Part shown: positions 1-64,000 of the stretch, piece by piece | Layout of the letters: the number at the start of each line of letters is the position of its first letter | Numbering within the stretch: position 1 is the first letter of the stretch | DNA from: Blattabacterium sp. DPU | Lineage (GTDB): Bacteria > Bacteroidota > Bacteroidia > Flavobacteriales > Blattabacteriaceae | Length of the DNA: 64,000 nt | Direction: 5' to 3' | Assembly: GCF_011290385.1 (NCBI RefSeq) | Contig: NZ_CP049785.1 | Span: forward strand, 473,018 to 537,017 | Program-made: the position numbers and the translations under genes | Notes under the pieces: model-generated | Told to the model about the DNA's origin: nothing | The model's input: the letters and a program-made list of their open reading frames with translations, nothing else | Databases searched by the model: none

Positions 1-377
1 CACCACATAGGTAATTTATTATCTAATTCTATAATTCCATCAAACCCATGATCTATTTTTTTAACCCCATTATGACTTATTTTTTTAGAGTCATAAAATA
101 TAAATTTGTAAAGTCTATAAAAATAATTCCCTTCATTTTCTTCAATAATCTTTATTCTTTCTTCTTTTGAAAGAAATTGTAATTTTTTTTTAAAAATTAA
201 ATTGTTAATGCATTCCAAAATATACAATAACACTGTAGTTATAATAAAAAAAAATATAGTAATAGGATGGACCAAATAAGATATGTGATTATAGCTTATA
301 AAAAACACATAAAACATAAATATGATAACAGATAAAAAAGAGGGAATCATAATAAAAGAAGGAATTTTCGATCTCAT
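1..377 (-). CDS. ccoP: Cytochrome c oxidase cbb3-type subunit III, CcoP (5' part, cut by window edge)
   Basis: CcoP is the membrane-anchored diheme cytochrome c subunit that delivers electrons to the cbb3 terminal oxidase. Translating the minus strand from an ATG at 377 gives an open frame to the window edge. Two hydrophobic stretches appear, near residues 7-25 and 34-55. The end of the visible part reads DHGFDGIIELDNKLPMW, the N-terminal signature that precedes the heme domains in CcoP proteins. The ATG overlaps the stop of the upstream ccoQ-like gene (ATGA), as in translationally coupled genes. The heme-binding CxxCH motifs lie outside the window and were not seen. The C-terminus is missing only because of the window edge. 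Confidence 0.9.
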   Translation of the reverse strand, partial: MRSKIPSFIMIPSFLSVIIFMFYVFFISYNHISYLVHPITIFFFIITTVLLYILECINNLIFKKKLQFLSKEERIKIIEENEGNYFYRLYKFIFYDSKKISHNGVKKIDHGFDGIIELDNKLPMW

Positions 378-568
378 AACCTTTTCCTTTTTTTTTCTTC
401 TTCTAACTCAAAAGGAGTCAAACTTATTTCATGATAATACTTTTTAGATTTTGAAAAAACAAAAAATATTACGAAAAAAAATGATAATAAAAATAAAATT
501 AACATAATAGATTGAAAAATACCTATATTTTTTTCTCCTGTAAAATATTGCTTAAAAAAACTTATCAT
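374..568 (-). CDS. ccoQ: Small cbb3 oxidase membrane subunit, CcoQ/FixQ-like
   Basis: This 64-residue protein has one clear membrane segment (about residues 17-39) followed by a short charged, lysine-rich tail. It sits between the fused ccoNO gene (9 bases upstream) and ccoP (overlapping by 4 bases). That is the usual position and size of CcoQ/FixQ, a small subunit that stabilises the cbb3 complex. The sequence itself carries no strongly diagnostic motif, so the name rests on size, topology and context. Confidence 0.75.
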   Translation of the reverse strand: MISFFKQYFTGEKNIGIFQSIMLILFLLSFFFVIFFVFSKSKKYYHEISLTPFELEEEKKRKRL

Positions 569-577
569 TTTTGAAAA

Positions 578-2770
578 TTAAGATTTGATATCTGTACCTA
601 ATCGCTGTAAATAAGCAATAAGAGCTATAATTTCTCTTTTCTCCAATGAAATAAATTTATCTTTTTCTACTTTTTTTTGTTGATCTATTTCTTTTTTTAA
701 ATTTGGATATTCTTTGTAAATATCATGTACAATTTTACCTGCTTGAAGATCCATATCCTTATTCACATTTTTTATGTATTCTAAAGTATATGGAACTCCC
801 AATTTTATCATAGCTTTCATTTTTTTTTCTGTATTCGATCTATCCAATTTATTATAAATTAACCAAGGATATCTTGGCATAATAGATCCAGGAGAAGTAG
901 AACGAGGATTATACATATGATTAAAATGCCAAGAATTAGGATTTTTTCCTCCTTCTCTAGCTAAATCAGGACCTGTTCGTTTAGATCCCCAAAGAAATGG
1001 ATGATCATATACAAATTCTCCAGCTTTAGAATACTCTCCATAACGAACAACTTCATCTCTAAATGGACGAACTTGTGCACTGTGACAAGCATTACACCCT
1101 TCTCTTACAAATAAATCTCTACCTTCTAATTCTAAGGCTTTATAAGGTTTAACATTATGAATAGTAGGAACATTAGATTTAATTACTAAAGTAGGTATAA
1201 TTTCTATAAACCCTCCAATTGCTATTGCTATAAAAGAAAGAATAGTCAATTGTACTGGTTTCCTTTCTAACCATCCATGGAATGTTTCCTTTTTATCTTT
1301 TCCATAAGTACCATAAAATGAATCGCATTTAAATTCTTCATCATCTAATGAATAACCTTGTTTAATTGTTTTAAAAACATTAAAAATCATCAAAACAAAA
1401 CCCAAAAAATAAATAATTCCACCTACAAATCTCATTTTATAAAATGGAATGATAGATATAACAGAGTCTAAAAAATTTTTATAAGCTAAAGTTCCATCAG
1501 GATTAAATTTTTTCCACATGATAGATTGTAAAATAGAGCTAAAATACATAGGAAAAATATATAAAAGGATTCCTAAAACACCCAACCAAAAATGAATGTT
1601 AGCCAATGATATGGAATATAATTTTGTATTCCATATCTTTTGAGTCAACCAATATATAATTCCAAAAGCCATAAAACCATTCCATCCTAAAGTACCTAAA
1701 TGAACATGAGCGATGACCCAATCTGTAAAATGTCCTATAGAGTTTAAAGTTTTAGTTGCCAACATAGGTCCTTCAAAAGTAGCCATTCCATAACAAGTAA
1801 TTCCTACTACAAAAAATTTCAAAATAGGATTTTCTCTCACTTGATCCCAAGCTCCTCTTAAAGTAAGTAATCCATTTAACATTCCTCCCCAAGAAGGAGC
1901 AATTAGCATAATTGAGAAAATAGTCCCCAACATCTGAGCCCAATTAGGGAGAGATGTATACATTAAATGATGAGGTCCAGCCCAAATATATATAAATATT
2001 AATGACCAAAAATGTATAATAGAAAGTTTATAAGAAAAAATAGGTTGATTCGATGCTTTTGGAACAAAATAATACATTAAACCTAGTATAGGCGTAGTTA
2101 AAATAAATGCCACAGCATTATGGCCATACCACCATTGCATTAAAGCATCTTGTACTCCAGCATATATAGAATAACTTTTAAAAGATAAAAGTGATATAGG
2201 CAATTCCAGATTATTAAATACATGTAACATCCCCACAGCTACCCATGTTCCTAATAAAAACCAAATACTAACATATAAATGTTTAATTTTTCTATTCAAA
2301 ATACTGCCAATCATATTTATTCCGTAAATAATCCAAATAAAAAAAACCCATATATCTATAGGCCATTCATGTTCAGCATATTCTTTACTTGTATTTATTC
2401 CTAATAAAAAAGTTATCCAAGTAGAAATAATAAATATTTGCCATCCCCAAAAATGGATCCAACTCAGAACATCACTAAAAATTCTCGTTTTTAACAAACG
2501 TTGCAAAGCATAATAATAACCTGTAAAAATAATATTTCCCACAAAAGCGAAAACAGCTGTACTTGTATGTAACATTCTCCATCTACCAAACCCCATGATT
2601 CCTTGAGAATCCTTTAGTTTTTCTCCTAAAATAAATTCAGGAATTTCAGGAAAAAATAATAATAAAGCTATAAATAATCCAGCTAAAAACCCCATAAAAG
2701 CCCAAAATATCGTAGCATATAAAAAAGCTTTTACAATCCTGTTATTATAATAATATGTTTTAAATTTCAT
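578..2770 (-). CDS. ccoNO: Fused cbb3 cytochrome oxidase subunits I and II (CcoN-CcoO)
   Basis: This is the catalytic core of a high-affinity terminal oxidase reducing O2 to water in the inner membrane. Residues 1 to about 480 are the polytopic CcoN part. Its expected heme/copper ligands are visible in WWYGHNA, in the AGPHH pair and in VIAHVHLG. From about residue 530 the protein becomes CcoO, a monoheme cytochrome c domain with CNACH near residues 558-562, followed by the CcoO signatures AQVRPFRDEV and GPDLAREGGK. In most proteobacteria these are two proteins; a single 730-residue fusion is the arrangement known from Bacteroidetes. The start overlaps the ccoS stop by 4 bases, and ccoQ and ccoP follow, so this is one operon. 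Confidence 0.95.
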   Translation of the reverse strand: MKFKTYYYNNRIVKAFLYATIFWAFMGFLAGLFIALLLFFPEIPEFILGEKLKDSQGIMGFGRWRMLHTSTAVFAFVGNIIFTGYYYALQRLLKTRIFSDVLSWIHFWGWQIFIISTWITFLLGINTSKEYAEHEWPIDIWVFFIWIIYGINMIGSILNRKIKHLYVSIWFLLGTWVAVGMLHVFNNLELPISLLSFKSYSIYAGVQDALMQWWYGHNAVAFILTTPILGLMYYFVPKASNQPIFSYKLSIIHFWSLIFIYIWAGPHHLMYTSLPNWAQMLGTIFSIMLIAPSWGGMLNGLLTLRGAWDQVRENPILKFFVVGITCYGMATFEGPMLATKTLNSIGHFTDWVIAHVHLGTLGWNGFMAFGIIYWLTQKIWNTKLYSISLANIHFWLGVLGILLYIFPMYFSSILQSIMWKKFNPDGTLAYKNFLDSVISIIPFYKMRFVGGIIYFLGFVLMIFNVFKTIKQGYSLDDEEFKCDSFYGTYGKDKKETFHGWLERKPVQLTILSFIAIAIGGFIEIIPTLVIKSNVPTIHNVKPYKALELEGRDLFVREGCNACHSAQVRPFRDEVVRYGEYSKAGEFVYDHPFLWGSKRTGPDLAREGGKNPNSWHFNHMYNPRSTSPGSIMPRYPWLIYNKLDRSNTEKKMKAMIKLGVPYTLEYIKNVNKDMDLQAGKIVHDIYKEYPNLKKEIDQQKKVEKDKFISLEKREIIALIAYLQRLGTDIKS

Positions 2771-2916
2771 TTTTTATCAAAATCATCAATTAAAATTCTA
2801 ATACTAGGAGATTCATAATCATCAAATTGCCCCGAATAAAGACTATATAAAAAAAATATAAGAAAAATAGCTCCTAAAGAAACACTAGATAATATCATAA
2901 TAATTAATATATCCAT
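2767..2916 (-). CDS. ccoS: cbb3 oxidase assembly protein CcoS
   Basis: This 49-residue gene, found by translating the gap between ccoI and ccoNO, is too short for most ORF cut-offs. The product has one N-terminal membrane helix (about residues 3-23) followed by the hallmark SGQFDDYESPSIRIL, which identifies CcoS. CcoS is needed for cofactor insertion and maturation of the cbb3 oxidase. The gene begins 12 bases after the stop of the CcoI copper ATPase, and its TGA overlaps the ccoNO ATG (ATGA). This gives the typical ccoI-ccoS-ccoN order seen in Bacteroidetes. Confidence 0.93.
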   Translation of the reverse strand: MDILIIMILSSVSLGAIFLIFFLYSLYSGQFDDYESPSIRILIDDFDKK

Positions 2917-2928
2917 ACTATACTATGA

Positions 2929-5187
2929 TTAAAATATTAATTTTCGTGAAAGGATCCAAGTAGATATTATAGAAAAAAATATAACGGAAAAAGAACTTAA
3001 AGGCATTAAAATAGAAGCTATAAAAGGTTTTAAATTTCCGGTAACAGCAAAAAAAATTCCTACACTATTGTAAAATAAACTAATCATAAAATTAATGAAT
3101 ACTAATTTCACAGATATTTTTGATATATTCAAAAATAAAAAAATATGATTCAAACAATTAGATTGTATAAAAGCGTCACAACTAGGAAAAAAACTAGTTG
3201 GATTTTCTGATACCGCAATACCTACTTCACTTTGATTTAACGCTGCACAATCATTAATTCCATCTCCAAACATCATAATTTTTTCTCCTTTTTCTTGTAA
3301 TTTTTTAACATAATCTAATTTATTTTCTGGACTTTGACTAAAAAAAACCTTACTTGATTTTGGTAAAATTGACTTTAAATACTTTTTTTCTAAATCATTA
3401 TGATCTCCAGAAAGAATAATAATATTATATTCTTTTAAATCTTTAAACATTTTCTCTACCCCATCACGATATAAATTTCTAAATATAAAATAACCTACAA
3501 ATTTATTATTTATAGAAATAAAAACTGTTGTTTGATTAATTTGATTTTGATGAATCATTTGATTTTCAATCCCTAAATATTTTTGAGAACCGATTTTAAC
3601 TGGTATATTTTTTATAATTCCTTCTAAACCTTTTCCTATAACTTCTTTAAAATTTTTTATAATATAAAAATCTTTTACAGATAATTCTGATAGTATTTTT
3701 TGACTTAAAGGATGACTTGAATTTTTTAACAAAGAAGCTATAATTTTCTTTTCTTCATTTTTTATATTTCCCACAAAAAATATTTTTTCCTTATTGGGAT
3801 CTGTTATAGTTCCAGTTTTATCAAAAATTAAAGTTTTGACAGAGGCAATTCTTTCCATTGTAAAAATATCTTTCACATAAAAACCTTTTTTGGAAAAAAA
3901 ACGGATTATATTTCCAAAAATTAATGGACTAGAAAGAACTAAAGCACATGGACAAGTAATAATTAAAACAGAAAAAACTGTTTGAAAAATTTTTGAAACA
4001 TCATTACTAAAAGACCAATATATTCCAGTTATAATCGAAATTATCAAAATAATAGGAGTAAAATATTGACTAAATCTAGTAGATATTGAATTCAAATCAA
4101 ATAATTTGTGACTTTTACGATGATACTGATTCGATTTATTCTTATTCCATAATAAACTTAAATAACTATGATCTATGTTTTTAATAACTTTTATAATAAT
4201 AGCTTCTCCTTTTTGTTTAGAACCAGCATAAATTCGTTCTCCCATTTTTTTGTGAATTAAATAGGATTCTCCTGTAATGAAACTATTATCTAATACTGCG
4301 TTACCCTTTATTAATACAGAATCAGCAGGAATAATTTCTTCATTTCTTATTAAAATAAGATCCCCTTTTTGTAAAGAAGAAAGTAAAATTTTTTCTTCTT
4401 TTTCATTATCATATATTTTTGTTATTAAAACTGGATATAAAGATTTATAATTTTTATCAAAAGAAAGAATTTTGTTATGAGTATGTATTTGAAATATTTT
4501 ACTTATAAGTAGAAATAAAGAAAAACTAGAAAGACTATCAAAATAACCTGAACCTAAGTCAAAAAATACTTCATAACAACTCCATGAAAAAAGAACTAAT
4601 ATTCCAATGGAAATTGGAACATTTATATTCAAGACATGTTTTTTTAATCCTAATACAGCATATTTAATATGATCAGTAAGAGAAAACATTACTACTGGTA
4701 AAGATAGTATTAACATAAAATAACGAAAAAAATTACGATTTTCCATAAACCATATGTCTTGTTCAGCACCTACATATTCTGGAATAGCTAACAGCATGAT
4801 ATTACCAAAACAAAAAAAAGAAATGGATAGCTTTCCTATTAATTTTCTATCAAATAAATTTGAGTTATTAGTTTTTATGTTTTTTTCTATTGATTCAAAA
4901 TTAATAGATGGTCTATATCCCATGCTATCAAGTAATTTAGCTATATCACTCAGTTTAAATTCAATATTATTAAATGTGATACAAATTTGTTTACTAGGAA
5001 AATCAACAGTAGCATCAAAAATATTTTTATACATCTTAGACAAACTTTCCAAAATAAAAACACAAGAACTACAGTGAATAGAGGGAATGAAAAAACGAAC
5101 TATGGTAATATTTTTATGATTAAAATCAATTACTTTATCTGAAATTTTTTCATCATCAAGAAAATCAAAAATTTTCTGTTTTTTCAT
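2929..5187 (-). CDS. ccoI: Copper-translocating P1B-type ATPase for oxidase assembly (CcoI/FixI-like)
   Basis: This heavy-metal P-type ATPase probably exports copper for the CuB centre of the cbb3 oxidase. An N-terminal metal-binding domain carries HCSSC (about residues 37-42). The transmembrane metal site CPC is near residue 412, the phosphorylated Asp lies in DKTGTIT near 457, the HP motif is in SSHPLS, and the hinge GDGINDCAAL is near 641. At 752 residues it is of normal length. The gene is immediately upstream of ccoS and ccoNO on the same strand, and CcoI/FixI occupies this position in other cco clusters. A general copper exporter (CopA) is the alternative, but the neighbourhood favours CcoI. 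Confidence 0.92.
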   Translation of the reverse strand: MKKQKIFDFLDDEKISDKVIDFNHKNITIVRFFIPSIHCSSCVFILESLSKMYKNIFDATVDFPSKQICITFNNIEFKLSDIAKLLDSMGYRPSINFESIEKNIKTNNSNLFDRKLIGKLSISFFCFGNIMLLAIPEYVGAEQDIWFMENRNFFRYFMLILSLPVVMFSLTDHIKYAVLGLKKHVLNINVPISIGILVLFSWSCYEVFFDLGSGYFDSLSSFSLFLLISKIFQIHTHNKILSFDKNYKSLYPVLITKIYDNEKEEKILLSSLQKGDLILIRNEEIIPADSVLIKGNAVLDNSFITGESYLIHKKMGERIYAGSKQKGEAIIIKVIKNIDHSYLSLLWNKNKSNQYHRKSHKLFDLNSISTRFSQYFTPIILIISIITGIYWSFSNDVSKIFQTVFSVLIITCPCALVLSSPLIFGNIIRFFSKKGFYVKDIFTMERIASVKTLIFDKTGTITDPNKEKIFFVGNIKNEEKKIIASLLKNSSHPLSQKILSELSVKDFYIIKNFKEVIGKGLEGIIKNIPVKIGSQKYLGIENQMIHQNQINQTTVFISINNKFVGYFIFRNLYRDGVEKMFKDLKEYNIIILSGDHNDLEKKYLKSILPKSSKVFFSQSPENKLDYVKKLQEKGEKIMMFGDGINDCAALNQSEVGIAVSENPTSFFPSCDAFIQSNCLNHIFLFLNISKISVKLVFINFMISLFYNSVGIFFAVTGNLKPFIASILMPLSSFSVIFFSIISTWILSRKLIF

Positions 5188-5190
5188 TAT

Positions 5191-5586
5191 TTATTTTGTT
5201 TTCTGTATATATTCTTGGTACTCTTTTGAAGACATTAATTGATCATACTCTTTTACTTCTACAATTTCTATTCGAATTATCCATCCTTCACTATAAAAAC
5301 TTTGATTAATTAATTCTGGGTTAGATAATAATCTATTATTAATTTCAAGAATATAACCAGAAACAGGCATAAACAAATCTGAAACAGTTTTTACCGCTTC
5401 TATTGTTCCAAAGGAATTCTCAGCTTTTACTTTTTTTCCTATGATAGAATTTTCTACATCTAAATAAACAATGTCTCCCAACTCATTTTGAGCAAAATGA
5501 GTGATTCCTACATAAGATTGATTTTTATCATTGGGAAGACTAATCCATTCATGATTTTTACTATACCTTAAATTATTAGGGTTCAT
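5191..5586 (-). CDS. gcvH: Glycine cleavage system H protein
   Basis: GcvH is the lipoyl carrier that shuttles the aminomethyl group between the P, T and L proteins when glycine is split to give one-carbon units. The lipoyl-lysine region GTIEAVKTVSD places the modified Lys at residue 66 of the 131-residue form. The only earlier in-frame start is a TTG at 5607 overlapping the previous stop. I chose the ATG at 5586 because the family begins with a segment like NLRYSKNHEWI and is normally about 125-131 residues. The gene is 3 bases from ccoI and closely follows the glucosaminidase gene. LipA, encoded at 59497, could supply its lipoyl group. Confidence 0.95.
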   Translation of the reverse strand: MNPNNLRYSKNHEWISLPNDKNQSYVGITHFAQNELGDIVYLDVENSIIGKKVKAENSFGTIEAVKTVSDLFMPVSGYILEINNRLLSNPELINQSFYSEGWIIRIEIVEVKEYDQLMSSKEYQEYIQKTK

Positions 5587-5603
5587 ATTTAATAAATTTG
5601 AAT

Positions 5604-6266
5604 TCAAATTTTAATTATAATTGCTTTATATAAATTTTTTATAAAAAAACGTACTTTTCTACTAAATGTTGTAAAAAAAGAATCTTTGTCTTTATTTTTC
5701 ATATAATTCAAATATTGACTGATTCTTTTTTCTATACTAGAAGTAGTTTTTTGATCAAATTTCCATAAATAATATTTTTCTATTTGATCAATTAATAAAT
5801 TAGCATAATTTAAGGATGTAGCATAACCTGCTTTTTTGAGTTCCGTAGCCCAAGCTTGATAATCATTTTTTTTAAGAAGAAATAATTTAGAATAACGTGG
5901 TTGTTTTAAAAACTTAGAATGGTCATGAAAAGATTCTCGTACAGAATTATATTTTCTAAAACATTCCTGCGGAATATCGTCATCATGGTAATAAACATCT
6001 CCTCTCCAATTTTTTCCACATTTAATTCCAAAATGATTGTTTGTTGCTTTGGACAAAGAACTATTTCCACTAGAAGATTCTAAAATACCTTGACCCAATT
6101 TAATACTAGCTGGTATTCCAAATTTTTCCATTTCTTCAACAGCAAAAGCAGCATATTTTTTAATATATTCAATTACATTTTCTATTTCTTTTTCTTTATA
6201 CTTTTTTTGTGAAAAAGAAAACAATGACATAGAAAAGAATAATATAAAATAAAAAAACTTTTTCAT
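5604..6266 (-). CDS. Secreted glucosaminidase (peptidoglycan hydrolase)
   Basis: The 220-residue product starts with a short signal peptide (KKFFYFILFFSMSLFSFSQ) and continues into a glucosaminidase domain of the FlgJ/endo-beta-N-acetylglucosaminidase type. The likely catalytic Glu is E63 in GQGILESSSG, followed by the typical NNHFGIKC and a YATSLNYA segment near residues 153-160. It should cut the glycan strands of peptidoglycan in the periplasm. No LysM cell-wall-binding repeat is present; many free-living Bacteroidetes relatives have one, so this is a minimal version. It lies between a putative porin and gcvH in a minus-strand run. Confidence 0.8.
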   Translation of the reverse strand: MKKFFYFILFFSMSLFSFSQKKYKEKEIENVIEYIKKYAAFAVEEMEKFGIPASIKLGQGILESSSGNSSLSKATNNHFGIKCGKNWRGDVYYHDDDIPQECFRKYNSVRESFHDHSKFLKQPRYSKLFLLKKNDYQAWATELKKAGYATSLNYANLLIDQIEKYYLWKFDQKTTSSIEKRISQYLNYMKNKDKDSFFTTFSRKVRFFIKNLYKAIIIKI

Positions 6267-6317
6267 TTTTATTAACTTTAATAAAAGTACATTTTTTTAT
6301 AGATTTTATTTTTATCA

Positions 6318-8135
6318 TCAAGTAAAAAGATTCCACAAAAAACCTGTTTTAATAAAAAATTCATTGTTATTGTTGAATTCTATGTTTTGAATTTTGAAGT
6401 AAAATATAGTTCTATATATTTTAAAATTTAAAAAATAATCTACAAAAGGAGTTCCCCCAATTTGATTAGGAATACATTCTTTTTCAAAAGAAAAAGTTTG
6501 AAAAGGATAAGAAATTTTTTGATGATAAAATTTACTGAAATAATAAAAAGAAAATCCTGTTTGTATAAATAAAGCTTTATTAAAATAATTATCCCTATAA
6601 AATATAGTACTTCTCGATAAAAAATTGGGAATAGAAAAAATTAATGGATCAGAATTGTATTTATTATATAGTAAAATATTATTTAATTGAAATTTCCATA
6701 TATTATGTGTAGTTTCTACTTGTAATCCATATAACTGTATATACTTACGATATAAAAATTTTTCCATAGATTTTTCATCATAAGAACGATTTAACCTAGA
6801 TATATAAAAAGAAGCATAATATTTATCTTTGTTTATAGAAAAATTAATTGTTTTTTTTCTATTAAAAACAAATATGTTTTTTTGTTCATTATTATAACAA
6901 TCTAAATTTTTTTTTAAAATATAAATAGGAATAAAACTATTATAAACTAAATCATTTTCATCAATACTAAATTGAGTAAAAAATAGAAATTTGGGTAAAA
7001 ATACGTTGAACGTTACATTAGTATTAAAATAATATTTTTGAATATTATTATTTTCTACAATCCATTTTCCGCTTGAATATAATTCGTAAATATCATTAAT
7101 AGGATAATGTATTTTAGTTTGTATAGATAAACTGTTGACAGTTTTATTTTTAATATAATTATTATTGAATAATTGATAATGTATTTTATCAAAAATTGAT
7201 CCTACTTCTATATTAATTTTTTTTTGTTTGAAAATTAAAAATAAACCATTTCTCAAATAAAAATGATTAATTTTCTTTTGTAAATATTGAAATAAATAAT
7301 CTTGATAATATTTTTCATATTCCAAATGAGTTTTTAAAAATAATGATCTATTTTTTTCTTTGAAAGAAAAAATTTTTTGAATAAAACTTATATAAGATCT
7401 ATTATGAATTAGTTTGTTATAATGAAACAAAATATTTTTATAATTTTTTATATTCCATTTTTTTATTTCTTTTTTTTCTTTTGTTTCAAATTTTTGATAA
7501 ATATAATGACCCCATAATTTATAATCATAATCGTTATCGTTATGATTTTGATAATTAAAGGTAGTTAATACTAAATCTTTACTTTTTGCTGAATCAGGTT
7601 CATTTTCTAAATGGAAATTTCTATATTCTATGGAATAATTCGTTTTTTCATTAAAATTTTGTGAAAAAAAACCACCTAATGTTTTTTCTTTTTTTAAAAA
7701 ATCATTTACATAAAAAATTTCTGAAATTGGAGTTTTAACATCAAAATATTTAATTTTTTCACGATAAAAAAAAGGATCCTTAAAAAAAAACATTTTTTTA
7801 GGCATTTTTTCGTTAAAATTTTCTTGCATTAATTTTTGATATTCATTAGGAATAAACAAATCTTTTCCATTTCTTGGAAAGAATCCAATATTATCATATT
7901 TGAAAAAATTATGAGAATAATATTTTTTTATGGAAAAATCTTTTTCTATAAAAGTTTCTTTCACATTTTTTTCTTCCGTCCAAAATTTATAATCCTGATA
8001 AGTAGGATCATAGAATTCCACTTTTTCAGTTATTCCAATTTGATTTTCATCAATATGATGTTTTATTATTTTTTCTTTCATATTATACGTGTTATGAGAC
8101 ATAAAAAGAAAAAAAGTAAAAATGAATATTTTCAT
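6318..8135 (-). CDS. Putative outer-membrane porin (Bacteroidetes Porin_10-like)
   Basis: The 605-residue protein begins with a hydrophobic signal segment (about residues 1-17) and has no internal membrane helices. It is rich in alternating aromatic/polar stretches and ends in a Phe-containing beta-like segment, which suggests a beta-barrel. The part around residues 130-180 (KTPISEIFYV, then GGFFSQNFNEKTNYSIEYR) resembles the N-terminal region of Bacteroidetes putative porins. Extreme AT bias has filled it with Lys, Asn, Tyr, Phe and Ile. It is the first gene of the minus-strand run and diverges from the trp operon. The porin call is inference from weak motif similarity, size and signal peptide; otherwise it is a secreted protein of unknown function. 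Confidence 0.55.
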   Translation of the reverse strand: MKIFIFTFFLFMSHNTYNMKEKIIKHHIDENQIGITEKVEFYDPTYQDYKFWTEEKNVKETFIEKDFSIKKYYSHNFFKYDNIGFFPRNGKDLFIPNEYQKLMQENFNEKMPKKMFFFKDPFFYREKIKYFDVKTPISEIFYVNDFLKKEKTLGGFFSQNFNEKTNYSIEYRNFHLENEPDSAKSKDLVLTTFNYQNHNDNDYDYKLWGHYIYQKFETKEKKEIKKWNIKNYKNILFHYNKLIHNRSYISFIQKIFSFKEKNRSLFLKTHLEYEKYYQDYLFQYLQKKINHFYLRNGLFLIFKQKKINIEVGSIFDKIHYQLFNNNYIKNKTVNSLSIQTKIHYPINDIYELYSSGKWIVENNNIQKYYFNTNVTFNVFLPKFLFFTQFSIDENDLVYNSFIPIYILKKNLDCYNNEQKNIFVFNRKKTINFSINKDKYYASFYISRLNRSYDEKSMEKFLYRKYIQLYGLQVETTHNIWKFQLNNILLYNKYNSDPLIFSIPNFLSRSTIFYRDNYFNKALFIQTGFSFYYFSKFYHQKISYPFQTFSFEKECIPNQIGGTPFVDYFLNFKIYRTIFYFKIQNIEFNNNNEFFIKTGFLWNLFT

Positions 8136-8195
8136 ATAATCGAATTATAAATTGCACTATTCGTAATTAATATCCACAAATAGAAAAAATTTATT

Positions 8196-8203
8196 TATAT
8201 TTG
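8196..8203 (+). promoter_or_regulatory. trp operon promoter, -7 box
   Basis: TATATTTG matches the Bacteroidetes vegetative -7 consensus TAnnTTTG and is identical to the boxes before tRNA-Lys and hisG. Transcription would start near 8210, leaving a leader of about 115 bases before trpE. Confidence 0.65.
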
Positions 8204-8213
8204 CATGATGTAA

Positions 8214-8288
8214 ATGTCATTATTTAAAATAAATGGTATTCTTCAAATAATATTGTTTGTACAATATTTTTTAGGCTTGTCTTTGTGA
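8214..8288 (+). CDS. Possible trp leader ORF (24 codons)
   Basis: A 24-codon frame starts with ATG a few bases after the predicted transcription start and ends with TGA inside the loop of the last leader hairpin. The stop position would place a terminating ribosome on the hairpin, as expected of an attenuator peptide. It contains no Trp codon and no run of any one regulatory amino acid, so classical Trp-codon stalling is not supported. A preceding Met-Met-stop mini-frame lies at 8205-8213. It may be a chance frame. Confidence 0.2.
   Translation: MSLFKINGILQIILFVQYFLGLSL
8249..8272 (+). promoter_or_regulatory. First leader hairpin upstream of trpE
   Basis: AATATTGT (8249-8256) and ACAATATT (8261-8268) form a perfect 8-bp stem with a 4-base loop. 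A run of T follows to 8272. It lies in the untranslated trp leader. Confidence 0.5.
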
Positions 8289-8301
8289 CGGCCTTTTTTT
8301 T
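8273..8301 (+). terminator. Terminator-like hairpin in the trp leader (candidate attenuator)
   Basis: AGGC (8273-8276) pairs with GCCT (8291-8294), and GTC (8279-8281) pairs with GAC (8287-8289), giving a two-part stem around a 5-base loop. Eight T residues follow at 8294-8301. The upstream gene runs the other way, so this hairpin can only act on transcription entering trpE. That suggests attenuation rather than an ordinary 3' terminator. Confidence 0.55.
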
Positions 8302-8324
8302 ATCATGTCAAAATACCATAAACC

Positions 8325-9734
8325 ATGTTTAAATTTAATTTCAGAACCATTCAGAAAAAAATTTTGGCTGATAGTACCACACCAATAGAATTATATTTAA
8401 AAATAAGAGATATTTTTCCTAATACATTATTATTAGAATCATCCAATCATCAAATATTAAAAAATAATTTTTCTATTCTTTGTATAAATCCTATTTCTGA
8501 ATTTATTTTAGATCAAAATGTATTACGAATATCATATCCTAACTGTGTACACAAACATATTTTTATAAATGATAAATTAGATATACAAATTTTAATTGAA
8601 GACTTTTTTCAAAAATTTGAAAATAAAAATATGAGTATATCTTACTCAGGTTTATATGGATATATATCTTATGATAGTATTCAATATTTTGAGAAGATTC
8701 AATTTCATGCTCCAATTAAAGAAATATATAATATTCCAAAAATACGATTAGGTTTCTATAAAAATTTGATTGTATTCCATCATTTTCATCATAAAATATA
8801 TATCATTGAACATCAGTTTGATGATATTGAAAAAAAAACTTACATCAATCAATTGATAGAATTGATTAAAAAGAAAAATTTTGCTTCTTTTCCATTTAAA
8901 TCTATAGGAAATCGTTATTCAAATGTAACAGATGTAGAATACAAAAAAATGGTATCCTTAGGAATCAAAGCTTGTCTACGTGGAGATGTTTTTCAAATCG
9001 TATTATCTCGTCAATTTCAACAAAAGTTTAAAGGAGATGAATTTAATGTATATCGTGCTTTACGATTTATAAATCCTTCTCCATATCTTTTTTATTTTGA
9101 TTATGGAAATTACAAATTATTTGGTTCTTCTCCGGAATCACAACTTATCATTCATCATCAAATTGCCTATATTAATCCAATAGCAGGAACAATACGAAGA
9201 TCAGGAAATAAATATAAAGATAAAAAATTATCCGAAAATCTTGCAAATAATCCAAAAGAAAATGCAGAACATGTTATGTTAGTCGATTTAGCAAGAAACG
9301 ATCTTAGCAAAAATTCTTCTCATGTAAAAGTAGAAGAATTTAAAGAAATTCAAGTTTTTTCTCATGTATTACATATGGTATCTCAAGTATCAGGAAAGTT
9401 GGAAAAAAATATATCAATTGTAAAAATATTTGGAGATACTTTTCCTGCAGGAACTCTTTCTGGAGCTCCTAAATATAAAGCTATGGAATTAATTGATAAA
9501 ATTGAGAATCAACATAGAGGAGTATATGGAGGAGCAATTGGTTTTTTTGGACTAAAAAACTCTTGTGTAAACATGGCCATAATTATCCGTTCTTTTGTAA
9601 GTAAAAATAATATATTATTCTTTCAAGCTGGAGCAGGTATTGTATCTGATTCTCAAGAAAACAAAGAATTGGAAGAAGTGAATAATAAACTTATGGCCTT
9701 ATTTAAAGCTATAGAATTAGCTAAAAATATATGA
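8325..9734 (+). CDS. trpE: Anthranilate synthase component I
   Basis: TrpE converts chorismate plus ammonia (from TrpG) to anthranilate, the committed step of tryptophan synthesis. The 469-residue protein has the C-terminal chorismate-binding core with the recognisable segments GDVFQIVLSRQF, PIAGTIRR, ENAEHVMLVDLARNDL and FPAGTLSGAPK. The N-terminal LLES motif (residues 36-39) is the region that binds Trp for feedback inhibition, so allosteric control appears retained at sequence level. It is the first gene of a complete seven-gene trp operon, preceded by a leader with terminator-like hairpins. trpG follows after 6 bases. Confidence 0.97.
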   Translation: MFKFNFRTIQKKILADSTTPIELYLKIRDIFPNTLLLESSNHQILKNNFSILCINPISEFILDQNVLRISYPNCVHKHIFINDKLDIQILIEDFFQKFENKNMSISYSGLYGYISYDSIQYFEKIQFHAPIKEIYNIPKIRLGFYKNLIVFHHFHHKIYIIEHQFDDIEKKTYINQLIELIKKKNFASFPFKSIGNRYSNVTDVEYKKMVSLGIKACLRGDVFQIVLSRQFQQKFKGDEFNVYRALRFINPSPYLFYFDYGNYKLFGSSPESQLIIHHQIAYINPIAGTIRRSGNKYKDKKLSENLANNPKENAEHVMLVDLARNDLSKNSSHVKVEEFKEIQVFSHVLHMVSQVSGKLEKNISIVKIFGDTFPAGTLSGAPKYKAMELIDKIENQHRGVYGGAIGFFGLKNSCVNMAIIIRSFVSKNNILFFQAGAGIVSDSQENKELEEVNNKLMALFKAIELAKNI

Positions 9735-9740
9735 AGTATT

Positions 9741-10316
9741 ATGAATAAAATACTGATTTTGGATAATTATGATTCTTTTACTTATAATCTTGTCCATACT
9801 GTCAAAAAATTGACCAAAAATCCTATAAAAGTATATAGAAATAATGAAATTAAACTTTCGGATATAGAAAAATATAATAAAATTATTCTCTCTCCAGGTC
9901 CTGGAATCCCTGATGAAGCGCATATTTTAAAACCTTTAGTAAAGACTTTCGCTTCTACTAAAAGTATTTTTGGAGTTTGTTTAGGTCAACAAGCAATAGG
10001 AGAAGTATTTGGCGCTACTCTTTTGAATACAAAAGAGGTTTATCATGGTATATCCAGTTTAATTAGAATTGTAGATTCACAAGAAATTTTATTTAAAAAA
10101 TTACCTAGAGAGATTCAAGTGGGACGTTATCATTCTTGGATTATATCTCAACAGAATTTTCCTGAAGAACTTGAAATTACAGCTATTGGAGATAAAGGAG
10201 AAATTATGGCTTTACGTCATAAATTTTATGATGTACGTGGAGTACAATTTCATCCAGAATCTATTTTAACTCCATATGGAGAAAAAATAATAGATAATTG
10301 GTTGAATATTAGTTAA
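9741..10316 (+). CDS. trpG: Anthranilate synthase component II (glutamine amidotransferase)
   Basis: TrpG hydrolyses glutamine and channels ammonia to TrpE. The class I amidotransferase triad is visible: nucleophile C80 in GVCLGQQAIGE, and H171 and E173 in VQFHPES. The oxyanion segment SPGPGIP is at 51-57. At 191 residues it is a stand-alone TrpG, not fused to TrpD as in enterics. It could also serve folate synthesis (PabA role) in a reduced genome; that is inference. Confidence 0.97.
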   Translation: MNKILILDNYDSFTYNLVHTVKKLTKNPIKVYRNNEIKLSDIEKYNKIILSPGPGIPDEAHILKPLVKTFASTKSIFGVCLGQQAIGEVFGATLLNTKEVYHGISSLIRIVDSQEILFKKLPREIQVGRYHSWIISQQNFPEELEITAIGDKGEIMALRHKFYDVRGVQFHPESILTPYGEKIIDNWLNIS

Positions 10317-10318
10317 TT

Positions 10319-11323
10319 ATGATTAAAAAAATATTAAAAAATCTTTTTTTAGAAAAAACATTGACAAAACAAGAAGCTAAAAATCTTTTGATAGAATTAT
10401 CAAAAGGGAAAATTAACAAAACACAAGCTGTAGCTATAACTACTATATATAATATGAGATCTCCTACTTTAGAAGAAATAATAGGTTTTAAGCAAGCTAT
10501 GATGGAACTATCCATAAAAATTAATCTTACAGAATTTAATGCTGTTGACATTGTTGGAACAGGTGGAGATGGAAAAAATACTTTTAATATTTCTACTTTA
10601 GCATGTTTTATAGTAGCAGGAACAGGAGAAAAAGTGATCAAACATGGAAGTTTTAGTTCTTCTTCTCTCACTGGATCTTCAAATATATTAAAAGGATTAG
10701 GATATCATTTTACTAACAAAGAAGAAAATTTGAAAAATCAATTAGATAAAGTAGGTATTTGTTACTTACATGCTCCTGTATTTCATCCTATATTGAGTAG
10801 TATATCTGAAGTAAGAAAAGAATTAGGAGTTAAAACTATTTTTAATACACTTGGTCCATTGTTAAATCCAGGAAAACCAAAAAATCAGCTGTTAGGAGTA
10901 AACAATTTAGAATTAGCAAGAATATATTATTATATGTATCAAAATACCAATAATAATTATGCTATTATTCACAGTTTAGATGGATATGATGAAATTACAC
11001 TTACTAGTGATATCAAATGTTATACTCCAAAAGGAGAACAATTTTTTTCTGTAGAAAAATTAAAAAAAATAGGAAGTAAAAAGATTAAAGTAAATCCTAA
11101 TGAATTAAAGGGAGGAAAAAATATAGAAGAGAACATTCGAATATTTATTAGTATTTTATCTGGAGAAGGAACTTTAGCTCAAAATGAAGTCGTTTTAACA
11201 AATGCTACATTTGCATTAAGTTTATTAAATCAAGATAGTTTTGAAAATAATTATGATAAAGCAAAACATTCATTAAAAAGTGGTCAAGCAAAAAACATTC
11301 TAATCCAATTATTAGACTTATGA
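10319..11323 (+). CDS. trpD: Anthranilate phosphoribosyltransferase
   Basis: TrpD joins anthranilate to PRPP. The PRPP-binding glycine loop GTGGDG is at residues 80-85, followed by NTFNIST (87-93) and KHGSFSSSS, where family members normally read KHGNR. The 334-residue length is normal. The gene begins 2 bases after trpG and its stop overlaps the trpC start (ATGA), which implies translational coupling. Confidence 0.97.
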   Translation: MIKKILKNLFLEKTLTKQEAKNLLIELSKGKINKTQAVAITTIYNMRSPTLEEIIGFKQAMMELSIKINLTEFNAVDIVGTGGDGKNTFNISTLACFIVAGTGEKVIKHGSFSSSSLTGSSNILKGLGYHFTNKEENLKNQLDKVGICYLHAPVFHPILSSISEVRKELGVKTIFNTLGPLLNPGKPKNQLLGVNNLELARIYYYMYQNTNNNYAIIHSLDGYDEITLTSDIKCYTPKGEQFFSVEKLKKIGSKKIKVNPNELKGGKNIEENIRIFISILSGEGTLAQNEVVLTNATFALSLLNQDSFENNYDKAKHSLKSGQAKNILIQLLDL

Positions 11324-12108
11324 ATCTTCTTGAAAAGATTGTATCTATAAAAAAAAAAGAGGTATACCAAAATAAAATTACACATCCAATAAAAAAATTG
11401 GAAAATAGTATCCTATTTAAAAGAAAAACTTTTTCTCTAGTTAAAAATATAACTAAAAGCCATACTGGAATTATTGCAGAATTTAAGTGTAAATCCCCAT
11501 CTAAAGGAATTATTAATAATACCGTGTCAGTAGAAAAAGTAGTTAAAGATTATGAATTAGCAGGAGTTAGTGGAATATCTATTCTTACTGATCAATATTT
11601 TTTTTCTGGTGAAAAAAAAAATATAAAAAAATCACGCTCTATTGTCTCTCTTCCTATTTTAAGAAAAGATTTTATTATTGATGAATATCAAATTATAGAA
11701 TCTAAATCTATAGGAGCTGATGTAATTTTATTAATTGCCGGAATTCTTTCTAAAAATCAAATAACTAAGTTTTCTAAACTTGCAAAAAATATTGGGTTAG
11801 AAATTATTATTGAAATTCATAATGAATTTGAAATAAATAAAATAACAGATAATTTAGATATTGTAGGAATCAATAATCGAGATTTACAAACTTTTGTAGT
11901 AGATTATAATAATTGTTTAAGATTATCTTCAAAAATTTCTAATAATTATATAAAAATAGCAGAAAGTGGGATCAATAATGTGAATCACATATTTCAATTA
12001 AAAAAAAAAGGATTTAAAGGTTTTTTAATTGGAGAACATTTTATGAGAAAAAAAAACCCTGGAAAAATTTGTAAAGATTTTATAAAATCCTTATCAAAAA
12101 AAAACTAA
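11320..12108 (+). CDS. trpC: Indole-3-glycerol phosphate synthase
   Basis: TrpC closes the indole ring to form indole-3-glycerol phosphate. This 262-residue TIM barrel has the expected catalytic and phosphate-binding segments: EFKCKSPSKG, SILTDQYFFSG, LRKDFIIDEYQI, GINNRDLQTF and ESGI. It is a single-domain protein, not the TrpC-TrpF fusion of E. coli. It overlaps trpD by 4 bases and is followed 19 bases later by trpF. Confidence 0.97.
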   Translation: MNLLEKIVSIKKKEVYQNKITHPIKKLENSILFKRKTFSLVKNITKSHTGIIAEFKCKSPSKGIINNTVSVEKVVKDYELAGVSGISILTDQYFFSGEKKNIKKSRSIVSLPILRKDFIIDEYQIIESKSIGADVILLIAGILSKNQITKFSKLAKNIGLEIIIEIHNEFEINKITDNLDIVGINNRDLQTFVVDYNNCLRLSSKISNNYIKIAESGINNVNHIFQLKKKGFKGFLIGEHFMRKKNPGKICKDFIKSLSKKN

Positions 12109-12127
12109 ATGAAATTTATTAATAAAT

Positions 12128-12757
12128 ATGATGAAATCTAGATCATTAAAAATAAAAGTATGTGGAATAAAACTTGATCTACAAAAAATTTTTGATTCTT
12201 TTCCCGATTTTGTCGGTTTTATATTTTATCCTAATTCTCCTAGATTTGTCGGTTTCGATTTTGTTATCCCAAAATTTGAAAAAAAAATATCGAAAATAGG
12301 TGTTTTTGTAAACGAATCAGAAAAAAACATATTTAAAATAAAAGAAAAAAATAAATTAGACTTTATTCAATTACATGGAACAGAAAGTTCTGTGTTTTGT
12401 GAAAAACTATTCAAAAAAGGATTAAAATTAATTAAGGCTTTTAGAATCGATGATTTATTCTCCTTTGAAAAAATTACAGATTATATTCCTTTTTGTACTT
12501 ATTTTTTATTTGATAGTAATACAATTTATTATGGAGGAAGCGGTAAAAAATTTTGTTGGAAAAAACTTCATGAATACACTTTTCAAGTTCCATTTTTTTT
12601 AAGTGGAGGAATAGGAATACAAGATTTCGATCAAATCAAAAATTTTTCACATTCTAAAATGTTTGGAATAGATATTAATAGCAAATTTGAAATTTTTCCA
12701 GGAAAAAAAGACATCATAAAATTAAATTCCTTTATAAAAAAAATAAAAGAACTATGA
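12128..12757 (+). CDS. trpF: Phosphoribosylanthranilate isomerase
   Basis: TrpF performs the Amadori rearrangement of phosphoribosylanthranilate, the step before TrpC. KVCGI at residues 10-14 carries the general-base Cys, FIFYPNSPR follows near 31-39, and IQLHG and FLSGGIG are the later barrel motifs. At 209 residues it is a normal stand-alone enzyme. Its stop overlaps the trpB start (ATGA). Confidence 0.96.
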   Translation: MMKSRSLKIKVCGIKLDLQKIFDSFPDFVGFIFYPNSPRFVGFDFVIPKFEKKISKIGVFVNESEKNIFKIKEKNKLDFIQLHGTESSVFCEKLFKKGLKLIKAFRIDDLFSFEKITDYIPFCTYFLFDSNTIYYGGSGKKFCWKKLHEYTFQVPFFLSGGIGIQDFDQIKNFSHSKMFGIDINSKFEIFPGKKDIIKLNSFIKKIKEL

Positions 12758-13956
12758 AATATTTTGTAGATAAAAATGGATATTATGGAGAATTTGGAGG
12801 AGCTTTTATTCCTGAAATGTTACATTACAACATCATAGAAATAGAACATAAATATAAAGAACTTATCACAAGTGATGAATATCAGAAATTGTATAAAAAA
12901 TTACTAAAAAATTATGTAGGAAGACCTACTCCTTTATATTTTTGTAAAAAATATTCTGATCAATATAATGCTAGAATTTATCTTAAAAGAGAAGATCTCA
13001 ATTATACAGGATCACATAAAATTAATAATGCTATAGGTCAAGCTTTATTGGCTAAAAAACTAGAAAAAAAAAAAGTTATAGCAGAAACAGGTGCAGGACA
13101 ACATGGAGTTGCTACAGCTACTATTTGTGCATTAATGCATTTAGAATGTATAATTTTTATGGGAGAAAAAGATATACAACGTCAGTATAGTAATGTCATC
13201 AGAATGAAATCTCTTGGGGCAGAAGTGAATCCAGTTTTAAGTGGAGATAAAACACTAAAAGATGCGGTAAATGAAGCTATCCGTTATTGGATAAATCATC
13301 CAGAAAGTTATTATTTAATGGGGTCTACAGTAGGTCCTCATCCTTATCCTCAAATGGTAGCAGATATTCAATCTATTATTAGTGAGGAAATTAAAACACA
13401 ATTGAGAAAAATTGAGGGTCATCCTGATCCAAATTATGTAATAGCTTGCATAGGGGGAGGAAGTAATGCGGCAGGATCTTTCTATCATTTTTTGGATAAT
13501 GATTCTGTAACCCTTGTAGCTGTAGAAGCGGCTGGATTAGGTCTTACAACCAAAAAAACAGCGGCGTCTATTCATTGTGGTACTAAAGGAATATTGCATG
13601 GAAGTATGACATTTGTTTTACAAGATAAAGATGGCCAAGTTATTCCTGCTTATTCTATATCTCCGGGATTAGACTATCCAGGAATTGGACCAATGTTTGC
13701 CAATCTTTTTGTAAAAAAACGTGTAAATTTTTTGTCTTCTACAGATGAAGAAGCTTTACTAGCGGGGTATGAATTAACTCGATTAGAAGGAATCATTCCT
13801 GCTTTAGAAAGTGCTCATGCATTAGCTGCATTAAAAAAAATTCCTTTTCAAAAAGAAGATGTAGTAGTGATCACTTTGTCTGGAAGAGGAGATAAAGATA
13901 TTAATGTTTACAATAAATTTTTTTTAAAATTATCAAATAATGAATCAAATACATAA
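12754..13956 (+). CDS. trpB: Tryptophan synthase beta chain
   Basis: TrpB condenses indole with serine using PLP. The Schiff-base lysine is K89 in TGSHKINNA. The PLP phosphate loop GGGSNA and the TGAGQHG segment are intact. At 400 residues, the sequence is strongly conserved compared with its neighbours. The end overlaps trpA by 17 bases. The serine substrate can be made locally, since serC lies just downstream on the other strand. Confidence 0.98.
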   Translation: MKYFVDKNGYYGEFGGAFIPEMLHYNIIEIEHKYKELITSDEYQKLYKKLLKNYVGRPTPLYFCKKYSDQYNARIYLKREDLNYTGSHKINNAIGQALLAKKLEKKKVIAETGAGQHGVATATICALMHLECIIFMGEKDIQRQYSNVIRMKSLGAEVNPVLSGDKTLKDAVNEAIRYWINHPESYYLMGSTVGPHPYPQMVADIQSIISEEIKTQLRKIEGHPDPNYVIACIGGGSNAAGSFYHFLDNDSVTLVAVEAAGLGLTTKKTAASIHCGTKGILHGSMTFVLQDKDGQVIPAYSISPGLDYPGIGPMFANLFVKKRVNFLSSTDEEALLAGYELTRLEGIIPALESAHALAALKKIPFQKEDVVVITLSGRGDKDINVYNKFFLKLSNNESNT

Positions 13957-14716
13957 TTTATTTAAAAATAAAAACAAAAACATATTATGCATTTATTTCA
14001 CAGCTGGATTTCCTTACTTAAATAGCACAGAGGAAATAATAAAAATATTACAGGATCTTCCTGTAGACCTAATTGAAATAGGAATTCCTTATTCTGATCC
14101 TTTATCAGATGGAATGATTATACAAAAAAGTAATCAAATTGCATTGAGCAATGGAATGAATATTTCGTTATTATTTGATCAAATAGAAAAAATTAAAGAA
14201 AAAATAAAAATTCCTATTATTCTTATGGGATATTATAATCAATTTTATCAATTTAGAGAAAATAAATTTTTAAAAAACTGCAAAAAATCAGGTATTTCCG
14301 GATTAATTTTACCAGATCTTCCAGTTGACATATTTTTACAAAAATATCAAAACATATTTAAAAAATATTTTTTATCTATGATATTTTTAATTACTCCAAA
14401 AACTAATTCTTCTAGAATATCTATGTTAAGTAAAATTAGTGATGGATTTTTGTATATAGTATCTTCTAGTTCTACTACAGGTAGTAGTAATTCTTTCGGA
14501 GAGGAACAAATATCGTTTTTTAAACGTATCAAAAAATTATCTTTAGATATTCCAAAATTAATTGGTTTTGGAATAAAGGATAAAAAAACTTTTGATTTAG
14601 CATGTAAATATGCTAATGGAGGAATTATTGGAAGTTCTTTTATTCAATCTTTGGATAAAGATAAACTGAAAAAAAGTATTATAAAATATATAAAATCTAT
14701 TATTTTCGACTACTAA
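13940..14716 (+). CDS. trpA: Tryptophan synthase alpha chain
   Basis: TrpA cleaves indole-3-glycerol phosphate and channels indole to TrpB. The catalytic pair corresponds to E46 (DLIEIGIPYSDP) and D57 (LSDG). The phosphate-binding part GFGIKDKKT lies near the C-terminal third. The 258-residue protein is last in the trp operon. Its final 17 bases overlap the convergent yggS gene, so no terminator can sit between them. Confidence 0.97.
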   Translation: MNQIHNLFKNKNKNILCIYFTAGFPYLNSTEEIIKILQDLPVDLIEIGIPYSDPLSDGMIIQKSNQIALSNGMNISLLFDQIEKIKEKIKIPIILMGYYNQFYQFRENKFLKNCKKSGISGLILPDLPVDIFLQKYQNIFKKYFLSMIFLITPKTNSSRISMLSKISDGFLYIVSSSSTTGSSNSFGEEQISFFKRIKKLSLDIPKLIGFGIKDKKTFDLACKYANGGIIGSSFIQSLDKDKLKKSIIKYIKSIIFDY

Positions 14717-15356
14717 AAATAACATTACCTAATCGAATAATTGTACTTTCATATTTTATAGCTATATTATAATCTCTGCTCATTCCCATAGAAAGTATAT
14801 AATGTCCATACTTATTTTTATATTCATTGTATATATTACGCAAATATGAAAATTCATTATGAACTTTTATCAAGTCTTGAAAAGATGCCATTCCCATTAA
14901 TCCTATTATTTTAACATTTTTCATTTCTTTGTACTCTTCATTTTCCAAAATTTGGGAAGCTTCTTGATAAGTGATTCCGGATTTATTTTTATCATTACTA
15001 ATTTTTATTTGCAAAAGACAATTTATAATTTTACGATGTTTAAATGCTATTTTATTTATAATATTAATTTGTTTTATATTTTGAACACTATGAATTAAAT
15101 GAATAAAAGGAATTATATATTTTAATTTATTATTTTGGATTCTTCCAATCATATGCCATCGAATATCTTTGGGTAATTTTTTATATTTTGTGACCATTTC
15201 TTGAATATAATTTTCACCAAAATCTCTATGTCCTATTTTATATAATTTTTCTATGGAAAAAATATCCTGATTTTTAGAAACAGCTAAAATTTTTACATCT
15301 TTTGGAATTTTATTTCTTATACTAAAAAATCTATTTTCTATTATGCAATTATTCAT
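14700..15356 (-). CDS. yggS: YggS family pyridoxal phosphate homeostasis protein
   Basis: This PLP-binding protein is thought to buffer pyridoxal phosphate and affect amino-acid pools; no catalytic reaction is established. It is a single 218-residue TIM-barrel of the alanine-racemase-N fold. The PLP lysine is K28 in ILAVSKNQD, followed by FGENYIQEM, WHMIGRIQNNK, the IHSVQN segment, and GMSRDYNIAI near the C-terminus. It starts on the serC stop (TAATG overlap) and ends inside the tail of convergent trpA. Confidence 0.92.
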   Translation of the reverse strand: MNNCIIENRFFSIRNKIPKDVKILAVSKNQDIFSIEKLYKIGHRDFGENYIQEMVTKYKKLPKDIRWHMIGRIQNNKLKYIIPFIHLIHSVQNIKQINIINKIAFKHRKIINCLLQIKISNDKNKSGITYQEASQILENEEYKEMKNVKIIGLMGMASFQDLIKVHNEFSYLRNIYNEYKNKYGHYILSMGMSRDYNIAIKYESTIIRLGNVIFSSRK

Positions 15357-16420
15357 TACGAAAATTTTCTTTCGAATTCTTTCATGATTTCAATGAGAAA
15401 TTGAACACTTTCATTAGAAAGTGCATTATATATGCTAGCACGATATCCTCCTAAATATCTATGACCATCTAATCCTACAATATTTTCTTTTTTCCACATT
15501 TTATTGAATTTTTTTTCTAAATTCTTATTTTTTAAAAAAAAGGAAACATTCATATTAGAACGATTTTCTTTATGTATTTTATTTTCAAATAAATTATTTT
15601 GATCGATTTCATCATATAATAATTTAGCTTTATGTTGGTTTTTTTTTTCTAAAATAGAAAGACCCCCCTGATTTTCTATCCATTCTAAAGTCAACATAGA
15701 ATTATAAATAGAAAAAACGTTTGGAGTATTTAAAATACTGTTATTTTGGATATGGATTTTATAATCCATATAAGAAGGAATATTTTTTTTAAGTTTTCCT
15801 AAAATATCTTTTTTTAGAATTACAATAGTCATTCCTGCAGAACTTACATTTTTTTGTGCTGAAGCATAGATTAAACTAAATTGATCAAAATCTAATTTTC
15901 TGCTAAAAATATCTGAAGACATATCACAGACTATTGGAACAGATGTTTTAGGAAATATTTTCATTTGTGTTCCAACTATTGTATTGTTAGATGTGCAATG
16001 AAAATAATCCATATCATATGGAATATGATAATTTTTTGATATATATGTATAGTTGTTTTTTCTTCCGGAAAATAAAATTTTTACTTTTCCTAATTTTTTA
16101 GCTTCCTTAATAGCATTATAAGCCCAAAATCCTGTATCTAAATAAGCCGCTTTTTTATGCATTAAATTATATGGAACCATTGAAAATTGTAAAGTAGCTC
16201 CTCCTTGAAGAAATAAAATAGCATATTCATCGTTCAAATTCATAATACGTTTTACTAAACAAGTAGTTTTTTCTATGATTTCTAAAAAATCTTGACTTCT
16301 ATGAGATATTTCAAGTAAAGATAATCCAGTATCATTAAAATTAATTACAGATTGAGCTGATTTTCTAACAACCTCTTTCGGTAGAACAGAAGGGCCTGCA
16401 TTGAAATTGTGTATTTTCAT
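15356..16420 (-). CDS. serC: Phosphoserine aminotransferase
   Basis: SerC converts 3-phosphohydroxypyruvate and glutamate to phosphoserine and 2-oxoglutarate in serine synthesis; it can also act in PLP synthesis. The start FNAGPSVLP, the FLQGGATLQFSM segment and the PLP lysine near residue 188 in SAQKNVSSAG identify it. It is 354 residues, of normal length. Serine made here feeds TrpB, GcvH-linked one-carbon metabolism and SerS. A candidate -7 box lies 22 bases upstream of the start. Confidence 0.97.
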   Translation of the reverse strand: MKIHNFNAGPSVLPKEVVRKSAQSVINFNDTGLSLLEISHRSQDFLEIIEKTTCLVKRIMNLNDEYAILFLQGGATLQFSMVPYNLMHKKAAYLDTGFWAYNAIKEAKKLGKVKILFSGRKNNYTYISKNYHIPYDMDYFHCTSNNTIVGTQMKIFPKTSVPIVCDMSSDIFSRKLDFDQFSLIYASAQKNVSSAGMTIVILKKDILGKLKKNIPSYMDYKIHIQNNSILNTPNVFSIYNSMLTLEWIENQGGLSILEKKNQHKAKLLYDEIDQNNLFENKIHKENRSNMNVSFFLKNKNLEKKFNKMWKKENIVGLDGHRYLGGYRASIYNALSNESVQFLIEIMKEFERKFS

Positions 16421-16442
16421 AAATAGAACAACTAATTCTTTT

Positions 16443-16450
16443 CAAAATTA
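16443..16450 (-). promoter_or_regulatory. Candidate serC promoter, -7 box
   Basis: On the minus strand this reads TAATTTTG, matching TAnnTTTG, 22 bases before the serC start. I see no clear -33 element, so the call is tentative. Confidence 0.4.
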
Positions 16451-16495
16451 AAAAAAATACTAATTGTAATTGTAAAAAGAACATATAATAATACA

Positions 16496-17827
16496 TTATA
16501 TTTTTATGCCTAATATTTTTTTTGTATTTTTCGTAATCTTGAATCTATCATCTAAACGATTTCCTATAATTAAAATAATATATCCATTTCCATTAATTAA
16601 TAACCATGTATGTTCTTTATCCAAAAGAGAGAATTTTTTTTCTTTATAATATTTGCTTAATTTTTTTTTCCCTTTCATTTTAAAAGGATAAAAAAAATCT
16701 CCTTTTCTCCATGTTCTTAATAATAATGGAAATTGAATTTTATCAAAATCCATTAAAAACATATTTTTAATACTTTTTTTTTCTGGATTTGAAAAAAATT
16801 TTATATCTACAGGTAATAACATATTTTTTACAACTTCTAGATCTGGAATCAGATAAGTTTTATTTTTATTTTTTGATAAAAATTGATGAGAAACTAAAAT
16901 CCAATCATTTCTGTTTTTAATAATGCGGTAATTTTGGGATTTAAGTTGTTTACCAGATTGTGCATCAATAAGAGTTTTTAGTCCATTTATATCATTAAAT
17001 CCATATGGATAAAATAATTTAAACAAATAAAAAGATAAAGGATGTAATTTTTTTATTTGTTTACATTCTATTTTCCAAAAAAATGGATAATCTTTTTTTT
17101 CTATCGTAATTTCTTGACAAATTTCTTCTATTTTTTTTTCTATTATAAGATTTTCATTATGAAGATAACTTATGGTTTTTTTTAATCCTTTGTGAAAAGA
17201 AAATGAAAATGTAGATAAAACTGAACGAATTTTATTTCTTAAATATTTAAGATCTTGATTACTGCGGTCCAATCTCCATTTTACATTTTTTATTTTTGCA
17301 CAATGTAAAATTTCTTCTTTAGTAAAATCAGAAAGAGGACGAATAAATTTTTTATTCTTTTTAGGAATCCCTAATAAACCTTTAATTCCAGTTCCTCTAA
17401 AAACATTTATAAAAAAAGTTTCTATAGAATCATCAAAATGATGTCCTAATACTAGGTATTCATATGAATTTATTTTCAATAATTTTGAAAACCAATCATA
17501 TCTAAGTTTTCTAGCAGCCATTTGTATAGATAATTTATGTTTTTTAGCAAAATTTAAAGTATCAAATTTTTTTACATGACATATTATATTTTTTTTATAA
17601 CAAAAATTTTTGACAAAAATTTCATCTTCATTAGATTCTTCATCTCTTAAAGAAAAATTACAATGTGCAACTTCTGATTCTATTTCTGGAATATCAAGAA
17701 ATAAATTGATAAGTAGCATACTATCTAATCCTCCACTTACAGCTACACATACTTTTTTTTTTTGTTCAAATGAAAAATATTTTTTTATTTTATCTATAAA
17801 AAAATGATGATATGATATTTTTTTCAT
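16496..17827 (-). CDS. tilS: tRNA(Ile)-lysidine synthase
   Basis: TilS converts C34 of tRNA-Ile(CAU) to lysidine so that it reads AUA, a codon very common in this AT-rich genome. The ATP-pyrophosphatase P-loop SGGLDS is at residues 31-36, and the N-terminal domain contains GHHFDDSIETF and FRGTGIKGL. C-terminal tRNA-binding regions are present. A longer frame begins at 17866 but overlaps aroK. I chose the ATG at 17827 (443 residues) because MKKISYHHFF fits the family start. It is 7 bases from the aroK stop. Confidence 0.95.
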   Translation of the reverse strand: MKKISYHHFFIDKIKKYFSFEQKKKVCVAVSGGLDSMLLINLFLDIPEIESEVAHCNFSLRDEESNEDEIFVKNFCYKKNIICHVKKFDTLNFAKKHKLSIQMAARKLRYDWFSKLLKINSYEYLVLGHHFDDSIETFFINVFRGTGIKGLLGIPKKNKKFIRPLSDFTKEEILHCAKIKNVKWRLDRSNQDLKYLRNKIRSVLSTFSFSFHKGLKKTISYLHNENLIIEKKIEEICQEITIEKKDYPFFWKIECKQIKKLHPLSFYLFKLFYPYGFNDINGLKTLIDAQSGKQLKSQNYRIIKNRNDWILVSHQFLSKNKNKTYLIPDLEVVKNMLLPVDIKFFSNPEKKSIKNMFLMDFDKIQFPLLLRTWRKGDFFYPFKMKGKKKLSKYYKEKKFSLLDKEHTWLLINGNGYIILIIGNRLDDRFKITKNTKKILGIKI

Positions 17828-17834
17828 AATTTTT

Positions 17835-18359
17835 TCAATTGCAACTACAACGAACAGACAAAACAATTTCTTGAACTATATCGTATTTGGATTTTCCGCA
17901 TACATTTATTTTTTTTAAAGATTTTTCATAGAAATATGATCGTTTTAATAAATGTTTAATAATAAATAGAAATAATTCATTTTTAGATAATTTAGAAATT
18001 AAAGGTCTTGTTTCTTTTTCCAAAAACAATCTCTTAAATAAAATATAACTATCCATTTTTAAATAAAATGTATTTGAATATTTATTTAGCAAATAAATAT
18101 TGTTATAAAAACAAGGAGTACCCCCTCCAACTGATAAAACGTACTTATTTTTCTGTTTTAAAATTTTTTTTAATAAAGCATGTTCTTTCTTTCTAAAATA
18201 AAGTTCCCCCTCTTTATTAAAAAGATTATAAATAGAATCCTTATTATTTTCAACAATAAGAGCATCCAAATCATAAAAATCTAAATTTAATTCTTTAGAA
18301 AGCATTTTTCCTATAGTGGTTTTTCCACTTCCCATGTATCCAATTAAAGTGATTTTCAT
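17835..18359 (-). CDS. aroK: Shikimate kinase
   Basis: AroK phosphorylates shikimate, an intermediate step toward chorismate, the substrate of TrpE. The Walker A motif GYMGSGKT is at residues 7-14, followed by FYDLDALIVE (shikimate-binding Asp) and SVGGGTPCF near 96-104. At 174 residues it is the normal size of a minimal P-loop kinase. It links the aromatic pathway to the nearby trp operon. The gene diverges from the tRNA-Lys gene. Confidence 0.96.
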   Translation of the reverse strand: MKITLIGYMGSGKTTIGKMLSKELNLDFYDLDALIVENNKDSIYNLFNKEGELYFRKKEHALLKKILKQKNKYVLSVGGGTPCFYNNIYLLNKYSNTFYLKMDSYILFKRLFLEKETRPLISKLSKNELFLFIIKHLLKRSYFYEKSLKKINVCGKSKYDIVQEIVLSVRCSCN

Positions 18360-18377
18360 AAAAACATAAAATTATAG

Positions 18378-18385
18378 TATATTTG
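18378..18385 (+). promoter_or_regulatory. tRNA-Lys promoter, -7 box
   Basis: TATATTTG, a perfect TAnnTTTG match, ends 29 bases before the mature tRNA 5' end. It is identical to the boxes upstream of trpE and hisG. Confidence 0.65.
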
Positions 18386-18414
18386 CTTCAACTAATAACT
18401 ATTTGAATATAAAC

Positions 18415-18487
18415 GACCTGATAGCTCAGCTGGTAGAGCATTACACTTTTAATGTAAGGGTCCTGGGTTCGAATCCCAGTCAGGTCA
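18415..18487 (+). tRNA. tRNA-Lys (anticodon TTT)
   Basis: A full cloverleaf can be drawn. The acceptor stem is GACCTGA/TCAGGTC with discriminator A at 18487. The D arm is GCTC...GAGC, and the anticodon stem TTACA/TGTAA surrounds loop CTTTTAA with anticodon TTT at 18448-18450. The T arm is CTGGG-TTCGAAT-CCCAG. The 3' CCA is not encoded, so it must be added by the CCA enzyme found at 54529. It reads AAA/AAG lysine codons, which are extremely abundant here. Confidence 0.97.
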
Positions 18488-18506
18488 TTTCATTTTTAAT
18501 AAATAA

Positions 18507-19268
18507 TTAAAAAATTTCTAAAACGACTGGACAATGATCGGAATACTTTACTTCTGGCATGAGATAAGCATCTTTTATTTCCTTTTTTAAAGAATCACTA
18601 ACCATAGCATAATCAATTCTCCATCCTTTATTATTTTTTCTAGCATTATAACGGTAATTCCACCAACTGTAATGATGTGCTTCTTGAATAAAATTCCTAA
18701 AACTATCTATAAATCCTAAATTTAAAAAATGAGTCATCCATTTTCTTTCTTCTGGTAAAAAACCTGATAATTTTTGATTTTGAATAGGATTATAAATATC
18801 TATTTCATGATGACAAATATTATAATCTCCACAAATGATAAGATTATTCAATTTATTTTTTATTTTTTTTATATGTGACATAAAATTTTTCATAAAAAAA
18901 AATTTAAAATTCAATCTTTTCATCATATCATTTCCTGATGGAATATAAAGACTCATGATTGAAAAATTTTTCAAATCTAAACGTAACACTCTCCCTTCTT
19001 CATCTATAGAATTTAATCCTATTCCGTATTCTATGTGAATAGGTTTTTTTTTGCACAAAATACCTACTCCACTATATCCTTTCTTTTTTGAAGAAAACCA
19101 ATAATGATTATAACCTAAACTATCAAAAATTTTTGTATTTATTTGCTCTGGAAAAGCTTTTATTTCCTGTAAACATAAAATATCTGGATGATGAATTTCT
19201 ATCCAATTAGATAATCCTTTACGAATTCCAGATCGGATCCCATTTATATTCAAACTAATAATTTTCAT
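18507..19268 (-). CDS. xth: Exodeoxyribonuclease III / AP endonuclease
   Basis: This enzyme incises DNA at abasic sites in base-excision repair and has 3'-5' exonuclease activity. The metal-binding Glu is in CLQEIKAF, the catalytic segment ICGDYNI follows, and the C-terminal YSDHCPVV contains the catalytic His. At 253 residues it is of normal length. The gene is convergent with tRNA-Lys and divergent from the his operon. Confidence 0.95.
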   Translation of the reverse strand: MKIISLNINGIRSGIRKGLSNWIEIHHPDILCLQEIKAFPEQINTKIFDSLGYNHYWFSSKKKGYSGVGILCKKKPIHIEYGIGLNSIDEEGRVLRLDLKNFSIMSLYIPSGNDMMKRLNFKFFFMKNFMSHIKKIKNKLNNLIICGDYNICHHEIDIYNPIQNQKLSGFLPEERKWMTHFLNLGFIDSFRNFIQEAHHYSWWNYRYNARKNNKGWRIDYAMVSDSLKKEIKDAYLMPEVKYSDHCPVVLEIF

Positions 19269-19338
19269 TATTTTAAATTTTAATTACAAAAAATAGACTA
19301 TTTTCAAAAAATAATTATAAAATATTAAAAATAGTTTT

Positions 19339-19346
19339 TATATTTG
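19339..19346 (+). promoter_or_regulatory. his operon promoter, -7 box
   Basis: TATATTTG is a perfect TAnnTTTG match. Transcription would start near 19352, giving a leader of about 90 bases before hisG. Confidence 0.65.
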
Positions 19347-19351
19347 CCGTG

Positions 19352-19370
19352 ATGCATTAAAATGCATTAA
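19352..19370 (+). promoter_or_regulatory. Tandem Met-His-stop mini-ORFs in the his leader
   Basis: ATGCATTAA occurs twice (19352-19360 and 19362-19370), separated by one base. Each copy reads Met-His-stop, in different frames. The two copies can also pair with each other (ATGCAT-TAAA-ATGCAT). They lie between the promoter box and the terminator-like hairpin. A histidine-sensing role is speculative. Confidence 0.3.
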
Positions 19371-19393
19371 TTTGATTTACTAAAACTAAAATA

Positions 19394-19427
19394 AAAAGCT
19401 TACAAGAGTAAGCTTTTATTATTTTTT
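19394..19427 (+). terminator. Terminator-like hairpin in the his leader (candidate attenuator)
   Basis: AAAAGCTTAC (19394-19403) and GTAAGCTTTT (19408-19417) form a perfect 10-bp stem with a 4-base loop. A T-rich tract follows to 19427. It ends only 13 bases before the hisG start, and the upstream gene runs the opposite way. It can therefore act only on transcription entering the his operon. Confidence 0.65.
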
Positions 19428-19440
19428 CCTGTATTGGATT

Positions 19441-20298
19441 ATGGATAAACTGAAAATAGCAATTCAAAAATCGGGACGTCTTTATGACGATTCTATAAAA
19501 TTATTAAAAGATTGCAGCATTGAAATTAATATTGGAATAGATAAGTTAAAAACAACGGCTCTTAATTTTCCATTAGAAATACTTTTTCTTAGAGATGATG
19601 ATATTCCTCAATATTTAGAAGATGGAGTCGCTGATATAGGAATTGTTGGGAAAAATGTTCTTTTAGAAAAAAGAAAAAAAATAATAATTAAAGAAACTTT
19701 AGGATTTGGAAAATGTAGACTATCCATAGCTGTTCCTAAATCTTTATATTACAATAATATTAACGATTTGAATGGAAAACGTATCGCAACAAGTTATCCT
19801 TTTTTAGTAAAAGAATTTTTTAAAAAAAGATATATAAATGCAGATATTCACGAAATATCTGGTGCAGTAGAAATAGCTCCTGGAATAGGTTTAGCTGACT
19901 GTATTTGTGATTTAGTCAGTAGTGGATCAACTCTTTTTATGAACGGATTAAAAGAAGTTGAAACAGTTCTTCAATCTGAAGCAGTATTAGCTTCAAACTT
20001 ACATTTAGGCTCTCCACAAAATATCATAATGGAAAAATTATTATTTCGAATTAGAGCGGTAAAAAAAGCTAAAAATAATAAATACATTTTGTTAAATGTT
20101 CACAATGAAAAACTAGAAAAAATAATATCTTATCTTCCAGGAATTAAAAGTCCCGTCATTTTACCTCTAGCTAATTCAGAATGTAGTTCTGTCCATTCTG
20201 TAGTTAATGAAAACGATTTTTGGGGAATAATAGAAAATTTAAAAGCACTTGGAGCTCAAGATATATTAGTGCTTCCTATAGAAAAAATTATATTGTAA
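19441..20298 (+). CDS. hisG: ATP phosphoribosyltransferase (long form)
   Basis: HisG catalyses the first step of histidine synthesis, joining ATP and PRPP. KIAIQKSGRL is the start of the catalytic domain. ISGAVEIAPGIGLADCICDLVSSGSTL contains the PRPP-binding part. At 285 residues it includes the C-terminal regulatory domain (from about residue 210), which binds histidine in the long-form hexameric enzyme, so feedback inhibition is probably kept and HisZ is not needed. It is the first gene of an eight-gene his operon behind a leader hairpin. Confidence 0.97.
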   Translation: MDKLKIAIQKSGRLYDDSIKLLKDCSIEINIGIDKLKTTALNFPLEILFLRDDDIPQYLEDGVADIGIVGKNVLLEKRKKIIIKETLGFGKCRLSIAVPKSLYYNNINDLNGKRIATSYPFLVKEFFKKRYINADIHEISGAVEIAPGIGLADCICDLVSSGSTLFMNGLKEVETVLQSEAVLASNLHLGSPQNIIMEKLLFRIRAVKKAKNNKYILLNVHNEKLEKIISYLPGIKSPVILPLANSECSSVHSVVNENDFWGIIENLKALGAQDILVLPIEKIIL

Positions 20299-20310
20299 AA
20301 AATATGTATT

Positions 20311-21606
20311 ATGATTCAAGTATATGTTCATCCTACATACGAAACATGGAAATCTATTTCAAATAGAACATCACAAAATATTTTTCATTTAAAAAAATTA
20401 GTCTCTCCTATTATCGATAATGTTAAAATTTATGGAGATATAGCTTTAAAAGCTTATACAAGAAAATATGATCATGCAGATATAAAACAAATTCAAATCA
20501 CAGAAAAAGATTTTGATCAAGCTAATACAAAAATTTCAGATCAATTAAAAAAATCGATTGAAATTGCGTATCAGAATATAAAATCTTTTCATAAAAAACA
20601 AATACATGAAGAATTTCCAATAGAAATTGGAAAAGGAATTTTTTGTTGGAGAAAAATCGTTCCAATTGAAAAAATTGGTTTTTACATACCAGGCGGTTCT
20701 GCTCCTTTATTATCTACTGTATTAATGTTAGGAGTTCCTGGTAAATTATCAGGATGTAAAAATATTATACTATGTACTCCCCCAAATAAAAATGGAGAAA
20801 TTCACCCCGCAATTTTATATACAGCTAAATATGTAGGAATTACACGTATATATAAAGTAGGAGGAGCACAAGCTATTGCCGCTATGGCTTATGGAACAGA
20901 AAGCATTCCTTCTGTATACAAAATATTTGGCCCCGGAAATTCTTACGTGACGATAGCTAAACAAATTGTATCTCAAAAAGGAATAGTATCTATAGATATG
21001 CCTGCTGGACCTTCAGAAATAGCAATTATGGCTGATGATACAGCAAATCCAAAATATATTGCCGCTGATTTATTATCTCAATCAGAACATGATCCAGAAA
21101 GTTATATTCTTTTGGTAACTATAAATAATCCTTCTTGGATAGAAGAAGTAAAAAAAGAATTAAAAAGACAATTTTTATCTTTTTATAAAAAACAAAATAT
21201 TATAGAAAAATCTTTAAAAAATAGTAAAATAATTGTTTTGACTTCTTTAGAAGAATGTTTGACTCTAATCAATGAAGTTGCTCCAGAACATTTTGTTATA
21301 AATTGCAAAAATGCTTCTTATTGGGGGCAAAAAGTAATTAATGCTGGATCTGTTTTTTTAGGAAATTATTCTCCAGTGAGTGCAGGAGATTATGCTTCTG
21401 GAACTAATCATGTACTTCCTACTTATGGTTATGCAAAATCTTATAGCGGAGTATCTATTGATAGTTTTGTAAGAAAAATAACTTTTCAAAAAATATCTAA
21501 AAAAGGATTGAAAAATCTATCAGAATGTATAAATGTTTTGTCTTTTGAAGAAGGATTAATCGCACATCAAAAATCTATTAATATTCGATTAAAAAATGAG
21601 TTTTAA
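20311..21606 (+). CDS. hisD: Histidinol dehydrogenase
   Basis: HisD performs the last two oxidations, from histidinol to histidine, using NAD and zinc. Conserved segments include PGGSAPLLSTVLM, VGGAQAIAAMAYG, the FGPGN motif, SEHDPES (metal ligand region), the APEH catalytic region and GTNHVLPT. At 431 residues it is of standard length. It is 12 bases after hisG, and its end overlaps the longest possible hisC start. Confidence 0.97.
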   Translation: MIQVYVHPTYETWKSISNRTSQNIFHLKKLVSPIIDNVKIYGDIALKAYTRKYDHADIKQIQITEKDFDQANTKISDQLKKSIEIAYQNIKSFHKKQIHEEFPIEIGKGIFCWRKIVPIEKIGFYIPGGSAPLLSTVLMLGVPGKLSGCKNIILCTPPNKNGEIHPAILYTAKYVGITRIYKVGGAQAIAAMAYGTESIPSVYKIFGPGNSYVTIAKQIVSQKGIVSIDMPAGPSEIAIMADDTANPKYIAADLLSQSEHDPESYILLVTINNPSWIEEVKKELKRQFLSFYKKQNIIEKSLKNSKIIVLTSLEECLTLINEVAPEHFVINCKNASYWGQKVINAGSVFLGNYSPVSAGDYASGTNHVLPTYGYAKSYSGVSIDSFVRKITFQKISKKGLKNLSECINVLSFEEGLIAHQKSINIRLKNEF

Positions 21607-21625
21607 ACATCAGTACATGAATAAC

Positions 21626-22702
21626 ATGAATAAGTTTAATTTGAGTTCACTTATTAGAGATAATATTTTAAATCTTGATCCTTATATATCTGCTAGGACA
21701 GAACATCATAAAGAAAAAAATTCTATTTTTCTAGATGCTAATGAAAATTCTTTTGGTTCTCCTTTATCTTTTTTAAATTCTTATAATAGATACCCGGATC
21801 CTTTACAGAAAGAATTAAAAGAAAAAATATCAGATCTAAAAAATGTATCTCCTTCCCAAGTATTTTTAGGGAATGGAAGTGATGAAATCATTGATTTAAT
21901 ATATCGTATTTTTTCTCGTCCCAAAATAGATCATTCCATCATTTTTCCTCCTACTTATGGTATGTATGAAGTAAGTGGAAATATTCATGAAGTAGATGTA
22001 ATTAAAATTTTTCTTACAGAAGAAAATTATCAATTAGACTTAAAAAAAATAGAAAAAATTGTAAATACGCATAGTAAAATTATTTTTATTTGTTCTCCAA
22101 ATAACCCTACAGGAAATGATATTAATAGAGAAGATATAGAAAATATAATAAAAAAATTTACAGGAATTGTTGTTTTAGACGAGGCATATATTGATTTTTC
22201 AAATCAAAAATCTTTATCAAAAGAAATTGATAAATATCCAAATTTAATCATATTACAAACTCTTTCTAAATCTTGGGGGTTAGCGGGGTTAAGAATAGGA
22301 ATAGCTATTGCTTCTGAAGCGATTATTCAATGGATGAATAAAGTTAAACATCCATATAATATCAATCTGATTTCTCAAAAAATAGCTATTAAAGCTTTGG
22401 AAAATAAAGATTTATTTTTTTTTCATTTAAAAAATATTCTTTCAGAAAGAGAATATATGCAAGAATCTCTAAAAAAAATTTCAATTATAAAAAAAGTATA
22501 TCCTAGTTCTGCTAATTTTTTATTAGCCAAAATAAATTTTTCTTCAAAAAATCTTTATCAATATCTAATGAAAAAAAAAATCGTTGTTAGAGATCGTTCA
22601 AAAATCATTTTATGTAAAAATTGTTTAAGAATTACAATAGGAACTCATGAAGAGAATGAGTATTTAATAAATCAGATTCAAGAATACTCCACTAAAAAAT
22701 AA
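21626..22702 (+). CDS. hisC: Histidinol-phosphate aminotransferase
   Basis: HisC transfers an amino group from glutamate to imidazole-acetol phosphate using PLP. Fold-type I motifs are visible: LDANENSFGSP, GNGSDEIIDL, CSPNNPTGN, VLDEAYIDF, and the PLP lysine in QTLSKSWGLAGLRIG. Three in-frame ATGs are possible (21596, 21617, 21626). I prefer 21626 (about 358 residues) because family members begin with a segment like FNLSSLIRDNIL, but translation coupling to hisD could favour the earlier ones. Confidence 0.95.
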   Translation: MNKFNLSSLIRDNILNLDPYISARTEHHKEKNSIFLDANENSFGSPLSFLNSYNRYPDPLQKELKEKISDLKNVSPSQVFLGNGSDEIIDLIYRIFSRPKIDHSIIFPPTYGMYEVSGNIHEVDVIKIFLTEENYQLDLKKIEKIVNTHSKIIFICSPNNPTGNDINREDIENIIKKFTGIVVLDEAYIDFSNQKSLSKEIDKYPNLIILQTLSKSWGLAGLRIGIAIASEAIIQWMNKVKHPYNINLISQKIAIKALENKDLFFFHLKNILSEREYMQESLKKISIIKKVYPSSANFLLAKINFSSKNLYQYLMKKKIVVRDRSKIILCKNCLRITIGTHEENEYLINQIQEYSTKK

Positions 22703-22709
22703 AAATGTA

Positions 22710-23876
22710 ATGAGAAAAATATTGTTCATTGACAGAGATGGCACTATTATACAAGAATGTCCTACTACTTATCAAATTGATTCTATTGATAAAATCAATT
22801 TTTATCCAAAAGTTATATTTTTTTTGTCAAAAATTGTGCAAGAATTGAATTACGATTTAGTGATGATAACTAATCAAGATGGATTGGGTACGGATCGATT
22901 TCCTGATAATATTTTTTGGCCGATACATAATCATATATTAAATATTTTAAAAACTGAGGGGATTAATTTTATTTCTGTCCATATAGATAAAACTTTTCCA
23001 GAAGAGAAATCACCCAATAGAAAACCCGGTATAGGAATGTTAAAAAATTATTTAAAATCAGATTTGTACAATATTTCTGAATCTTTTGTTATTGGAGATA
23101 GATTAACAGATGTTTTGTTGGCTAAAAATTTAGGATGCAAATCTATATGGATAAGAAATAATCATTCTTATAAAAATTTAACAAAAGAAGAAAAAAATTA
23201 CTATGATAATATAGATGAAAAAGATCTAAAAGAAATAACATCTTTAAAAACTGATAATTGGGAAAAAATTTATGAATATTTATCATCAATCACAACGAAA
23301 AAATTTGTTTTTCAACGAAAAACATTAGAAACAAGTGTAAAAATTACCATTTTTCTTTATGGAAAAGGAAGATCTCATATTCAAACAGGACTTGGATTTT
23401 TTGATCATCTTCTCCAACAAATGGCATTTCATAGTTCAATAGATTTAAATATTCAAACAAAAGGAGATCTATACGTAGATGATCATCATACTATAGAAGA
23501 TACTGGTATTACTTTAGGAGAAATTTTTAATCAAGCTTTAGAAAATAAAATAGGAATAGAACGTTATGGATTTTATTCTCTTCCTATGGATGAAAGTTTG
23601 GCTACAATAGCATTAGATCTTGGAGGAAGAAGTCAATTTTTTTGGAAGGTAAAATTCTTAAGGGAAAAAATAGGGAAAGTTTCTACTGAAATGTTTTTCC
23701 ATTTTTTTAAATCCTTTTCTTTATCCGCAAAATGTAATTTACATATTCATGCTATAGGAAAAAATGATCATCATAAAATAGAATCTATTTTTAAATGTTT
23801 TGGAAGAGCTATTAAAATGGCTATACAAAAAAATTCTTTTGCTAAAAAAATACCTAGTACTAAAGGTATTTTGTAA
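22710..23876 (+). CDS. hisB: Bifunctional histidinol-phosphatase / imidazoleglycerol-phosphate dehydratase
   Basis: Two enzymes are fused in 388 residues. The N-terminal HAD-type phosphatase (about 1-170) has the nucleophile motif FIDRDGT (D8 and D10) and removes phosphate from histidinol phosphate. The C-terminal dehydratase (about 200-388) has the metal-binding HHTIEDTG and DHHKIESIFK motifs. Such fused HisB proteins are known from gamma-proteobacteria and Bacteroidetes. It lies between hisC and hisH in the canonical order. Confidence 0.96.
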   Translation: MRKILFIDRDGTIIQECPTTYQIDSIDKINFYPKVIFFLSKIVQELNYDLVMITNQDGLGTDRFPDNIFWPIHNHILNILKTEGINFISVHIDKTFPEEKSPNRKPGIGMLKNYLKSDLYNISESFVIGDRLTDVLLAKNLGCKSIWIRNNHSYKNLTKEEKNYYDNIDEKDLKEITSLKTDNWEKIYEYLSSITTKKFVFQRKTLETSVKITIFLYGKGRSHIQTGLGFFDHLLQQMAFHSSIDLNIQTKGDLYVDDHHTIEDTGITLGEIFNQALENKIGIERYGFYSLPMDESLATIALDLGGRSQFFWKVKFLREKIGKVSTEMFFHFFKSFSLSAKCNLHIHAIGKNDHHKIESIFKCFGRAIKMAIQKNSFAKKIPSTKGIL

Positions 23877-23900
23877 AAAATATAAAATATTTTTTTTATC

Positions 23901-24491
23901 ATGAAAACAATTATTATAAAATATCCTGCAGGAAATGTACAATCGGTTCTTTTTTCTTTAGAAAGAATAGGAGTACAAGCTACAGTAACAGATTCTAAAG
24001 AATCGATACAAAATGCAGAAAAAATTATTTTACCTGGAGTTGGAGAAGCTAATTGTGCTATGAAATATTTAAAAGAAAAAAAATTGGATTTACTTTTATC
24101 TAAATTAAAACAACCTGTATTGGGTATATGTTTGGGAATGCAATTACTTTGTAATTTTTCAGAGGAAAGTAGCACTACATGCATAGGAATTTTTGATTTA
24201 TTAGTAAAAAAGTTTCAATCTAACGATAAAAAAGATAAAGTACCTCAAATAGGTTGGAATACAATTCACAAATTAAAAGGATCTTTATTTGAAAATATAC
24301 CAGATGGTAGTTATCAATATTTTGTTCATAGTTATTATGTTCCTTTAGGAAAATATACAACTGCAAAAACGGAATATATAGTCAATTATAGTGCTGCATT
24401 ACAAAAAAATAATTTTTATGCTGTACAGTTTCATCCTGAAAAATCTTCTTATGTGGGACATAAAATATTAGAAAATTTTATTAGATTATAA
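23901..24491 (+). CDS. hisH: Imidazole glycerol phosphate synthase, glutaminase subunit
   Basis: HisH supplies ammonia from glutamine to HisF. The class I glutaminase triad is C77 (GICLGMQLL), H178 and E180 (VQFHPEKS). LPGVGEA (44-50) is the oxyanion-side loop. At 196 residues it is the normal size. hisA follows after 8 bases, with hisF directly beyond it. Confidence 0.97.
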   Translation: MKTIIIKYPAGNVQSVLFSLERIGVQATVTDSKESIQNAEKIILPGVGEANCAMKYLKEKKLDLLLSKLKQPVLGICLGMQLLCNFSEESSTTCIGIFDLLVKKFQSNDKKDKVPQIGWNTIHKLKGSLFENIPDGSYQYFVHSYYVPLGKYTTAKTEYIVNYSAALQKNNFYAVQFHPEKSSYVGHKILENFIRL

Positions 24492-24499
24492 ATAAATTT

Positions 24500-25252
24500 A
24501 TGAAAATGGATATAATAGTAGCTATAGATTTGATTGATGGTAAATGTGTTCGTTTAATACAAGGTGATTTTGAAAGGAAAAAAATTTATCATAAAAATCC
24601 TCTAGAAATAGCTCTTATATTGGAAAATCATGGAATATCTAGACTACATTTAGTAGATTTAGATGGAGCAAAAAAAGGAAAAGTAGTTCATTGGAAAATT
24701 TTAGAGAATATTGCAAAACATACACATTTAATCATAGACTTTGGAGGAGGACTTCATTCTGAAGAGGATATACGTACTGTATTTGAAAATGGAGGGCATA
24801 TGGCTACTGTAGGAAGTATTGCTGTTAAAAAACCTTTTCTATTAAAAAAATGGATTTATACTTATGGAGGAGATAAAATATTATTAGGGGTAGATGTTAA
24901 AGATAATAAAATAGCAACTAATGGATGGACTAAATTTAGTGATTATCCATTTTTAGATTTTTTACAAGAAAAAAGTAATCATGGAGTTAAAAAAGTTTTT
25001 TGCACAGATATATCTAGAGATGGAGTGTTATCAGGGCCTTCTTTTCTTTTATATAAAAAAATTATTGAAAAATTTCCAAATATTGAGTTTATCGCAAGTG
25101 GAGGAATTAGTAATATGGATGATGTAGATCAATTATTTAATTTAGGTTGTAGTGGAGTCATTATTGGAAAAGCTGTATATGAAAATAAAATATCATTATC
25201 TGATCTTAAAGATTGGATAAGAAAAAAAAATAATAATAAATCAATATGTTAG
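24500..25252 (+). CDS. hisA: ProFAR isomerase (HisA)
   Basis: HisA isomerises ProFAR to PRFAR in histidine synthesis. It is a half-barrel-duplicated TIM protein with D10 in [12 protein letters not shown] as the catalytic Asp, [10 protein letters not shown], and [13 protein letters not shown] with [10 protein letters not shown] in the second half. It is 250 residues, or 248 if the second ATG at 24506 is used. It overlaps hisF by 7 bases. Confidence 0.97.
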
Positions 25253-26025
25253 CTAAACGTATTATTCCTTGTTTGGACATTAAAAATGGAAGAACCGTAA
25301 AAGGAATAAATTTTAAACATTTAAAAGATGCAGGAGATCCAATACAATTAGCTTATTGGTATACAAAACAAGGAGCAGATGAACTAATATTTTTAGATAT
25401 CACAGCTACAAATGAAAAACGTAAAACATTAATTAGTTTAGTCAAAGATATATCCCGTCATATTAATATTCCTTTTACAGTTGGAGGAGGAGTTAGAGAG
25501 GAAAAAGATGTAGAACTATTGTTAAATGCAGGGGCAGATAAAATATCGATTAATACTGCAGCTTTTAAAAACCCAAATCTTTTAGAAAATCTTTCTAAAA
25601 GATTTGGAAGTCAATGTGTTGTTTTGGCTATTGATACTAAATATGAAGGGGATGGATGGTGGGTATATTTAAATGGAGGAAGAATTTCTACTCATACTAA
25701 AGCCCTAGATTGGGCTAAGGAAGGAATTAGTAGAGGAGCTGGAGAGATTTTATTAACTTCAATGAATCATGATGGAACAAAAAATGGATTTGCATTAGAT
25801 ATTACCAGGAAAATATCCGAAAATATTTTTACTCCGGTAATTGCTTCAGGTGGAGCTGGAAAATTAGAAGATTTTTATAAAATATTTGAAAAAGGAAAAG
25901 CAGATGCTGCATTAGCTGCTAGTATATTTCACTATAGGGAAATAAAAATTCCAAAATTAAAATGTTATTTAAATCAACTTTATATACCTGTAAGAACTAC
26001 AATAGTAGAAAATATGAACATATAA
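25246..26025 (+). CDS. hisF: Imidazole glycerol phosphate synthase, cyclase subunit
   Basis: HisF uses ammonia from HisH to form imidazole glycerol phosphate and AICAR. The catalytic Asp pair is D11 ([10 protein letters not shown]) and the Asp in [34 protein letters not shown] and [11 protein letters not shown] are the other conserved segments. At 259 residues it is intact. It overlaps hisA and is followed 2 bases later by hisIE. Confidence 0.97.
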
Positions 26026-26027
26026 AC

Positions 26028-26615
26028 ATGAAAATAAATTTTAAAAAAGGTTTGATCCCTGTAATTGTTCAAGATTCAAAAACAGATAAAGTATTAATGC
26101 TAGGGTATATGAATGATGAAGCTTACAAAAAGAGCATTGATGAAAAAAAAGTTACTTTTTATAGTCGATCAAAAAAAAGATTGTGGACTAAAGGTGAAAT
26201 AAGTAAAAATTATCTTTTAATTCAAGACATATTAATAGATTGTGATAAAGATACATTATTAATTAAGGCAATACCAACAGGTCCTATTTGTCACGAAGGT
26301 TCAGATACATGTTGGAAAGAAATGAACAATAAAAATTTTATATTTCATTTGGAAAATATAATATCGGATAGAATCAAAAAAAAACAAGAAAATTCTTATA
26401 TATATCAATTATCAAAAAAAGGGATCAACAAAATATCTCAAAAATTAGGAGAAGAAGCTGTAGAACTTATCATTGAATCCAAAGACAATAATAAAAATTT
26501 ATTTTTAAATGAGTCAGCAGACTTACTTTTTCATTATCTCATTCTTTTGAAAGAAAAAGGATTTAAAATACAAGACGTGATTAATATTCTAGAAAATAGA
26601 CATTCAAAATCTTAA
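26028..26615 (+). CDS. hisI: Bifunctional phosphoribosyl-AMP cyclohydrolase / phosphoribosyl-ATP pyrophosphatase
   Basis: This HisIE fusion performs the second and third steps of histidine synthesis. The N-terminal cyclohydrolase carries VLMLGYMNDEA, SRSKKRLWTKGE and the zinc-site segment CHEGSDTCW. The C-terminal part from about residue 105 is the HisE pyrophosphatase, with KLGEEAVELIIES. A longer frame starts at 25962 inside hisF. I chose the ATG at 26028 (195 residues) because it begins directly with the cyclohydrolase domain and follows the hisF stop. It is last in the his operon and converges on queE. Confidence 0.96.
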   Translation: MKINFKKGLIPVIVQDSKTDKVLMLGYMNDEAYKKSIDEKKVTFYSRSKKRLWTKGEISKNYLLIQDILIDCDKDTLLIKAIPTGPICHEGSDTCWKEMNNKNFIFHLENIISDRIKKKQENSYIYQLSKKGINKISQKLGEEAVELIIESKDNNKNLFLNESADLLFHYLILLKEKGFKIQDVINILENRHSKS

Positions 26616-26617
26616 TT

Positions 26618-27229
26618 TTAAGGAATGTTTAATATTTTATGAATTTGTAAAGATATTCTCCATTTAGGATTTTCTTTGATATAAGAAATTATTTTTGGAA
26701 TAATATTTTCTATATTATTCCATTCGGGTTGTAAAAATAAAAAACAGTTAGGATCTACTATATAAGTAGATTGCTTTTCTGCGAAAAAAAAATCTTTTTC
26801 ATCGGAAATTACAATTTTTAATTCATTTATTTTTTTATAATTTTCTCGTAAAGGAAGTTTTATTTTTTTAGGAGAAATTGTTATCCAATCTAAATATTCA
26901 TCTTTTATAGGATAAGAACCTGAAGTTTCGATATGAATACGATATCCTTTTTTTTTTAATTTTTTAATTAAAGGATACAAATTCCACATTGTAGGTTCTC
27001 CTCCGGTAATTACAATAGTTTTTACTTTATAATTTTTGATATTATCAATAATTTTATGAATTGGAATAAAATCCTTTTTTTTTATATACCAACTTTCTTT
27101 AGTATCGCACCAATTACATTTTATATTACATCCTTCAAAACGAATAAAATATGCAGCTGTTCCACAATAATGTCCCTCTCCTTGAATAGAAAAAAATGAT
27201 TCTTTTATAGGATAACTAATTTCTTTCAT
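26618..27229 (-). CDS. queE: 7-carboxy-7-deazaguanine synthase (radical SAM)
   Basis: QueE contracts the pterin ring to CDG on the route to preQ0 and queuosine tRNA modification. The radical-SAM cluster ligands are C34, C38 and C41 (CNIKCNWC), in the CX3CX2C spacing. FSIQGEGHYCG precedes it, and ITGGEPTMW is the SAM-binding glycine motif. At 203 residues it is of normal size. It stops 2 bases from the convergent hisIE stop and is followed upstream by folD. Its retention implies that preQ0/queuosine synthesis is at least partly kept. Confidence 0.92.
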   Translation of the reverse strand: MKEISYPIKESFFSIQGEGHYCGTAAYFIRFEGCNIKCNWCDTKESWYIKKKDFIPIHKIIDNIKNYKVKTIVITGGEPTMWNLYPLIKKLKKKGYRIHIETSGSYPIKDEYLDWITISPKKIKLPLRENYKKINELKIVISDEKDFFFAEKQSTYIVDPNCFLFLQPEWNNIENIIPKIISYIKENPKWRISLQIHKILNIP

Positions 27230-27232
27230 ATT

Positions 27233-28096
27233 CTATCTATTATTTAATGCGGCTATTAAAGTATTTTTTAGGAGCATAACACGAGTCATAGGACCTATTC
27301 CTCCTGGAACGGGAGTTAGATAAGAAGCTTTTCCATTAACACTATCGAAATCGACATCTCCTAGTATTTTTTTTTCATAATTATTGATTCCTACATCTAT
27401 AATAATAGACCCTTCTTTAATCATTTTTCCTTTAAGAAATCCTGGTTTTCCTACGGCCACTATAATAATGTCGGCTTGTTTAGTATAATATTCTATATTC
27501 GGAGTTTTACTATGAGTAAGAGTTACTGTACTATTTCCAGGATGATTTCTTCTACTCATAAGTATACTTATTGGTCTTCCCACTATCTTGCTTCTTCCAA
27601 TTATTACAGTATGTTTTCCAGATATTTTAATTTTATATTTATCTAAAATGGTTAATATACCTAATGCAGTAGCAGGAAAAAAAGCTTTCATGTCTAAAGC
27701 CATTTTTCCAAAATTTTCAGGATGAAATCCATCTACATCTTTTGTAGGATTGATAGTTAAAATTACTTTGTCTTGATTTATATGTTTTTCTAAAGGAAAT
27801 TGTACAATAAAACCATCTATGTATGGATTTTGATTCATTTTTTTTATTTCTTCGAGTAATTTTTTTTCTAAAGTATTTACAGGTAAATGGATTAAAGAAT
27901 ATTTAATTCCAATATTTTTGCATTCCTTAATTTTATTATTAACATATGTTATGCTAGAACGGTTATTTCCTGTTAAAATAATACCAAGATGAGGAATTCG
28001 TTTATTTTTATTTAATATTTCTTTTTCTAAAGTATGGGATATTTCACTTCTTATTTCTGTAGCTAACATATTTCCATCTAATAATTTAGTAATCAT
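27233..28096 (-). CDS. folD: Methylenetetrahydrofolate dehydrogenase / cyclohydrolase
   Basis: FolD interconverts 5,10-methylene-THF and 10-formyl-THF for purine and formyl-Met synthesis. Conserved segments are SITYVNNK (catalytic Tyr/Lys), PYIDGFIVQFPL, PTKDVDGFHP, VIGRSKIVGRP (NADP site) and TPVPGGIGPMT. It is 287 residues. The start overlaps the rsmA stop (ATGA). It works with MetF, FolA and GcvH, all encoded in this window, in one-carbon metabolism. Confidence 0.97.
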   Translation of the reverse strand: MITKLLDGNMLATEIRSEISHTLEKEILNKNKRIPHLGIILTGNNRSSITYVNNKIKECKNIGIKYSLIHLPVNTLEKKLLEEIKKMNQNPYIDGFIVQFPLEKHINQDKVILTINPTKDVDGFHPENFGKMALDMKAFFPATALGILTILDKYKIKISGKHTVIIGRSKIVGRPISILMSRRNHPGNSTVTLTHSKTPNIEYYTKQADIIIVAVGKPGFLKGKMIKEGSIIIDVGINNYEKKILGDVDFDSVNGKASYLTPVPGGIGPMTRVMLLKNTLIAALNNR

Positions 28097-28866
28097 TTTC
28101 TAATTTCTATTTCTTTTGTTAATTGAAGGAATTCTTTTACAGATAATTCTTCTGCTCTTTTATTTAAGAATGGCATTTTATGAAAATTTTTAATATTTTT
28201 GAATAATTGTAAAGAATTTTTTAGTTTTTTTCTTCTTTGATTAAAAGCGGCTTTAACACATTGAAACAATATATTTTTATTGCAAGAAATAGGTTCATTT
28301 TTTCTTTTTAAAGAGATGACGGCAGATTGTACATTAGGTATTGGATAAAAAACCTTTTCTTTTACGGGAAAAAGATATTTCACATTATAAAATGTTTGGA
28401 CCAACACTGATAAAATTCCATAAGTCTTTTTTCCTTTATGAGATGTTATCCGTTTTGCCACTTCTTTCTGAAACATTCCTACACATTCTGGAATGTAGAG
28501 ACTATATTTTAATATATGAAATAATATTTGAGAAGAAATTTTATAAGGAAAATTACCAATAATTGCAAAATTATTTAAGTTTATTTCTTTAGGATTCCAT
28601 TTTAAGAAATTTTTATGTATAATTTGATTCTTAGAAATCAAGAATTTATTTTTTAGAAAATAAATTAATTCTTGATCAATTTCTATCAAAAAAATATGAT
28701 TATATGGATTATTTAATAAATATTGAGTTAGAATTCCTAATCCTGGTCCAACCTCTACCACTGTATTGTAATTTTCAAAAGAAAGATGATTAACAATTTT
28801 TTTAGCTATATTTTGATCTTTCAGAAAGTGTTGATCAAATTTTTTTTTAAAAAAAAGTTTATGCAT
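28093..28866 (-). CDS. rsmA: 16S rRNA dimethyladenosine transferase
   Basis: RsmA (KsgA) dimethylates two adjacent adenines near the 3' end of 16S rRNA. The SAM-binding motif VEVGPGLGILT, the catalytic GNFPYKIS and the FDQHFLKD start are clear. The longest frame begins at 28881, but the promoter box at 28886-28893 would put the transcript start at about that position. I therefore prefer the ATG at 28866 (MHKLFFKKKFDQHF, 257 residues); 28872 is also possible. Confidence 0.94.
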   Translation of the reverse strand: MHKLFFKKKFDQHFLKDQNIAKKIVNHLSFENYNTVVEVGPGLGILTQYLLNNPYNHIFLIEIDQELIYFLKNKFLISKNQIIHKNFLKWNPKEINLNNFAIIGNFPYKISSQILFHILKYSLYIPECVGMFQKEVAKRITSHKGKKTYGILSVLVQTFYNVKYLFPVKEKVFYPIPNVQSAVISLKRKNEPISCNKNILFQCVKAAFNQRRKKLKNSLQLFKNIKNFHKMPFLNKRAEELSVKEFLQLTKEIEIRK

Positions 28867-28885
28867 TTGCATTCTGTGCATTATG

Positions 28886-28893
28886 CAAATATA
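28886..28893 (-). promoter_or_regulatory. rsmA-folD-queE promoter, -7 box
   Basis: On the minus strand this reads TATATTTG, a perfect consensus match. It lies so close to the longest rsmA frame that it decides for a start inside that frame. Confidence 0.55.
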
Positions 28894-28945
28894 GAAATTT
28901 TTATTCGTATATTGTGTTACATATGATTGTAGTTTTTCATATGAT

Positions 28946-30214
28946 ATGCTTCAAACCTCTTTTATACGAAAAAATAAAGAAAAAGTTTTATTGGGATTGG
29001 AAAAACGTAATTTCCAAAAATTATATCTAATTAATGAAATATTAATTTTAGACGAAAAAAAAAAAATAGCTCAAAATATTTTAAATAAAATATTACAAGA
29101 AGAAAATTTAATATCGAAAAAAATAGGAAAAATTATAAATTCATATAATAATGATTTTCAAATAAAATCTTTAAAAGAAAAATCTTTTTTTCTGAAAAAA
29201 AAAAGAAAAAATACTAATATTCAATTAGAAAAAATTTCTAAAAATTTGGAAAAGAAATTAAATCAGATACCTAATATTCCTGATGAAAAAATAAAAAAAA
29301 ATTATGAAAAAAATGATATTCTTTTCCAAGAAGGAGAAACTCATTGTTCCATTATAAATCCTCTACCTCATTGGGATTTATCAAAAAAATTTTGTTTATT
29401 TGATTCAAATTTAGGAACCAAAATATGTGGTTCTGGTTTTACAGTTTATATGGGAAAAGGTGCTAAATTACAAAGAAGTTTAATTCAATATTTTTTGGAT
29501 CAAAACATACAAGCATCATATAAAGAATATAGTTTACCTTATCTTGTTAATGAAAAATCTGGATATGCTACAGGACAAATTCCTGATAAAGAAAATCAAA
29601 TGTATTTCATAGAAAAAGATAACTTTTATTTAATTCCTACTGGAGAAGTTCCTATTATGAATTGTTTTAGAAATAGAATTCTTACAGATTTAGATCTTCC
29701 TATTAAAGCTACTACTTATACTTCTTGCTTTAGAAGAGAAGCCGGTTCTTATGGTTCAAAAGTGAGAGGATTAAATAGATTACATCAATTTGAAAAAGTT
29801 GAAATTATTCAAATAACAACCCCATATACTTCTTCTTATTCTTTAAAGGAAATGATTTCACATATAAAAAATATTTTAAAATCTTTAAATCTTCCCTTTC
29901 GTCTCGTTCGTTTAAGTGGTCCAGATCTTGGATTTTCTTCTGCTATAACTTATGATTTTGAAATTTATTCTACAGTACAGAAAAAATGGTTAGAAGTCAG
30001 TTCTATATCAAATTGTACTAATTTTCAGTCTAATAGATTACATCTCAGATATAAAACTATTACAGGAAATATAGAATTGTGTCATACTCTTAATGGTAGT
30101 GCTTTAGCTTTGCCGCGAATTATGGCTGCTTTATTAGAAAATAATCAAACCGAAAATAGAATTAATATTCCTAAAGTTTTGGTTCCTTATACAAAATTTG
30201 ATCATATTAAATAA
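28946..30214 (+). CDS. serS: Seryl-tRNA synthetase
   Basis: SerS charges tRNA-Ser. The N-terminal long coiled-coil arm (about residues 30-105) is Lys/Glu rich. The class II catalytic core follows with TGQIPD, IPTGEVPI, FRREAGSYGSKVRGLNRLHQF (motif 2) and a C-terminal NGSALALPRIMAALLEN (motif 3). At 422 residues it is complete. A 7-bp inverted repeat lies just before the start codon. Confidence 0.97.
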   Translation: MLQTSFIRKNKEKVLLGLEKRNFQKLYLINEILILDEKKKIAQNILNKILQEENLISKKIGKIINSYNNDFQIKSLKEKSFFLKKKRKNTNIQLEKISKNLEKKLNQIPNIPDEKIKKNYEKNDILFQEGETHCSIINPLPHWDLSKKFCLFDSNLGTKICGSGFTVYMGKGAKLQRSLIQYFLDQNIQASYKEYSLPYLVNEKSGYATGQIPDKENQMYFIEKDNFYLIPTGEVPIMNCFRNRILTDLDLPIKATTYTSCFRREAGSYGSKVRGLNRLHQFEKVEIIQITTPYTSSYSLKEMISHIKNILKSLNLPFRLVRLSGPDLGFSSAITYDFEIYSTVQKKWLEVSSISNCTNFQSNRLHLRYKTITGNIELCHTLNGSALALPRIMAALLENNQTENRINIPKVLVPYTKFDHIK

Positions 30215-30226
30215 AATTTTTATGTT

Positions 30227-31189
30227 ATGAAAGTGACTGAGCATATAGCTAAAGCAAAAAAAAGCTTATTTTCTTTTGAAATTTTACCTCCTTTAAGAGG
30301 ACGTGATATAAAAGATATATTTTATACTTTAGATCCATTAATGGAATTTAGTCCTCCTTTTATTGATGTGACTTACCATCGTGAAGAATTTATTTATGTA
30401 GAAAAAGATAATGGACTTTTGCAAAGAAGGACAATTTCAAGACGTCCAGGAACCGTAGGTATTTGTGCGGCTATTATGAACAAATATGGAGTAGATGCAG
30501 TTCCTCATCTAATTTGTGGAGGATTTAGTAAACAAATGACGGAAAATGCTTTAATAGATTTAAATTTTTTAGGAATAGATAATGTTTTAGTTCTTAGAGG
30601 TGATCCTCTAAAATCTGAAAAAAATTTTATTGCACAAAAAGATGGACATAAATATGCTGTAGAACTTGTAAAACAAGTTAAAGATTTAAATATAGGAAAA
30701 TATCTTGATAAAACTGTTGTTGAAAAAAAAGAATCTCCGTTATTTAATTTCTGTATCGGAGTCGCAGGATATCCAGAAAAACATTTAGAAGCTCCAAATA
30801 TAGAAAGTGATTTATTTTTCTTGAAAAAAAAAGTAGAAGCAGGAGCTGATTATATTGTGACTCAAATGTTTTTTGATAACAAAAAATTTTTTAATTTCGT
30901 AGAAAAATGTAGATCAGAAGGAATTTCTGTTCCTATTATTCCTGGCATAAAACCTATTTCATCGAAAAAACAACTAAATGGTCTTCCTTCTCGTTTTTAT
31001 CTAAATATTCCTAATGAATTAGTACAAGAAATAGAAAAAGTAAAAGATAAAAAAAACATTTATCATATTGGAATTGAATGGGCCATCCATCAATCTAAAG
31101 AATTAAAAAATTCTGGAGTAAAAGTGATCCATTATTATACAATGGATAAACCAGAAAATATTTACAAAATTGTACAAGCTATTTATTGA
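30227..31189 (+). CDS. metF: Methylenetetrahydrofolate reductase
   Basis: MetF reduces methylene-THF to methyl-THF for methionine synthesis. The FAD-binding TIM barrel shows FEILPPLRG (catalytic Glu), DVTYHRE, LVLRGDPLK and ADYIVTQMFFDN. The 320-residue length is standard for the bacterial single-domain enzyme. It begins 12 bases after serS, so the two may be co-transcribed. It ends 6 bases from convergent pdhB. Confidence 0.96.
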   Translation: MKVTEHIAKAKKSLFSFEILPPLRGRDIKDIFYTLDPLMEFSPPFIDVTYHREEFIYVEKDNGLLQRRTISRRPGTVGICAAIMNKYGVDAVPHLICGGFSKQMTENALIDLNFLGIDNVLVLRGDPLKSEKNFIAQKDGHKYAVELVKQVKDLNIGKYLDKTVVEKKESPLFNFCIGVAGYPEKHLEAPNIESDLFFLKKKVEAGADYIVTQMFFDNKKFFNFVEKCRSEGISVPIIPGIKPISSKKQLNGLPSRFYLNIPNELVQEIEKVKDKKNIYHIGIEWAIHQSKELKNSGVKVIHYYTMDKPENIYKIVQAIY

Positions 31190-31195
31190 TTTTTC

Positions 31196-32179
31196 TTATA
31201 TATTTAAATAAAGAGTTTTTTTTATAGTTTTGATTATTTTTTCTTCATTAGGGAACCAATTTCCTACTAAATTAGGAGCATAAGGAGCGGGAGTATCTAA
31301 CAAAGATACTCTACTAATAGGAGCATCAAGATAATCAAAGGCTTTTTTTTGTATAAAATATGAAATTTCAGAAGCTACAGATGAAAAAGGCCATGATTCT
31401 TCTAAAATTACTAAACGATTAGTTTTTATGACAGAAAGTAGTATAGATTCATAATCTAATGGACGTATAGTGCGAATATCTATAACCTCTACACTAATGT
31501 TTTCTTTCTCTAATTGAGATGCTATGTTTAATGCGATTTTCATAATTTTTCCAAAAGAAACTAAACTAACATCAGTTCCTTTTTTTTTGACATCTGCTTT
31601 TCCAATAGGAATAGTATATTCTTTATCTGGAATCATCATTGTATCTCCATACATTTGTTCAGATTCCATAAAAATTACTGGATTATTATCTCTGATAGAA
31701 GATTTTAAAAGACCTTTTGCATCATAAGGATTGCATGGAATAACCACTTTTAATCCAGGACAACTTGCATACCAGCTTTCAAAAGATTGAGAATGAGTTG
31801 CCCCTAATTGCCCAGCAGAACCAGTAGGCCCTCTAAAAACAATAGGTATATTCCATTGTCCCCCACTCATATAATATATTTTTGCCGCATTATTGATAAT
31901 TTGATCCATGGCTACCAAAGAAAAGTTGAAAGTCATAAACTCAATAATAGGTCTACACCCATTCATAGCAGAACCTATTCCTATTCCCGAAAATCCTAAT
32001 TCAGATATAGGAGTATCAATAATTCTTTTTGGTCCAAATTCTTCTAGCATTCCTTTAGAAGCTTTATAAGCTCCATTATATTGAGCTACTTCTTCGCCCA
32101 TAAGATAAATTGTGTTATCTCTTCTCATTTCTTCACTCATAGCTTCTGCTATAACTTCACGAAAACTTTTTCTTTTCAT
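31196..32179 (-). CDS. pdhB: Pyruvate dehydrogenase E1 component, beta subunit
   Basis: This is the beta half of the TPP-dependent E1 that decarboxylates pyruvate for acetyl-CoA formation. FREVIAEAMSEEMRRD, GEEVAQYNGAYK, ATHSQSFESWYAS and LEESWPFSSVASEI fit PdhB. The stretch ATG-TGT-ATG-TGT-ATG gives three possible starts; I use the third (32179, 327 residues), which matches the family start. No alpha subunit is adjacent, so pdhA must be elsewhere. It follows a lipoprotein gene but is separated from it by a strong hairpin. Confidence 0.93.
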   Translation of the reverse strand: MKRKSFREVIAEAMSEEMRRDNTIYLMGEEVAQYNGAYKASKGMLEEFGPKRIIDTPISELGFSGIGIGSAMNGCRPIIEFMTFNFSLVAMDQIINNAAKIYYMSGGQWNIPIVFRGPTGSAGQLGATHSQSFESWYASCPGLKVVIPCNPYDAKGLLKSSIRDNNPVIFMESEQMYGDTMMIPDKEYTIPIGKADVKKKGTDVSLVSFGKIMKIALNIASQLEKENISVEVIDIRTIRPLDYESILLSVIKTNRLVILEESWPFSSVASEISYFIQKKAFDYLDAPISRVSLLDTPAPYAPNLVGNWFPNEEKIIKTIKKTLYLNI

Positions 32180-32230
32180 ACACATACACATATAATTAGG
32201 GGTCAGTCTTTCAATTTCATTTTCACTGAA

Positions 32231-32281
32231 AAATGGAAAAACGGAAAAGAAAGAAAATCTTTCTTTTCCGCTTTTCCGTTT
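32231..32281 (-). terminator. Long inverted repeat, probable terminator of the lipoprotein gene
   Basis: Two 23-base arms (32231-32253 and 32259-32281) pair at 21 positions, plus one possible G-U pair, around a 5-base loop. T-runs flank both sides (GATTTTTTT on the plus strand after 32281; CATTTTTC on the minus strand). It lies between the end of the lipoprotein gene and the start of pdhB, both on the minus strand. A terminator is the simplest reading. Confidence 0.7.
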
Positions 32282-32314
32282 GATTTTTTTAAAAATACTT
32301 GATTCATTCTTTCT

Positions 32315-32971
32315 TTATATATTCATTTTTTCTTGATTCATTTTTTTTCTTTCTTTATACATTCTTCTTTCTTTTTCTTTTCTTTTTTTATAAAAAAATT
32401 CTTGTTTTTTTCGTAAAGTCATTTCTTCATCTTTTGTATCTGTTATTGTTTTTAACAATTTATGTAAAAAGATGTTTTTCTCTTTAAGTACTTTTAATTT
32501 TTCTTTTCCTAATTTTTTCTTATTTTCAAATTCTTTTTCAGCTCGTATTTGTTCTTCTGACCCTAGAGGTTTCAATCTCATTATCATTTTGTTTTTTGTC
32601 ATTTGATCCAAAATATCCTTTTGGATTTCTGCCAATTTGTTGTATTCATCAAAATATTTTACTCTGTCTTCCTCTAATTCTTCTATTTTCACTCCTATTT
32701 CTTTAATTTTTATAGATAAATCTTCAGGATCTATCTCATCAAAATTAAAATTTTCAGGATTTTTATCCGAATCATAATAAACATTTGGAATAGGGGCATC
32801 ATCAGCATCAGGATTGTCAGGAGGATCAGGGTTAGAAGAAGTAGCTACATTAGGGTTATTATTATTCCCGTCATATTCTTCTCCTGCAGAAGTCATATCA
32901 TCATTACAGGAAATCATAAATCCTAATGTTATAAAAATTGTGGGAATCAAAAATTTAAAGGAAGTATTCAT
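32315..32971 (-). CDS. Predicted lipoprotein of unknown function, charged coiled-coil
   Basis: I do not recognise the family. The 218-residue product starts with a type II signal peptide (FLIPTIFITLGFMISC) with the lipidated Cys at residue 22, followed by NDD. Residues 30-65 are low-complexity Asn, Pro and Asp. Residues 75-165 look like a charged helix or coiled coil. The last 50 residues are very Lys/Arg/Glu rich (KKRKEKERRMYKERKK). An acidic pair right after the Cys resembles the Bacteroidetes signal for export to the cell surface, so surface exposure is possible. It has its own divergent promoter and terminator hairpin, so it is a single-gene unit. Confidence 0.7.
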   Translation of the reverse strand: MNTSFKFLIPTIFITLGFMISCNDDMTSAGEEYDGNNNNPNVATSSNPDPPDNPDADDAPIPNVYYDSDKNPENFNFDEIDPEDLSIKIKEIGVKIEELEEDRVKYFDEYNKLAEIQKDILDQMTKNKMIMRLKPLGSEEQIRAEKEFENKKKLGKEKLKVLKEKNIFLHKLLKTITDTKDEEMTLRKKQEFFYKKRKEKERRMYKERKKMNQEKMNI

Positions 32972-33007
32972 AATAAAAATTTTTAATATTATTATTAAAT
33001 ATATAAA

Positions 33008-33035
33008 AAAATTCTTACGTGTAAATAAGAATTTT
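33008..33035 (-). promoter_or_regulatory. Leader hairpin upstream of the lipoprotein gene
   Basis: AAAATTCTTA and TAAGAATTTT form a perfect 10-bp stem around an 8-base loop. Read on the minus strand it is followed by a run of T. It sits about 37 bases before the lipoprotein start, inside the predicted 5' leader. It could be an attenuator or an mRNA-stabilising hairpin. Confidence 0.4.
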
Positions 33036-33072
33036 ATTATATTTTATTATATTTTTGACAAAACCATCCTTC

Positions 33073-33080
33073 CAAATGTA
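33073..33080 (-). promoter_or_regulatory. Lipoprotein gene promoter, -7 box
   Basis: On the minus strand this reads TACATTTG, matching TAnnTTTG. It is back-to-back with the plus-strand box at 33082-33089, one base apart. Confidence 0.5.
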
Positions 33081-33081
33081 G

Positions 33082-33089
33082 TATATTTG
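33082..33089 (+). promoter_or_regulatory. DUF151 gene promoter, -7 box
   Basis: TATATTTG lies 37 bases before the DUF151 gene start. A TTTG at 33054-33057 could be the -33 element, though the 24-base spacing is longer than usual. Confidence 0.6.
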
Positions 33090-33126
33090 GAACAATGGTT
33101 AGATTTATTATAATTTATATATTCCT

Positions 33127-33765
33127 ATGAATCAGTTCATTAGATTAGTTATACGAGGGATTTCCTTAAGTCAAATACAATCTGGGATATATGTTTTATT
33201 ACTTGAAGAAGAATCTGGAAAAATAAAGCTTCCAATTATTATAGAAAGTTCACAAGCTCAGTCTATTGCTTATGCTTTAGGGAAAAGAGATCCATCTAGA
33301 TCTTTTACTCATGATTTATTTCTTTCTTTTGCAAGAATATTCCATATTCGATTAAAAGCCATAGTTATATATAAACTAGTAAATGGAATATTTTTTTCTT
33401 ATTTATTGTTAGAAAAAGATTCTATAAAAAAAGAAGAAAAAGAAATAAAAGAATATAAAATAGATTCAAAAACATCGGATGCTGTTGCTTTAGCTGTACG
33501 TTTTCAAGCTCCTATTTATACAACAAAAGAAATTTTAGATAAAGCTGGAATTTATTTTGAAAATGGATTTCCTATGGATAAAGAAAATGATCCTTATGAA
33601 ACAGGAGCAGAAAATAGTACTCTTCTTTTTTTCAAAGAAAAAAGTAAACAAGATTTAGAAAATATGACTGAGAAAGATTTAAATGTTTTACTCAATCATG
33701 CAGTAAACAATGAATGTTATGAACTTGCAGCAAGAATAAAAAAAGAATTAGATAGAAGAGAATAA
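33127..33765 (+). CDS. Bifunctional nuclease family protein (DUF151/BFN)
   Basis: The 212-residue protein has an N-terminal BFN domain (about 1-150) with KLPIIIESSQAQSIAYAL and the typical SRSFTHDLF and DSKTSDAVALAVRFQAPIY segments. A C-terminal UvrB/C-like motif follows (about 178-208: LNVLLNHAVNNECYELAARIKKEL). Plant and bacterial relatives have been reported to have nuclease activity, but the physiological role in bacteria is not settled. It diverges from the lipoprotein gene through overlapping promoters. Confidence 0.85.
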   Translation: MNQFIRLVIRGISLSQIQSGIYVLLLEEESGKIKLPIIIESSQAQSIAYALGKRDPSRSFTHDLFLSFARIFHIRLKAIVIYKLVNGIFFSYLLLEKDSIKKEEKEIKEYKIDSKTSDAVALAVRFQAPIYTTKEILDKAGIYFENGFPMDKENDPYETGAENSTLLFFKEKSKQDLENMTEKDLNVLLNHAVNNECYELAARIKKELDRRE

Positions 33766-33771
33766 ATTAAT

Positions 33772-34257
33772 TTATTTTTTTTCAAATCTAATAAAACTAT
33801 AATTGAATAAATGATTTTTATCTTTTTCATAAATAAACTCATGCATTTTTTTCCACTGTTTTAGATTTATTTTTGGAAATTTAGTATCCCCATGAAATTT
33901 CTCATGAACAAGTGTTAATTCTATAACATGTGCTTTTTCTATTATAGAGGTGTATGTTTTTTCCCCTCCTATAACAAATATTTTATCGCATGTTAAATTT
34001 TCTATTTGTTTTGTAGAAGAAATAATTCTAATATTTTTTTGATTTTTAAAATTGATTTTTTTTTTTGTTAAAATGAGATTATTCCTTTCTGGAAGTATTT
34101 TTCCTATAGATTCAAAAGTTTTTCTTCCCATTAAAACTGTTTCTCCCGTAGTTAGATTTTTAAAACGTTTTAAATCATTAGGCAAATGCCACATTAATTG
34201 ATTATTTTTTCCTATAAATCCATTTCTTGAAATAGCAGCAATCAGTATAATTTTCAT
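33772..34257 (-). CDS. folA: Dihydrofolate reductase
   Basis: FolA reduces dihydrofolate to tetrahydrofolate with NADPH. IAAISRNGFIGKNNQLMWHLPNDLKRFK contains the substrate-binding Trp and catalytic Asp, followed by TVLMGRKTFESIG and FVIGGEKTY. The longest frame reaches 34344 and overlaps valS. I chose the ATG at 34257 (161 residues), which matches the family start and leaves 33 bases to divergent valS. Confidence 0.96.
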   Translation of the reverse strand: MKIILIAAISRNGFIGKNNQLMWHLPNDLKRFKNLTTGETVLMGRKTFESIGKILPERNNLILTKKKINFKNQKNIRIISSTKQIENLTCDKIFVIGGEKTYTSIIEKAHVIELTLVHEKFHGDTKFPKINLKQWKKMHEFIYEKDKNHLFNYSFIRFEKK

Positions 34258-34290
34258 GATTATTTCAATTTTTTTTATATTTTTAAATTT

Positions 34291-36942
34291 ATGGATATTC
34301 CAATTAAATATGATCCCAAATCCGTGGAGAAAAAAAGATATCATTATTGGATGAGGAAAAATTACTTTTCATCTTATCCAGACGATAGAATTCCTTATAC
34401 TATAATAATGCCTCCTCCAAATGTAACTGGAGTTCTTCATATAGGACATATGTTGAATAATACAATACAGGATGTATTGATTAGACATGCTAGAATGAAA
34501 GGATATAATACTTGTTGGATTCCAGGAGTAGATCATGCATCTATTGCAACAGAAGCTAAAGTTATACACCAATTAAAAAAAAGAGGATTGTCGAAAATTG
34601 TTTTAGGAAGAGAAAAATTTTTGTTTCATGTCATGAAATGGTCTAAAAAATATAAAAACATTATTTTTGAACAACTTAAAAAGTTAGGATGTTCATGTGA
34701 TTGGAATCGTACCCAATTTACGATGAGTCCTAAATTATCTAGATCTATAACAAAAGTTTTTATTAATTTGTATGATAAGGGATATATATATAGAGGATAT
34801 CATGTTGTTAATTGGGACCCAGAAGCTCAAACTACCCTTTCGGATGAAGAAATTATTTATAAGGAACATATTGGTAAACTTTATTATTTAAAATATAAAA
34901 TAAAAGGAGAAGAAAATTATGTTACTATAGCTACAACTCGTCCAGAAACCATATTTGGTGATACAGCAATTTGTTTTCATCCAGATGATATGCGTTATTA
35001 TCATTTGAAAGGAAAATATGCTCAAATTCCAATAATTAATAGATATATTCCAATAATACAAGATTCATATGTAGATCCTAATTTTGGAACTGGATGTTTG
35101 AAAATAACTCCAGCTCATGATATATATGATAAAAATATAGCAGATAAACATAAATTGAAAATAATAGACATTTTCAATAAAAATGCAACTCTAAATGATA
35201 AAGGTCTTCATTATAAAGGGATGGATCGTTTTGAAGTAAGAAAAAAAATTATAGAAGAACTTTATCAATTGCAAGCGATACAAAATATCGAAAAATATAA
35301 TCATAAAATAGGATTCTCAGAAAGAACTTTATCTGTAGTAGAACAAAGATTATCTATTCAATGGTTCTTAAAAATGAAAAAAATGTCTATTCCTGCTATA
35401 GAAGCAGTGAAAAAAGGAAATATTCAATTTTATCCCAAAAAATTTTATAACATTTATTTTAAATGGATGAATAAAATTCGTGATTGGAATATATCTAGAC
35501 AATTATGGTGGGGACATCGTATTCCTGTCTATTATTATGGTAAAGGAATTAATGATTTCGTAGTCGCAGAAAGTTTAGAAAAAGCATTAAAAAAAGCGAG
35601 ATGTAAAAGTCAAAATCCATATTTAAGTTATAATGAAATAAGGCAAGATCCAGATGTTTTAGATACTTGGTTTTCCTCTTGGTTATTGCCTATATCTATA
35701 TTTGATGGAATACATCATCCTTATAATCATGAAATTTGTTATTATTATCCTACTGAAGAAATAGTAACAGGTTCAGACATATTATTTTTTTGGGTTGCAC
35801 GTATGATTATGTCTGGTTTTTTATTGAAAAATCATAAACCTTTTAATAAGGTTTATTTTACTGGAATTGTCAGAGATTATAAAAATAATAAAATCTCAAA
35901 ATCATTAAATAATTCTCCAAATCCTATAGATTTAATTAATAAATATGGGGCAGATGCTGTTCGTATGGGACTTATGTTAAAAAATAGTGCAGGAAAAGAT
36001 TTTCATTTTGAAGAAAAAATATGTGTACAGGGAAGAAATTTTTCTAATAAAATATGGAATGCTTTTCGTTTAATTCAAAGTTGGGAAGTAACAAAAGATC
36101 AATATGTTTCTGATTCCTCTTTACTTGCTATTGAATGGGTTAGAAATCGTTTTTATTATATTTTAGATATATATGAAAAATATTTCCAAAAATATAAGTT
36201 GGACAAATCATTAATGGTTTTATATAAGTTTATTTGGTATGATTTTTGCACTTTTTTTCTAGAAATTGTAAAACCTATTTCAGGAAAAAAATATATTCCA
36301 GAAATGGTATATTTAAATGTTATTCAATTTTTTGAAAATATATTGAAACTCTTACATCCATATATGCCTTTTATTTCAGAAGAGATTTGGAATCTAATTA
36401 GAAAAAGAAAATCAAAAGAAGCTCTTATTATTTCTTCTTGGCCTGAAAAAAAATTTTATGATTATAATATTTTAGTTTCTTTCGAAAAAGCAACTGAAAT
36501 AATATCTGAAATACGTAATATTAGAAATCAGAATCATATTTCTCATAAAAAAAGTCTTGTTTTATTTTCTATAAGAAAAAAAGAAAAAGAAGAAAAAAAA
36601 TATGATCCCATTATATTGAAACTAGCCAATTTAGAGAAAATAATTCCTGTATCAGAAAAACCAGAAAATGTCCCATTTTTTTCTTTTTTGTTAGATACAG
36701 ATCAATTTTTTTTATTATTAGATCGTAAAAAGGGGAATTCAAATCATATGGATATTATTAAAATTGAAAATAAAATTCAATATTTTAATAATTTATTATC
36801 TATGATTAGAAAAAATTTATATAACAATAAATATGTGACTTCTGTTCCAAAAAATTTACTTTTGAAAGAAAGAAAAAAAGAAAATGATACATTAAATAAA
36901 ATCGCTAAACTGAAAGAATATTTAGAATATTTAAAAAAATAA
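34291..36942 (+). CDS. valS: Valyl-tRNA synthetase
   Basis: ValS charges tRNA-Val and edits misactivated Thr. The class I signatures are PPNVTGVLHIGHMLN (HIGH) near residue 40 and NNKISKSLNN (KMSKS-like) near 533. The CP1 editing domain between them includes TTRPETIFGDTA. The C-terminal coiled coil (about 820-883) is present. At 883 residues it is the usual size. It is divergent from folA and ends 7 bases from the convergent TPM-domain gene. Confidence 0.97.
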   Translation: MDIPIKYDPKSVEKKRYHYWMRKNYFSSYPDDRIPYTIIMPPPNVTGVLHIGHMLNNTIQDVLIRHARMKGYNTCWIPGVDHASIATEAKVIHQLKKRGLSKIVLGREKFLFHVMKWSKKYKNIIFEQLKKLGCSCDWNRTQFTMSPKLSRSITKVFINLYDKGYIYRGYHVVNWDPEAQTTLSDEEIIYKEHIGKLYYLKYKIKGEENYVTIATTRPETIFGDTAICFHPDDMRYYHLKGKYAQIPIINRYIPIIQDSYVDPNFGTGCLKITPAHDIYDKNIADKHKLKIIDIFNKNATLNDKGLHYKGMDRFEVRKKIIEELYQLQAIQNIEKYNHKIGFSERTLSVVEQRLSIQWFLKMKKMSIPAIEAVKKGNIQFYPKKFYNIYFKWMNKIRDWNISRQLWWGHRIPVYYYGKGINDFVVAESLEKALKKARCKSQNPYLSYNEIRQDPDVLDTWFSSWLLPISIFDGIHHPYNHEICYYYPTEEIVTGSDILFFWVARMIMSGFLLKNHKPFNKVYFTGIVRDYKNNKISKSLNNSPNPIDLINKYGADAVRMGLMLKNSAGKDFHFEEKICVQGRNFSNKIWNAFRLIQSWEVTKDQYVSDSSLLAIEWVRNRFYYILDIYEKYFQKYKLDKSLMVLYKFIWYDFCTFFLEIVKPISGKKYIPEMVYLNVIQFFENILKLLHPYMPFISEEIWNLIRKRKSKEALIISSWPEKKFYDYNILVSFEKATEIISEIRNIRNQNHISHKKSLVLFSIRKKEKEEKKYDPIILKLANLEKIIPVSEKPENVPFFSFLLDTDQFFLLLDRKKGNSNHMDIIKIENKIQYFNNLLSMIRKNLYNNKYVTSVPKNLLLKERKKENDTLNKIAKLKEYLEYLKK

Positions 36943-36949
36943 GGAGATT

Positions 36950-37693
36950 TTACCATTCACTACTACTACCTCCTCCTCCAAAATTTCCTCCTTCTCCAAA
37001 TCCATCAAAATTATCATCATGATCATGATATAAATTTTTATCTCTAAATAAAAAATTTGTTAAAAATAATGTCATTAATAATGAAGAATCTGTTGTTTTA
37101 TTCATATAAAAAAAATAAAATAAAAAAAATATCATTAAAAAAATACCAATAATGATGAACACTTTATATCTTTCAGAAATGCGATTATTCTGTTTTTTTT
37201 GAAATTTATTTTTTAAAATTTTAAATATTTCTTTAGTTCCACAATCTATAGCTTGATAATAGAGATTATTTTTTAATATAGGTTTGATTTTTTTTATAAT
37301 TTTTATAGTTAAAAAATCGGTAATATAAGGTTCTATCCCATATCCGTTTTGAATGGATATTTTTTTATCATGAATAGATAATAATATAATAATCCCATTA
37401 TTCTTATGAATTTTTCCAATTTTCCATTTTTCTCCCCATTTAGAAGCTAATAAATTAGGATCTTCTCCATGAAGATCCTGAATGATAGAAACTAAAATCT
37501 CTGTCGATGTCACTTCAGAATATGAAATAAGTTTTTGATTTAATTCTTTTATTTGTTTTTTAGATAAAACTCCGACATAATCCTGAATAGGATATATTTT
37601 TTTTGGGGCCTCAGGAATATTAAATTGTCCTTGTATTAAATTCGAACAAAAAAAAATTAAAATAATTAAAATAGATTGAATAATTTTTTTCAT
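36950..37693 (-). CDS. TPM-domain membrane protein (YgcG-like)
   Basis: The 247-residue protein has a signal peptide (residues 1-22), a TPM domain (about 33-165; YVGVLSKKQIKEL, then WGEKWKIGKIHKNNGIIILLS), a membrane helix near 175-195, and a Gly/Ser-rich tail (GGNFGGGGSSSEW) typical of this family. TPM proteins are placed on the membrane. Some relatives act in photosystem repair or as phosphatases, but the bacterial function is unknown. The neighbouring upstream gene is lemA, a pair often found together. Confidence 0.85.
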   Translation of the reverse strand: MKKIIQSILIILIFFCSNLIQGQFNIPEAPKKIYPIQDYVGVLSKKQIKELNQKLISYSEVTSTEILVSIIQDLHGEDPNLLASKWGEKWKIGKIHKNNGIIILLSIHDKKISIQNGYGIEPYITDFLTIKIIKKIKPILKNNLYYQAIDCGTKEIFKILKNKFQKKQNNRISERYKVFIIIGIFLMIFFLFYFFYMNKTTDSSLLMTLFLTNFLFRDKNLYHDHDDNFDGFGEGGNFGGGGSSSEW

Positions 37694-37750
37694 GATCTTT
37701 TTGAATTGCTCCTATGCATTTTGATCCTTCAATCTCATAATCATATTTTT

Positions 37751-38353
37751 TTATTTTCCAAAATCTATAATTGGAGAATTTTTCGATTCTATTTGAGATT
37801 GGAAATATCCTTTTTCTTTGAACTGATCAAAAAAGCTTGCAATTCCAATTTTTGGAAACTGGTTTCTATAAGTATTGAAATTATTTACTTTTTCATTAAA
37901 ACGATTTCTTTCTACATTAATACGGTTTTCTGTTCCTTCTAATTGATTTTGCAATTCATAAAAATTTTGCGTTGATTTAAGATTAGGATAATTTTCAACA
38001 ATTAATAACAATCTATTTACAGTATTGTTTAAGTGATCTTGTGCTTGTTGGAATTTACTTATTTGATTTTGATTTAAATCATTTCTATTTATAGAAATAG
38101 AAGTTGCCTTTGCTCTAGCTTCTATAATTTGATTGAATGTATTTTTTTCAAAATTAGCAGATCCTTTTACTGTATTTACCAAGTTAGGAATTAAATCAAC
38201 TCTACGTTGATAAACATTTTCTACTTGTCCCCATTGTTTTTTAATATTTTCGTTAAGTTTGACAAGTTGATTGTATGTATTAATAATCCATAATACAGTT
38301 ACAAATGTCAATATAAAAATTGAGGAAATAACTATCAGAAAACTTTTTTTCAT
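37751..38353 (-). CDS. lemA: LemA family protein
   Basis: The 200-residue protein has one N-terminal membrane helix (about 5-25) followed by helical LemA repeats: NQLVKLNENIKKQWGQVENVYQRRVDLIPNLV is typical, as is the C-terminal YNTYRNQFP-like stretch (NTYRNQFPKIGIAS). LemA proteins are membrane-anchored helical bundles of unclear function. It precedes the TPM gene on the same strand by 57 bases, which supports a shared unit. Confidence 0.92.
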   Translation of the reverse strand: MKKSFLIVISSIFILTFVTVLWIINTYNQLVKLNENIKKQWGQVENVYQRRVDLIPNLVNTVKGSANFEKNTFNQIIEARAKATSISINRNDLNQNQISKFQQAQDHLNNTVNRLLLIVENYPNLKSTQNFYELQNQLEGTENRINVERNRFNEKVNNFNTYRNQFPKIGIASFFDQFKEKGYFQSQIESKNSPIIDFGK

Positions 38354-38368
38354 ATGAAAAAAAAATTT

Positions 38369-38806
38369 TTAATTACAAATTTTATTAAAAAAAATTTCTC
38401 TATTAGAAAAATAAAATAAACATTCTTTAAAAGCATTTTTATTACTATCAGATCCATGTATAGCATTTTTTTCTAAAGAAGTAGCATATAAATTTCGTAT
38501 AGTTCCTTTTTGTGCATGTATTGGATTTGTGTCTCCTATTAAAATTCTAAAATCTTTTACAGCATTTTCTTTTTCTAGAATTGCAGATACAATTGGTCCA
38601 GAAGACATAAATTTGACTAAAGATTCAAAAAAAAATTTTTTTTTATGTTCTGCATAAAATTTAGTAGCTGATTTTTTTGAAAGTTCTGTCATTTTTAATG
38701 CCACAATATGAAATCCTGCATGAACTATTTTAGATAAAATAGGTAGAACATATCCTTTTTGTACTGCATCTGGTTTTATAATAGAAAGAGTGATTTTTCC
38801 AAACAT
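38369..38806 (-). CDS. ndk: Nucleoside diphosphate kinase
   Basis: Ndk balances nucleoside triphosphate pools by phosphate transfer through a histidine. The start FGKITLSIIKPDAVQKG and the catalytic His in AIHGSDSNKNA are clear. The longest frame starts at 38824 with three ATGs within seven codons. I use the third (38806, 145 residues), which fits family alignments. A -7 box on the same strand lies at 38841-38848. It is followed by lemA after 15 bases. Confidence 0.95.
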   Translation of the reverse strand: MFGKITLSIIKPDAVQKGYVLPILSKIVHAGFHIVALKMTELSKKSATKFYAEHKKKFFFESLVKFMSSGPIVSAILEKENAVKDFRILIGDTNPIHAQKGTIRNLYATSLEKNAIHGSDSNKNAFKECLFYFSNREIFFNKICN

Positions 38807-38840
38807 ATGCATATGATCAATCATAATTTCTATTTTATTT

Positions 38841-38848
38841 CAAAAATA
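38841..38848 (-). promoter_or_regulatory. ndk promoter, -7 box
   Basis: On the minus strand this reads TATTTTTG, matching TAnnTTTG, 34 bases upstream of the chosen ndk start. Confidence 0.45.
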
Positions 38849-38875
38849 TTTAAAATTAAATAAAGAAATTTACAA

Positions 38876-38897
38876 ATGAAAATCCCTGTATTTTCAT
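38876..38897 (+). promoter_or_regulatory. Short inverted repeat between ndk and the E1 gene
   Basis: ATGAAAAT and ATTTTCAT form a perfect 8-bp stem around 6 bases, 31 bases before the E1 start. No T-run follows on the plus strand, so it is not a convincing terminator. A regulatory role is unproven. Confidence 0.25.
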
Positions 38898-38927
38898 ATA
38901 AAAAAATGTAAAAAAAAATGATAATTT

Positions 38928-41372
38928 ATGAATTTAAACAAAAAAAAATCTATTGATGATGAAAAAACTGATTTTGATTTATTTAAAAAAACGGTTTTAA
39001 ATGATTATAGATTAGCAAGAATTAGCCGTGAAACTAGCATATTGGGCAGAAAAGAAGTTTTAAATGGAAAAGCTAAATTTGGAATATTTGGAGATGGAAA
39101 AGAAATTCCTCAATTAGCTATGGCAAAAGTTTTTAAAAATGGAGATTATCGGTCTGGATATTATAGAGATCAAACATTTATGATGGCTATTGGAGTTTTA
39201 ACAGTAAAAAGTTTTTTTTCGCAATTATATGCACATTCAGATTTAGAAGCAGAACCAATTTCGTCTGGTAGAATGATGACGGCACATTTTGGAACACGTT
39301 TTTTGAATAAAGATGGATTTTGGAAAAATCTTATTGAACAGAAGAATTCTAGTGCAGATATTTCTTCTACTGCTGCCCAAATGCCTAGATTATTAGGATT
39401 AGCTCAAGCTTCTAAAATTTATAAAGAATTAAAAAACTTAAAAAAAACACATAAAATATTTTCTCATAATGGAAATGAAGTTGCATTTGGAACTATTGGA
39501 AATGCTAGTGTTTCTGAAGGATTATTTTGGGAAACATTAAATGCAGCTTCAGTTTTACAGATTCCAATGATACTTTCCATTTGGGATGATGAATATGGAA
39601 TATCTGTTCCTAATAAATATCAATTTTCAAAACAAAATATTAGTGATCTTTTATCTGGATTTCATAGAAATATAAAAGAAAAAGGAATAGAAATTATTCG
39701 TGTAAATGGATCTAACTATATAGATCTAATAAAAACATATGTTAAAGCAGATCAAATTGCTCGTTATGAATATGTTCCTGTAGTCATACATGTAACAAAT
39801 TTAACCCAACCTCAAGGGCATTCTACTTCTTCTTCACATGAAAGATATAAATCAAAAGAACGTTTAGAATGGGAAATGAATCATGATGGAATAAAAAAAT
39901 TTAGAGACTGGATTTTAAATTTTAAGTTTGCAATTAATAAAAAAGATAAACGTAAAATAGCTGATGTTAATTCTCTAGATCAAATAGATATAGAAGCTAA
40001 AGAATATGTAATAAATGAAAAGGAAAAAGCTTGGAAAGCATTTAAAAAACCTATTGATAAAATTAAAAATGAAGTAATGAATATTTTGCATAAAATACAA
40101 AATAGTTCTGAAGAAAAAAAATGGATTCAAAAATATATCAATAAATATATTCAAGAATTACATAATGAAATCAAAAATATTCCTACAAAAAAATCAGTAT
40201 TCCGTATCGCTAGAAAAGTATTGTATCTTTTATCAGAAATGCAATATAAGACGAAGTCTTATCTGATAAAATGGATTAAAAAAAAATACCAAAAAGAACA
40301 AGAAAATTATTCTTCGCATTTATATAGTATTTCTAAAAAAGCTTCGATTAAAATAACGGAAGTTTTTCCCCTTTATAATAATAATTCAAAAGTAGATGGT
40401 CGAATTGTATTAAGAGAAAATTTTGATAAATTGTTGGAATTACATCCTGATCTTTTAATATTTGGAGAAGATGTAGGAAAAATAGGAGATGTGAATCAAG
40501 GACTAGAAGGATTACAAAAAAAATATGGAAAAATTCGTGTTTTTGATACAGGAATCCGTGAATCTACCATCCTTGGGCAAGGAATAGGTCTTGCGATGCG
40601 TGGGCTTCGTCCTATAGTTGAAATTCAATATATAGATTATCTTTTATATGCTTTACAAATCATGAGTGATGATTTAGCTTGTTTGCAATATAGAACAAAA
40701 GGAGGACAAAAAGCTCCTGTTATTATTAGAACTAGAGGACATCGTTTAGAAGGAATATGGCATTCGGGTTCTCCTATGGGTGGTATTATTAATTATTTGA
40801 GAGGAATTTTAGTTCTTGTTCCAAGAAATATGGTAAAAGCGGCTGGATTTTATAATACTTTATTGTCTGGAGATGATCCTGCTTTAGTTGTTGAATGTTT
40901 AAATGGATACAGAATTAAAGAAAAGTTACCTAAAAACTTAGGTTTATTCAGAACACCTATTGGAATAGTAGAAAAAACAAGAAAAGGAGAAGATATTACT
41001 ATGGTTACTTATGGTTCTACATGGAGAATTGTAAATGAAGCAGCTGAAGAGCTATCTAAAATTAATATAAATTCTGAAATTATCGATATTCAATCTTTAT
41101 TACCTTTCGACTTACAAAAAGATATTGTTAAAAGTTTACAAAAAACTAATAGATTATTGATTATAGATGAAGATGTTCCAGGAGGGGCATCCGCTTATAT
41201 TCTTCAAAAAATATTAGAAGAACAAAATGGATATTATTATTTAGATAGTCCTCCTATTACAATTACAGCTCAAGAACATCGTCCTCCTTATGGATCTGAT
41301 GGAGATTATTTTTCAAAACCTTCTGTTGAAAATATTGTAGAAAAAGTATTAAAAATAATGCATGATAGTTAG
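38928..41372 (+). CDS. 2-oxoacid dehydrogenase E1, fused alpha and beta subunits
   Basis: This 814-residue TPP enzyme joins both E1 subunits. Residues 1 to about 330 are the alpha part (SGRMMTAHFGTRF, GNASVSEGLFWETLNAAS, WDDEYGISVP). A helical linker spans about 330-465. The beta part follows (LIFGEDVGKIGDVNQG, GIRESTILGQGIGLAMRG, GHRLEGIWHSGSPMGG, IIDEDVPGGASAYI). Fused E1 proteins of this kind are known in Bacteroidetes and are usually annotated as branched-chain or other 2-oxoacid dehydrogenases. The adjacent ilvE suggests branched-chain keto acids, but pyruvate or 2-oxoglutarate cannot be excluded. Residue 192 is Asn where many E1 alpha chains have the metal-binding Asp of GDG. Confidence 0.88.
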   Translation: MNLNKKKSIDDEKTDFDLFKKTVLNDYRLARISRETSILGRKEVLNGKAKFGIFGDGKEIPQLAMAKVFKNGDYRSGYYRDQTFMMAIGVLTVKSFFSQLYAHSDLEAEPISSGRMMTAHFGTRFLNKDGFWKNLIEQKNSSADISSTAAQMPRLLGLAQASKIYKELKNLKKTHKIFSHNGNEVAFGTIGNASVSEGLFWETLNAASVLQIPMILSIWDDEYGISVPNKYQFSKQNISDLLSGFHRNIKEKGIEIIRVNGSNYIDLIKTYVKADQIARYEYVPVVIHVTNLTQPQGHSTSSSHERYKSKERLEWEMNHDGIKKFRDWILNFKFAINKKDKRKIADVNSLDQIDIEAKEYVINEKEKAWKAFKKPIDKIKNEVMNILHKIQNSSEEKKWIQKYINKYIQELHNEIKNIPTKKSVFRIARKVLYLLSEMQYKTKSYLIKWIKKKYQKEQENYSSHLYSISKKASIKITEVFPLYNNNSKVDGRIVLRENFDKLLELHPDLLIFGEDVGKIGDVNQGLEGLQKKYGKIRVFDTGIRESTILGQGIGLAMRGLRPIVEIQYIDYLLYALQIMSDDLACLQYRTKGGQKAPVIIRTRGHRLEGIWHSGSPMGGIINYLRGILVLVPRNMVKAAGFYNTLLSGDDPALVVECLNGYRIKEKLPKNLGLFRTPIGIVEKTRKGEDITMVTYGSTWRIVNEAAEELSKININSEIIDIQSLLPFDLQKDIVKSLQKTNRLLIIDEDVPGGASAYILQKILEEQNGYYYLDSPPITITAQEHRPPYGSDGDYFSKPSVENIVEKVLKIMHDS

Positions 41373-41462
41373 AAAATTAAGTATTTTATTTTTTAATTTT
41401 TTTTTTTAAATACAATAATTGTTTATTATTATACTATTAATGTTTAATAATGTCCTTGTAAC

Positions 41463-42524
41463 ATGAAAATAGAAAGAACCTTGCATTCTAGAATTGGAGA
41501 AATGGATTTTGATAATATTGATTTTGGTAATCAATATTCAGATCATATGTTTTGTTCTGAATACAAGAATGGAAAATGGAAAAATTCTATTATTAAGCCT
41601 TTTGGAAAAATCATGTTTTCCCCTATTTCTCTTGTTTTTCACTATGGACAAGCTGTATTCGAAGGAATGAAAGCTTATAAAGATAAAAACGGAGAAGTTT
41701 TTTTATTTCGTCCAAAAGAAAATTTTAAAAGAATAAATAGATCTGCAATTCGTTTGGAAATGCCAATTATTCCAGAAAATATTTTTATGAATGGATTGAA
41801 AAGATTAATAGATATAGATAGGGGTTGGATTCCAAAAAATTATGGACAATCATTATATATTCGTCCTTTTTTAATTGCAACTAATGGAGTCTTATCCGCT
41901 AAACCTTCTAAAAATTACATGTTTATAATTATATCTACACCTGCAGATACCTATTACAAATATCCTTTAAAAATTAAAATAGAAGAAAAATATAGTAGAT
42001 CTGCATCAGGAGGAGTTGGATTTACTAAAGCAGCGGGGAATTATGCTTCTTCTTTTTATCCTACTCGATTAGCTATCGAAAAAGGATTTGATCAAATATT
42101 ATGGACAGACTCTTCTACTCATACAATGATAGAAGAATCAGGGACTATGAATGTTTTTTTCTATTTAAAAAATAAACTTATAACTCCAAAGGCCAATGAT
42201 AATATATTAAGCGGAATTACTTGTAAGAGTATTCTATCTTTAGCGGATAAAGAAGGATTTTTAGTAGAAGAACGGGATTTAAGTGTTTCAGAAATTATAG
42301 AAGGATTAAAAACTGGAGAATTGAAAGAAGCTTTTGGTTGTGGAACTGCAGCTGTTATAAATTATTTTAAAACAATTAGTTATAAAGGAAATGATTTTTA
42401 TTTACCAGATTTTCCAGAAGAAGAAAGAATATCTCTCTATTTAAAGAAAAAATTATTAGATATACAACATAACCTATCAGAAGATCCTTTTGAATGGAGA
42501 GTTCAATTAAAAAAATTTTTGTAA
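41463..42524 (+). CDS. ilvE: Branched-chain amino acid aminotransferase
   Basis: IlvE interconverts Val, Leu and Ile with their keto acids using PLP. It is a 353-residue fold-type IV aminotransferase with HYGQAVFEGMKAY, a PLP lysine near residue 188 (FTKAAGNYASS), SGTMNVFF and a C-terminal GCGTAAVI. Its place just after the fused E1 gene suggests linked branched-chain keto-acid metabolism. The 90-base gap before it is very A/T-rich and shows no clear promoter. Confidence 0.95.
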   Translation: MKIERTLHSRIGEMDFDNIDFGNQYSDHMFCSEYKNGKWKNSIIKPFGKIMFSPISLVFHYGQAVFEGMKAYKDKNGEVFLFRPKENFKRINRSAIRLEMPIIPENIFMNGLKRLIDIDRGWIPKNYGQSLYIRPFLIATNGVLSAKPSKNYMFIIISTPADTYYKYPLKIKIEEKYSRSASGGVGFTKAAGNYASSFYPTRLAIEKGFDQILWTDSSTHTMIEESGTMNVFFYLKNKLITPKANDNILSGITCKSILSLADKEGFLVEERDLSVSEIIEGLKTGELKEAFGCGTAAVINYFKTISYKGNDFYLPDFPEEERISLYLKKKLLDIQHNLSEDPFEWRVQLKKFL

Positions 42525-42539
42525 AAAATCATTCAATAT

Positions 42540-44294
42540 ATGAATATGAATGATCATTTTCAATCTATAGAGAAAATAGTAAAGGAATCCATATTTATTT
42601 TATATGAAATAAAATCTTGTCCTAAATTGGATTTTCAATATACTAAAAAAGAATATATAGGAGATATAACTTTAATTTTATTTCCCCTATCAAAAGAATT
42701 TAAGAAACCTGTAGAAAAAATAGGAAAAGATATAGGAAATTATGTAAAAAATAAATTCAAAGGATTAATACAATTTTCTATTATTAAAGGATTTTTAAAT
42801 TTTATTTTCGAAAATGATTATTATGTTTATCTTCTAAAAAATATGTTAAATACAAATTTTTATGATTTAAAATATGATTCTAAAAAAATCATGATAGAAT
42901 ATTCTTCTCCTAATACAAATAAACCCTTACATTTAGGACATATTAGAAATAGTCTTATTGGAGCATCTATAGCTAAAATATTAAAAATAGTTGGACATAA
43001 AGTAATAAGAACTCAAATTATTAATGATAGAGGAATTCATATATGTAAATCTATGGTAACCTGGAAAAAGTTTGGAAAAGGAGAAACTCCTGATAGCGTT
43101 AAAATGAAAGGAGATCATTTTGTAGGAAAATATTATAATTTGTTTGACAAAATTTATCGTAAAGAAATTCAAGAATTATCTAAAAAAAAAATACCTATTC
43201 AGGATTCAATTTTAAATCAAGCTAGAGCATTATTAAAAAAATGGGAATTAGGAGATCCTACTGTTCGAAATATTTGGAAACAAATGAATCAATGGGTTTA
43301 TGACGGCTTTGAAAAAACTTATAAAAAATTAGGAATTATTTTCGATAAAATTGAATATGAAAGTGATATTTATAAATGTGGAAAAAAAATTGTAGAAAAA
43401 GGTCTTAAAAAAGGAATTTTCTTTCAAAAAAAAGATGGATCCATTTGGATTGATTTAACCAATGAAGGTTTTGATCAAAAACTTTTATTACGATCTGATC
43501 AAACTTCCGTATATATTACTCAGGATATAGGAACAGCTGTAAAACGGTTTAAAAAATATGATATAGATCAAATCATATATATAGTAGGAAAAGAACAAGA
43601 TTATCATTTTCAAGTTCTTTTCAACATATTAAAACGTTTAGGATATATATGGGTTAATAAATTATATCATTTATCTTATGAAATGGTATATTTACCTAGT
43701 GGAAAAATGAAATCAAGAGAAGGAAATATTGTAGATGCTGATAGCCTCATTTTAGAAATGTCTTCTATTGCAAAAAAAAATTTTTCAAAAAAGTTTTTTC
43801 AAGAAAAAGAATATTCTTCTGAAATAATAGGATTAGGTGCTTTAAAATATTTTTTTCTTAAAATAGATCCCCAAAAAAAAATAATTTTTCATCCTTTAAA
43901 ATCTATAGATTTTAAAGGTAAAACAGGAACATATATTCAATATACTTATTCAAGAATTCGTTCTTTAGAAAAAAAATTTTTCAAATTATGTTCATTATTG
44001 AATTATTGCTGGTCAAATATAAAATTTGATATACATGAAAAAAATATGATCAAAATACTTCAAAAATATCCATTGATATTAAAAAAATCAGCAATATATT
44101 TAAATCCCTCTTTAATCGCAAATTATATTTATGAAGTATCTAAAACTTTTAATCACCTTTATCAAAATAAAAAATTAATAGATCCTTTAAACGTAATTTA
44201 TAGTAATATGTCCATGAATATTATTCATGTAACAGGAAATGTTTTAAAATCTGGAATGAATTTATTAGGAATTAAAATGCTTGATCGTATGTAA
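42540..44294 (+). CDS. argS: Arginyl-tRNA synthetase
   Basis: ArgS charges tRNA-Arg. Class I motifs: EYSSPNTNKPLHLGHIRNSLIG (HIGH) near residue 120 and GKMKSREGNIV (KMSKS-like) near 390. The N-terminal Add-1 domain and the C-terminal DALR anticodon-binding domain are both present. At 584 residues it is complete. It follows ilvE by 15 bases and precedes ffh by 27. Confidence 0.97.
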   Translation: MNMNDHFQSIEKIVKESIFILYEIKSCPKLDFQYTKKEYIGDITLILFPLSKEFKKPVEKIGKDIGNYVKNKFKGLIQFSIIKGFLNFIFENDYYVYLLKNMLNTNFYDLKYDSKKIMIEYSSPNTNKPLHLGHIRNSLIGASIAKILKIVGHKVIRTQIINDRGIHICKSMVTWKKFGKGETPDSVKMKGDHFVGKYYNLFDKIYRKEIQELSKKKIPIQDSILNQARALLKKWELGDPTVRNIWKQMNQWVYDGFEKTYKKLGIIFDKIEYESDIYKCGKKIVEKGLKKGIFFQKKDGSIWIDLTNEGFDQKLLLRSDQTSVYITQDIGTAVKRFKKYDIDQIIYIVGKEQDYHFQVLFNILKRLGYIWVNKLYHLSYEMVYLPSGKMKSREGNIVDADSLILEMSSIAKKNFSKKFFQEKEYSSEIIGLGALKYFFLKIDPQKKIIFHPLKSIDFKGKTGTYIQYTYSRIRSLEKKFFKLCSLLNYCWSNIKFDIHEKNMIKILQKYPLILKKSAIYLNPSLIANYIYEVSKTFNHLYQNKKLIDPLNVIYSNMSMNIIHVTGNVLKSGMNLLGIKMLDRM

Positions 44295-44321
44295 AATATG
44301 TAAAAAAAATGTATACTTATT

Positions 44322-45665
44322 ATGTTTGAACATTTACAAAACAAATTATCTGAAGCTCTTCATATTTTGAAAGGGCACAATACAATTACAGAAATTAATA
44401 TAGCGTCTTCTATAAAAGAAATTGGACGAGCACTTGTAGATGCAGATGTTAATTATGAAATAGTTAAGGATTTTATTCAGAAAGTTAAAAAAAAGTCTAT
44501 TGGTAAAAAAGTATTAACTTCTTTGAATCCAAAACAATTAATTACAAAAATTGTATACGATGAATTAGTTTCTCTTATGGGAGAAAAAAATGTCGAAATA
44601 AATTTCGATAAAAATCCTACTATTATTTTAATTTGTGGATTGCAAGGAAGTGGCAAAACTTCTTTTGCCTCTAAACTTGCTTTTTTTTTAAAAAAAAAAA
44701 ATAAATCTCCTTTATTAGTTGCGGCAGATATTCATCGTCCTGCAGCTATAGATCAACTAAAATTGATTGTAGAAAAAGTAAATATTCCTGTTTTTTATTT
44801 AAAAGAAAGTAAAGATGTTGTAGAAATAGTAAATCAATCTATTTTATATGCTTATAAAAAAGAGAAAAATGTAATTATAATTGATACGGCTGGTCGATTA
44901 GGAATCGATGAAATCATGATGGAAGAAATTACAAAAATAAATAAATATTCCAAACCCAATGAAATTTTATTTGTTGTTGATTCCATGACTGGACAAGATG
45001 CTATAAATACGGCTCAATCCTTTTCAAAAAAGTTGAATTTTAATGGTATTGTAATAACAAAATTGGATGGAGATAGTAGAGGTGGTGTTGCTATAACTAT
45101 GTCCAGTGTAATCAAAAGACCTATAAAATTTATTAGTAATGGAGAAAAAATAGAAGATTTAGAAATTTTTCATCCAGATAGAATAGCCAATAGAATATTA
45201 GGCAAGGGGGATGTTGTTTCCTTAGTAGAAAAAGTACAAGAACAATTTGATGAAAAAAAAACTAAAAAAATTTATAGTAAAATTTCAAAAAATCGTTTTA
45301 GTTTTAATGATTTATTAGAACAAATTCAACAAATTAAAAAAATAGGAAATATAAAAAATATTATTTCAATGATTCCTGGAATTGATAAGTATTTTTCCTT
45401 TTATGGAAATCAAAAAGATTCTTTTAAGAAAATAGAAGCGATTATTCATTCTATGACTCCTTATGAAAGAAACAATCCTAAGGTTCTTATTGATATCAAA
45501 AGAAAAAAAAGAATATCTAAAGGATCTGGAATATTGCTAAATCATGTAGATCTTTTTATTAAACAATTTTATGATATGAATAAAATTATGAAAAAAATTC
45601 ATGCTCATTCAGAAAAAAAAATTATAAAAGATTTTATTTATCAAATGATTAATCAAAGAAAATAA
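44322..45665 (+). CDS. ffh: Signal recognition particle protein Ffh
   Basis: Ffh binds signal peptides and SRP RNA and guides membrane proteins to FtsY. The N domain is about residues 1-90. The GTPase G domain has GLQGSGKTSFASKLA, DIHRPAAIDQL, DTAGRLGID and TKLDGDSRGG. The Met-rich M domain from about 325 has MIPGID. At 447 residues it is of normal length. A run of 9 T and 12 A inside the G domain (44681-44701) is in frame but prone to polymerase slippage. Confidence 0.97.
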   Translation: MFEHLQNKLSEALHILKGHNTITEINIASSIKEIGRALVDADVNYEIVKDFIQKVKKKSIGKKVLTSLNPKQLITKIVYDELVSLMGEKNVEINFDKNPTIILICGLQGSGKTSFASKLAFFLKKKNKSPLLVAADIHRPAAIDQLKLIVEKVNIPVFYLKESKDVVEIVNQSILYAYKKEKNVIIIDTAGRLGIDEIMMEEITKINKYSKPNEILFVVDSMTGQDAINTAQSFSKKLNFNGIVITKLDGDSRGGVAITMSSVIKRPIKFISNGEKIEDLEIFHPDRIANRILGKGDVVSLVEKVQEQFDEKKTKKIYSKISKNRFSFNDLLEQIQQIKKIGNIKNIISMIPGIDKYFSFYGNQKDSFKKIEAIIHSMTPYERNNPKVLIDIKRKKRISKGSGILLNHVDLFIKQFYDMNKIMKKIHAHSEKKIIKDFIYQMINQRK

Positions 45666-45667
45666 TG

Positions 45668-45690
45668 TATAATTATTAATTATAATTTTC
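45668..45690 (+). terminator. Possible terminator after ffh
   Basis: TATAATT and AATTATA form a 7-bp AT-only stem with a 3-base loop just after the ffh stop, followed by a T-rich tract. It is weak. The rest of the 120-base gap to glpD shows no clear promoter. Confidence 0.3.
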
Positions 45691-45785
45691 TTTTATTGAA
45701 AATATTTTTAATTTTGTTCATTTAATATTTTAAAAATACCAATAAAATGGATATTTTGTTTGGAATTTGATATGAATGAAATATA

Positions 45786-47387
45786 ATGAAAGTTCTTTTA
45801 AATAGAGGTAGATTTTTGAACATTTTAGAAAATGTAAATATTTGGGATATTATCATTATTGGAGGAGGAGCTACAGGATTAGGAATTGCTTTAGATTCCT
45901 CTTCTAGAGGATATAAAACTCTTCTATTAGAGCAATCTGATTTTTCTAAAGCCACTTCTAGTAGAAGTACTAAATTAGTTCATGGAGGAATACGATATTT
46001 AGCTCAGGGAAATATAAGGTTAGTTTATGAAGCTTTACGAGAAAGAGGTTTTTTATTAAAAAATGCTCCTCATTTGGTAAAAAAACAAAAATTTATTATT
46101 CCAATTTTTAATTGGAGGATGGGAATTATGTATTGGACTGGATTAAAATTATATGAGTGGTTGTCTGGTTCTTTAAGCTTTGGAAAATCTAGATATCTAT
46201 CCAAAAATGAAATAATTAAAAATATTCCAGAAATTAAAAATACAGAGTTAAAAGGAGGTATTTTATATTATGATGGGCAATTTGATGACGCACGTTTAGC
46301 GATAAATATAGCACAAACTTGTGTTCAAAAAGGTGGGATATTATTAAATTATTTCCAAGTGAAAGGTTTACTAAAAAAAATGGGAAATAAAATTTCTGGA
46401 GTTATAGCCTGTGATCTTGAAACTAAAAAAAAATATTCTATTTATTCAAAAATAGTCATCAATGCTACTGGAGTTTTTTCTGATTCTATTTCAAGAATGG
46501 ATAAATCTACATGTCCTATTTTTATTAAACCAAGTCAAGGAACACATATTGTATTAGATAAATCTTTTTTTAGTAGTTCAAATGCTATAGTTATTCCAAA
46601 AACTGCAGATGGAAGAGTATTATTTTGTGTCCCATGGTGTGATCATGTTTTAGTTGGAACTACAGATACTTTTTTGGAAAAAAGTGTTCTTGAACCAAAA
46701 CCTTTAGAAAAAGAAATAGATTTTATATTACAAACTTTTAACAAATATTTTGTATTTCATACAAAAAAAAGTGATATATTAAGTGCATTCTCTGGATTGC
46801 GGCCTCTTTTTTTTCCTAAAAATTCTTGTTCTGATATTACTAAAACTAAAGATATTTCTAGATCTCATAAACTTATGATTAGTTCTTCTGGACTTATTAG
46901 TATTATAGGGGGAAAATGGACTACATATAGAAAAATGGCAGAAGATGCTGTTGATAAAGCTATCGAAATAGGAAAATTAAAAAAAATGCCTTCTGTAACA
47001 AAAAATCTTAGAATTTATGGATCCTATTCTTCATATAAAAGCCAAAATTATCATTGGAATAAATATGGAGAAGATGAATATCATATAAAGAGATTAATTG
47101 ATAAAAATCCATTGTTGGGAGTTTCCTTAATTTCAAGAAATTCTTTTTCTTATACCGAAGCAGAAGTAATTTGGATGGTTCGTTATGAAATGGCGAGAAC
47201 AATAGAAGATGTTTTAGCAAGAAGATTTCGTTTATTATTTTTAAATGCTAAAAAGGCAATAGATATAGCACCCAGAGTAGCTGCATTAATGTCTCAAGAA
47301 CTTTCTAAAGATGAAAAATGGGAAAAATCACAAATAACGGCTTTCAAGAAGCTGGCAATGCAATACTATTATCCATCAGTTTTATAG
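45786..47387 (+). CDS. glpD: Aerobic glycerol-3-phosphate dehydrogenase
   Basis: GlpD oxidises glycerol-3-phosphate to DHAP at the inner membrane and passes electrons to quinone. The FAD-binding Rossmann motif [17 protein letters not shown] is near residues 20-36, followed by [25 protein letters not shown] and [13 protein letters not shown]. The C-terminal DAO domain is present. At 533 residues it is complete. glpK and glpF follow, forming a glycerol catabolic cluster that feeds glycolysis and the respiratory chain. Confidence 0.96.
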
Positions 47388-47409
47388 TATTGACTATAGA
47401 AAAGTTTAT

Positions 47410-48912
47410 ATGTTTATGAAAAAATATGTGCTATCATTAGATCAGGGAACTACTAGTTCTAGAGCTATTATTTTTGATAAAATTGGAAATATTATTTCTA
47501 TAGCTCAAAGAGAATTTACACAAATTTATCCTCATCCTGGATGGGTAGAACATAATGCAGAAGAAATATGGTCTACGCAAGCTTCAGTTGCTTTAGAAGC
47601 TATATTAAAGGCTAATTTAGAAGGAGAAAATATTGTATCAATAGGAATTACCAATCAAAGAGAAACCACTGTTGTATGGGATAAAAAAACGGGAGAACCT
47701 ATTTTTAACGCTATAGTATGGCAAGATAGACGTACGTTTAAATATTGTGATCAGATTAAAAAAGAAGGATTAACCAAAATGATTAGAAAAAAAACAGGTT
47801 TAATTATAGATCCTTATTTTTCTGCTACGAAAATTAGATGGATATTAGAAAATGTACCTGGAGCTAAGAAAAAAGCTCATTCCGGATCTTTAGCTTTTGG
47901 AACTATAGATTCATGGTTAATATGGAATTTAACCGGTAAAGAAATTCATGTTACGGATGTAACTAATGCATCTAGAACTATGTTATTTAATATTCACACA
48001 CTTAGTTGGGATCAAGAATTGATAAATTTATTTAATATTCCAATTACCATGCTTCCAGAGGTAAAATCTTCTAGTGAAATTTTTGGTTATACAACAGGAC
48101 ATATTTTATCCCATAAAATCCCTATATCTGGGATAGCTGGAGATCAACAAGCTGCTCTTTTTGGTCAGATGTGTACCAAAATTGGGATGGTGAAAAATAC
48201 TTATGGAACAGGATGTTTTATGTTAATGAATGTAGGAAATAATCCTGTTTTTTCTAGAAATAATTTAATAACCACTGTGGCTTGGAAAATCAAAAATCAA
48301 GTTCAATATGCATTGGAAGGAAGTGTTTTTATTGCAGGAGCAGTTGTACAATGGCTCAGAGATGGACTTGGCCTTCTTTTATCATCGAATGAAGCGGAAA
48401 TATTAGCTTCTTCAGTAGATAATACGGAGGGATTATATATGGTTCCAGCTTTTTCTGGCTTAGGTGCTCCTTATTGGGATCAAAAAGCAAGAGGAACTAT
48501 TGTAGGAATAACAAGAGGAACTTCTTCTGCTCATCTTGTTAGAGCGGCATTAGAAAGTATTGCTTTTCAAAATATGGATGTATTAAAAGCTATGGAGGCT
48601 GATTCTGGTATTTCTATAAAAGAATTACGTGTAGATGGAGGGGCTACAGTAAATAAATTATTGATGCAATTCCAATCTGATATTTTAAATGTAAAAGTTG
48701 TAAAATCTAAAATTTCTGAGCTAACAGCGGCTGGAGCTGCCTATTTAGCTGGATTAGCTGTAAATTATTGGAGTAGTTTAGAAGATATTCAAGATAAATG
48801 GCAATTAGAACAGGTTTTTGAACCAAAAGAAATGTCTAATAGATTGGAAAGAATTCAAGGTTGGAAAAGAGCAATCAAAACAACTCGTTCCTGGTCAAAT
48901 CAAATAAAATAA
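47410..48912 (+). CDS. glpK: Glycerol kinase
   Basis: GlpK traps glycerol as glycerol-3-phosphate with ATP. The FGGY-kinase motifs are [61 protein letters not shown] and [17 protein letters not shown]. At 500 residues it is intact and strongly conserved. Start choice between ATG 47410 and 47416 is open. It lies between glpD and glpF. Confidence 0.97.
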
Positions 48913-48924
48913 ATATAAAATATA

Positions 48925-49671
48925 ATGAAAGAAATATACGCGGAAATCATAGGAACAATGATTTTAGTGTTTTTAGGAAATAGTGTAATAGCAAATATTA
49001 TTCTACCAAAAACTAAAGGACACAATAAAAATGGAGAATGGCTAACTATTACTATAGGATGGGCATTAGCTGTTTTTATGGGGATTACAGTTGCTGCTCC
49101 TTATAGTGGAGCTCATTTAAATCCATGTGTAACAATAAGTTTTGCAATAATTGGAAAATTCAATTGGAAAATGGTTCCCATTTATATTTTTTCTCAATTT
49201 ATTGGAGCTATGTTGGGAGCTATATTAGTATGGTTTTTATACAAGGATTTTTTTCTTGAGAATCAAGAAGAACAAAAAAAATTATCTATTTTTGCGACAA
49301 TTCCTTCTGGAAAAAATTCATTTTCCAATTTTTTGAGTGAAGTATTAGCTACTTTTATTTTTATATTCATTTCTTTATATCTTTCTACAGAAGGGACTCT
49401 TTTTCTTAAAAAAGAAAAGTATCCTATAGGTTTAGGTTCTTTAGGTGCCCTTCCTTCTGCTTTAGTAGTATTAGGTATTGTTTTATCATTAGGAGGAGTC
49501 ACAGGTGCAGCTTTAAATCCAGCTCGTGATTTAGGCCCAAGAATTATCCATTCTATTATTCCTATTCCAGGAAAAGGAACAAGTAATTGGAATTATGCTT
49601 TGATTCCAATACTTGGACCTATAGTAGGATGTGTTGTCGCAGCCACATTATATTTATTTTTATCATCATAA
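48925..49671 (+). CDS. glpF: Glycerol uptake facilitator (aquaglyceroporin)
   Basis: GlpF is a six-helix membrane channel for glycerol. The second pore motif is canonical (AALNPARDLGPR), with the Asp typical of glycerol channels. The first reads HLNPCVT instead of HLNPAVT. The 248-residue length and topology fit the MIP family. It completes the glpD-glpK-glpF set and is followed 27 bases later by thrS, with no visible terminator. Confidence 0.95.
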   Translation: MKEIYAEIIGTMILVFLGNSVIANIILPKTKGHNKNGEWLTITIGWALAVFMGITVAAPYSGAHLNPCVTISFAIIGKFNWKMVPIYIFSQFIGAMLGAILVWFLYKDFFLENQEEQKKLSIFATIPSGKNSFSNFLSEVLATFIFIFISLYLSTEGTLFLKKEKYPIGLGSLGALPSALVVLGIVLSLGGVTGAALNPARDLGPRIIHSIIPIPGKGTSNWNYALIPILGPIVGCVVAATLYLFLSS

Positions 49672-49698
49672 AAATAAAAAAACTTGTAACTTATTTTT

Positions 49699-50958
49699 AT
49701 GGATAAAGATAAGTCAGTTCCTATTTTAATAGATCATAGAAAAATAGGAAAAAAACTAAAATTTTTTGTGTTTTCTGATCGAGTAGGAACTGGATTACCT
49801 TTATGGTTGCCTAGAGGTACCATTTTTAGAAAAAATTTAGAAGAATTTTTAAATAACGTTCAAAATAAATCAGGATATGAAATGGTTGTAACTCCACATA
49901 TTGGTCATAAAAAATTATATGTCATGAGTGGTCATTGGAGTAAATATGGAAAAGATCATTTTAAGCCGATTCACACTTCTCGTAAAGAAGAAGAGTTTCT
50001 TTTGAAACCTATGAATTGTCCTCATCATTGTGAAATTTATCGTTCGCAAGAATGGTCGTATCGTGATCTTCCTAAACGTTTTTCAGAATTTGGTACAGTC
50101 TATCGTTATGAACAAAGTGGAGAACTTCATGGTTTGACTAGAGTAAGATGTTTTACTCAAGATGATGCACATATTTTTTGCACTTATGATCAATTACTGG
50201 AAGAATTTAAGAAAGTAATTAATTTAGTTTTTTATGTTTTTCGTTCTTTAGGTTTTTTAACCTATACAATTAGAATTTCTCTTAGAGATCCTAAAAAAAT
50301 AGATGATTATATAGGTTCAGAAAAAAATTGGGATAAAGCTGAAAAAGCTATACTACAAGTGGTTAAAGAAGAAAAAATAAATGCTTCTATTCATTATGGA
50401 GATGCAGCTTTTTATGGGCCAAAATTAGATTTTATTATTAAAGATTCTTTAGGAAGAGATTGGCAACTTGGAACAATTCAAGTAGATTATAATTTACCTG
50501 AAAGATTTGATTTGTATTACAAAGGAAAAAATAATGACAAATGTCGTCCCGTAATGATACATAGAGCTCCTTTTGGTTCATTAGAACGTATTATAGCTAT
50601 TATGATAGAACATACAAAAGGAAATCTTCCATTATGGTTAGTTCCGGATCAAGCTGTGATACTTCCTGTAAGTGAAAAATATATAGTTTATGCAAAAAAA
50701 ATTTTAAATTTAATGCATAATTACAATATTCGTGTATTTATTGATAAAAGAAACGAAAAAATTAATAAAAAAATTAGGGATTCTGAAGAAAATAAGATTC
50801 CTTATATGATAATTTTGGGAAGTAAAGAGGAAAAAAATGAAATGATGTCATTACGACGTCATGGATACGGACATTTAGGGATATTTTCTATTTCTTATGG
50901 AATAGAATCTATTTTGAATGAAATCAATTTTAAAACTAAAACTATAAAACTATTATAA
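49699..50958 (+). CDS. thrS: Threonyl-tRNA synthetase, lacking the editing domain
   Basis: The 419-residue protein contains only the class II catalytic core and C-terminal anticodon-binding domain. It starts directly at DHRKIGKKL, which is about residue 240 in ordinary bacterial ThrRS of about 640 residues. The N-terminal TGS and tRNA_SAD editing domains are missing. The zinc ligands of the active site are intact (Cys in MNCPHH, His in HGLTRVRCFTQDDAHIF, His in MIHRAPFGSLER). Only 27 bases separate it from glpF, so no upstream exon or remnant exists. It should charge tRNA-Thr but cannot clear Ser-tRNA-Thr in cis. Confidence 0.95.
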   Translation: MDKDKSVPILIDHRKIGKKLKFFVFSDRVGTGLPLWLPRGTIFRKNLEEFLNNVQNKSGYEMVVTPHIGHKKLYVMSGHWSKYGKDHFKPIHTSRKEEEFLLKPMNCPHHCEIYRSQEWSYRDLPKRFSEFGTVYRYEQSGELHGLTRVRCFTQDDAHIFCTYDQLLEEFKKVINLVFYVFRSLGFLTYTIRISLRDPKKIDDYIGSEKNWDKAEKAILQVVKEEKINASIHYGDAAFYGPKLDFIIKDSLGRDWQLGTIQVDYNLPERFDLYYKGKNNDKCRPVMIHRAPFGSLERIIAIMIEHTKGNLPLWLVPDQAVILPVSEKYIVYAKKILNLMHNYNIRVFIDKRNEKINKKIRDSEENKIPYMIILGSKEEKNEMMSLRRHGYGHLGIFSISYGIESILNEINFKTKTIKLL

Positions 50959-50993
50959 AAAAGAAATTTTCAAGAGGTAATAAGAAAAATAGA

Positions 50994-51530
50994 ATGTACC
51001 GACCATTACCGCAAAAAAAAGAAGAACATCGTATCAATGATAATATTGTGAATACACCAAAAGTTCGTATAGTAGGTCATTCTTCCATAGAAAATGGAGT
51101 ATACTCTATTCAAGAAGCTTTTAGATTTTCGAGGGAAAAAGAATTAGATTTGGTTGAAATTAATCCTAAATTAAATCCTCCAGTGTGTAAAATATTGGAT
51201 TACAAAAAATTTTTATATGAACAAAAAAAAAGAAAAAAACAATTCAAAGCAAAACAAATTAAAGTAAATACTAAAGAAATTAGATTCGGTCCTCAAATTG
51301 GAGATCATGATGGAAAAGTTAAGATTAAAAGTGCAGAAAAATTTTTAATGCGCGGAGATAAAGTAAAAGTATTTGTTTTTTTTAAAGGCCGTTCCATAGT
51401 ATATAAAGATCAAGGTAAAATCAAATTGTTAAAATTTGCAGAAGAAATTGAGGAATATGGAAAAGTCGAACAAATGCCTGTCATGGAAGGAAAAAGAATG
51501 TATATGGTATTAGCTCCAAAAAAATTTTAA
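50994..51530 (+). CDS. infC: Translation initiation factor IF-3
   Basis: IF-3 keeps 30S subunits free and checks initiator tRNA. The N-terminal domain has HRINDNI and VRIVGHSS, then [23 protein letters not shown]. The linker and C-terminal domain have [18 protein letters not shown] purine-rich AAGAGGT lies 22 bases before the ATG, which is far for a ribosome site, so an unusual start cannot be excluded. It begins the conserved infC-rpmI-rplT order. Confidence 0.96.
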
Positions 51531-51541
51531 TTTTATTCATT

Positions 51542-51730
51542 ATGCCTAAATTAAAAACAAAATCAGGATCTAAAAAAAGATTTAAAAAAACAGCTCATGG
51601 ATATATTAAAAGAAAACATGCATTTAAAAATCATTTATTAAATAAAAAATCTAAAAGAAGAAAACGAAATCTTTCTTTATTTACTTTATTGAAGAAATCA
51701 GATCAAAAAAATATAAAAACACAAATTTAG
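51542..51730 (+). CDS. rpmI: 50S ribosomal protein L35
   Basis: The 62-residue basic protein begins [20 protein letters not shown], the L35 signature. It is a surface protein of the large subunit. It sits between infC and rplT, as in most bacteria. Confidence 0.97.
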
Positions 51731-51736
51731 AAATTT

Positions 51737-52087
51737 ATGCCTAGATCTACAAATGCAGTTTCCTCTAGACGGAAACGTAAAAAAATACTGAAATTGGCTA
51801 AAGGTTTTTACGGGGCCAGAAGTAAAGTTTATACAGTAGCTAAAAATGCTGTAGAAAAATCTTTCATTTATGCTTTTTCAGGAAGAAAAAGAAAAAAAAG
51901 AAATTTCAGATCTCTTTGGATTCAACGTATCAATGCAGGAGTACGACAATATGGAAAATCCTATTCAGAATTTATGAGTAAATTATCAGAAAAAAAGATT
52001 CTAATCAATAGAAAAATTCTTGCGTATATATCCATGAATGATTCTAATGTTTTCAAAAAAATAATAGAAGATGTTTATTCACAATGA
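51737..52087 (+). CDS. rplT: 50S ribosomal protein L20
   Basis: The 116-residue protein has the L20 start (PRSTNAVSSRRKRKKILKLA) and the conserved core RKRKKRNFRSLWIQRINAGVRQYG. It is needed early in 50S assembly and in other bacteria represses the infC-rpmI-rplT operon. Its last 9 bases overlap the convergent def gene. Confidence 0.98.
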   Translation: MPRSTNAVSSRRKRKKILKLAKGFYGARSKVYTVAKNAVEKSFIYAFSGRKRKKRNFRSLWIQRINAGVRQYGKSYSEFMSKLSEKKILINRKILAYISMNDSNVFKKIIEDVYSQ

Positions 52088-52615
52088 ATTAGTTTTTGAT
52101 AAATTCATCAATTTTTTCTCTATTATTTTCTTTTTTTTATAAGAAAAATAATCTATAAAAAGTTTTCCTTCTATATGATCATATTCATGCAATATTACTC
52201 TTGCACATATACCTGTTAAGGTTTTTTTTTGTTTTTTCCAATTTTGATCAAAATATTCAATGATTACATTTGATTTTCTTTTTATATATCCCATAATTCC
52301 AGGAATACTAAGACAGCCTTCATTGAATTTGCTCTTTTTTCCATAAGTTTTTAATATTTTAGCATTAATAAAAACTTCCTTATAATTATTTATAATGTCT
52401 TTTTCTTCCAAATAAGGAGTTTCAACTATAAAAAGTCGAATATTTTTTCCAATTTGGGGAGCAGCTAATCCTACTCCTTTTACTTTATGTATAGTTTCAA
52501 ACATATCTTTAATCAATTGATTGATTTTTTTTCTATTTTCATAAAAAGAAAAATCTATATCTAAACATTTTTTTCTTAAAATAGGATTTCCATAAAGAAT
52601 TATAGGTAATACCAT
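52079..52615 (-). CDS. def: Peptide deformylase
   Basis: Def removes the formyl group from new N-terminal Met. All three motifs are present: GVGLAAPQIG, EGCLSIPG (metal Cys) and HEYDHIEG (metal His and catalytic Glu). At 178 residues it is of normal size. It overlaps rplT at the 3' end and follows ruvX by 3 bases. Confidence 0.97.
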   Translation of the reverse strand: MVLPIILYGNPILRKKCLDIDFSFYENRKKINQLIKDMFETIHKVKGVGLAAPQIGKNIRLFIVETPYLEEKDIINNYKEVFINAKILKTYGKKSKFNEGCLSIPGIMGYIKRKSNVIIEYFDQNWKKQKKTLTGICARVILHEYDHIEGKLFIDYFSYKKKKIIEKKLMNLSKTNSL

Positions 52616-52618
52616 GAA

Positions 52619-53056
52619 TTAATTTTTTTTTTCTTTTTTTGGATTTGTAAGAGTTAGATAAGACTGTAAAATTATAGTGGCACTAATCTGATTTAAAATT
52701 ATTTTTTCTCTTCTTTTTTTTTTTTTCAAACCTAATTTTATCATGGTAGAAAAAGCGATTTTAGATGTAAAACGTTCATCTAATCTTTCTATCCTAATTT
52801 TAGGATATTTTATATGAAATTTTTTTATAAATTTTTGAATCTCTATTTCTACTAAAATTTCTTTTTGATTATTCAATTTTTTGGGTAATCCTACAACAAT
52901 TTTTTCTATTTTTTCATAAACTAAAAAACATTTGAAAAAATTCATTAAATCTTGAGTTGGAATAGCATTTAGTCCAAACGCGAATATTTTTTGAGAATCT
53001 GTTATAGATAATCCAGTGATAATTTTTCCATAATCTATTCCTAATATTTTTGACAT
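52619..53056 (-). CDS. ruvX: RuvX/YqgF family putative Holliday-junction resolvase
   Basis: This 145-residue RNase H-fold protein shows ILGIDYGKIITGLSITD with the first catalytic Asp, a central IVVGLPKKLN and ERLDERFTSKIA. The family is linked to 16S rRNA 5' processing and was predicted as a resolvase. A run of 13 A on the coding strand (52694-52728 region, codons KKKKR) is in frame but slippage-prone. It precedes def and diverges from dapD. Confidence 0.9.
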   Translation of the reverse strand: MSKILGIDYGKIITGLSITDSQKIFAFGLNAIPTQDLMNFFKCFLVYEKIEKIVVGLPKKLNNQKEILVEIEIQKFIKKFHIKYPKIRIERLDERFTSKIAFSTMIKLGLKKKKRREKIILNQISATIILQSYLTLTNPKKEKKN

Positions 53057-53125
53057 TGTAAAATATATATCTTGTTATCTTATTTTATTTTTGCTACTTT
53101 TGTTGTTATTAATATACTCATTAAA

Positions 53126-53944
53126 GTGAATAAATTAAAATTAGAAATAGATAAAGCTTGGAATAATAAAAATGTATGGGAAACTGATAAAAATATAAAA
53201 AATATAGTAATTCAGGTTATTAATCTTATAGAAGAAGGTTCAATCAGAGTATCAAATTATTTTCATGGAAAATGGATAATCAACGAATGGATTAAAAAGG
53301 CTATTATTATGTATTTTTCTGTTCAAAATATGAATACAATAGAATTAGGTCCATTAGAATTTTATGATAAAATTCCTATTAAAAATAAGTTTAAAAAAAA
53401 AGGAGTTCGTGTTGTACCTCATGCTATAGCACGTTATGGTTCGTATATATCACCGGGTGTTATCCTTATGCCTTCTTATGTAAATATAGGAGCATACATA
53501 GGTAAAAATACAATGATAGATACATGGGCAACAGTGGGTAGCTGTGCTCAAATTGGAAATGGAGTCCATGTAAGTGGAGGAGTAGGAATAGGAGGAGTTT
53601 TAGAACCTTTACAAGCTAACCCAGTTATTATTGAAAATGATGTTTTTATTGGATCTAGATGCATTTTAGTGGAAGGCGTTTTGATAAAAAAAAGTGCTGT
53701 TTTAGGAGCGAATGTAGTTATTACTTCTTCTACTAAAATTTTTGATGTAACCCATGAAAAACCTGTAGAAATAAAAGGAGTGGTTCCCGAGTATTCTGTA
53801 GTTATCCCTGGATCTTATCCAAAAAAATTCCCTTCAGGTATATATCATGTTCCATGTGCAATGATTATAGGAAAAAGAAAAGAAAGTACAAATAAAAAAG
53901 TATCTTTAAATGATGCATTGAGAACTCATAATTTAGCAATTTAA
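53126..53944 (+). CDS. dapD: Tetrahydrodipicolinate N-succinyltransferase
   Basis: DapD succinylates tetrahydrodipicolinate on the succinylase route to meso-DAP and lysine. The C-terminal left-handed beta-helix shows hexapeptide repeats (about residues 105-235; RYGSYISPGVILMPSYVNIGAYIG, SCAQIGNGVHVSGGVGIGG, VFIGSRCILVEGV). An ATG at 53072 would add a hydrophobic stretch foreign to the family. I therefore choose the GTG at 53126 (272 residues), which matches the usual 270-275 residues. The tsaC start follows immediately. Confidence 0.93.
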   Translation: MNKLKLEIDKAWNNKNVWETDKNIKNIVIQVINLIEEGSIRVSNYFHGKWIINEWIKKAIIMYFSVQNMNTIELGPLEFYDKIPIKNKFKKKGVRVVPHAIARYGSYISPGVILMPSYVNIGAYIGKNTMIDTWATVGSCAQIGNGVHVSGGVGIGGVLEPLQANPVIIENDVFIGSRCILVEGVLIKKSAVLGANVVITSSTKIFDVTHEKPVEIKGVVPEYSVVIPGSYPKKFPSGIYHVPCAMIIGKRKESTNKKVSLNDALRTHNLAI

Positions 53945-54522
53945 ATGTCTTTTTACGAAGAAATAGAAAAAGGTGTAGATATATTAAAAAAAGGAAAAAA
54001 CTTATTATATCCTACAGATACTGTATGGGGTTTGGGATGTGATGCGTATAATATACAAGCTATAAGAAAAATATGTGAAATAAAAAATAGAAGTATTTCA
54101 AAACCCATGATTGTTCTAGTGGAAAGTATGGATCGTTTGCATCAATTAGTAGGAGAAGTTTCTTTTTTCACTAAAAGGATAATTAGTGATAATCTTGTCA
54201 AAAAAAAAAACCTGTTACTGTAATATACGAAAATACTAAAAAAATAGCATCTAATTTTTTTAGTAAAGATAATACTTTAGCTGTTCGCTTGACAAATGAT
54301 CCTTTTTGTATTTATTTGATTCGATATTTGGATAGACCTATCATTTCTACTTCCGCTAATTTATCAGGATTTGTTACTCCTAAATCTTTTTCAGAAATTA
54401 GTTCTTATATTTTAAAAAAAACAGATTATATTGTCAATTTTCGTAGAGAAGAAAAAGCTAAATACAATAGTTCTTCTATTATAAAAATTGTGTCCCATAA
54501 AATCAAAATATTACGGATATAG
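53945..54522 (+). pseudogene. tsaC: Threonylcarbamoyl-AMP synthase (YrdC/Sua5 family), frameshifted in an A11 tract
   Basis: The product would make threonylcarbamoyl-AMP for the essential t6A37 modification of ANN-decoding tRNAs. The first 84 residues are good YrdC sequence (LLYPTDTVWGLGCDAYN, NRSISKPMIVLV). At 54200-54210 there are eleven A, and the frame then runs into TAA at 54221-54223. The family sequence continues in another frame from CCT at 54211 (PVTVIYENTKK...LAVRLTNDPF...RPIISTSANLSG) to TAG at 54522. One extra A or two fewer A would restore about 192 residues. No other lesion is seen. Polymerase slippage on poly(A), documented in other insect endosymbionts, could make some functional protein; a sequencing error is also possible. 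Confidence 0.88.
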
Positions 54523-54528
54523 ATTAAC

Positions 54529-55947
54529 ATGAATTTGTCATCTGCTGTCCATCAAGAAATTTTTCGTATTATAAGTATTTCTGCTCAAAAAATAAAACAA
54601 AATAGTTATGTTATAGGAGGTTATGTAAGAGATTTTTTATTAGGAATTATGAATTCTAAAGATTTAGATATTTTAACTATAGGAGAAGGGATAAAGTTAG
54701 CTCAAGAGGTCTCTAAATATATGATTCCTTTTCCTAAAATAATAATATTTAAACGTTTTGGAACAGCTATGTTAAAATATAACAATCAAAAAATTGAATT
54801 TGTAGGATCTAGAAAAGAATCTTATCATTTTTATAGTAGAAAACCTATTATAGAATTAGGATCATTGCAAGATGATCAAAAAAGAAGAGATTTTACAATC
54901 AATGCTTTAGCTATTAGTTTAAATCATAACAATTATGGAGAATTAATAGATCCATTTGGAGGTTTCATGGATTTAAAAAAAAAAATATTAAGAACCCCAT
55001 TAGATGCAAATATAACTTATTCTGATGATCCATTACGAATGATGCGAGCTATACGATTTGCCACTCAACTGCAATTTGAGATTGAAAAAGATTCGTTTCA
55101 ATCAATTCAAAAAAATAAGGATAGAATAAATATTGTTTCTATAGAAAGAATTATGGAAGAATTTAATAAAATTCTTTTGTCTGAAAAACCTTCTATTGGA
55201 TTGTTTTTATTATATGAATCTGGATTATTGTCAATTATATTACCGGAATTAGTTTCGTTAAAAGGAATAGAAAAAAAAAATGGATATAAACATAAAGATA
55301 ATTTTTATCATACTTTACAAGTAGTAGATAATATTAGTAAAGAAAAAAATAGTTCTCTTTGGTTAAGATGGGTGGCATTACTTCACGATATAGGAAAGAC
55401 TTCTACTAAGAAATTTTTTCCTAAAATAGGATGGTCTTTTCATGATCATGAATTTGTAGGATCCAAAATGGTTATAAATATATTTCAACGTTTAAAGCTT
55501 CCAAAAGGTTCTTATATGAAATATGTTCAAAAAATGATTCTATACAGTTATAGACCTATTGCATTAATAGGAAATCATCCTCGTGATTCTGCTATACGTA
55601 GATTATTATTTGACATAGGAAATGATTTAGAAGATTTAATGAAATTATGTATTGCTGATATTACTACTAATAATATAGAAAAAAAAAATCAATATAAAAA
55701 AAATATTTTTACTCTTATAGAAAGAATTAGAAAGTTAGAAGCAAAAGATAAGATCAAAAATTGGAAATCTCCTATATCAGGAAATGATATAATGAAGACT
55801 TTTCATATCGATCCATGTAGAAAAATAGGAATCATAAAAGATTTTGTTAAAGATTCTATATTAGAAGGAAAAATATCTAATAATTTTCATTCTGCTTATT
55901 TACTAATGTTAAAAAAAGGAGAAGAATTGGGATTAAAAAAAAAATAA
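54529..55947 (+). CDS. cca: CCA-adding tRNA nucleotidyltransferase with HD domain
   Basis: This enzyme adds or repairs the 3' CCA of tRNAs, needed here because tRNA-Lys is encoded without CCA. The nucleotidyltransferase head has GGYVRDFLLG and KDLDI (metal Asp), then RRDFTINALAI and DPLRMMRAIRFATQL. A C-terminal HD domain (about 255-370) has LLHDIGK. At 472 residues it is the long HD-containing form common in Bacteroidetes. nrnA follows after 6 bases. Confidence 0.94.
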   Translation: MNLSSAVHQEIFRIISISAQKIKQNSYVIGGYVRDFLLGIMNSKDLDILTIGEGIKLAQEVSKYMIPFPKIIIFKRFGTAMLKYNNQKIEFVGSRKESYHFYSRKPIIELGSLQDDQKRRDFTINALAISLNHNNYGELIDPFGGFMDLKKKILRTPLDANITYSDDPLRMMRAIRFATQLQFEIEKDSFQSIQKNKDRINIVSIERIMEEFNKILLSEKPSIGLFLLYESGLLSIILPELVSLKGIEKKNGYKHKDNFYHTLQVVDNISKEKNSSLWLRWVALLHDIGKTSTKKFFPKIGWSFHDHEFVGSKMVINIFQRLKLPKGSYMKYVQKMILYSYRPIALIGNHPRDSAIRRLLFDIGNDLEDLMKLCIADITTNNIEKKNQYKKNIFTLIERIRKLEAKDKIKNWKSPISGNDIMKTFHIDPCRKIGIIKDFVKDSILEGKISNNFHSAYLLMLKKGEELGLKKK

Positions 55948-55953
55948 AAAAGT

Positions 55954-56961
55954 ATGTTGTTTTCTAATATTAATGGAATAAATAAAAAAAAAATTGTTAT
56001 ATTGCCTCATAATAACCCGGATGGAGATGCTTTGGGATCTTCCCTGGCTCTTTTATTTTATTTTAGAAAATTAAAACATGATGTAGATTTAATATCTTCT
56101 ACAGAATATTCTGAATCTTTTCAATGGCTTCCTGGAAGCAAGGATATTATTGTATTTTCTGAACATACACGACATTTAGTAGAAACAAAAATTATAAACT
56201 CTGATTATGTTTTTATTATAGATTTTAATAATTTATCAAGAATAGATAAGATAAGAGATATTTTTTTATGTTCAAAAGCAAAAAAAATATTAATAGATCA
56301 TCATCCTCTCCCATTTTATTTTGATTTTATGTTTTCAGATTCTACAGTTCCAGCTACCAGTATTTTAGTATTTCGATTCATATCAGATATGAATAATTTA
56401 GATAAAATAGATAAAAAAATAGCTACATGTTTATATGTTGGATTGATGACTGATACAGGTTTTTTTCGTTTTCCTTCTATGACTTCAGAAACCCATTTTA
56501 TTGCTGGAAAATTAATAGAGAAAGGAATTGATATAGATTACATTTATAATAATTTGCAAGAAAAATATAATGAAAATAGATTAAAATTATTGTCTAAAGT
56601 TTTAAAAAAATTAAAAGTTATTCAAAAATATAGAACTGCTTATACAAGTATTGAAACTTCGGATATAAATTTTTTTTCTTATAAACCAGGAGATACAGAA
56701 GGATTTATTACTTATGGACTAGGGATTAAAAACATAGTTTTTTCCGTTTTATTTTTTGAAGAAAAAGAAAAGTCTCACATCAAAATCTCCTTTCGTTCAA
56801 AAGGAAACTTTGATGTGAATAAGTTTGCTAGAAAACATTTTAGAGGAGGAGGACATAAAAATGCATCAGGAGGGATCTCAGAAAAGAGTTTGTCTGAATC
56901 AATCAAATATTTCTTAAGTATTCTCCCTAATTATTATAAAAATCTTATGTTTTCCATTTAA
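55954..56961 (+). CDS. nrnA: DHH/DHHA1 phosphoesterase, NrnA-like oligoribonuclease / pAp phosphatase
   Basis: The 335-residue protein has the N-terminal DHH domain with HNNPDGDALGSSLAL (metal ligands) and ILIDHHPLP (DHH motif). The C-terminal DHHA1 domain ends in a glycine-rich FRGGGHKNASGG. NrnA-type enzymes degrade nano-RNA and dephosphorylate pAp from sulfur metabolism. The last 17 bases overlap the convergent thioredoxin-like gene. Confidence 0.9.
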   Translation: MLFSNINGINKKKIVILPHNNPDGDALGSSLALLFYFRKLKHDVDLISSTEYSESFQWLPGSKDIIVFSEHTRHLVETKIINSDYVFIIDFNNLSRIDKIRDIFLCSKAKKILIDHHPLPFYFDFMFSDSTVPATSILVFRFISDMNNLDKIDKKIATCLYVGLMTDTGFFRFPSMTSETHFIAGKLIEKGIDIDYIYNNLQEKYNENRLKLLSKVLKKLKVIQKYRTAYTSIETSDINFFSYKPGDTEGFITYGLGIKNIVFSVLFFEEKEKSHIKISFRSKGNFDVNKFARKHFRGGGHKNASGGISEKSLSESIKYFLSILPNYYKNLMFSI

Positions 56962-57499
56962 TGTTACATCCAAAACTTAATTTTACTATTGGATATATTT
57001 TTTTTTCTTCCAAAATATTTTGTAATACATTTCTCAGATCAAAACCTGTAACAGGAATATCATTTCCAGGTCTAGAATCATCTAATTGACCATGATAACA
57101 TAAGTTTCCATTTCCAGAAAATATAAAAAATTCAGGAGTACATTTTGCTTTGTAATATTTAGCAACTTCTTGTGTTTCATCAAAAAAATAAGGAAAAGGA
57201 TAACCTAATTGATTATATACTTTTTTCATATTTTCTGGAGAATCTTCCGGATATTTTTTTGCATCATTAGAATTGATAGCTAAAAATGATATTTTTTCTG
57301 GTATAAAATCATTAGCCAAACGAATTAATTCCATATTGATATGCTTAACATATGGACAATGATTACAAATAAACATTATAACGGTTGCTTTTTTTGAAAA
57401 AAAATCTTTCAAAGATTTTTTTTTTCCTGAAGATACCTCTAATAATTCAAAATCTTTAATTTGAATTCTAATTTCACTAGAAGAATAAGTTTTTACCAT
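56945..57499 (-). CDS. Thioredoxin-like / AhpC-TSA family protein
   Basis: The 184-residue cytoplasmic protein has a thioredoxin fold with the active-site segment FICNHCPYVKHI (CxxC near residues 45-48). PFPYFFDETQEVAKYY and TPEFFIF (cis-Pro region) fit the family. No signal peptide is seen. It is probably a thiol oxidoreductase or peroxiredoxin-like enzyme; the exact substrate is unknown. It overlaps nrnA at the 3' end and is in a minus-strand run with the coiled-coil and Nif3 genes. Confidence 0.85.
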   Translation of the reverse strand: MVKTYSSSEIRIQIKDFELLEVSSGKKKSLKDFFSKKATVIMFICNHCPYVKHINMELIRLANDFIPEKISFLAINSNDAKKYPEDSPENMKKVYNQLGYPFPYFFDETQEVAKYYKAKCTPEFFIFSGNGNLCYHGQLDDSRPGNDIPVTGFDLRNVLQNILEEKKIYPIVKLSFGCNIKWKT

Positions 57500-57502
57500 A
57501 TT

Positions 57503-58294
57503 TTACAATTTTTTTTTATAAGAAAAAACAAGAGATTTTTTCTTCTCTTCCTCAGCTAATTCAGAATCTATTAATATCCTTCCACTATGTTCATCTACTA
57601 AAAGTTTATTACGTTGGATTAGTTCAGAATATTTTTGAGGAGTAATTGCTAAATAAGACCCCAATGGAGCCCCTCTTTGTACTGGAGCGATAGCAACTCC
57701 ATTTTTAACTCCATTTCTAATTCTTTGATAAGTATTTAATAAACTATTATCTATTTTTTTAGAAAAATATAAAGACTGTTCCAATAAAATTTTTTCTTCT
57801 TGGTTATATTCTAAAAGAATATTGTTTAATTCTTTTTTTTTGTAAAAAAGATGCTCCTCTTTGTTTTTTAAAATCTTTTCTTTTTCTTTTAGAATTTCTT
57901 CATTTTTACAAATTTGAACATTTAATTCCTTAATTTTTTTTCTAGATAACTGAATTTCTAATTTTTGATAATCAATTTCTTTATCTAAAGAGTATAATTC
58001 TTTATGATTTTTGATATGATTTTTTTGTTTTTCATATTTATTGATCAAAATATCTGAAGATTTAATATTTTGATTTTGTTTACTTATATTTTCTTTTATA
58101 GAAAGAATTTCTTCATGAAGATTCTCTAATTTTTTTTTCATTTGACATAGTTCTTCTTCTATACTTTTTACTTCCATAGGAATATTAACACGAAATTTTC
58201 GTATTTCATCTACACGAGAATCTATCAATTGAAGATTGTATAATACTCTCAATTTATCTATTACAGTAACCGCTTCTTGTATTTTATGGTCCAT
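57503..58294 (-). CDS. DUF164 (zinc-ribbon family) coiled-coil protein without zinc cysteines
   Basis: The 263-residue protein is a long helical hairpin or coiled coil (about residues 20-175), rich in Lys, Glu and Leu. A conserved C-terminal segment follows (GVAIAPVQRGAPLGSYLAI, then NKLLVDEHSGRILID). In many bacteria that segment is a C4 zinc ribbon with pairs of Cys. Here the positions carry other residues (for example EHSG instead of CHxCG), a state I associate with the Bacteroidetes branch. Function is unknown. It lies 2 bases after the Nif3 gene, a frequent neighbour. Confidence 0.85.
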   Translation of the reverse strand: MDHKIQEAVTVIDKLRVLYNLQLIDSRVDEIRKFRVNIPMEVKSIEEELCQMKKKLENLHEEILSIKENISKQNQNIKSSDILINKYEKQKNHIKNHKELYSLDKEIDYQKLEIQLSRKKIKELNVQICKNEEILKEKEKILKNKEEHLFYKKKELNNILLEYNQEEKILLEQSLYFSKKIDNSLLNTYQRIRNGVKNGVAIAPVQRGAPLGSYLAITPQKYSELIQRNKLLVDEHSGRILIDSELAEEEKKKSLVFSYKKKL

Positions 58295-58296
58295 AA

Positions 58297-59400
58297 TTAA
58301 TAAAAATATTTAATTGGATTAGTATGAACTTCTGATTCATAAATGGAAATTGAAAAAAAATTTTTTTCTAATAAAGATTTTAATAAATTTTTAGTAAATT
58401 TTTCAGATTCATAATGTTCTATATCTACAATTAATATTTTTTTTTCATGTTTGAAAAAATCATGATATTTCAAATCAGAGGATATAAAAACATCAGCCTT
58501 TTCTGCAAGAGCAGTTTCTATTCCAAAACGACCTGATCCTGTGATCATTGCTATTTTTTTAATTTCTTTTTTTATAAAATTAGAATGTCTAATACAAGAA
58601 AGATTCATTCTTTTTTTTATAAAAAAAAGAAAATCATATTCATTCATTTTTGTCATAAGACTTCCTATAAAACCTATTCCTACATTAGGATTAACATTTT
58701 CAAGATTATAAATTTCGTAAGCTACTTCTTCATAAGGATGATTTTTTAATAATGCATTTTTTATTATATTTAATTTATAATCAGGAAAAATAACACTAAT
58801 ACAAGTTTCTTTTTCCATATGAATAATTTCTTTTTTTCCAATGAAAGGTTTAGTTTTTTTATTTCCCATGTAACTTCCAAATCCATCAAAATTATAACTG
58901 CAATGACTATAATTAGAAATATTTCCAGCTCCTGCCTCAAACAAAGCGTTCCTGACTATATCAGCATAATTAACTGGAACATAAGTTATTAATTTTTTTA
59001 TAGTTTCTCTTTTTGGAAAAAGAACTTTTTCTCTGTTAATTCGTAATAATTTGGATATATAAGAAGAAGTTCCTTCCCATACTACATCTAAATTTGTGTG
59101 AATTACATAAATAGATATGTTATTTTTTAACGCATGAATTATGACTTTTTCTGAAAATGTTTTTCCAGTTATACTTTTAATAGATTTAAAAATAATAGGA
59201 TGAAAAGAAATTATCAAATCACATTTTTTTTTGATAGATTCATAAAGGACCTCTTCACTTATATCTAGAGTTACTAGTACATTTCTTACTTTTTTACAAA
59301 AAGAACCTACTATTAATCCAACGTTGTCATAAGATTCAGCATATTCTGTAGGAGCTATGTTTTCTAATACTTTAGCAATATCTTTTACAAACACTTCCAT
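58297..59400 (-). CDS. Nif3-like dinuclear metal-centre protein
   Basis: This 367-residue protein belongs to the NIF3/YbgI family (also named GTP cyclohydrolase I type 2-like, though the activity is not established). ESYDNVGLIVG, SFHPIIFKSI and IYVIHTNLDVV contain the metal ligands. The middle insertion (about 135-230) is the CutA-like domain of the long form. MITGSGRFGIE and DVFISSDLKYHDF form the second metal half. It heads a minus-strand run and diverges from lipA. Confidence 0.93.
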   Translation of the reverse strand: MEVFVKDIAKVLENIAPTEYAESYDNVGLIVGSFCKKVRNVLVTLDISEEVLYESIKKKCDLIISFHPIIFKSIKSITGKTFSEKVIIHALKNNISIYVIHTNLDVVWEGTSSYISKLLRINREKVLFPKRETIKKLITYVPVNYADIVRNALFEAGAGNISNYSHCSYNFDGFGSYMGNKKTKPFIGKKEIIHMEKETCISVIFPDYKLNIIKNALLKNHPYEEVAYEIYNLENVNPNVGIGFIGSLMTKMNEYDFLFFIKKRMNLSCIRHSNFIKKEIKKIAMITGSGRFGIETALAEKADVFISSDLKYHDFFKHEKKILIVDIEHYESEKFTKNLLKSLLEKNFFSISIYESEVHTNPIKYFY

Positions 59401-59496
59401 ACATATAATCTATTCTGTTAAAATAAAAAACGTCCGTTTCAACAAATTTATCAAAAAAAAATTGATTTTTATATTTTTATAAATAAAATAAAAAAT

Positions 59497-60351
59497 ATGA
59501 ATGTTATTCGAAAAAAACCAAAATGGATTAAGGTAAAATTACCAATGAGTAAAAATTATCATGAATTGCAAAAATTAGTTTCTTTACATAAACTAAATAC
59601 TATTTGTCAAAGTGGAAGTTGTCCAAATATAGGAGAATGTTGGGATAAAGGAGTGGCTACTTTTATGATATTGGGAAACATTTGTACAAGGTCTTGTAGA
59701 TTTTGTGGAGTGAAAACAGGACGTCCCGATAAAATCGATTGGAATGAACCAGAAAAAGTGGCAAAATCTATAAAAATATTGAAAATAAAACATGCAGTAT
59801 TAACTTCTGTAAATAGAGATGATTTGCTGGATATGGGTTCTGATATATGGGTTAAAACTATACAAAAAGTACGATTTTTGAATCCAAATATTACGATAGA
59901 AGCTTTAATTCCAGATTTTAAAGGAGAAAAAAAAATAATTAATAAAATAATTGACATAAAACCAGAAGTAATTTCTCATAATGTAGAAACGGTTGCTAGA
60001 TTAACAAAAAAAGTCCGTATTCAAGCTAAATATAATCGTAGTCTTGAAGTTTTACAATATATAAAAAAGAAAAATCAAAAAATACGTACAAAAACAGGAA
60101 TTATGTTAGGATTAGGAGAAACGAAAGAAGAAATAATAGAAACTATGGAAGATATAAAAAAATCTAAAGTGGATATTCTTACAATGGGACAATATTTACA
60201 ACCTTCTACCAAGCATTATCCTGTTCGTTTTTTTGTTTTTCCAGAACAGTTCAAAGAACTGAAAAAGATTGGATTAAAAATGGGATTTAAATATGTAGAA
60301 AGTGGACCGTTAGTTAGATCTTCTTATCATGCAGAAAAACATGTGAAATGA
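59497..60351 (+). CDS. lipA: Lipoyl synthase
   Basis: LipA inserts two sulfurs into protein-bound octanoyl groups. The auxiliary cluster ligands are C37, C42 and C48, and the radical-SAM cluster ligands are C63, C67 and C70 (CX3CX2C). The conserved RSSYHAEKH near the C-terminus (Ser about 275) completes the auxiliary cluster. At 284 residues it is complete. Its likely targets include GcvH and the E2 subunits that work with the E1 proteins encoded in this window. Confidence 0.97.
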   Translation: MNVIRKKPKWIKVKLPMSKNYHELQKLVSLHKLNTICQSGSCPNIGECWDKGVATFMILGNICTRSCRFCGVKTGRPDKIDWNEPEKVAKSIKILKIKHAVLTSVNRDDLLDMGSDIWVKTIQKVRFLNPNITIEALIPDFKGEKKIINKIIDIKPEVISHNVETVARLTKKVRIQAKYNRSLEVLQYIKKKNQKIRTKTGIMLGLGETKEEIIETMEDIKKSKVDILTMGQYLQPSTKHYPVRFFVFPEQFKELKKIGLKMGFKYVESGPLVRSSYHAEKHVK

Positions 60352-60361
60352 ATTAAGAATT

Positions 60362-62941
60362 TTATTTTTCTTTTCCAAAGGTATACTTATACTTTTTTTC
60401 ATTCCACATTTTTTTTTCACATAGAAAATTTCTAATATAATAAGAAATAGATCTATCATTTCCAAATTTTGAAAATAAAATAAGTTTTTCAATAGAACGG
60501 GTCGTCGCTACATATAATAAATTGATATTATCAAATTTAATATTTGATAAATAATCATCATAAAAATTACGGATATTATTATCATATTTTATATGTTTAA
60601 AATAGGATTCTATTTCTAAATAAATAGAATTGAATCCATTATATAAATTAGGATCGATATCTATCCATATTTTTTCTTTATTTTTTTTAGAAAAAATATC
60701 CCAATCGGTGAAAGGAATAAGTACCACAGGAAATTGTAATCCCTTAGATTTATGAATAGTCATAATACGAATAGCATTAATGTGATCTGAAATTATAATA
60801 CTTTCTTTTTCTTTTTTAAATTCCCAATGATCTAGAAAATCTAGAATAGAATTTCCTACTTTTCTCATAGATCTATAAACAAAATCTAAAAAAGAATAGA
60901 TATATGTAGAATTTTGTTTATTTAATAATCTAAAAGATTCAATAATATCTTCTGATATGTTGTATATAGATTTATTATATAATTTGTTTAATGTTAATGA
61001 ATTTTTCAACATAATCTTTTTTAAGAAGAGATTCAAAGGTAAAAAAAGTATTTTCATGATAAAATCATGATTATTTTTTTTAGTGCGAATAAATTTATTT
61101 TTTAATAATAAAAAAATTAAAACAACTCTTTTTTGATAACAATGAGGATAAGCAAAAACGTACAAAAAATTTACGATGATTTGGATTTCTAAATGATTTT
61201 TTATTAATAAAGAAACAGAAGTATTTACTAGTACCCCATCTTCCATTAGTTTTTCAGATAAAAAATGACCTTCTTTATTGTTTCTCACTAAAATAGCAAT
61301 ATCTGATAATGCATATTTTTGTTTCAATAATTGATTGATTTTATTTTTTATGTTTGAATAAATATGTTCTTTATAATTTTGATGATGATCATTAATAAAA
61401 TTTATTTCTACATATCCCCCAGATTTTTTGGGATTTATTTTTTGTTTGTAATTTTTGTATATATCTTGATAAATAGTATAATTAAATGTTTTAGATATAG
61501 ATTGATATAGTAAGTTATTAAATTTTACAATTTCTTCATCACTACGAAAATTTTTTTCTATAGTTTTTATTGTTTTTTTATAACAATATGATTTAGAATT
61601 AATTAATTTTATAAATTGTTTAGCATCACCCCCTCTCCATCTATATATAGATTGTTTAGGATCTCCTACTATCATAGCTGATCCATTTTCTGATAATGCA
61701 TTTTCAACTAAGATTCTAATATTTTGCCATTGTAAAAATGAAATATCTTGAAATTCGTCTATAAAATAATATTTATATTGTATCCCTATTTTTTCATATA
61801 CTTTTGGAAGTGTTCCTTTAACAATTTTTTCATAAAGGATCTTATTTAATTCTGCATTTAAAATTACTTTTTTTTCATTTTTTATAGAACGAAATTCTTT
61901 TTCAATTTCATGTATTATTGATAATAAATTTATCTTTTTTAAGAAAAGTTTATCTAAAAAATAATTTGATATATTTTTTTTATATATAGATTTTGCTTTT
62001 TTGTATAAAAAAAGTATTTTATTTTTATTTTTTTCTATTAATGTTTTTTGATTATCATCAAAAAAAAATTGAGAATAAAATATTCCTTTTTGAATATTTT
62101 TTTCAATACGTTTATTAAACGGATTAAAAAATATATTTCCGTTTTGAAATTTTTGGAACAATCTTGGTAAATCTAAATAAACAAATGAATGTTTTTGAAT
62201 AGATGTTTTTTCCAAAAGTTGAAAAAATTCTTCTCCTTTTTTTTTACATTTTTTTTCAAATATTTTAGTTCTTTTGATTAAAAGATTTTTTAACTGAACA
62301 AAATCTTCCAAAGAGTAATTTTCTATTTTTTTTATATAAAAAAAATTATTTTCTTCAAGTATTATGTGAACTATTTTGAATAATTCTTTTCTTAAATCCC
62401 AATTTCTTCCTTCTTTTATATTTTCTAGGGAAGATTGAATCAAAACATTCGACCATTTCTCAGAATTTTTTAATCTACATAATATATTATCTACAATTTT
62501 CAATAAAAATCGATCTGCATCCATTTCTAAATTTACTTCTCTATCATATAAAAAAGATCTTATAATATTATAAGTAAATTTATCTATTGTACTTATATTT
62601 TTAGAAAAAGAATAAAAATTCTGCAATATAGAGAACAATATTTTTTCAGAACGTTGATATAATTGGTATTTTGTTAAACGAAAATTTTTCGTGATAGAAT
62701 CAAATAAGAAACGATATTCTTTTTTAACTTTTTTATTTGAAAATTCTTTTATACATTGTAAAATACGGTTTTTCATTTCTTCTGAAGCTTTTTTAGTAAA
62801 AGTTAAAGCTAAAACTTTTTTAAATTCATCAGGATAAGGACTTTTTAATAAAACATAAAGATAATTGATAACTAAAAAAGTAGTTTTTCCCGAACCTGCT
62901 GAAGCATTGTATATTTCTAATGTAGAAGGCATAACGAGCAT
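60362..62941 (-). CDS. UvrD/RecB-family helicase (AddA-like), without C-terminal nuclease domain
   Basis: This superfamily I helicase of about 859 residues resembles the AddA/RecB helicase of Bacteroidetes. Walker A is YNASAGSGKTT near residues 11-21, then LALTFTKKASEEM (motif Ia), YYFIDEFQDISFLQW (motif II), MIVGDPKQSIYRWRGGDA (motif III), MTIHKSKGLQFPVVL (motif V) and YVATTRSIEKLIL (motif VI). It stops about 45 residues after motif VI, where relatives continue into a PD-(D/E)XK nuclease. The longest frame opens at a TTG (62971). I use the ATG at 62941; 62932 is also possible. Confidence 0.88.
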   Translation of the reverse strand: MLVMPSTLEIYNASAGSGKTTFLVINYLYVLLKSPYPDEFKKVLALTFTKKASEEMKNRILQCIKEFSNKKVKKEYRFLFDSITKNFRLTKYQLYQRSEKILFSILQNFYSFSKNISTIDKFTYNIIRSFLYDREVNLEMDADRFLLKIVDNILCRLKNSEKWSNVLIQSSLENIKEGRNWDLRKELFKIVHIILEENNFFYIKKIENYSLEDFVQLKNLLIKRTKIFEKKCKKKGEEFFQLLEKTSIQKHSFVYLDLPRLFQKFQNGNIFFNPFNKRIEKNIQKGIFYSQFFFDDNQKTLIEKNKNKILFLYKKAKSIYKKNISNYFLDKLFLKKINLLSIIHEIEKEFRSIKNEKKVILNAELNKILYEKIVKGTLPKVYEKIGIQYKYYFIDEFQDISFLQWQNIRILVENALSENGSAMIVGDPKQSIYRWRGGDAKQFIKLINSKSYCYKKTIKTIEKNFRSDEEIVKFNNLLYQSISKTFNYTIYQDIYKNYKQKINPKKSGGYVEINFINDHHQNYKEHIYSNIKNKINQLLKQKYALSDIAILVRNNKEGHFLSEKLMEDGVLVNTSVSLLIKNHLEIQIIVNFLYVFAYPHCYQKRVVLIFLLLKNKFIRTKKNNHDFIMKILFLPLNLFLKKIMLKNSLTLNKLYNKSIYNISEDIIESFRLLNKQNSTYIYSFLDFVYRSMRKVGNSILDFLDHWEFKKEKESIIISDHINAIRIMTIHKSKGLQFPVVLIPFTDWDIFSKKNKEKIWIDIDPNLYNGFNSIYLEIESYFKHIKYDNNIRNFYDDYLSNIKFDNINLLYVATTRSIEKLILFSKFGNDRSISYYIRNFLCEKKMWNEKKYKYTFGKEK

Positions 62942-63008
62942 AGGTATATTGGTATATTGAATTTGATTCAAATCAAAAATTTTTTTATATATTAAAAATA
63001 CTTTTTTT

Positions 63009-63016
63009 TACATTTG
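63009..63016 (+). promoter_or_regulatory. fbaA promoter, -7 box
   Basis: TACATTTG matches TAnnTTTG and lies 35 bases before the aldolase start codon. No good -33 element is visible. Confidence 0.5.
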
Positions 63017-63051
63017 TTAATCCTTTTAATTAAAAAATAAATTTTACACAC

Positions 63052-64000
63052 ATGTCTAGAAAATTTCCTTTTGGAGTGGCTACTGGTAATCTTGTGAAAG
63101 AAATATTTGAATATGCTAAGGAAAATGTATTTTCCATACCTGCTGTAAATGTAATTGGATCTAATACTATGAATGCTGTTATGGAAACTGCTGCAGAAAT
63201 AAATTCTCCTGTTATTATTCAATTATCTAATGGAGGGGCTATTTTTAATGCGGGAAAAGGATTAAGCAATGATAAACAAAAAGCAGCAATTCAAGGTTCT
63301 ATAGCTTGTGCTATGCATATTCATGAATTGGCCTCATACTATAAAACAACGGTTATTCTTCATACAGATCATTGTTATAAACCTCTTCTTCCATGGATAG
63401 ATGGATTGATAGAAACTAATGAAAAATATTATAAACGTTTTGGAAAAACGTTGTTTAGTTCACATATGTTAGATCTTTCTCAAGAATCTTTAATAGATAA
63501 TATTAATATTTGTGAACAATATTTTTACAGAATGAATAAAAGTAAAATGACTCTTGAAATAGAACTTGGTGTTACGGGAGGAGAAGAAGATGGAATAGAT
63601 AATTCTAATGTAGAAAACAAGAAACTTTATACTCAACCAGAAGAAGTTGGTTATGCTTATGAAAAATTAACTAAAATCAGCAACAATTTTATTATAGCAG
63701 CATCTTTTGGAAATGTACATGGAGTATATAGACCTGGAAATGTTGTACTTTGTCCTGATATTTTGAAGAATACACAAGAATATATACAAAGAAAATTTCA
63801 TACTAATCCTAAACCAGTTTCTTTAGTTTTTCATGGAGGATCAGGGTCTACCGAAAAGGAAATACAAAAAGCTATTAGTTATGGAGTTGTGAAAATGAAT
63901 GTAGATACTGACTTGCAATATGCTTTTGCTTGTGGAGTTCGAGATTATATGAATATAAATAAGGAATATTTAAAAAAACAGATAGGAAATCCAAAAGGAA
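63052..64000 (+). CDS. fbaA: Class II fructose-bisphosphate aldolase (5' part, cut by window edge)
   Basis: This zinc enzyme splits fructose-1,6-bisphosphate in glycolysis and makes it in gluconeogenesis. The frame opens at ATG 63052 and stays open for 316 codons to the window edge. FSIPAVNVIGSNTMNAVME, ILHTDHCY (zinc His region), LELGVTGGEEDG and FHGGSGS are typical of the long FbaA type of about 355 residues. DHAP from GlpD can enter here toward gluconeogenesis. The missing C-terminus is due to the window boundary. Confidence 0.96.
   Translation, partial: MSRKFPFGVATGNLVKEIFEYAKENVFSIPAVNVIGSNTMNAVMETAAEINSPVIIQLSNGGAIFNAGKGLSNDKQKAAIQGSIACAMHIHELASYYKTTVILHTDHCYKPLLPWIDGLIETNEKYYKRFGKTLFSSHMLDLSQESLIDNINICEQYFYRMNKSKMTLEIELGVTGGEEDGIDNSNVENKKLYTQPEEVGYAYEKLTKISNNFIIAASFGNVHGVYRPGNVVLCPDILKNTQEYIQRKFHTNPKPVSLVFHGGSGSTEKEIQKAISYGVVKMNVDTDLQYAFACGVRDYMNINKEYLKKQIGNPKG

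Follow-up and report, generated by a model that had tools for sequence, protein, structure and literature searches.

A one-base frame break at an eleven-adenine run in tsaC of Blattabacterium sp. DPU, a candidate for rescue by RNA polymerase slippage

The tRNA-modification gene tsaC, which is normally essential, was examined in a stretch of 64,000 nt (C1:473018-537017, the window) of the 623,008-base genome of Blattabacterium sp. DPU, designated G000. The gene was recognised by its match to TIGR00057/PF01300, starts with the ATG at 53945 and lies between two intact genes (Table 1). Its reading frame is lost at a run of adenines, just past which the zero frame meets a TAA stop (54221-54223), and the remainder of the protein is encoded in another frame. 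Together, the two halves span TIGR00057 and PF01300, the latter as two separate matches (profile 70-176 and 2-71), and each half alone scores below the curated TIGR00057 cut-off. The whole-domain match to TsaC (YrdC, L-threonylcarbamoyladenylate synthase) is thus provided by both halves jointly, and a single open DNA frame for the protein is absent in this genome. To keep the frame, the run would need one more A or two fewer, so its phase calls for +1 or -2 nt. The original prediction of a YrdC gene broken within this run, reparable by adding one A or losing two and free of other damage, was confirmed on each count: the run length is exact, both halves match the same family separately, and no second lesion was found in either of them, the 3' part (54211-54522) being devoid of stops and further indels. 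This combination of a single indel in a homopolymer of at least about 9 nt with an otherwise intact gene is the one by which candidates for slippage rescue are recognised. The 92-aa product of the 5' part should not work alone, as judged from the sequence, because the motifs PTDTVWGLG and STSANLSG sit in the 5' and 3' halves, respectively. Re-initiation of the 3' half was considered and rejected, the first usual in-frame start being a TTG at 54289 that would lose 26 conserved residues.

Table 1. Positions of tsaC, its surroundings and the other genes broken at A runs in G000 (positions in the window unless preceded by G000)
Feature	Position	Strand	Remarks
dapD-like gene	53126-53944	+	directly upstream of tsaC, intact; start codon uncertain, name from sequence
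tsaC 5' part	53945-54223	+	ATG ORF, 92 aa, YrdC in frame up to the A run; TIGR00057 profile 9-84, E 5e-20
A11 run in tsaC	54200-54210	+	exactly 11 A; reading frame lost here
A_AAA_AAC heptamer	54205-54211	+	zero frame; a -1 slip would enter the downstream frame at CCT
tsaC 3' part	54211-54522	+	other frame, from CCT, 54211-54519 = 103 codons, then TAG 54520-54522; TIGR00057 profile 90-189, E 1.4e-15
AU-rich hairpin	54234-54265	+	23 nt downstream of the A11 run, z -1.8
cca/pcnB-like gene	54529-55947	+	just downstream of tsaC, intact; name from sequence
nadE	G000:8724		split at A12
addB-like gene	G000:143262		split at A11
mvaK (mevalonate kinase)	G000:C1:154500-155900		split at A10
prmC	G000:394928		split at A12
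rnpA (RNase P protein)	G000:C1 about 575700-575940		split at A10

The length of the run is in itself common, since the genome contains 62 A/T runs of at least 11. The window contains 23 A/T runs of at least 10; conserved ORFs are touched by 22 of these, and the tsaC run is the only one to break a frame. The cca/pcnB-like gene, which keeps its own A11 run (54975-54985) in frame, offers a control next door. All 22 long runs in window ORFs consist of A on the sense strand (lysine codons) and none of T. A run of 79 T in the G010 assembly (C1:280605) is possibly an artefact. Genome-wide, at least six conserved genes of G000 are broken at A10-A12 runs (tsaC, nadE, prmC, addB, mvaK and rnpA). This census covers runs of at least 11 from genome stretches and runs of 10 only within sampled stretches, and the A10 breaks of mvaK and rnpA came to light only via other genomes. 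Two further frame switches, at G000:28003 and 150006, proved to be adjacent genes.

Breaks at A10-A13 runs affect nadE, prmC, addB, mvaK and rnpA. The same A12 splits nadE in four genomes (G000, G013, G028 and G035), in opposition to an in-frame A13 in G036 and G002, and the prmC run also breaks the frame in G007 and G015, with an in-frame A13 in G045, G013 and G020. Both genes are absent or decayed in some relatives, and both are missing from G030, which means that gene loss, too, can begin with a poly-A break. In 14 genomes read directly, mvaK is split at A10 or A11, always in a single phase; open-frame length adds three more genomes (17 of 49). The break is common to the sister group G029/G005/G031, and both members of the pairs G022/G034 and G016/G017 are split. 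Between split sisters, omega of the C-terminal half is 0.25-0.34, with Fisher p values from 2e-3 to 3e-7; that of the N-terminal half is mostly 0.09-0.27, G016/G017 being uninformative for the latter. This purifying selection beyond the break shows that mvaK, at least, evolved as a functional gene in its split state.

The RNase P protein is normally essential as well. Of the 33 genomes read, 23 have its gene, rnpA, out of frame at an A10 or A11 run, 14 in one phase and 9 in the other. The two halves are free of other lesions in the split genomes. Since its omega is higher than that of mvaK (0.2-0.9) and based on few sites, rnpA argues mainly through this absence of other damage, and it may be regarded as a stronger candidate than tsaC for long-standing rescue. 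The distribution of its phases also corrected an initial picture in which 13 of 13 breaks were one base short, as would have fitted insertion-type slippage; this apparent rule was overturned by rnpA and by a second gene of G010. In the latter genome, a second conserved gene, ~410 aa long and homologous to window 12691-13953, loses its frame near an A8 run (C1 about 204070-204120).

These data bear on whether the tsaC break is real. It is rather unlikely that A11 is a one-base call or assembly error, or the called majority of a run that varies within the symbiont population, with a working copy in frame. The lone lesion of tsaC does sit exactly at a long homopolymer, and in G000, for which the census is most complete, most breaks lack a single base, a pattern that undercalling would produce. 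However, about 42 other CDS runs of at least 11 in the same genome are in frame, and breaks in other genomes cluster in the same few genes (6 of 11 versus 2 of 38 runs, Fisher p 7e-4; it was G000 that first drew attention to these genes, and its runs are not part of the count). Random miscalling would not concentrate breaks in this way. In addition, the rnpA split recurs in independently published genomes such as G047 (Nauphoeta) and G044 (Mastotermes). Gross assembly error is likewise unlikely as a general cause, because other lineages have breaks at the same sites and the C-terminal half of mvaK is under purifying selection.

At the level of the genus, tsaC is present in all 49 Blattabacterium genomes and whole in 47. 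Only G000 and G010 carry a split copy, at the same place and in the same phase, the A15 run of G010 needing the same shift as the A11 of G000. In relatives, the A's of the lysine stretch at that site are usually interrupted by G or T, e.g. AAAAAAGATAAA, with no A run longer than 10. Since the gene is intact in G032, the nearest relative of G000 in the tree (weak support), and in G040, the sister of G010 (full support), the two splits represent independent events. All 49 genomes retain TsaB and TsaD as well, which together with the universal retention of tsaC indicates that the t6A pathway is in use. For TsaE, no match above cut-off was obtained with PF02367 in the 49 genomes or with TIGR00150 in G000, and t6A synthesis in the genus apparently runs without this usual ATPase partner.

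It may then be asked whether tsaC has just been inactivated, as a very young pseudogene in a lineage where t6A is dispensable or being lost. It is known that gene erosion can begin with indels in poly-A (PMC3017870), the fate of nadE and prmC in some relatives offers a parallel, and TsaE is already gone from the genus. We nonetheless hold this to be unlikely, as tsaC has been lost in none of the 49 genomes, TsaB and TsaD are intact in G000, and tsaC itself exhibits neither a second lesion nor acceleration. Between G000 and G022, omega is 0.26 for the 5' part and 0.21 for the 3' part, i.e. in the upper half of, yet inside, the 5-95% range of 0.08-0.32 for 61 window genes. The terminal-branch share of the G000 3' part ranks 24 of 49; the G000/G022 branch ratio of the 5' part is at the 98th percentile of genes, this part being short and located 5' of the lesion. 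The 3' part of G010 has the highest relative terminal branch among the 49, a hint that it is somewhat accelerated. Thus, tsaC of G000 evolves at a normal rate with no decay, and its break may be of low age; for this reason its rates cannot demonstrate rescue. Being confined to one lineage per event, the break is maybe too young for selection to show.

If the gene is in use, its message could be corrected either when it is translated or when it is transcribed. A -1 ribosomal frameshift on A_AAA_AAC within the run would produce full-length TsaC from unaltered mRNA. In tsaC, the heptamer has the required frame, the same context is found in prmC, mvaK and the tsaC of G010, and such a shift would fit tsaC, nadE, prmC and mvaK. 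Mammalian ribosomes slip on this sequence, and those of E. coli do so less readily (PMC5009743). Several observations nevertheless make this mechanism quite unlikely. It would be of no help to the 14 rnpA genes whose phase a -1 shift cannot mend, and breaks occur at runs of 9-15 A, just one of them at 9, though 7 nt would be enough. Stimulators of programmed -1 frameshifting are spaced 5-9 nt downstream of the slip site. Folding revealed no stimulatory structure at that distance from the tsaC heptamer, and the sole fold, an AU-rich hairpin, is too distant and too weak to be convincing (Table 1). A more speculative extension, to which we give very little credence, is that the shift would be part of a feedback. 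TsaC would make t6A on the tRNAs that decode AAA and AAC in its own run; when TsaC is low, under-modified tRNA-Lys and tRNA-Asn would slip more at A_AAA_AAC, so that more full-length enzyme is made and its level recovers. In this scenario, the broken frame would act as an accidental autoregulator reached independently in two lineages in the same phase, which seems highly improbable. Loss of the yeast homologue SUA5/TCS2 is known to raise both +1 and -1 frameshifting (PMC4717488).

RNA polymerase slippage covers all the breaks best, because it depends on run length, changes length in both directions and can serve both phases of rnpA. We consider it reasonably probable that the tsaC run is genuinely one base short and that slippage yields enough full-length TsaC for t6A synthesis. 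Slipping in the A11 run, the polymerase would generate transcripts that differ in length; those that gained one A or lost two would encode the full-length protein, in amounts sufficient for t6A synthesis. Slippage at this run, its efficiency and the sufficiency of its product are the parts of the explanation that we infer. More generally, the occurrence in related genomes of the same type of break in conserved genes still evolving as functional ones suggests that the cell probably mends the messages of broken genes while they are copied or read. Slippage rescue is plausible in the genus and better supported at that level than for tsaC. The proposal of tsaC as a slippage-rescue candidate is therefore upheld in part: breaks of conserved genes across the genus, shared by sisters, and purifying selection on mvaK speak for it, but this support is not tsaC-specific and the phase also fits -1 ribosomal frameshifting.

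The precedent invoked by the original prediction, slippage rescue in other insect endosymbionts, has a similarly mixed standing. Rescue has been measured for some genes of Buchnera and Blochmannia, with 12-50% of corrected transcripts (Tamas 2008, as summarised by Atkins et al., PMC5009743), but a transcriptome-wide study of Buchnera observed no transcription error restoring a frame (PMC5574713). In the same study, errors in A/T runs were mostly one-base insertions (151 of 157 insertions in runs, versus 16 deletions), i.e. the dominant change is the one that the tsaC phase needs.

A poly-A break with possible rescue is an already known type, of which tsaC in Blattabacterium would be a further case. 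The rescued frameshifts of Buchnera and Blochmannia (Tamas et al. 2008; Wernegreen et al. 2010; as cited in PMC3017870 and PMC5009743) likewise concern AT-rich insect endosymbionts and, according to these citing accounts, share one indel within a coding stretch of about 10-12 A, an otherwise intact gene and, for some breaks, presence in relatives with maintained selection. As described there, however, these hosts of the phenomenon are Gammaproteobacteria whose transcripts were sequenced, whereas tsaC belongs to a symbiont of the Bacteroidota and is known from DNA alone. Closer in taxonomy, homopolymer frameshifts were reported in Walczuchella, a scale-insect symbiont of the Flavobacteriales, a related order of symbionts, and its authors noted that the genes may still work (PMC3971599); unlike in Blattabacterium, this was a mere remark, with neither recurrent sites nor a selection test. 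Finally, a long coding A run also yields mixed products in bacterial dnaX-type slippage, which, however, is programmed and delivers two useful products, while the zero-frame product of tsaC is truncated and presumably useless.

Pseudogenes annotated in Blattabacterium include metG, gltX, dnaN and mvaK (PMC6039017). If rescue is true, genes so annotated may function, and gene-loss counts for these symbionts would be inflated. Besides, with tsaC, nadE, prmC, mvaK and rnpA repeatedly broken at the same runs, the roughly 49 genomes of the genus would constitute a natural experiment on how much transcription error can be tolerated.
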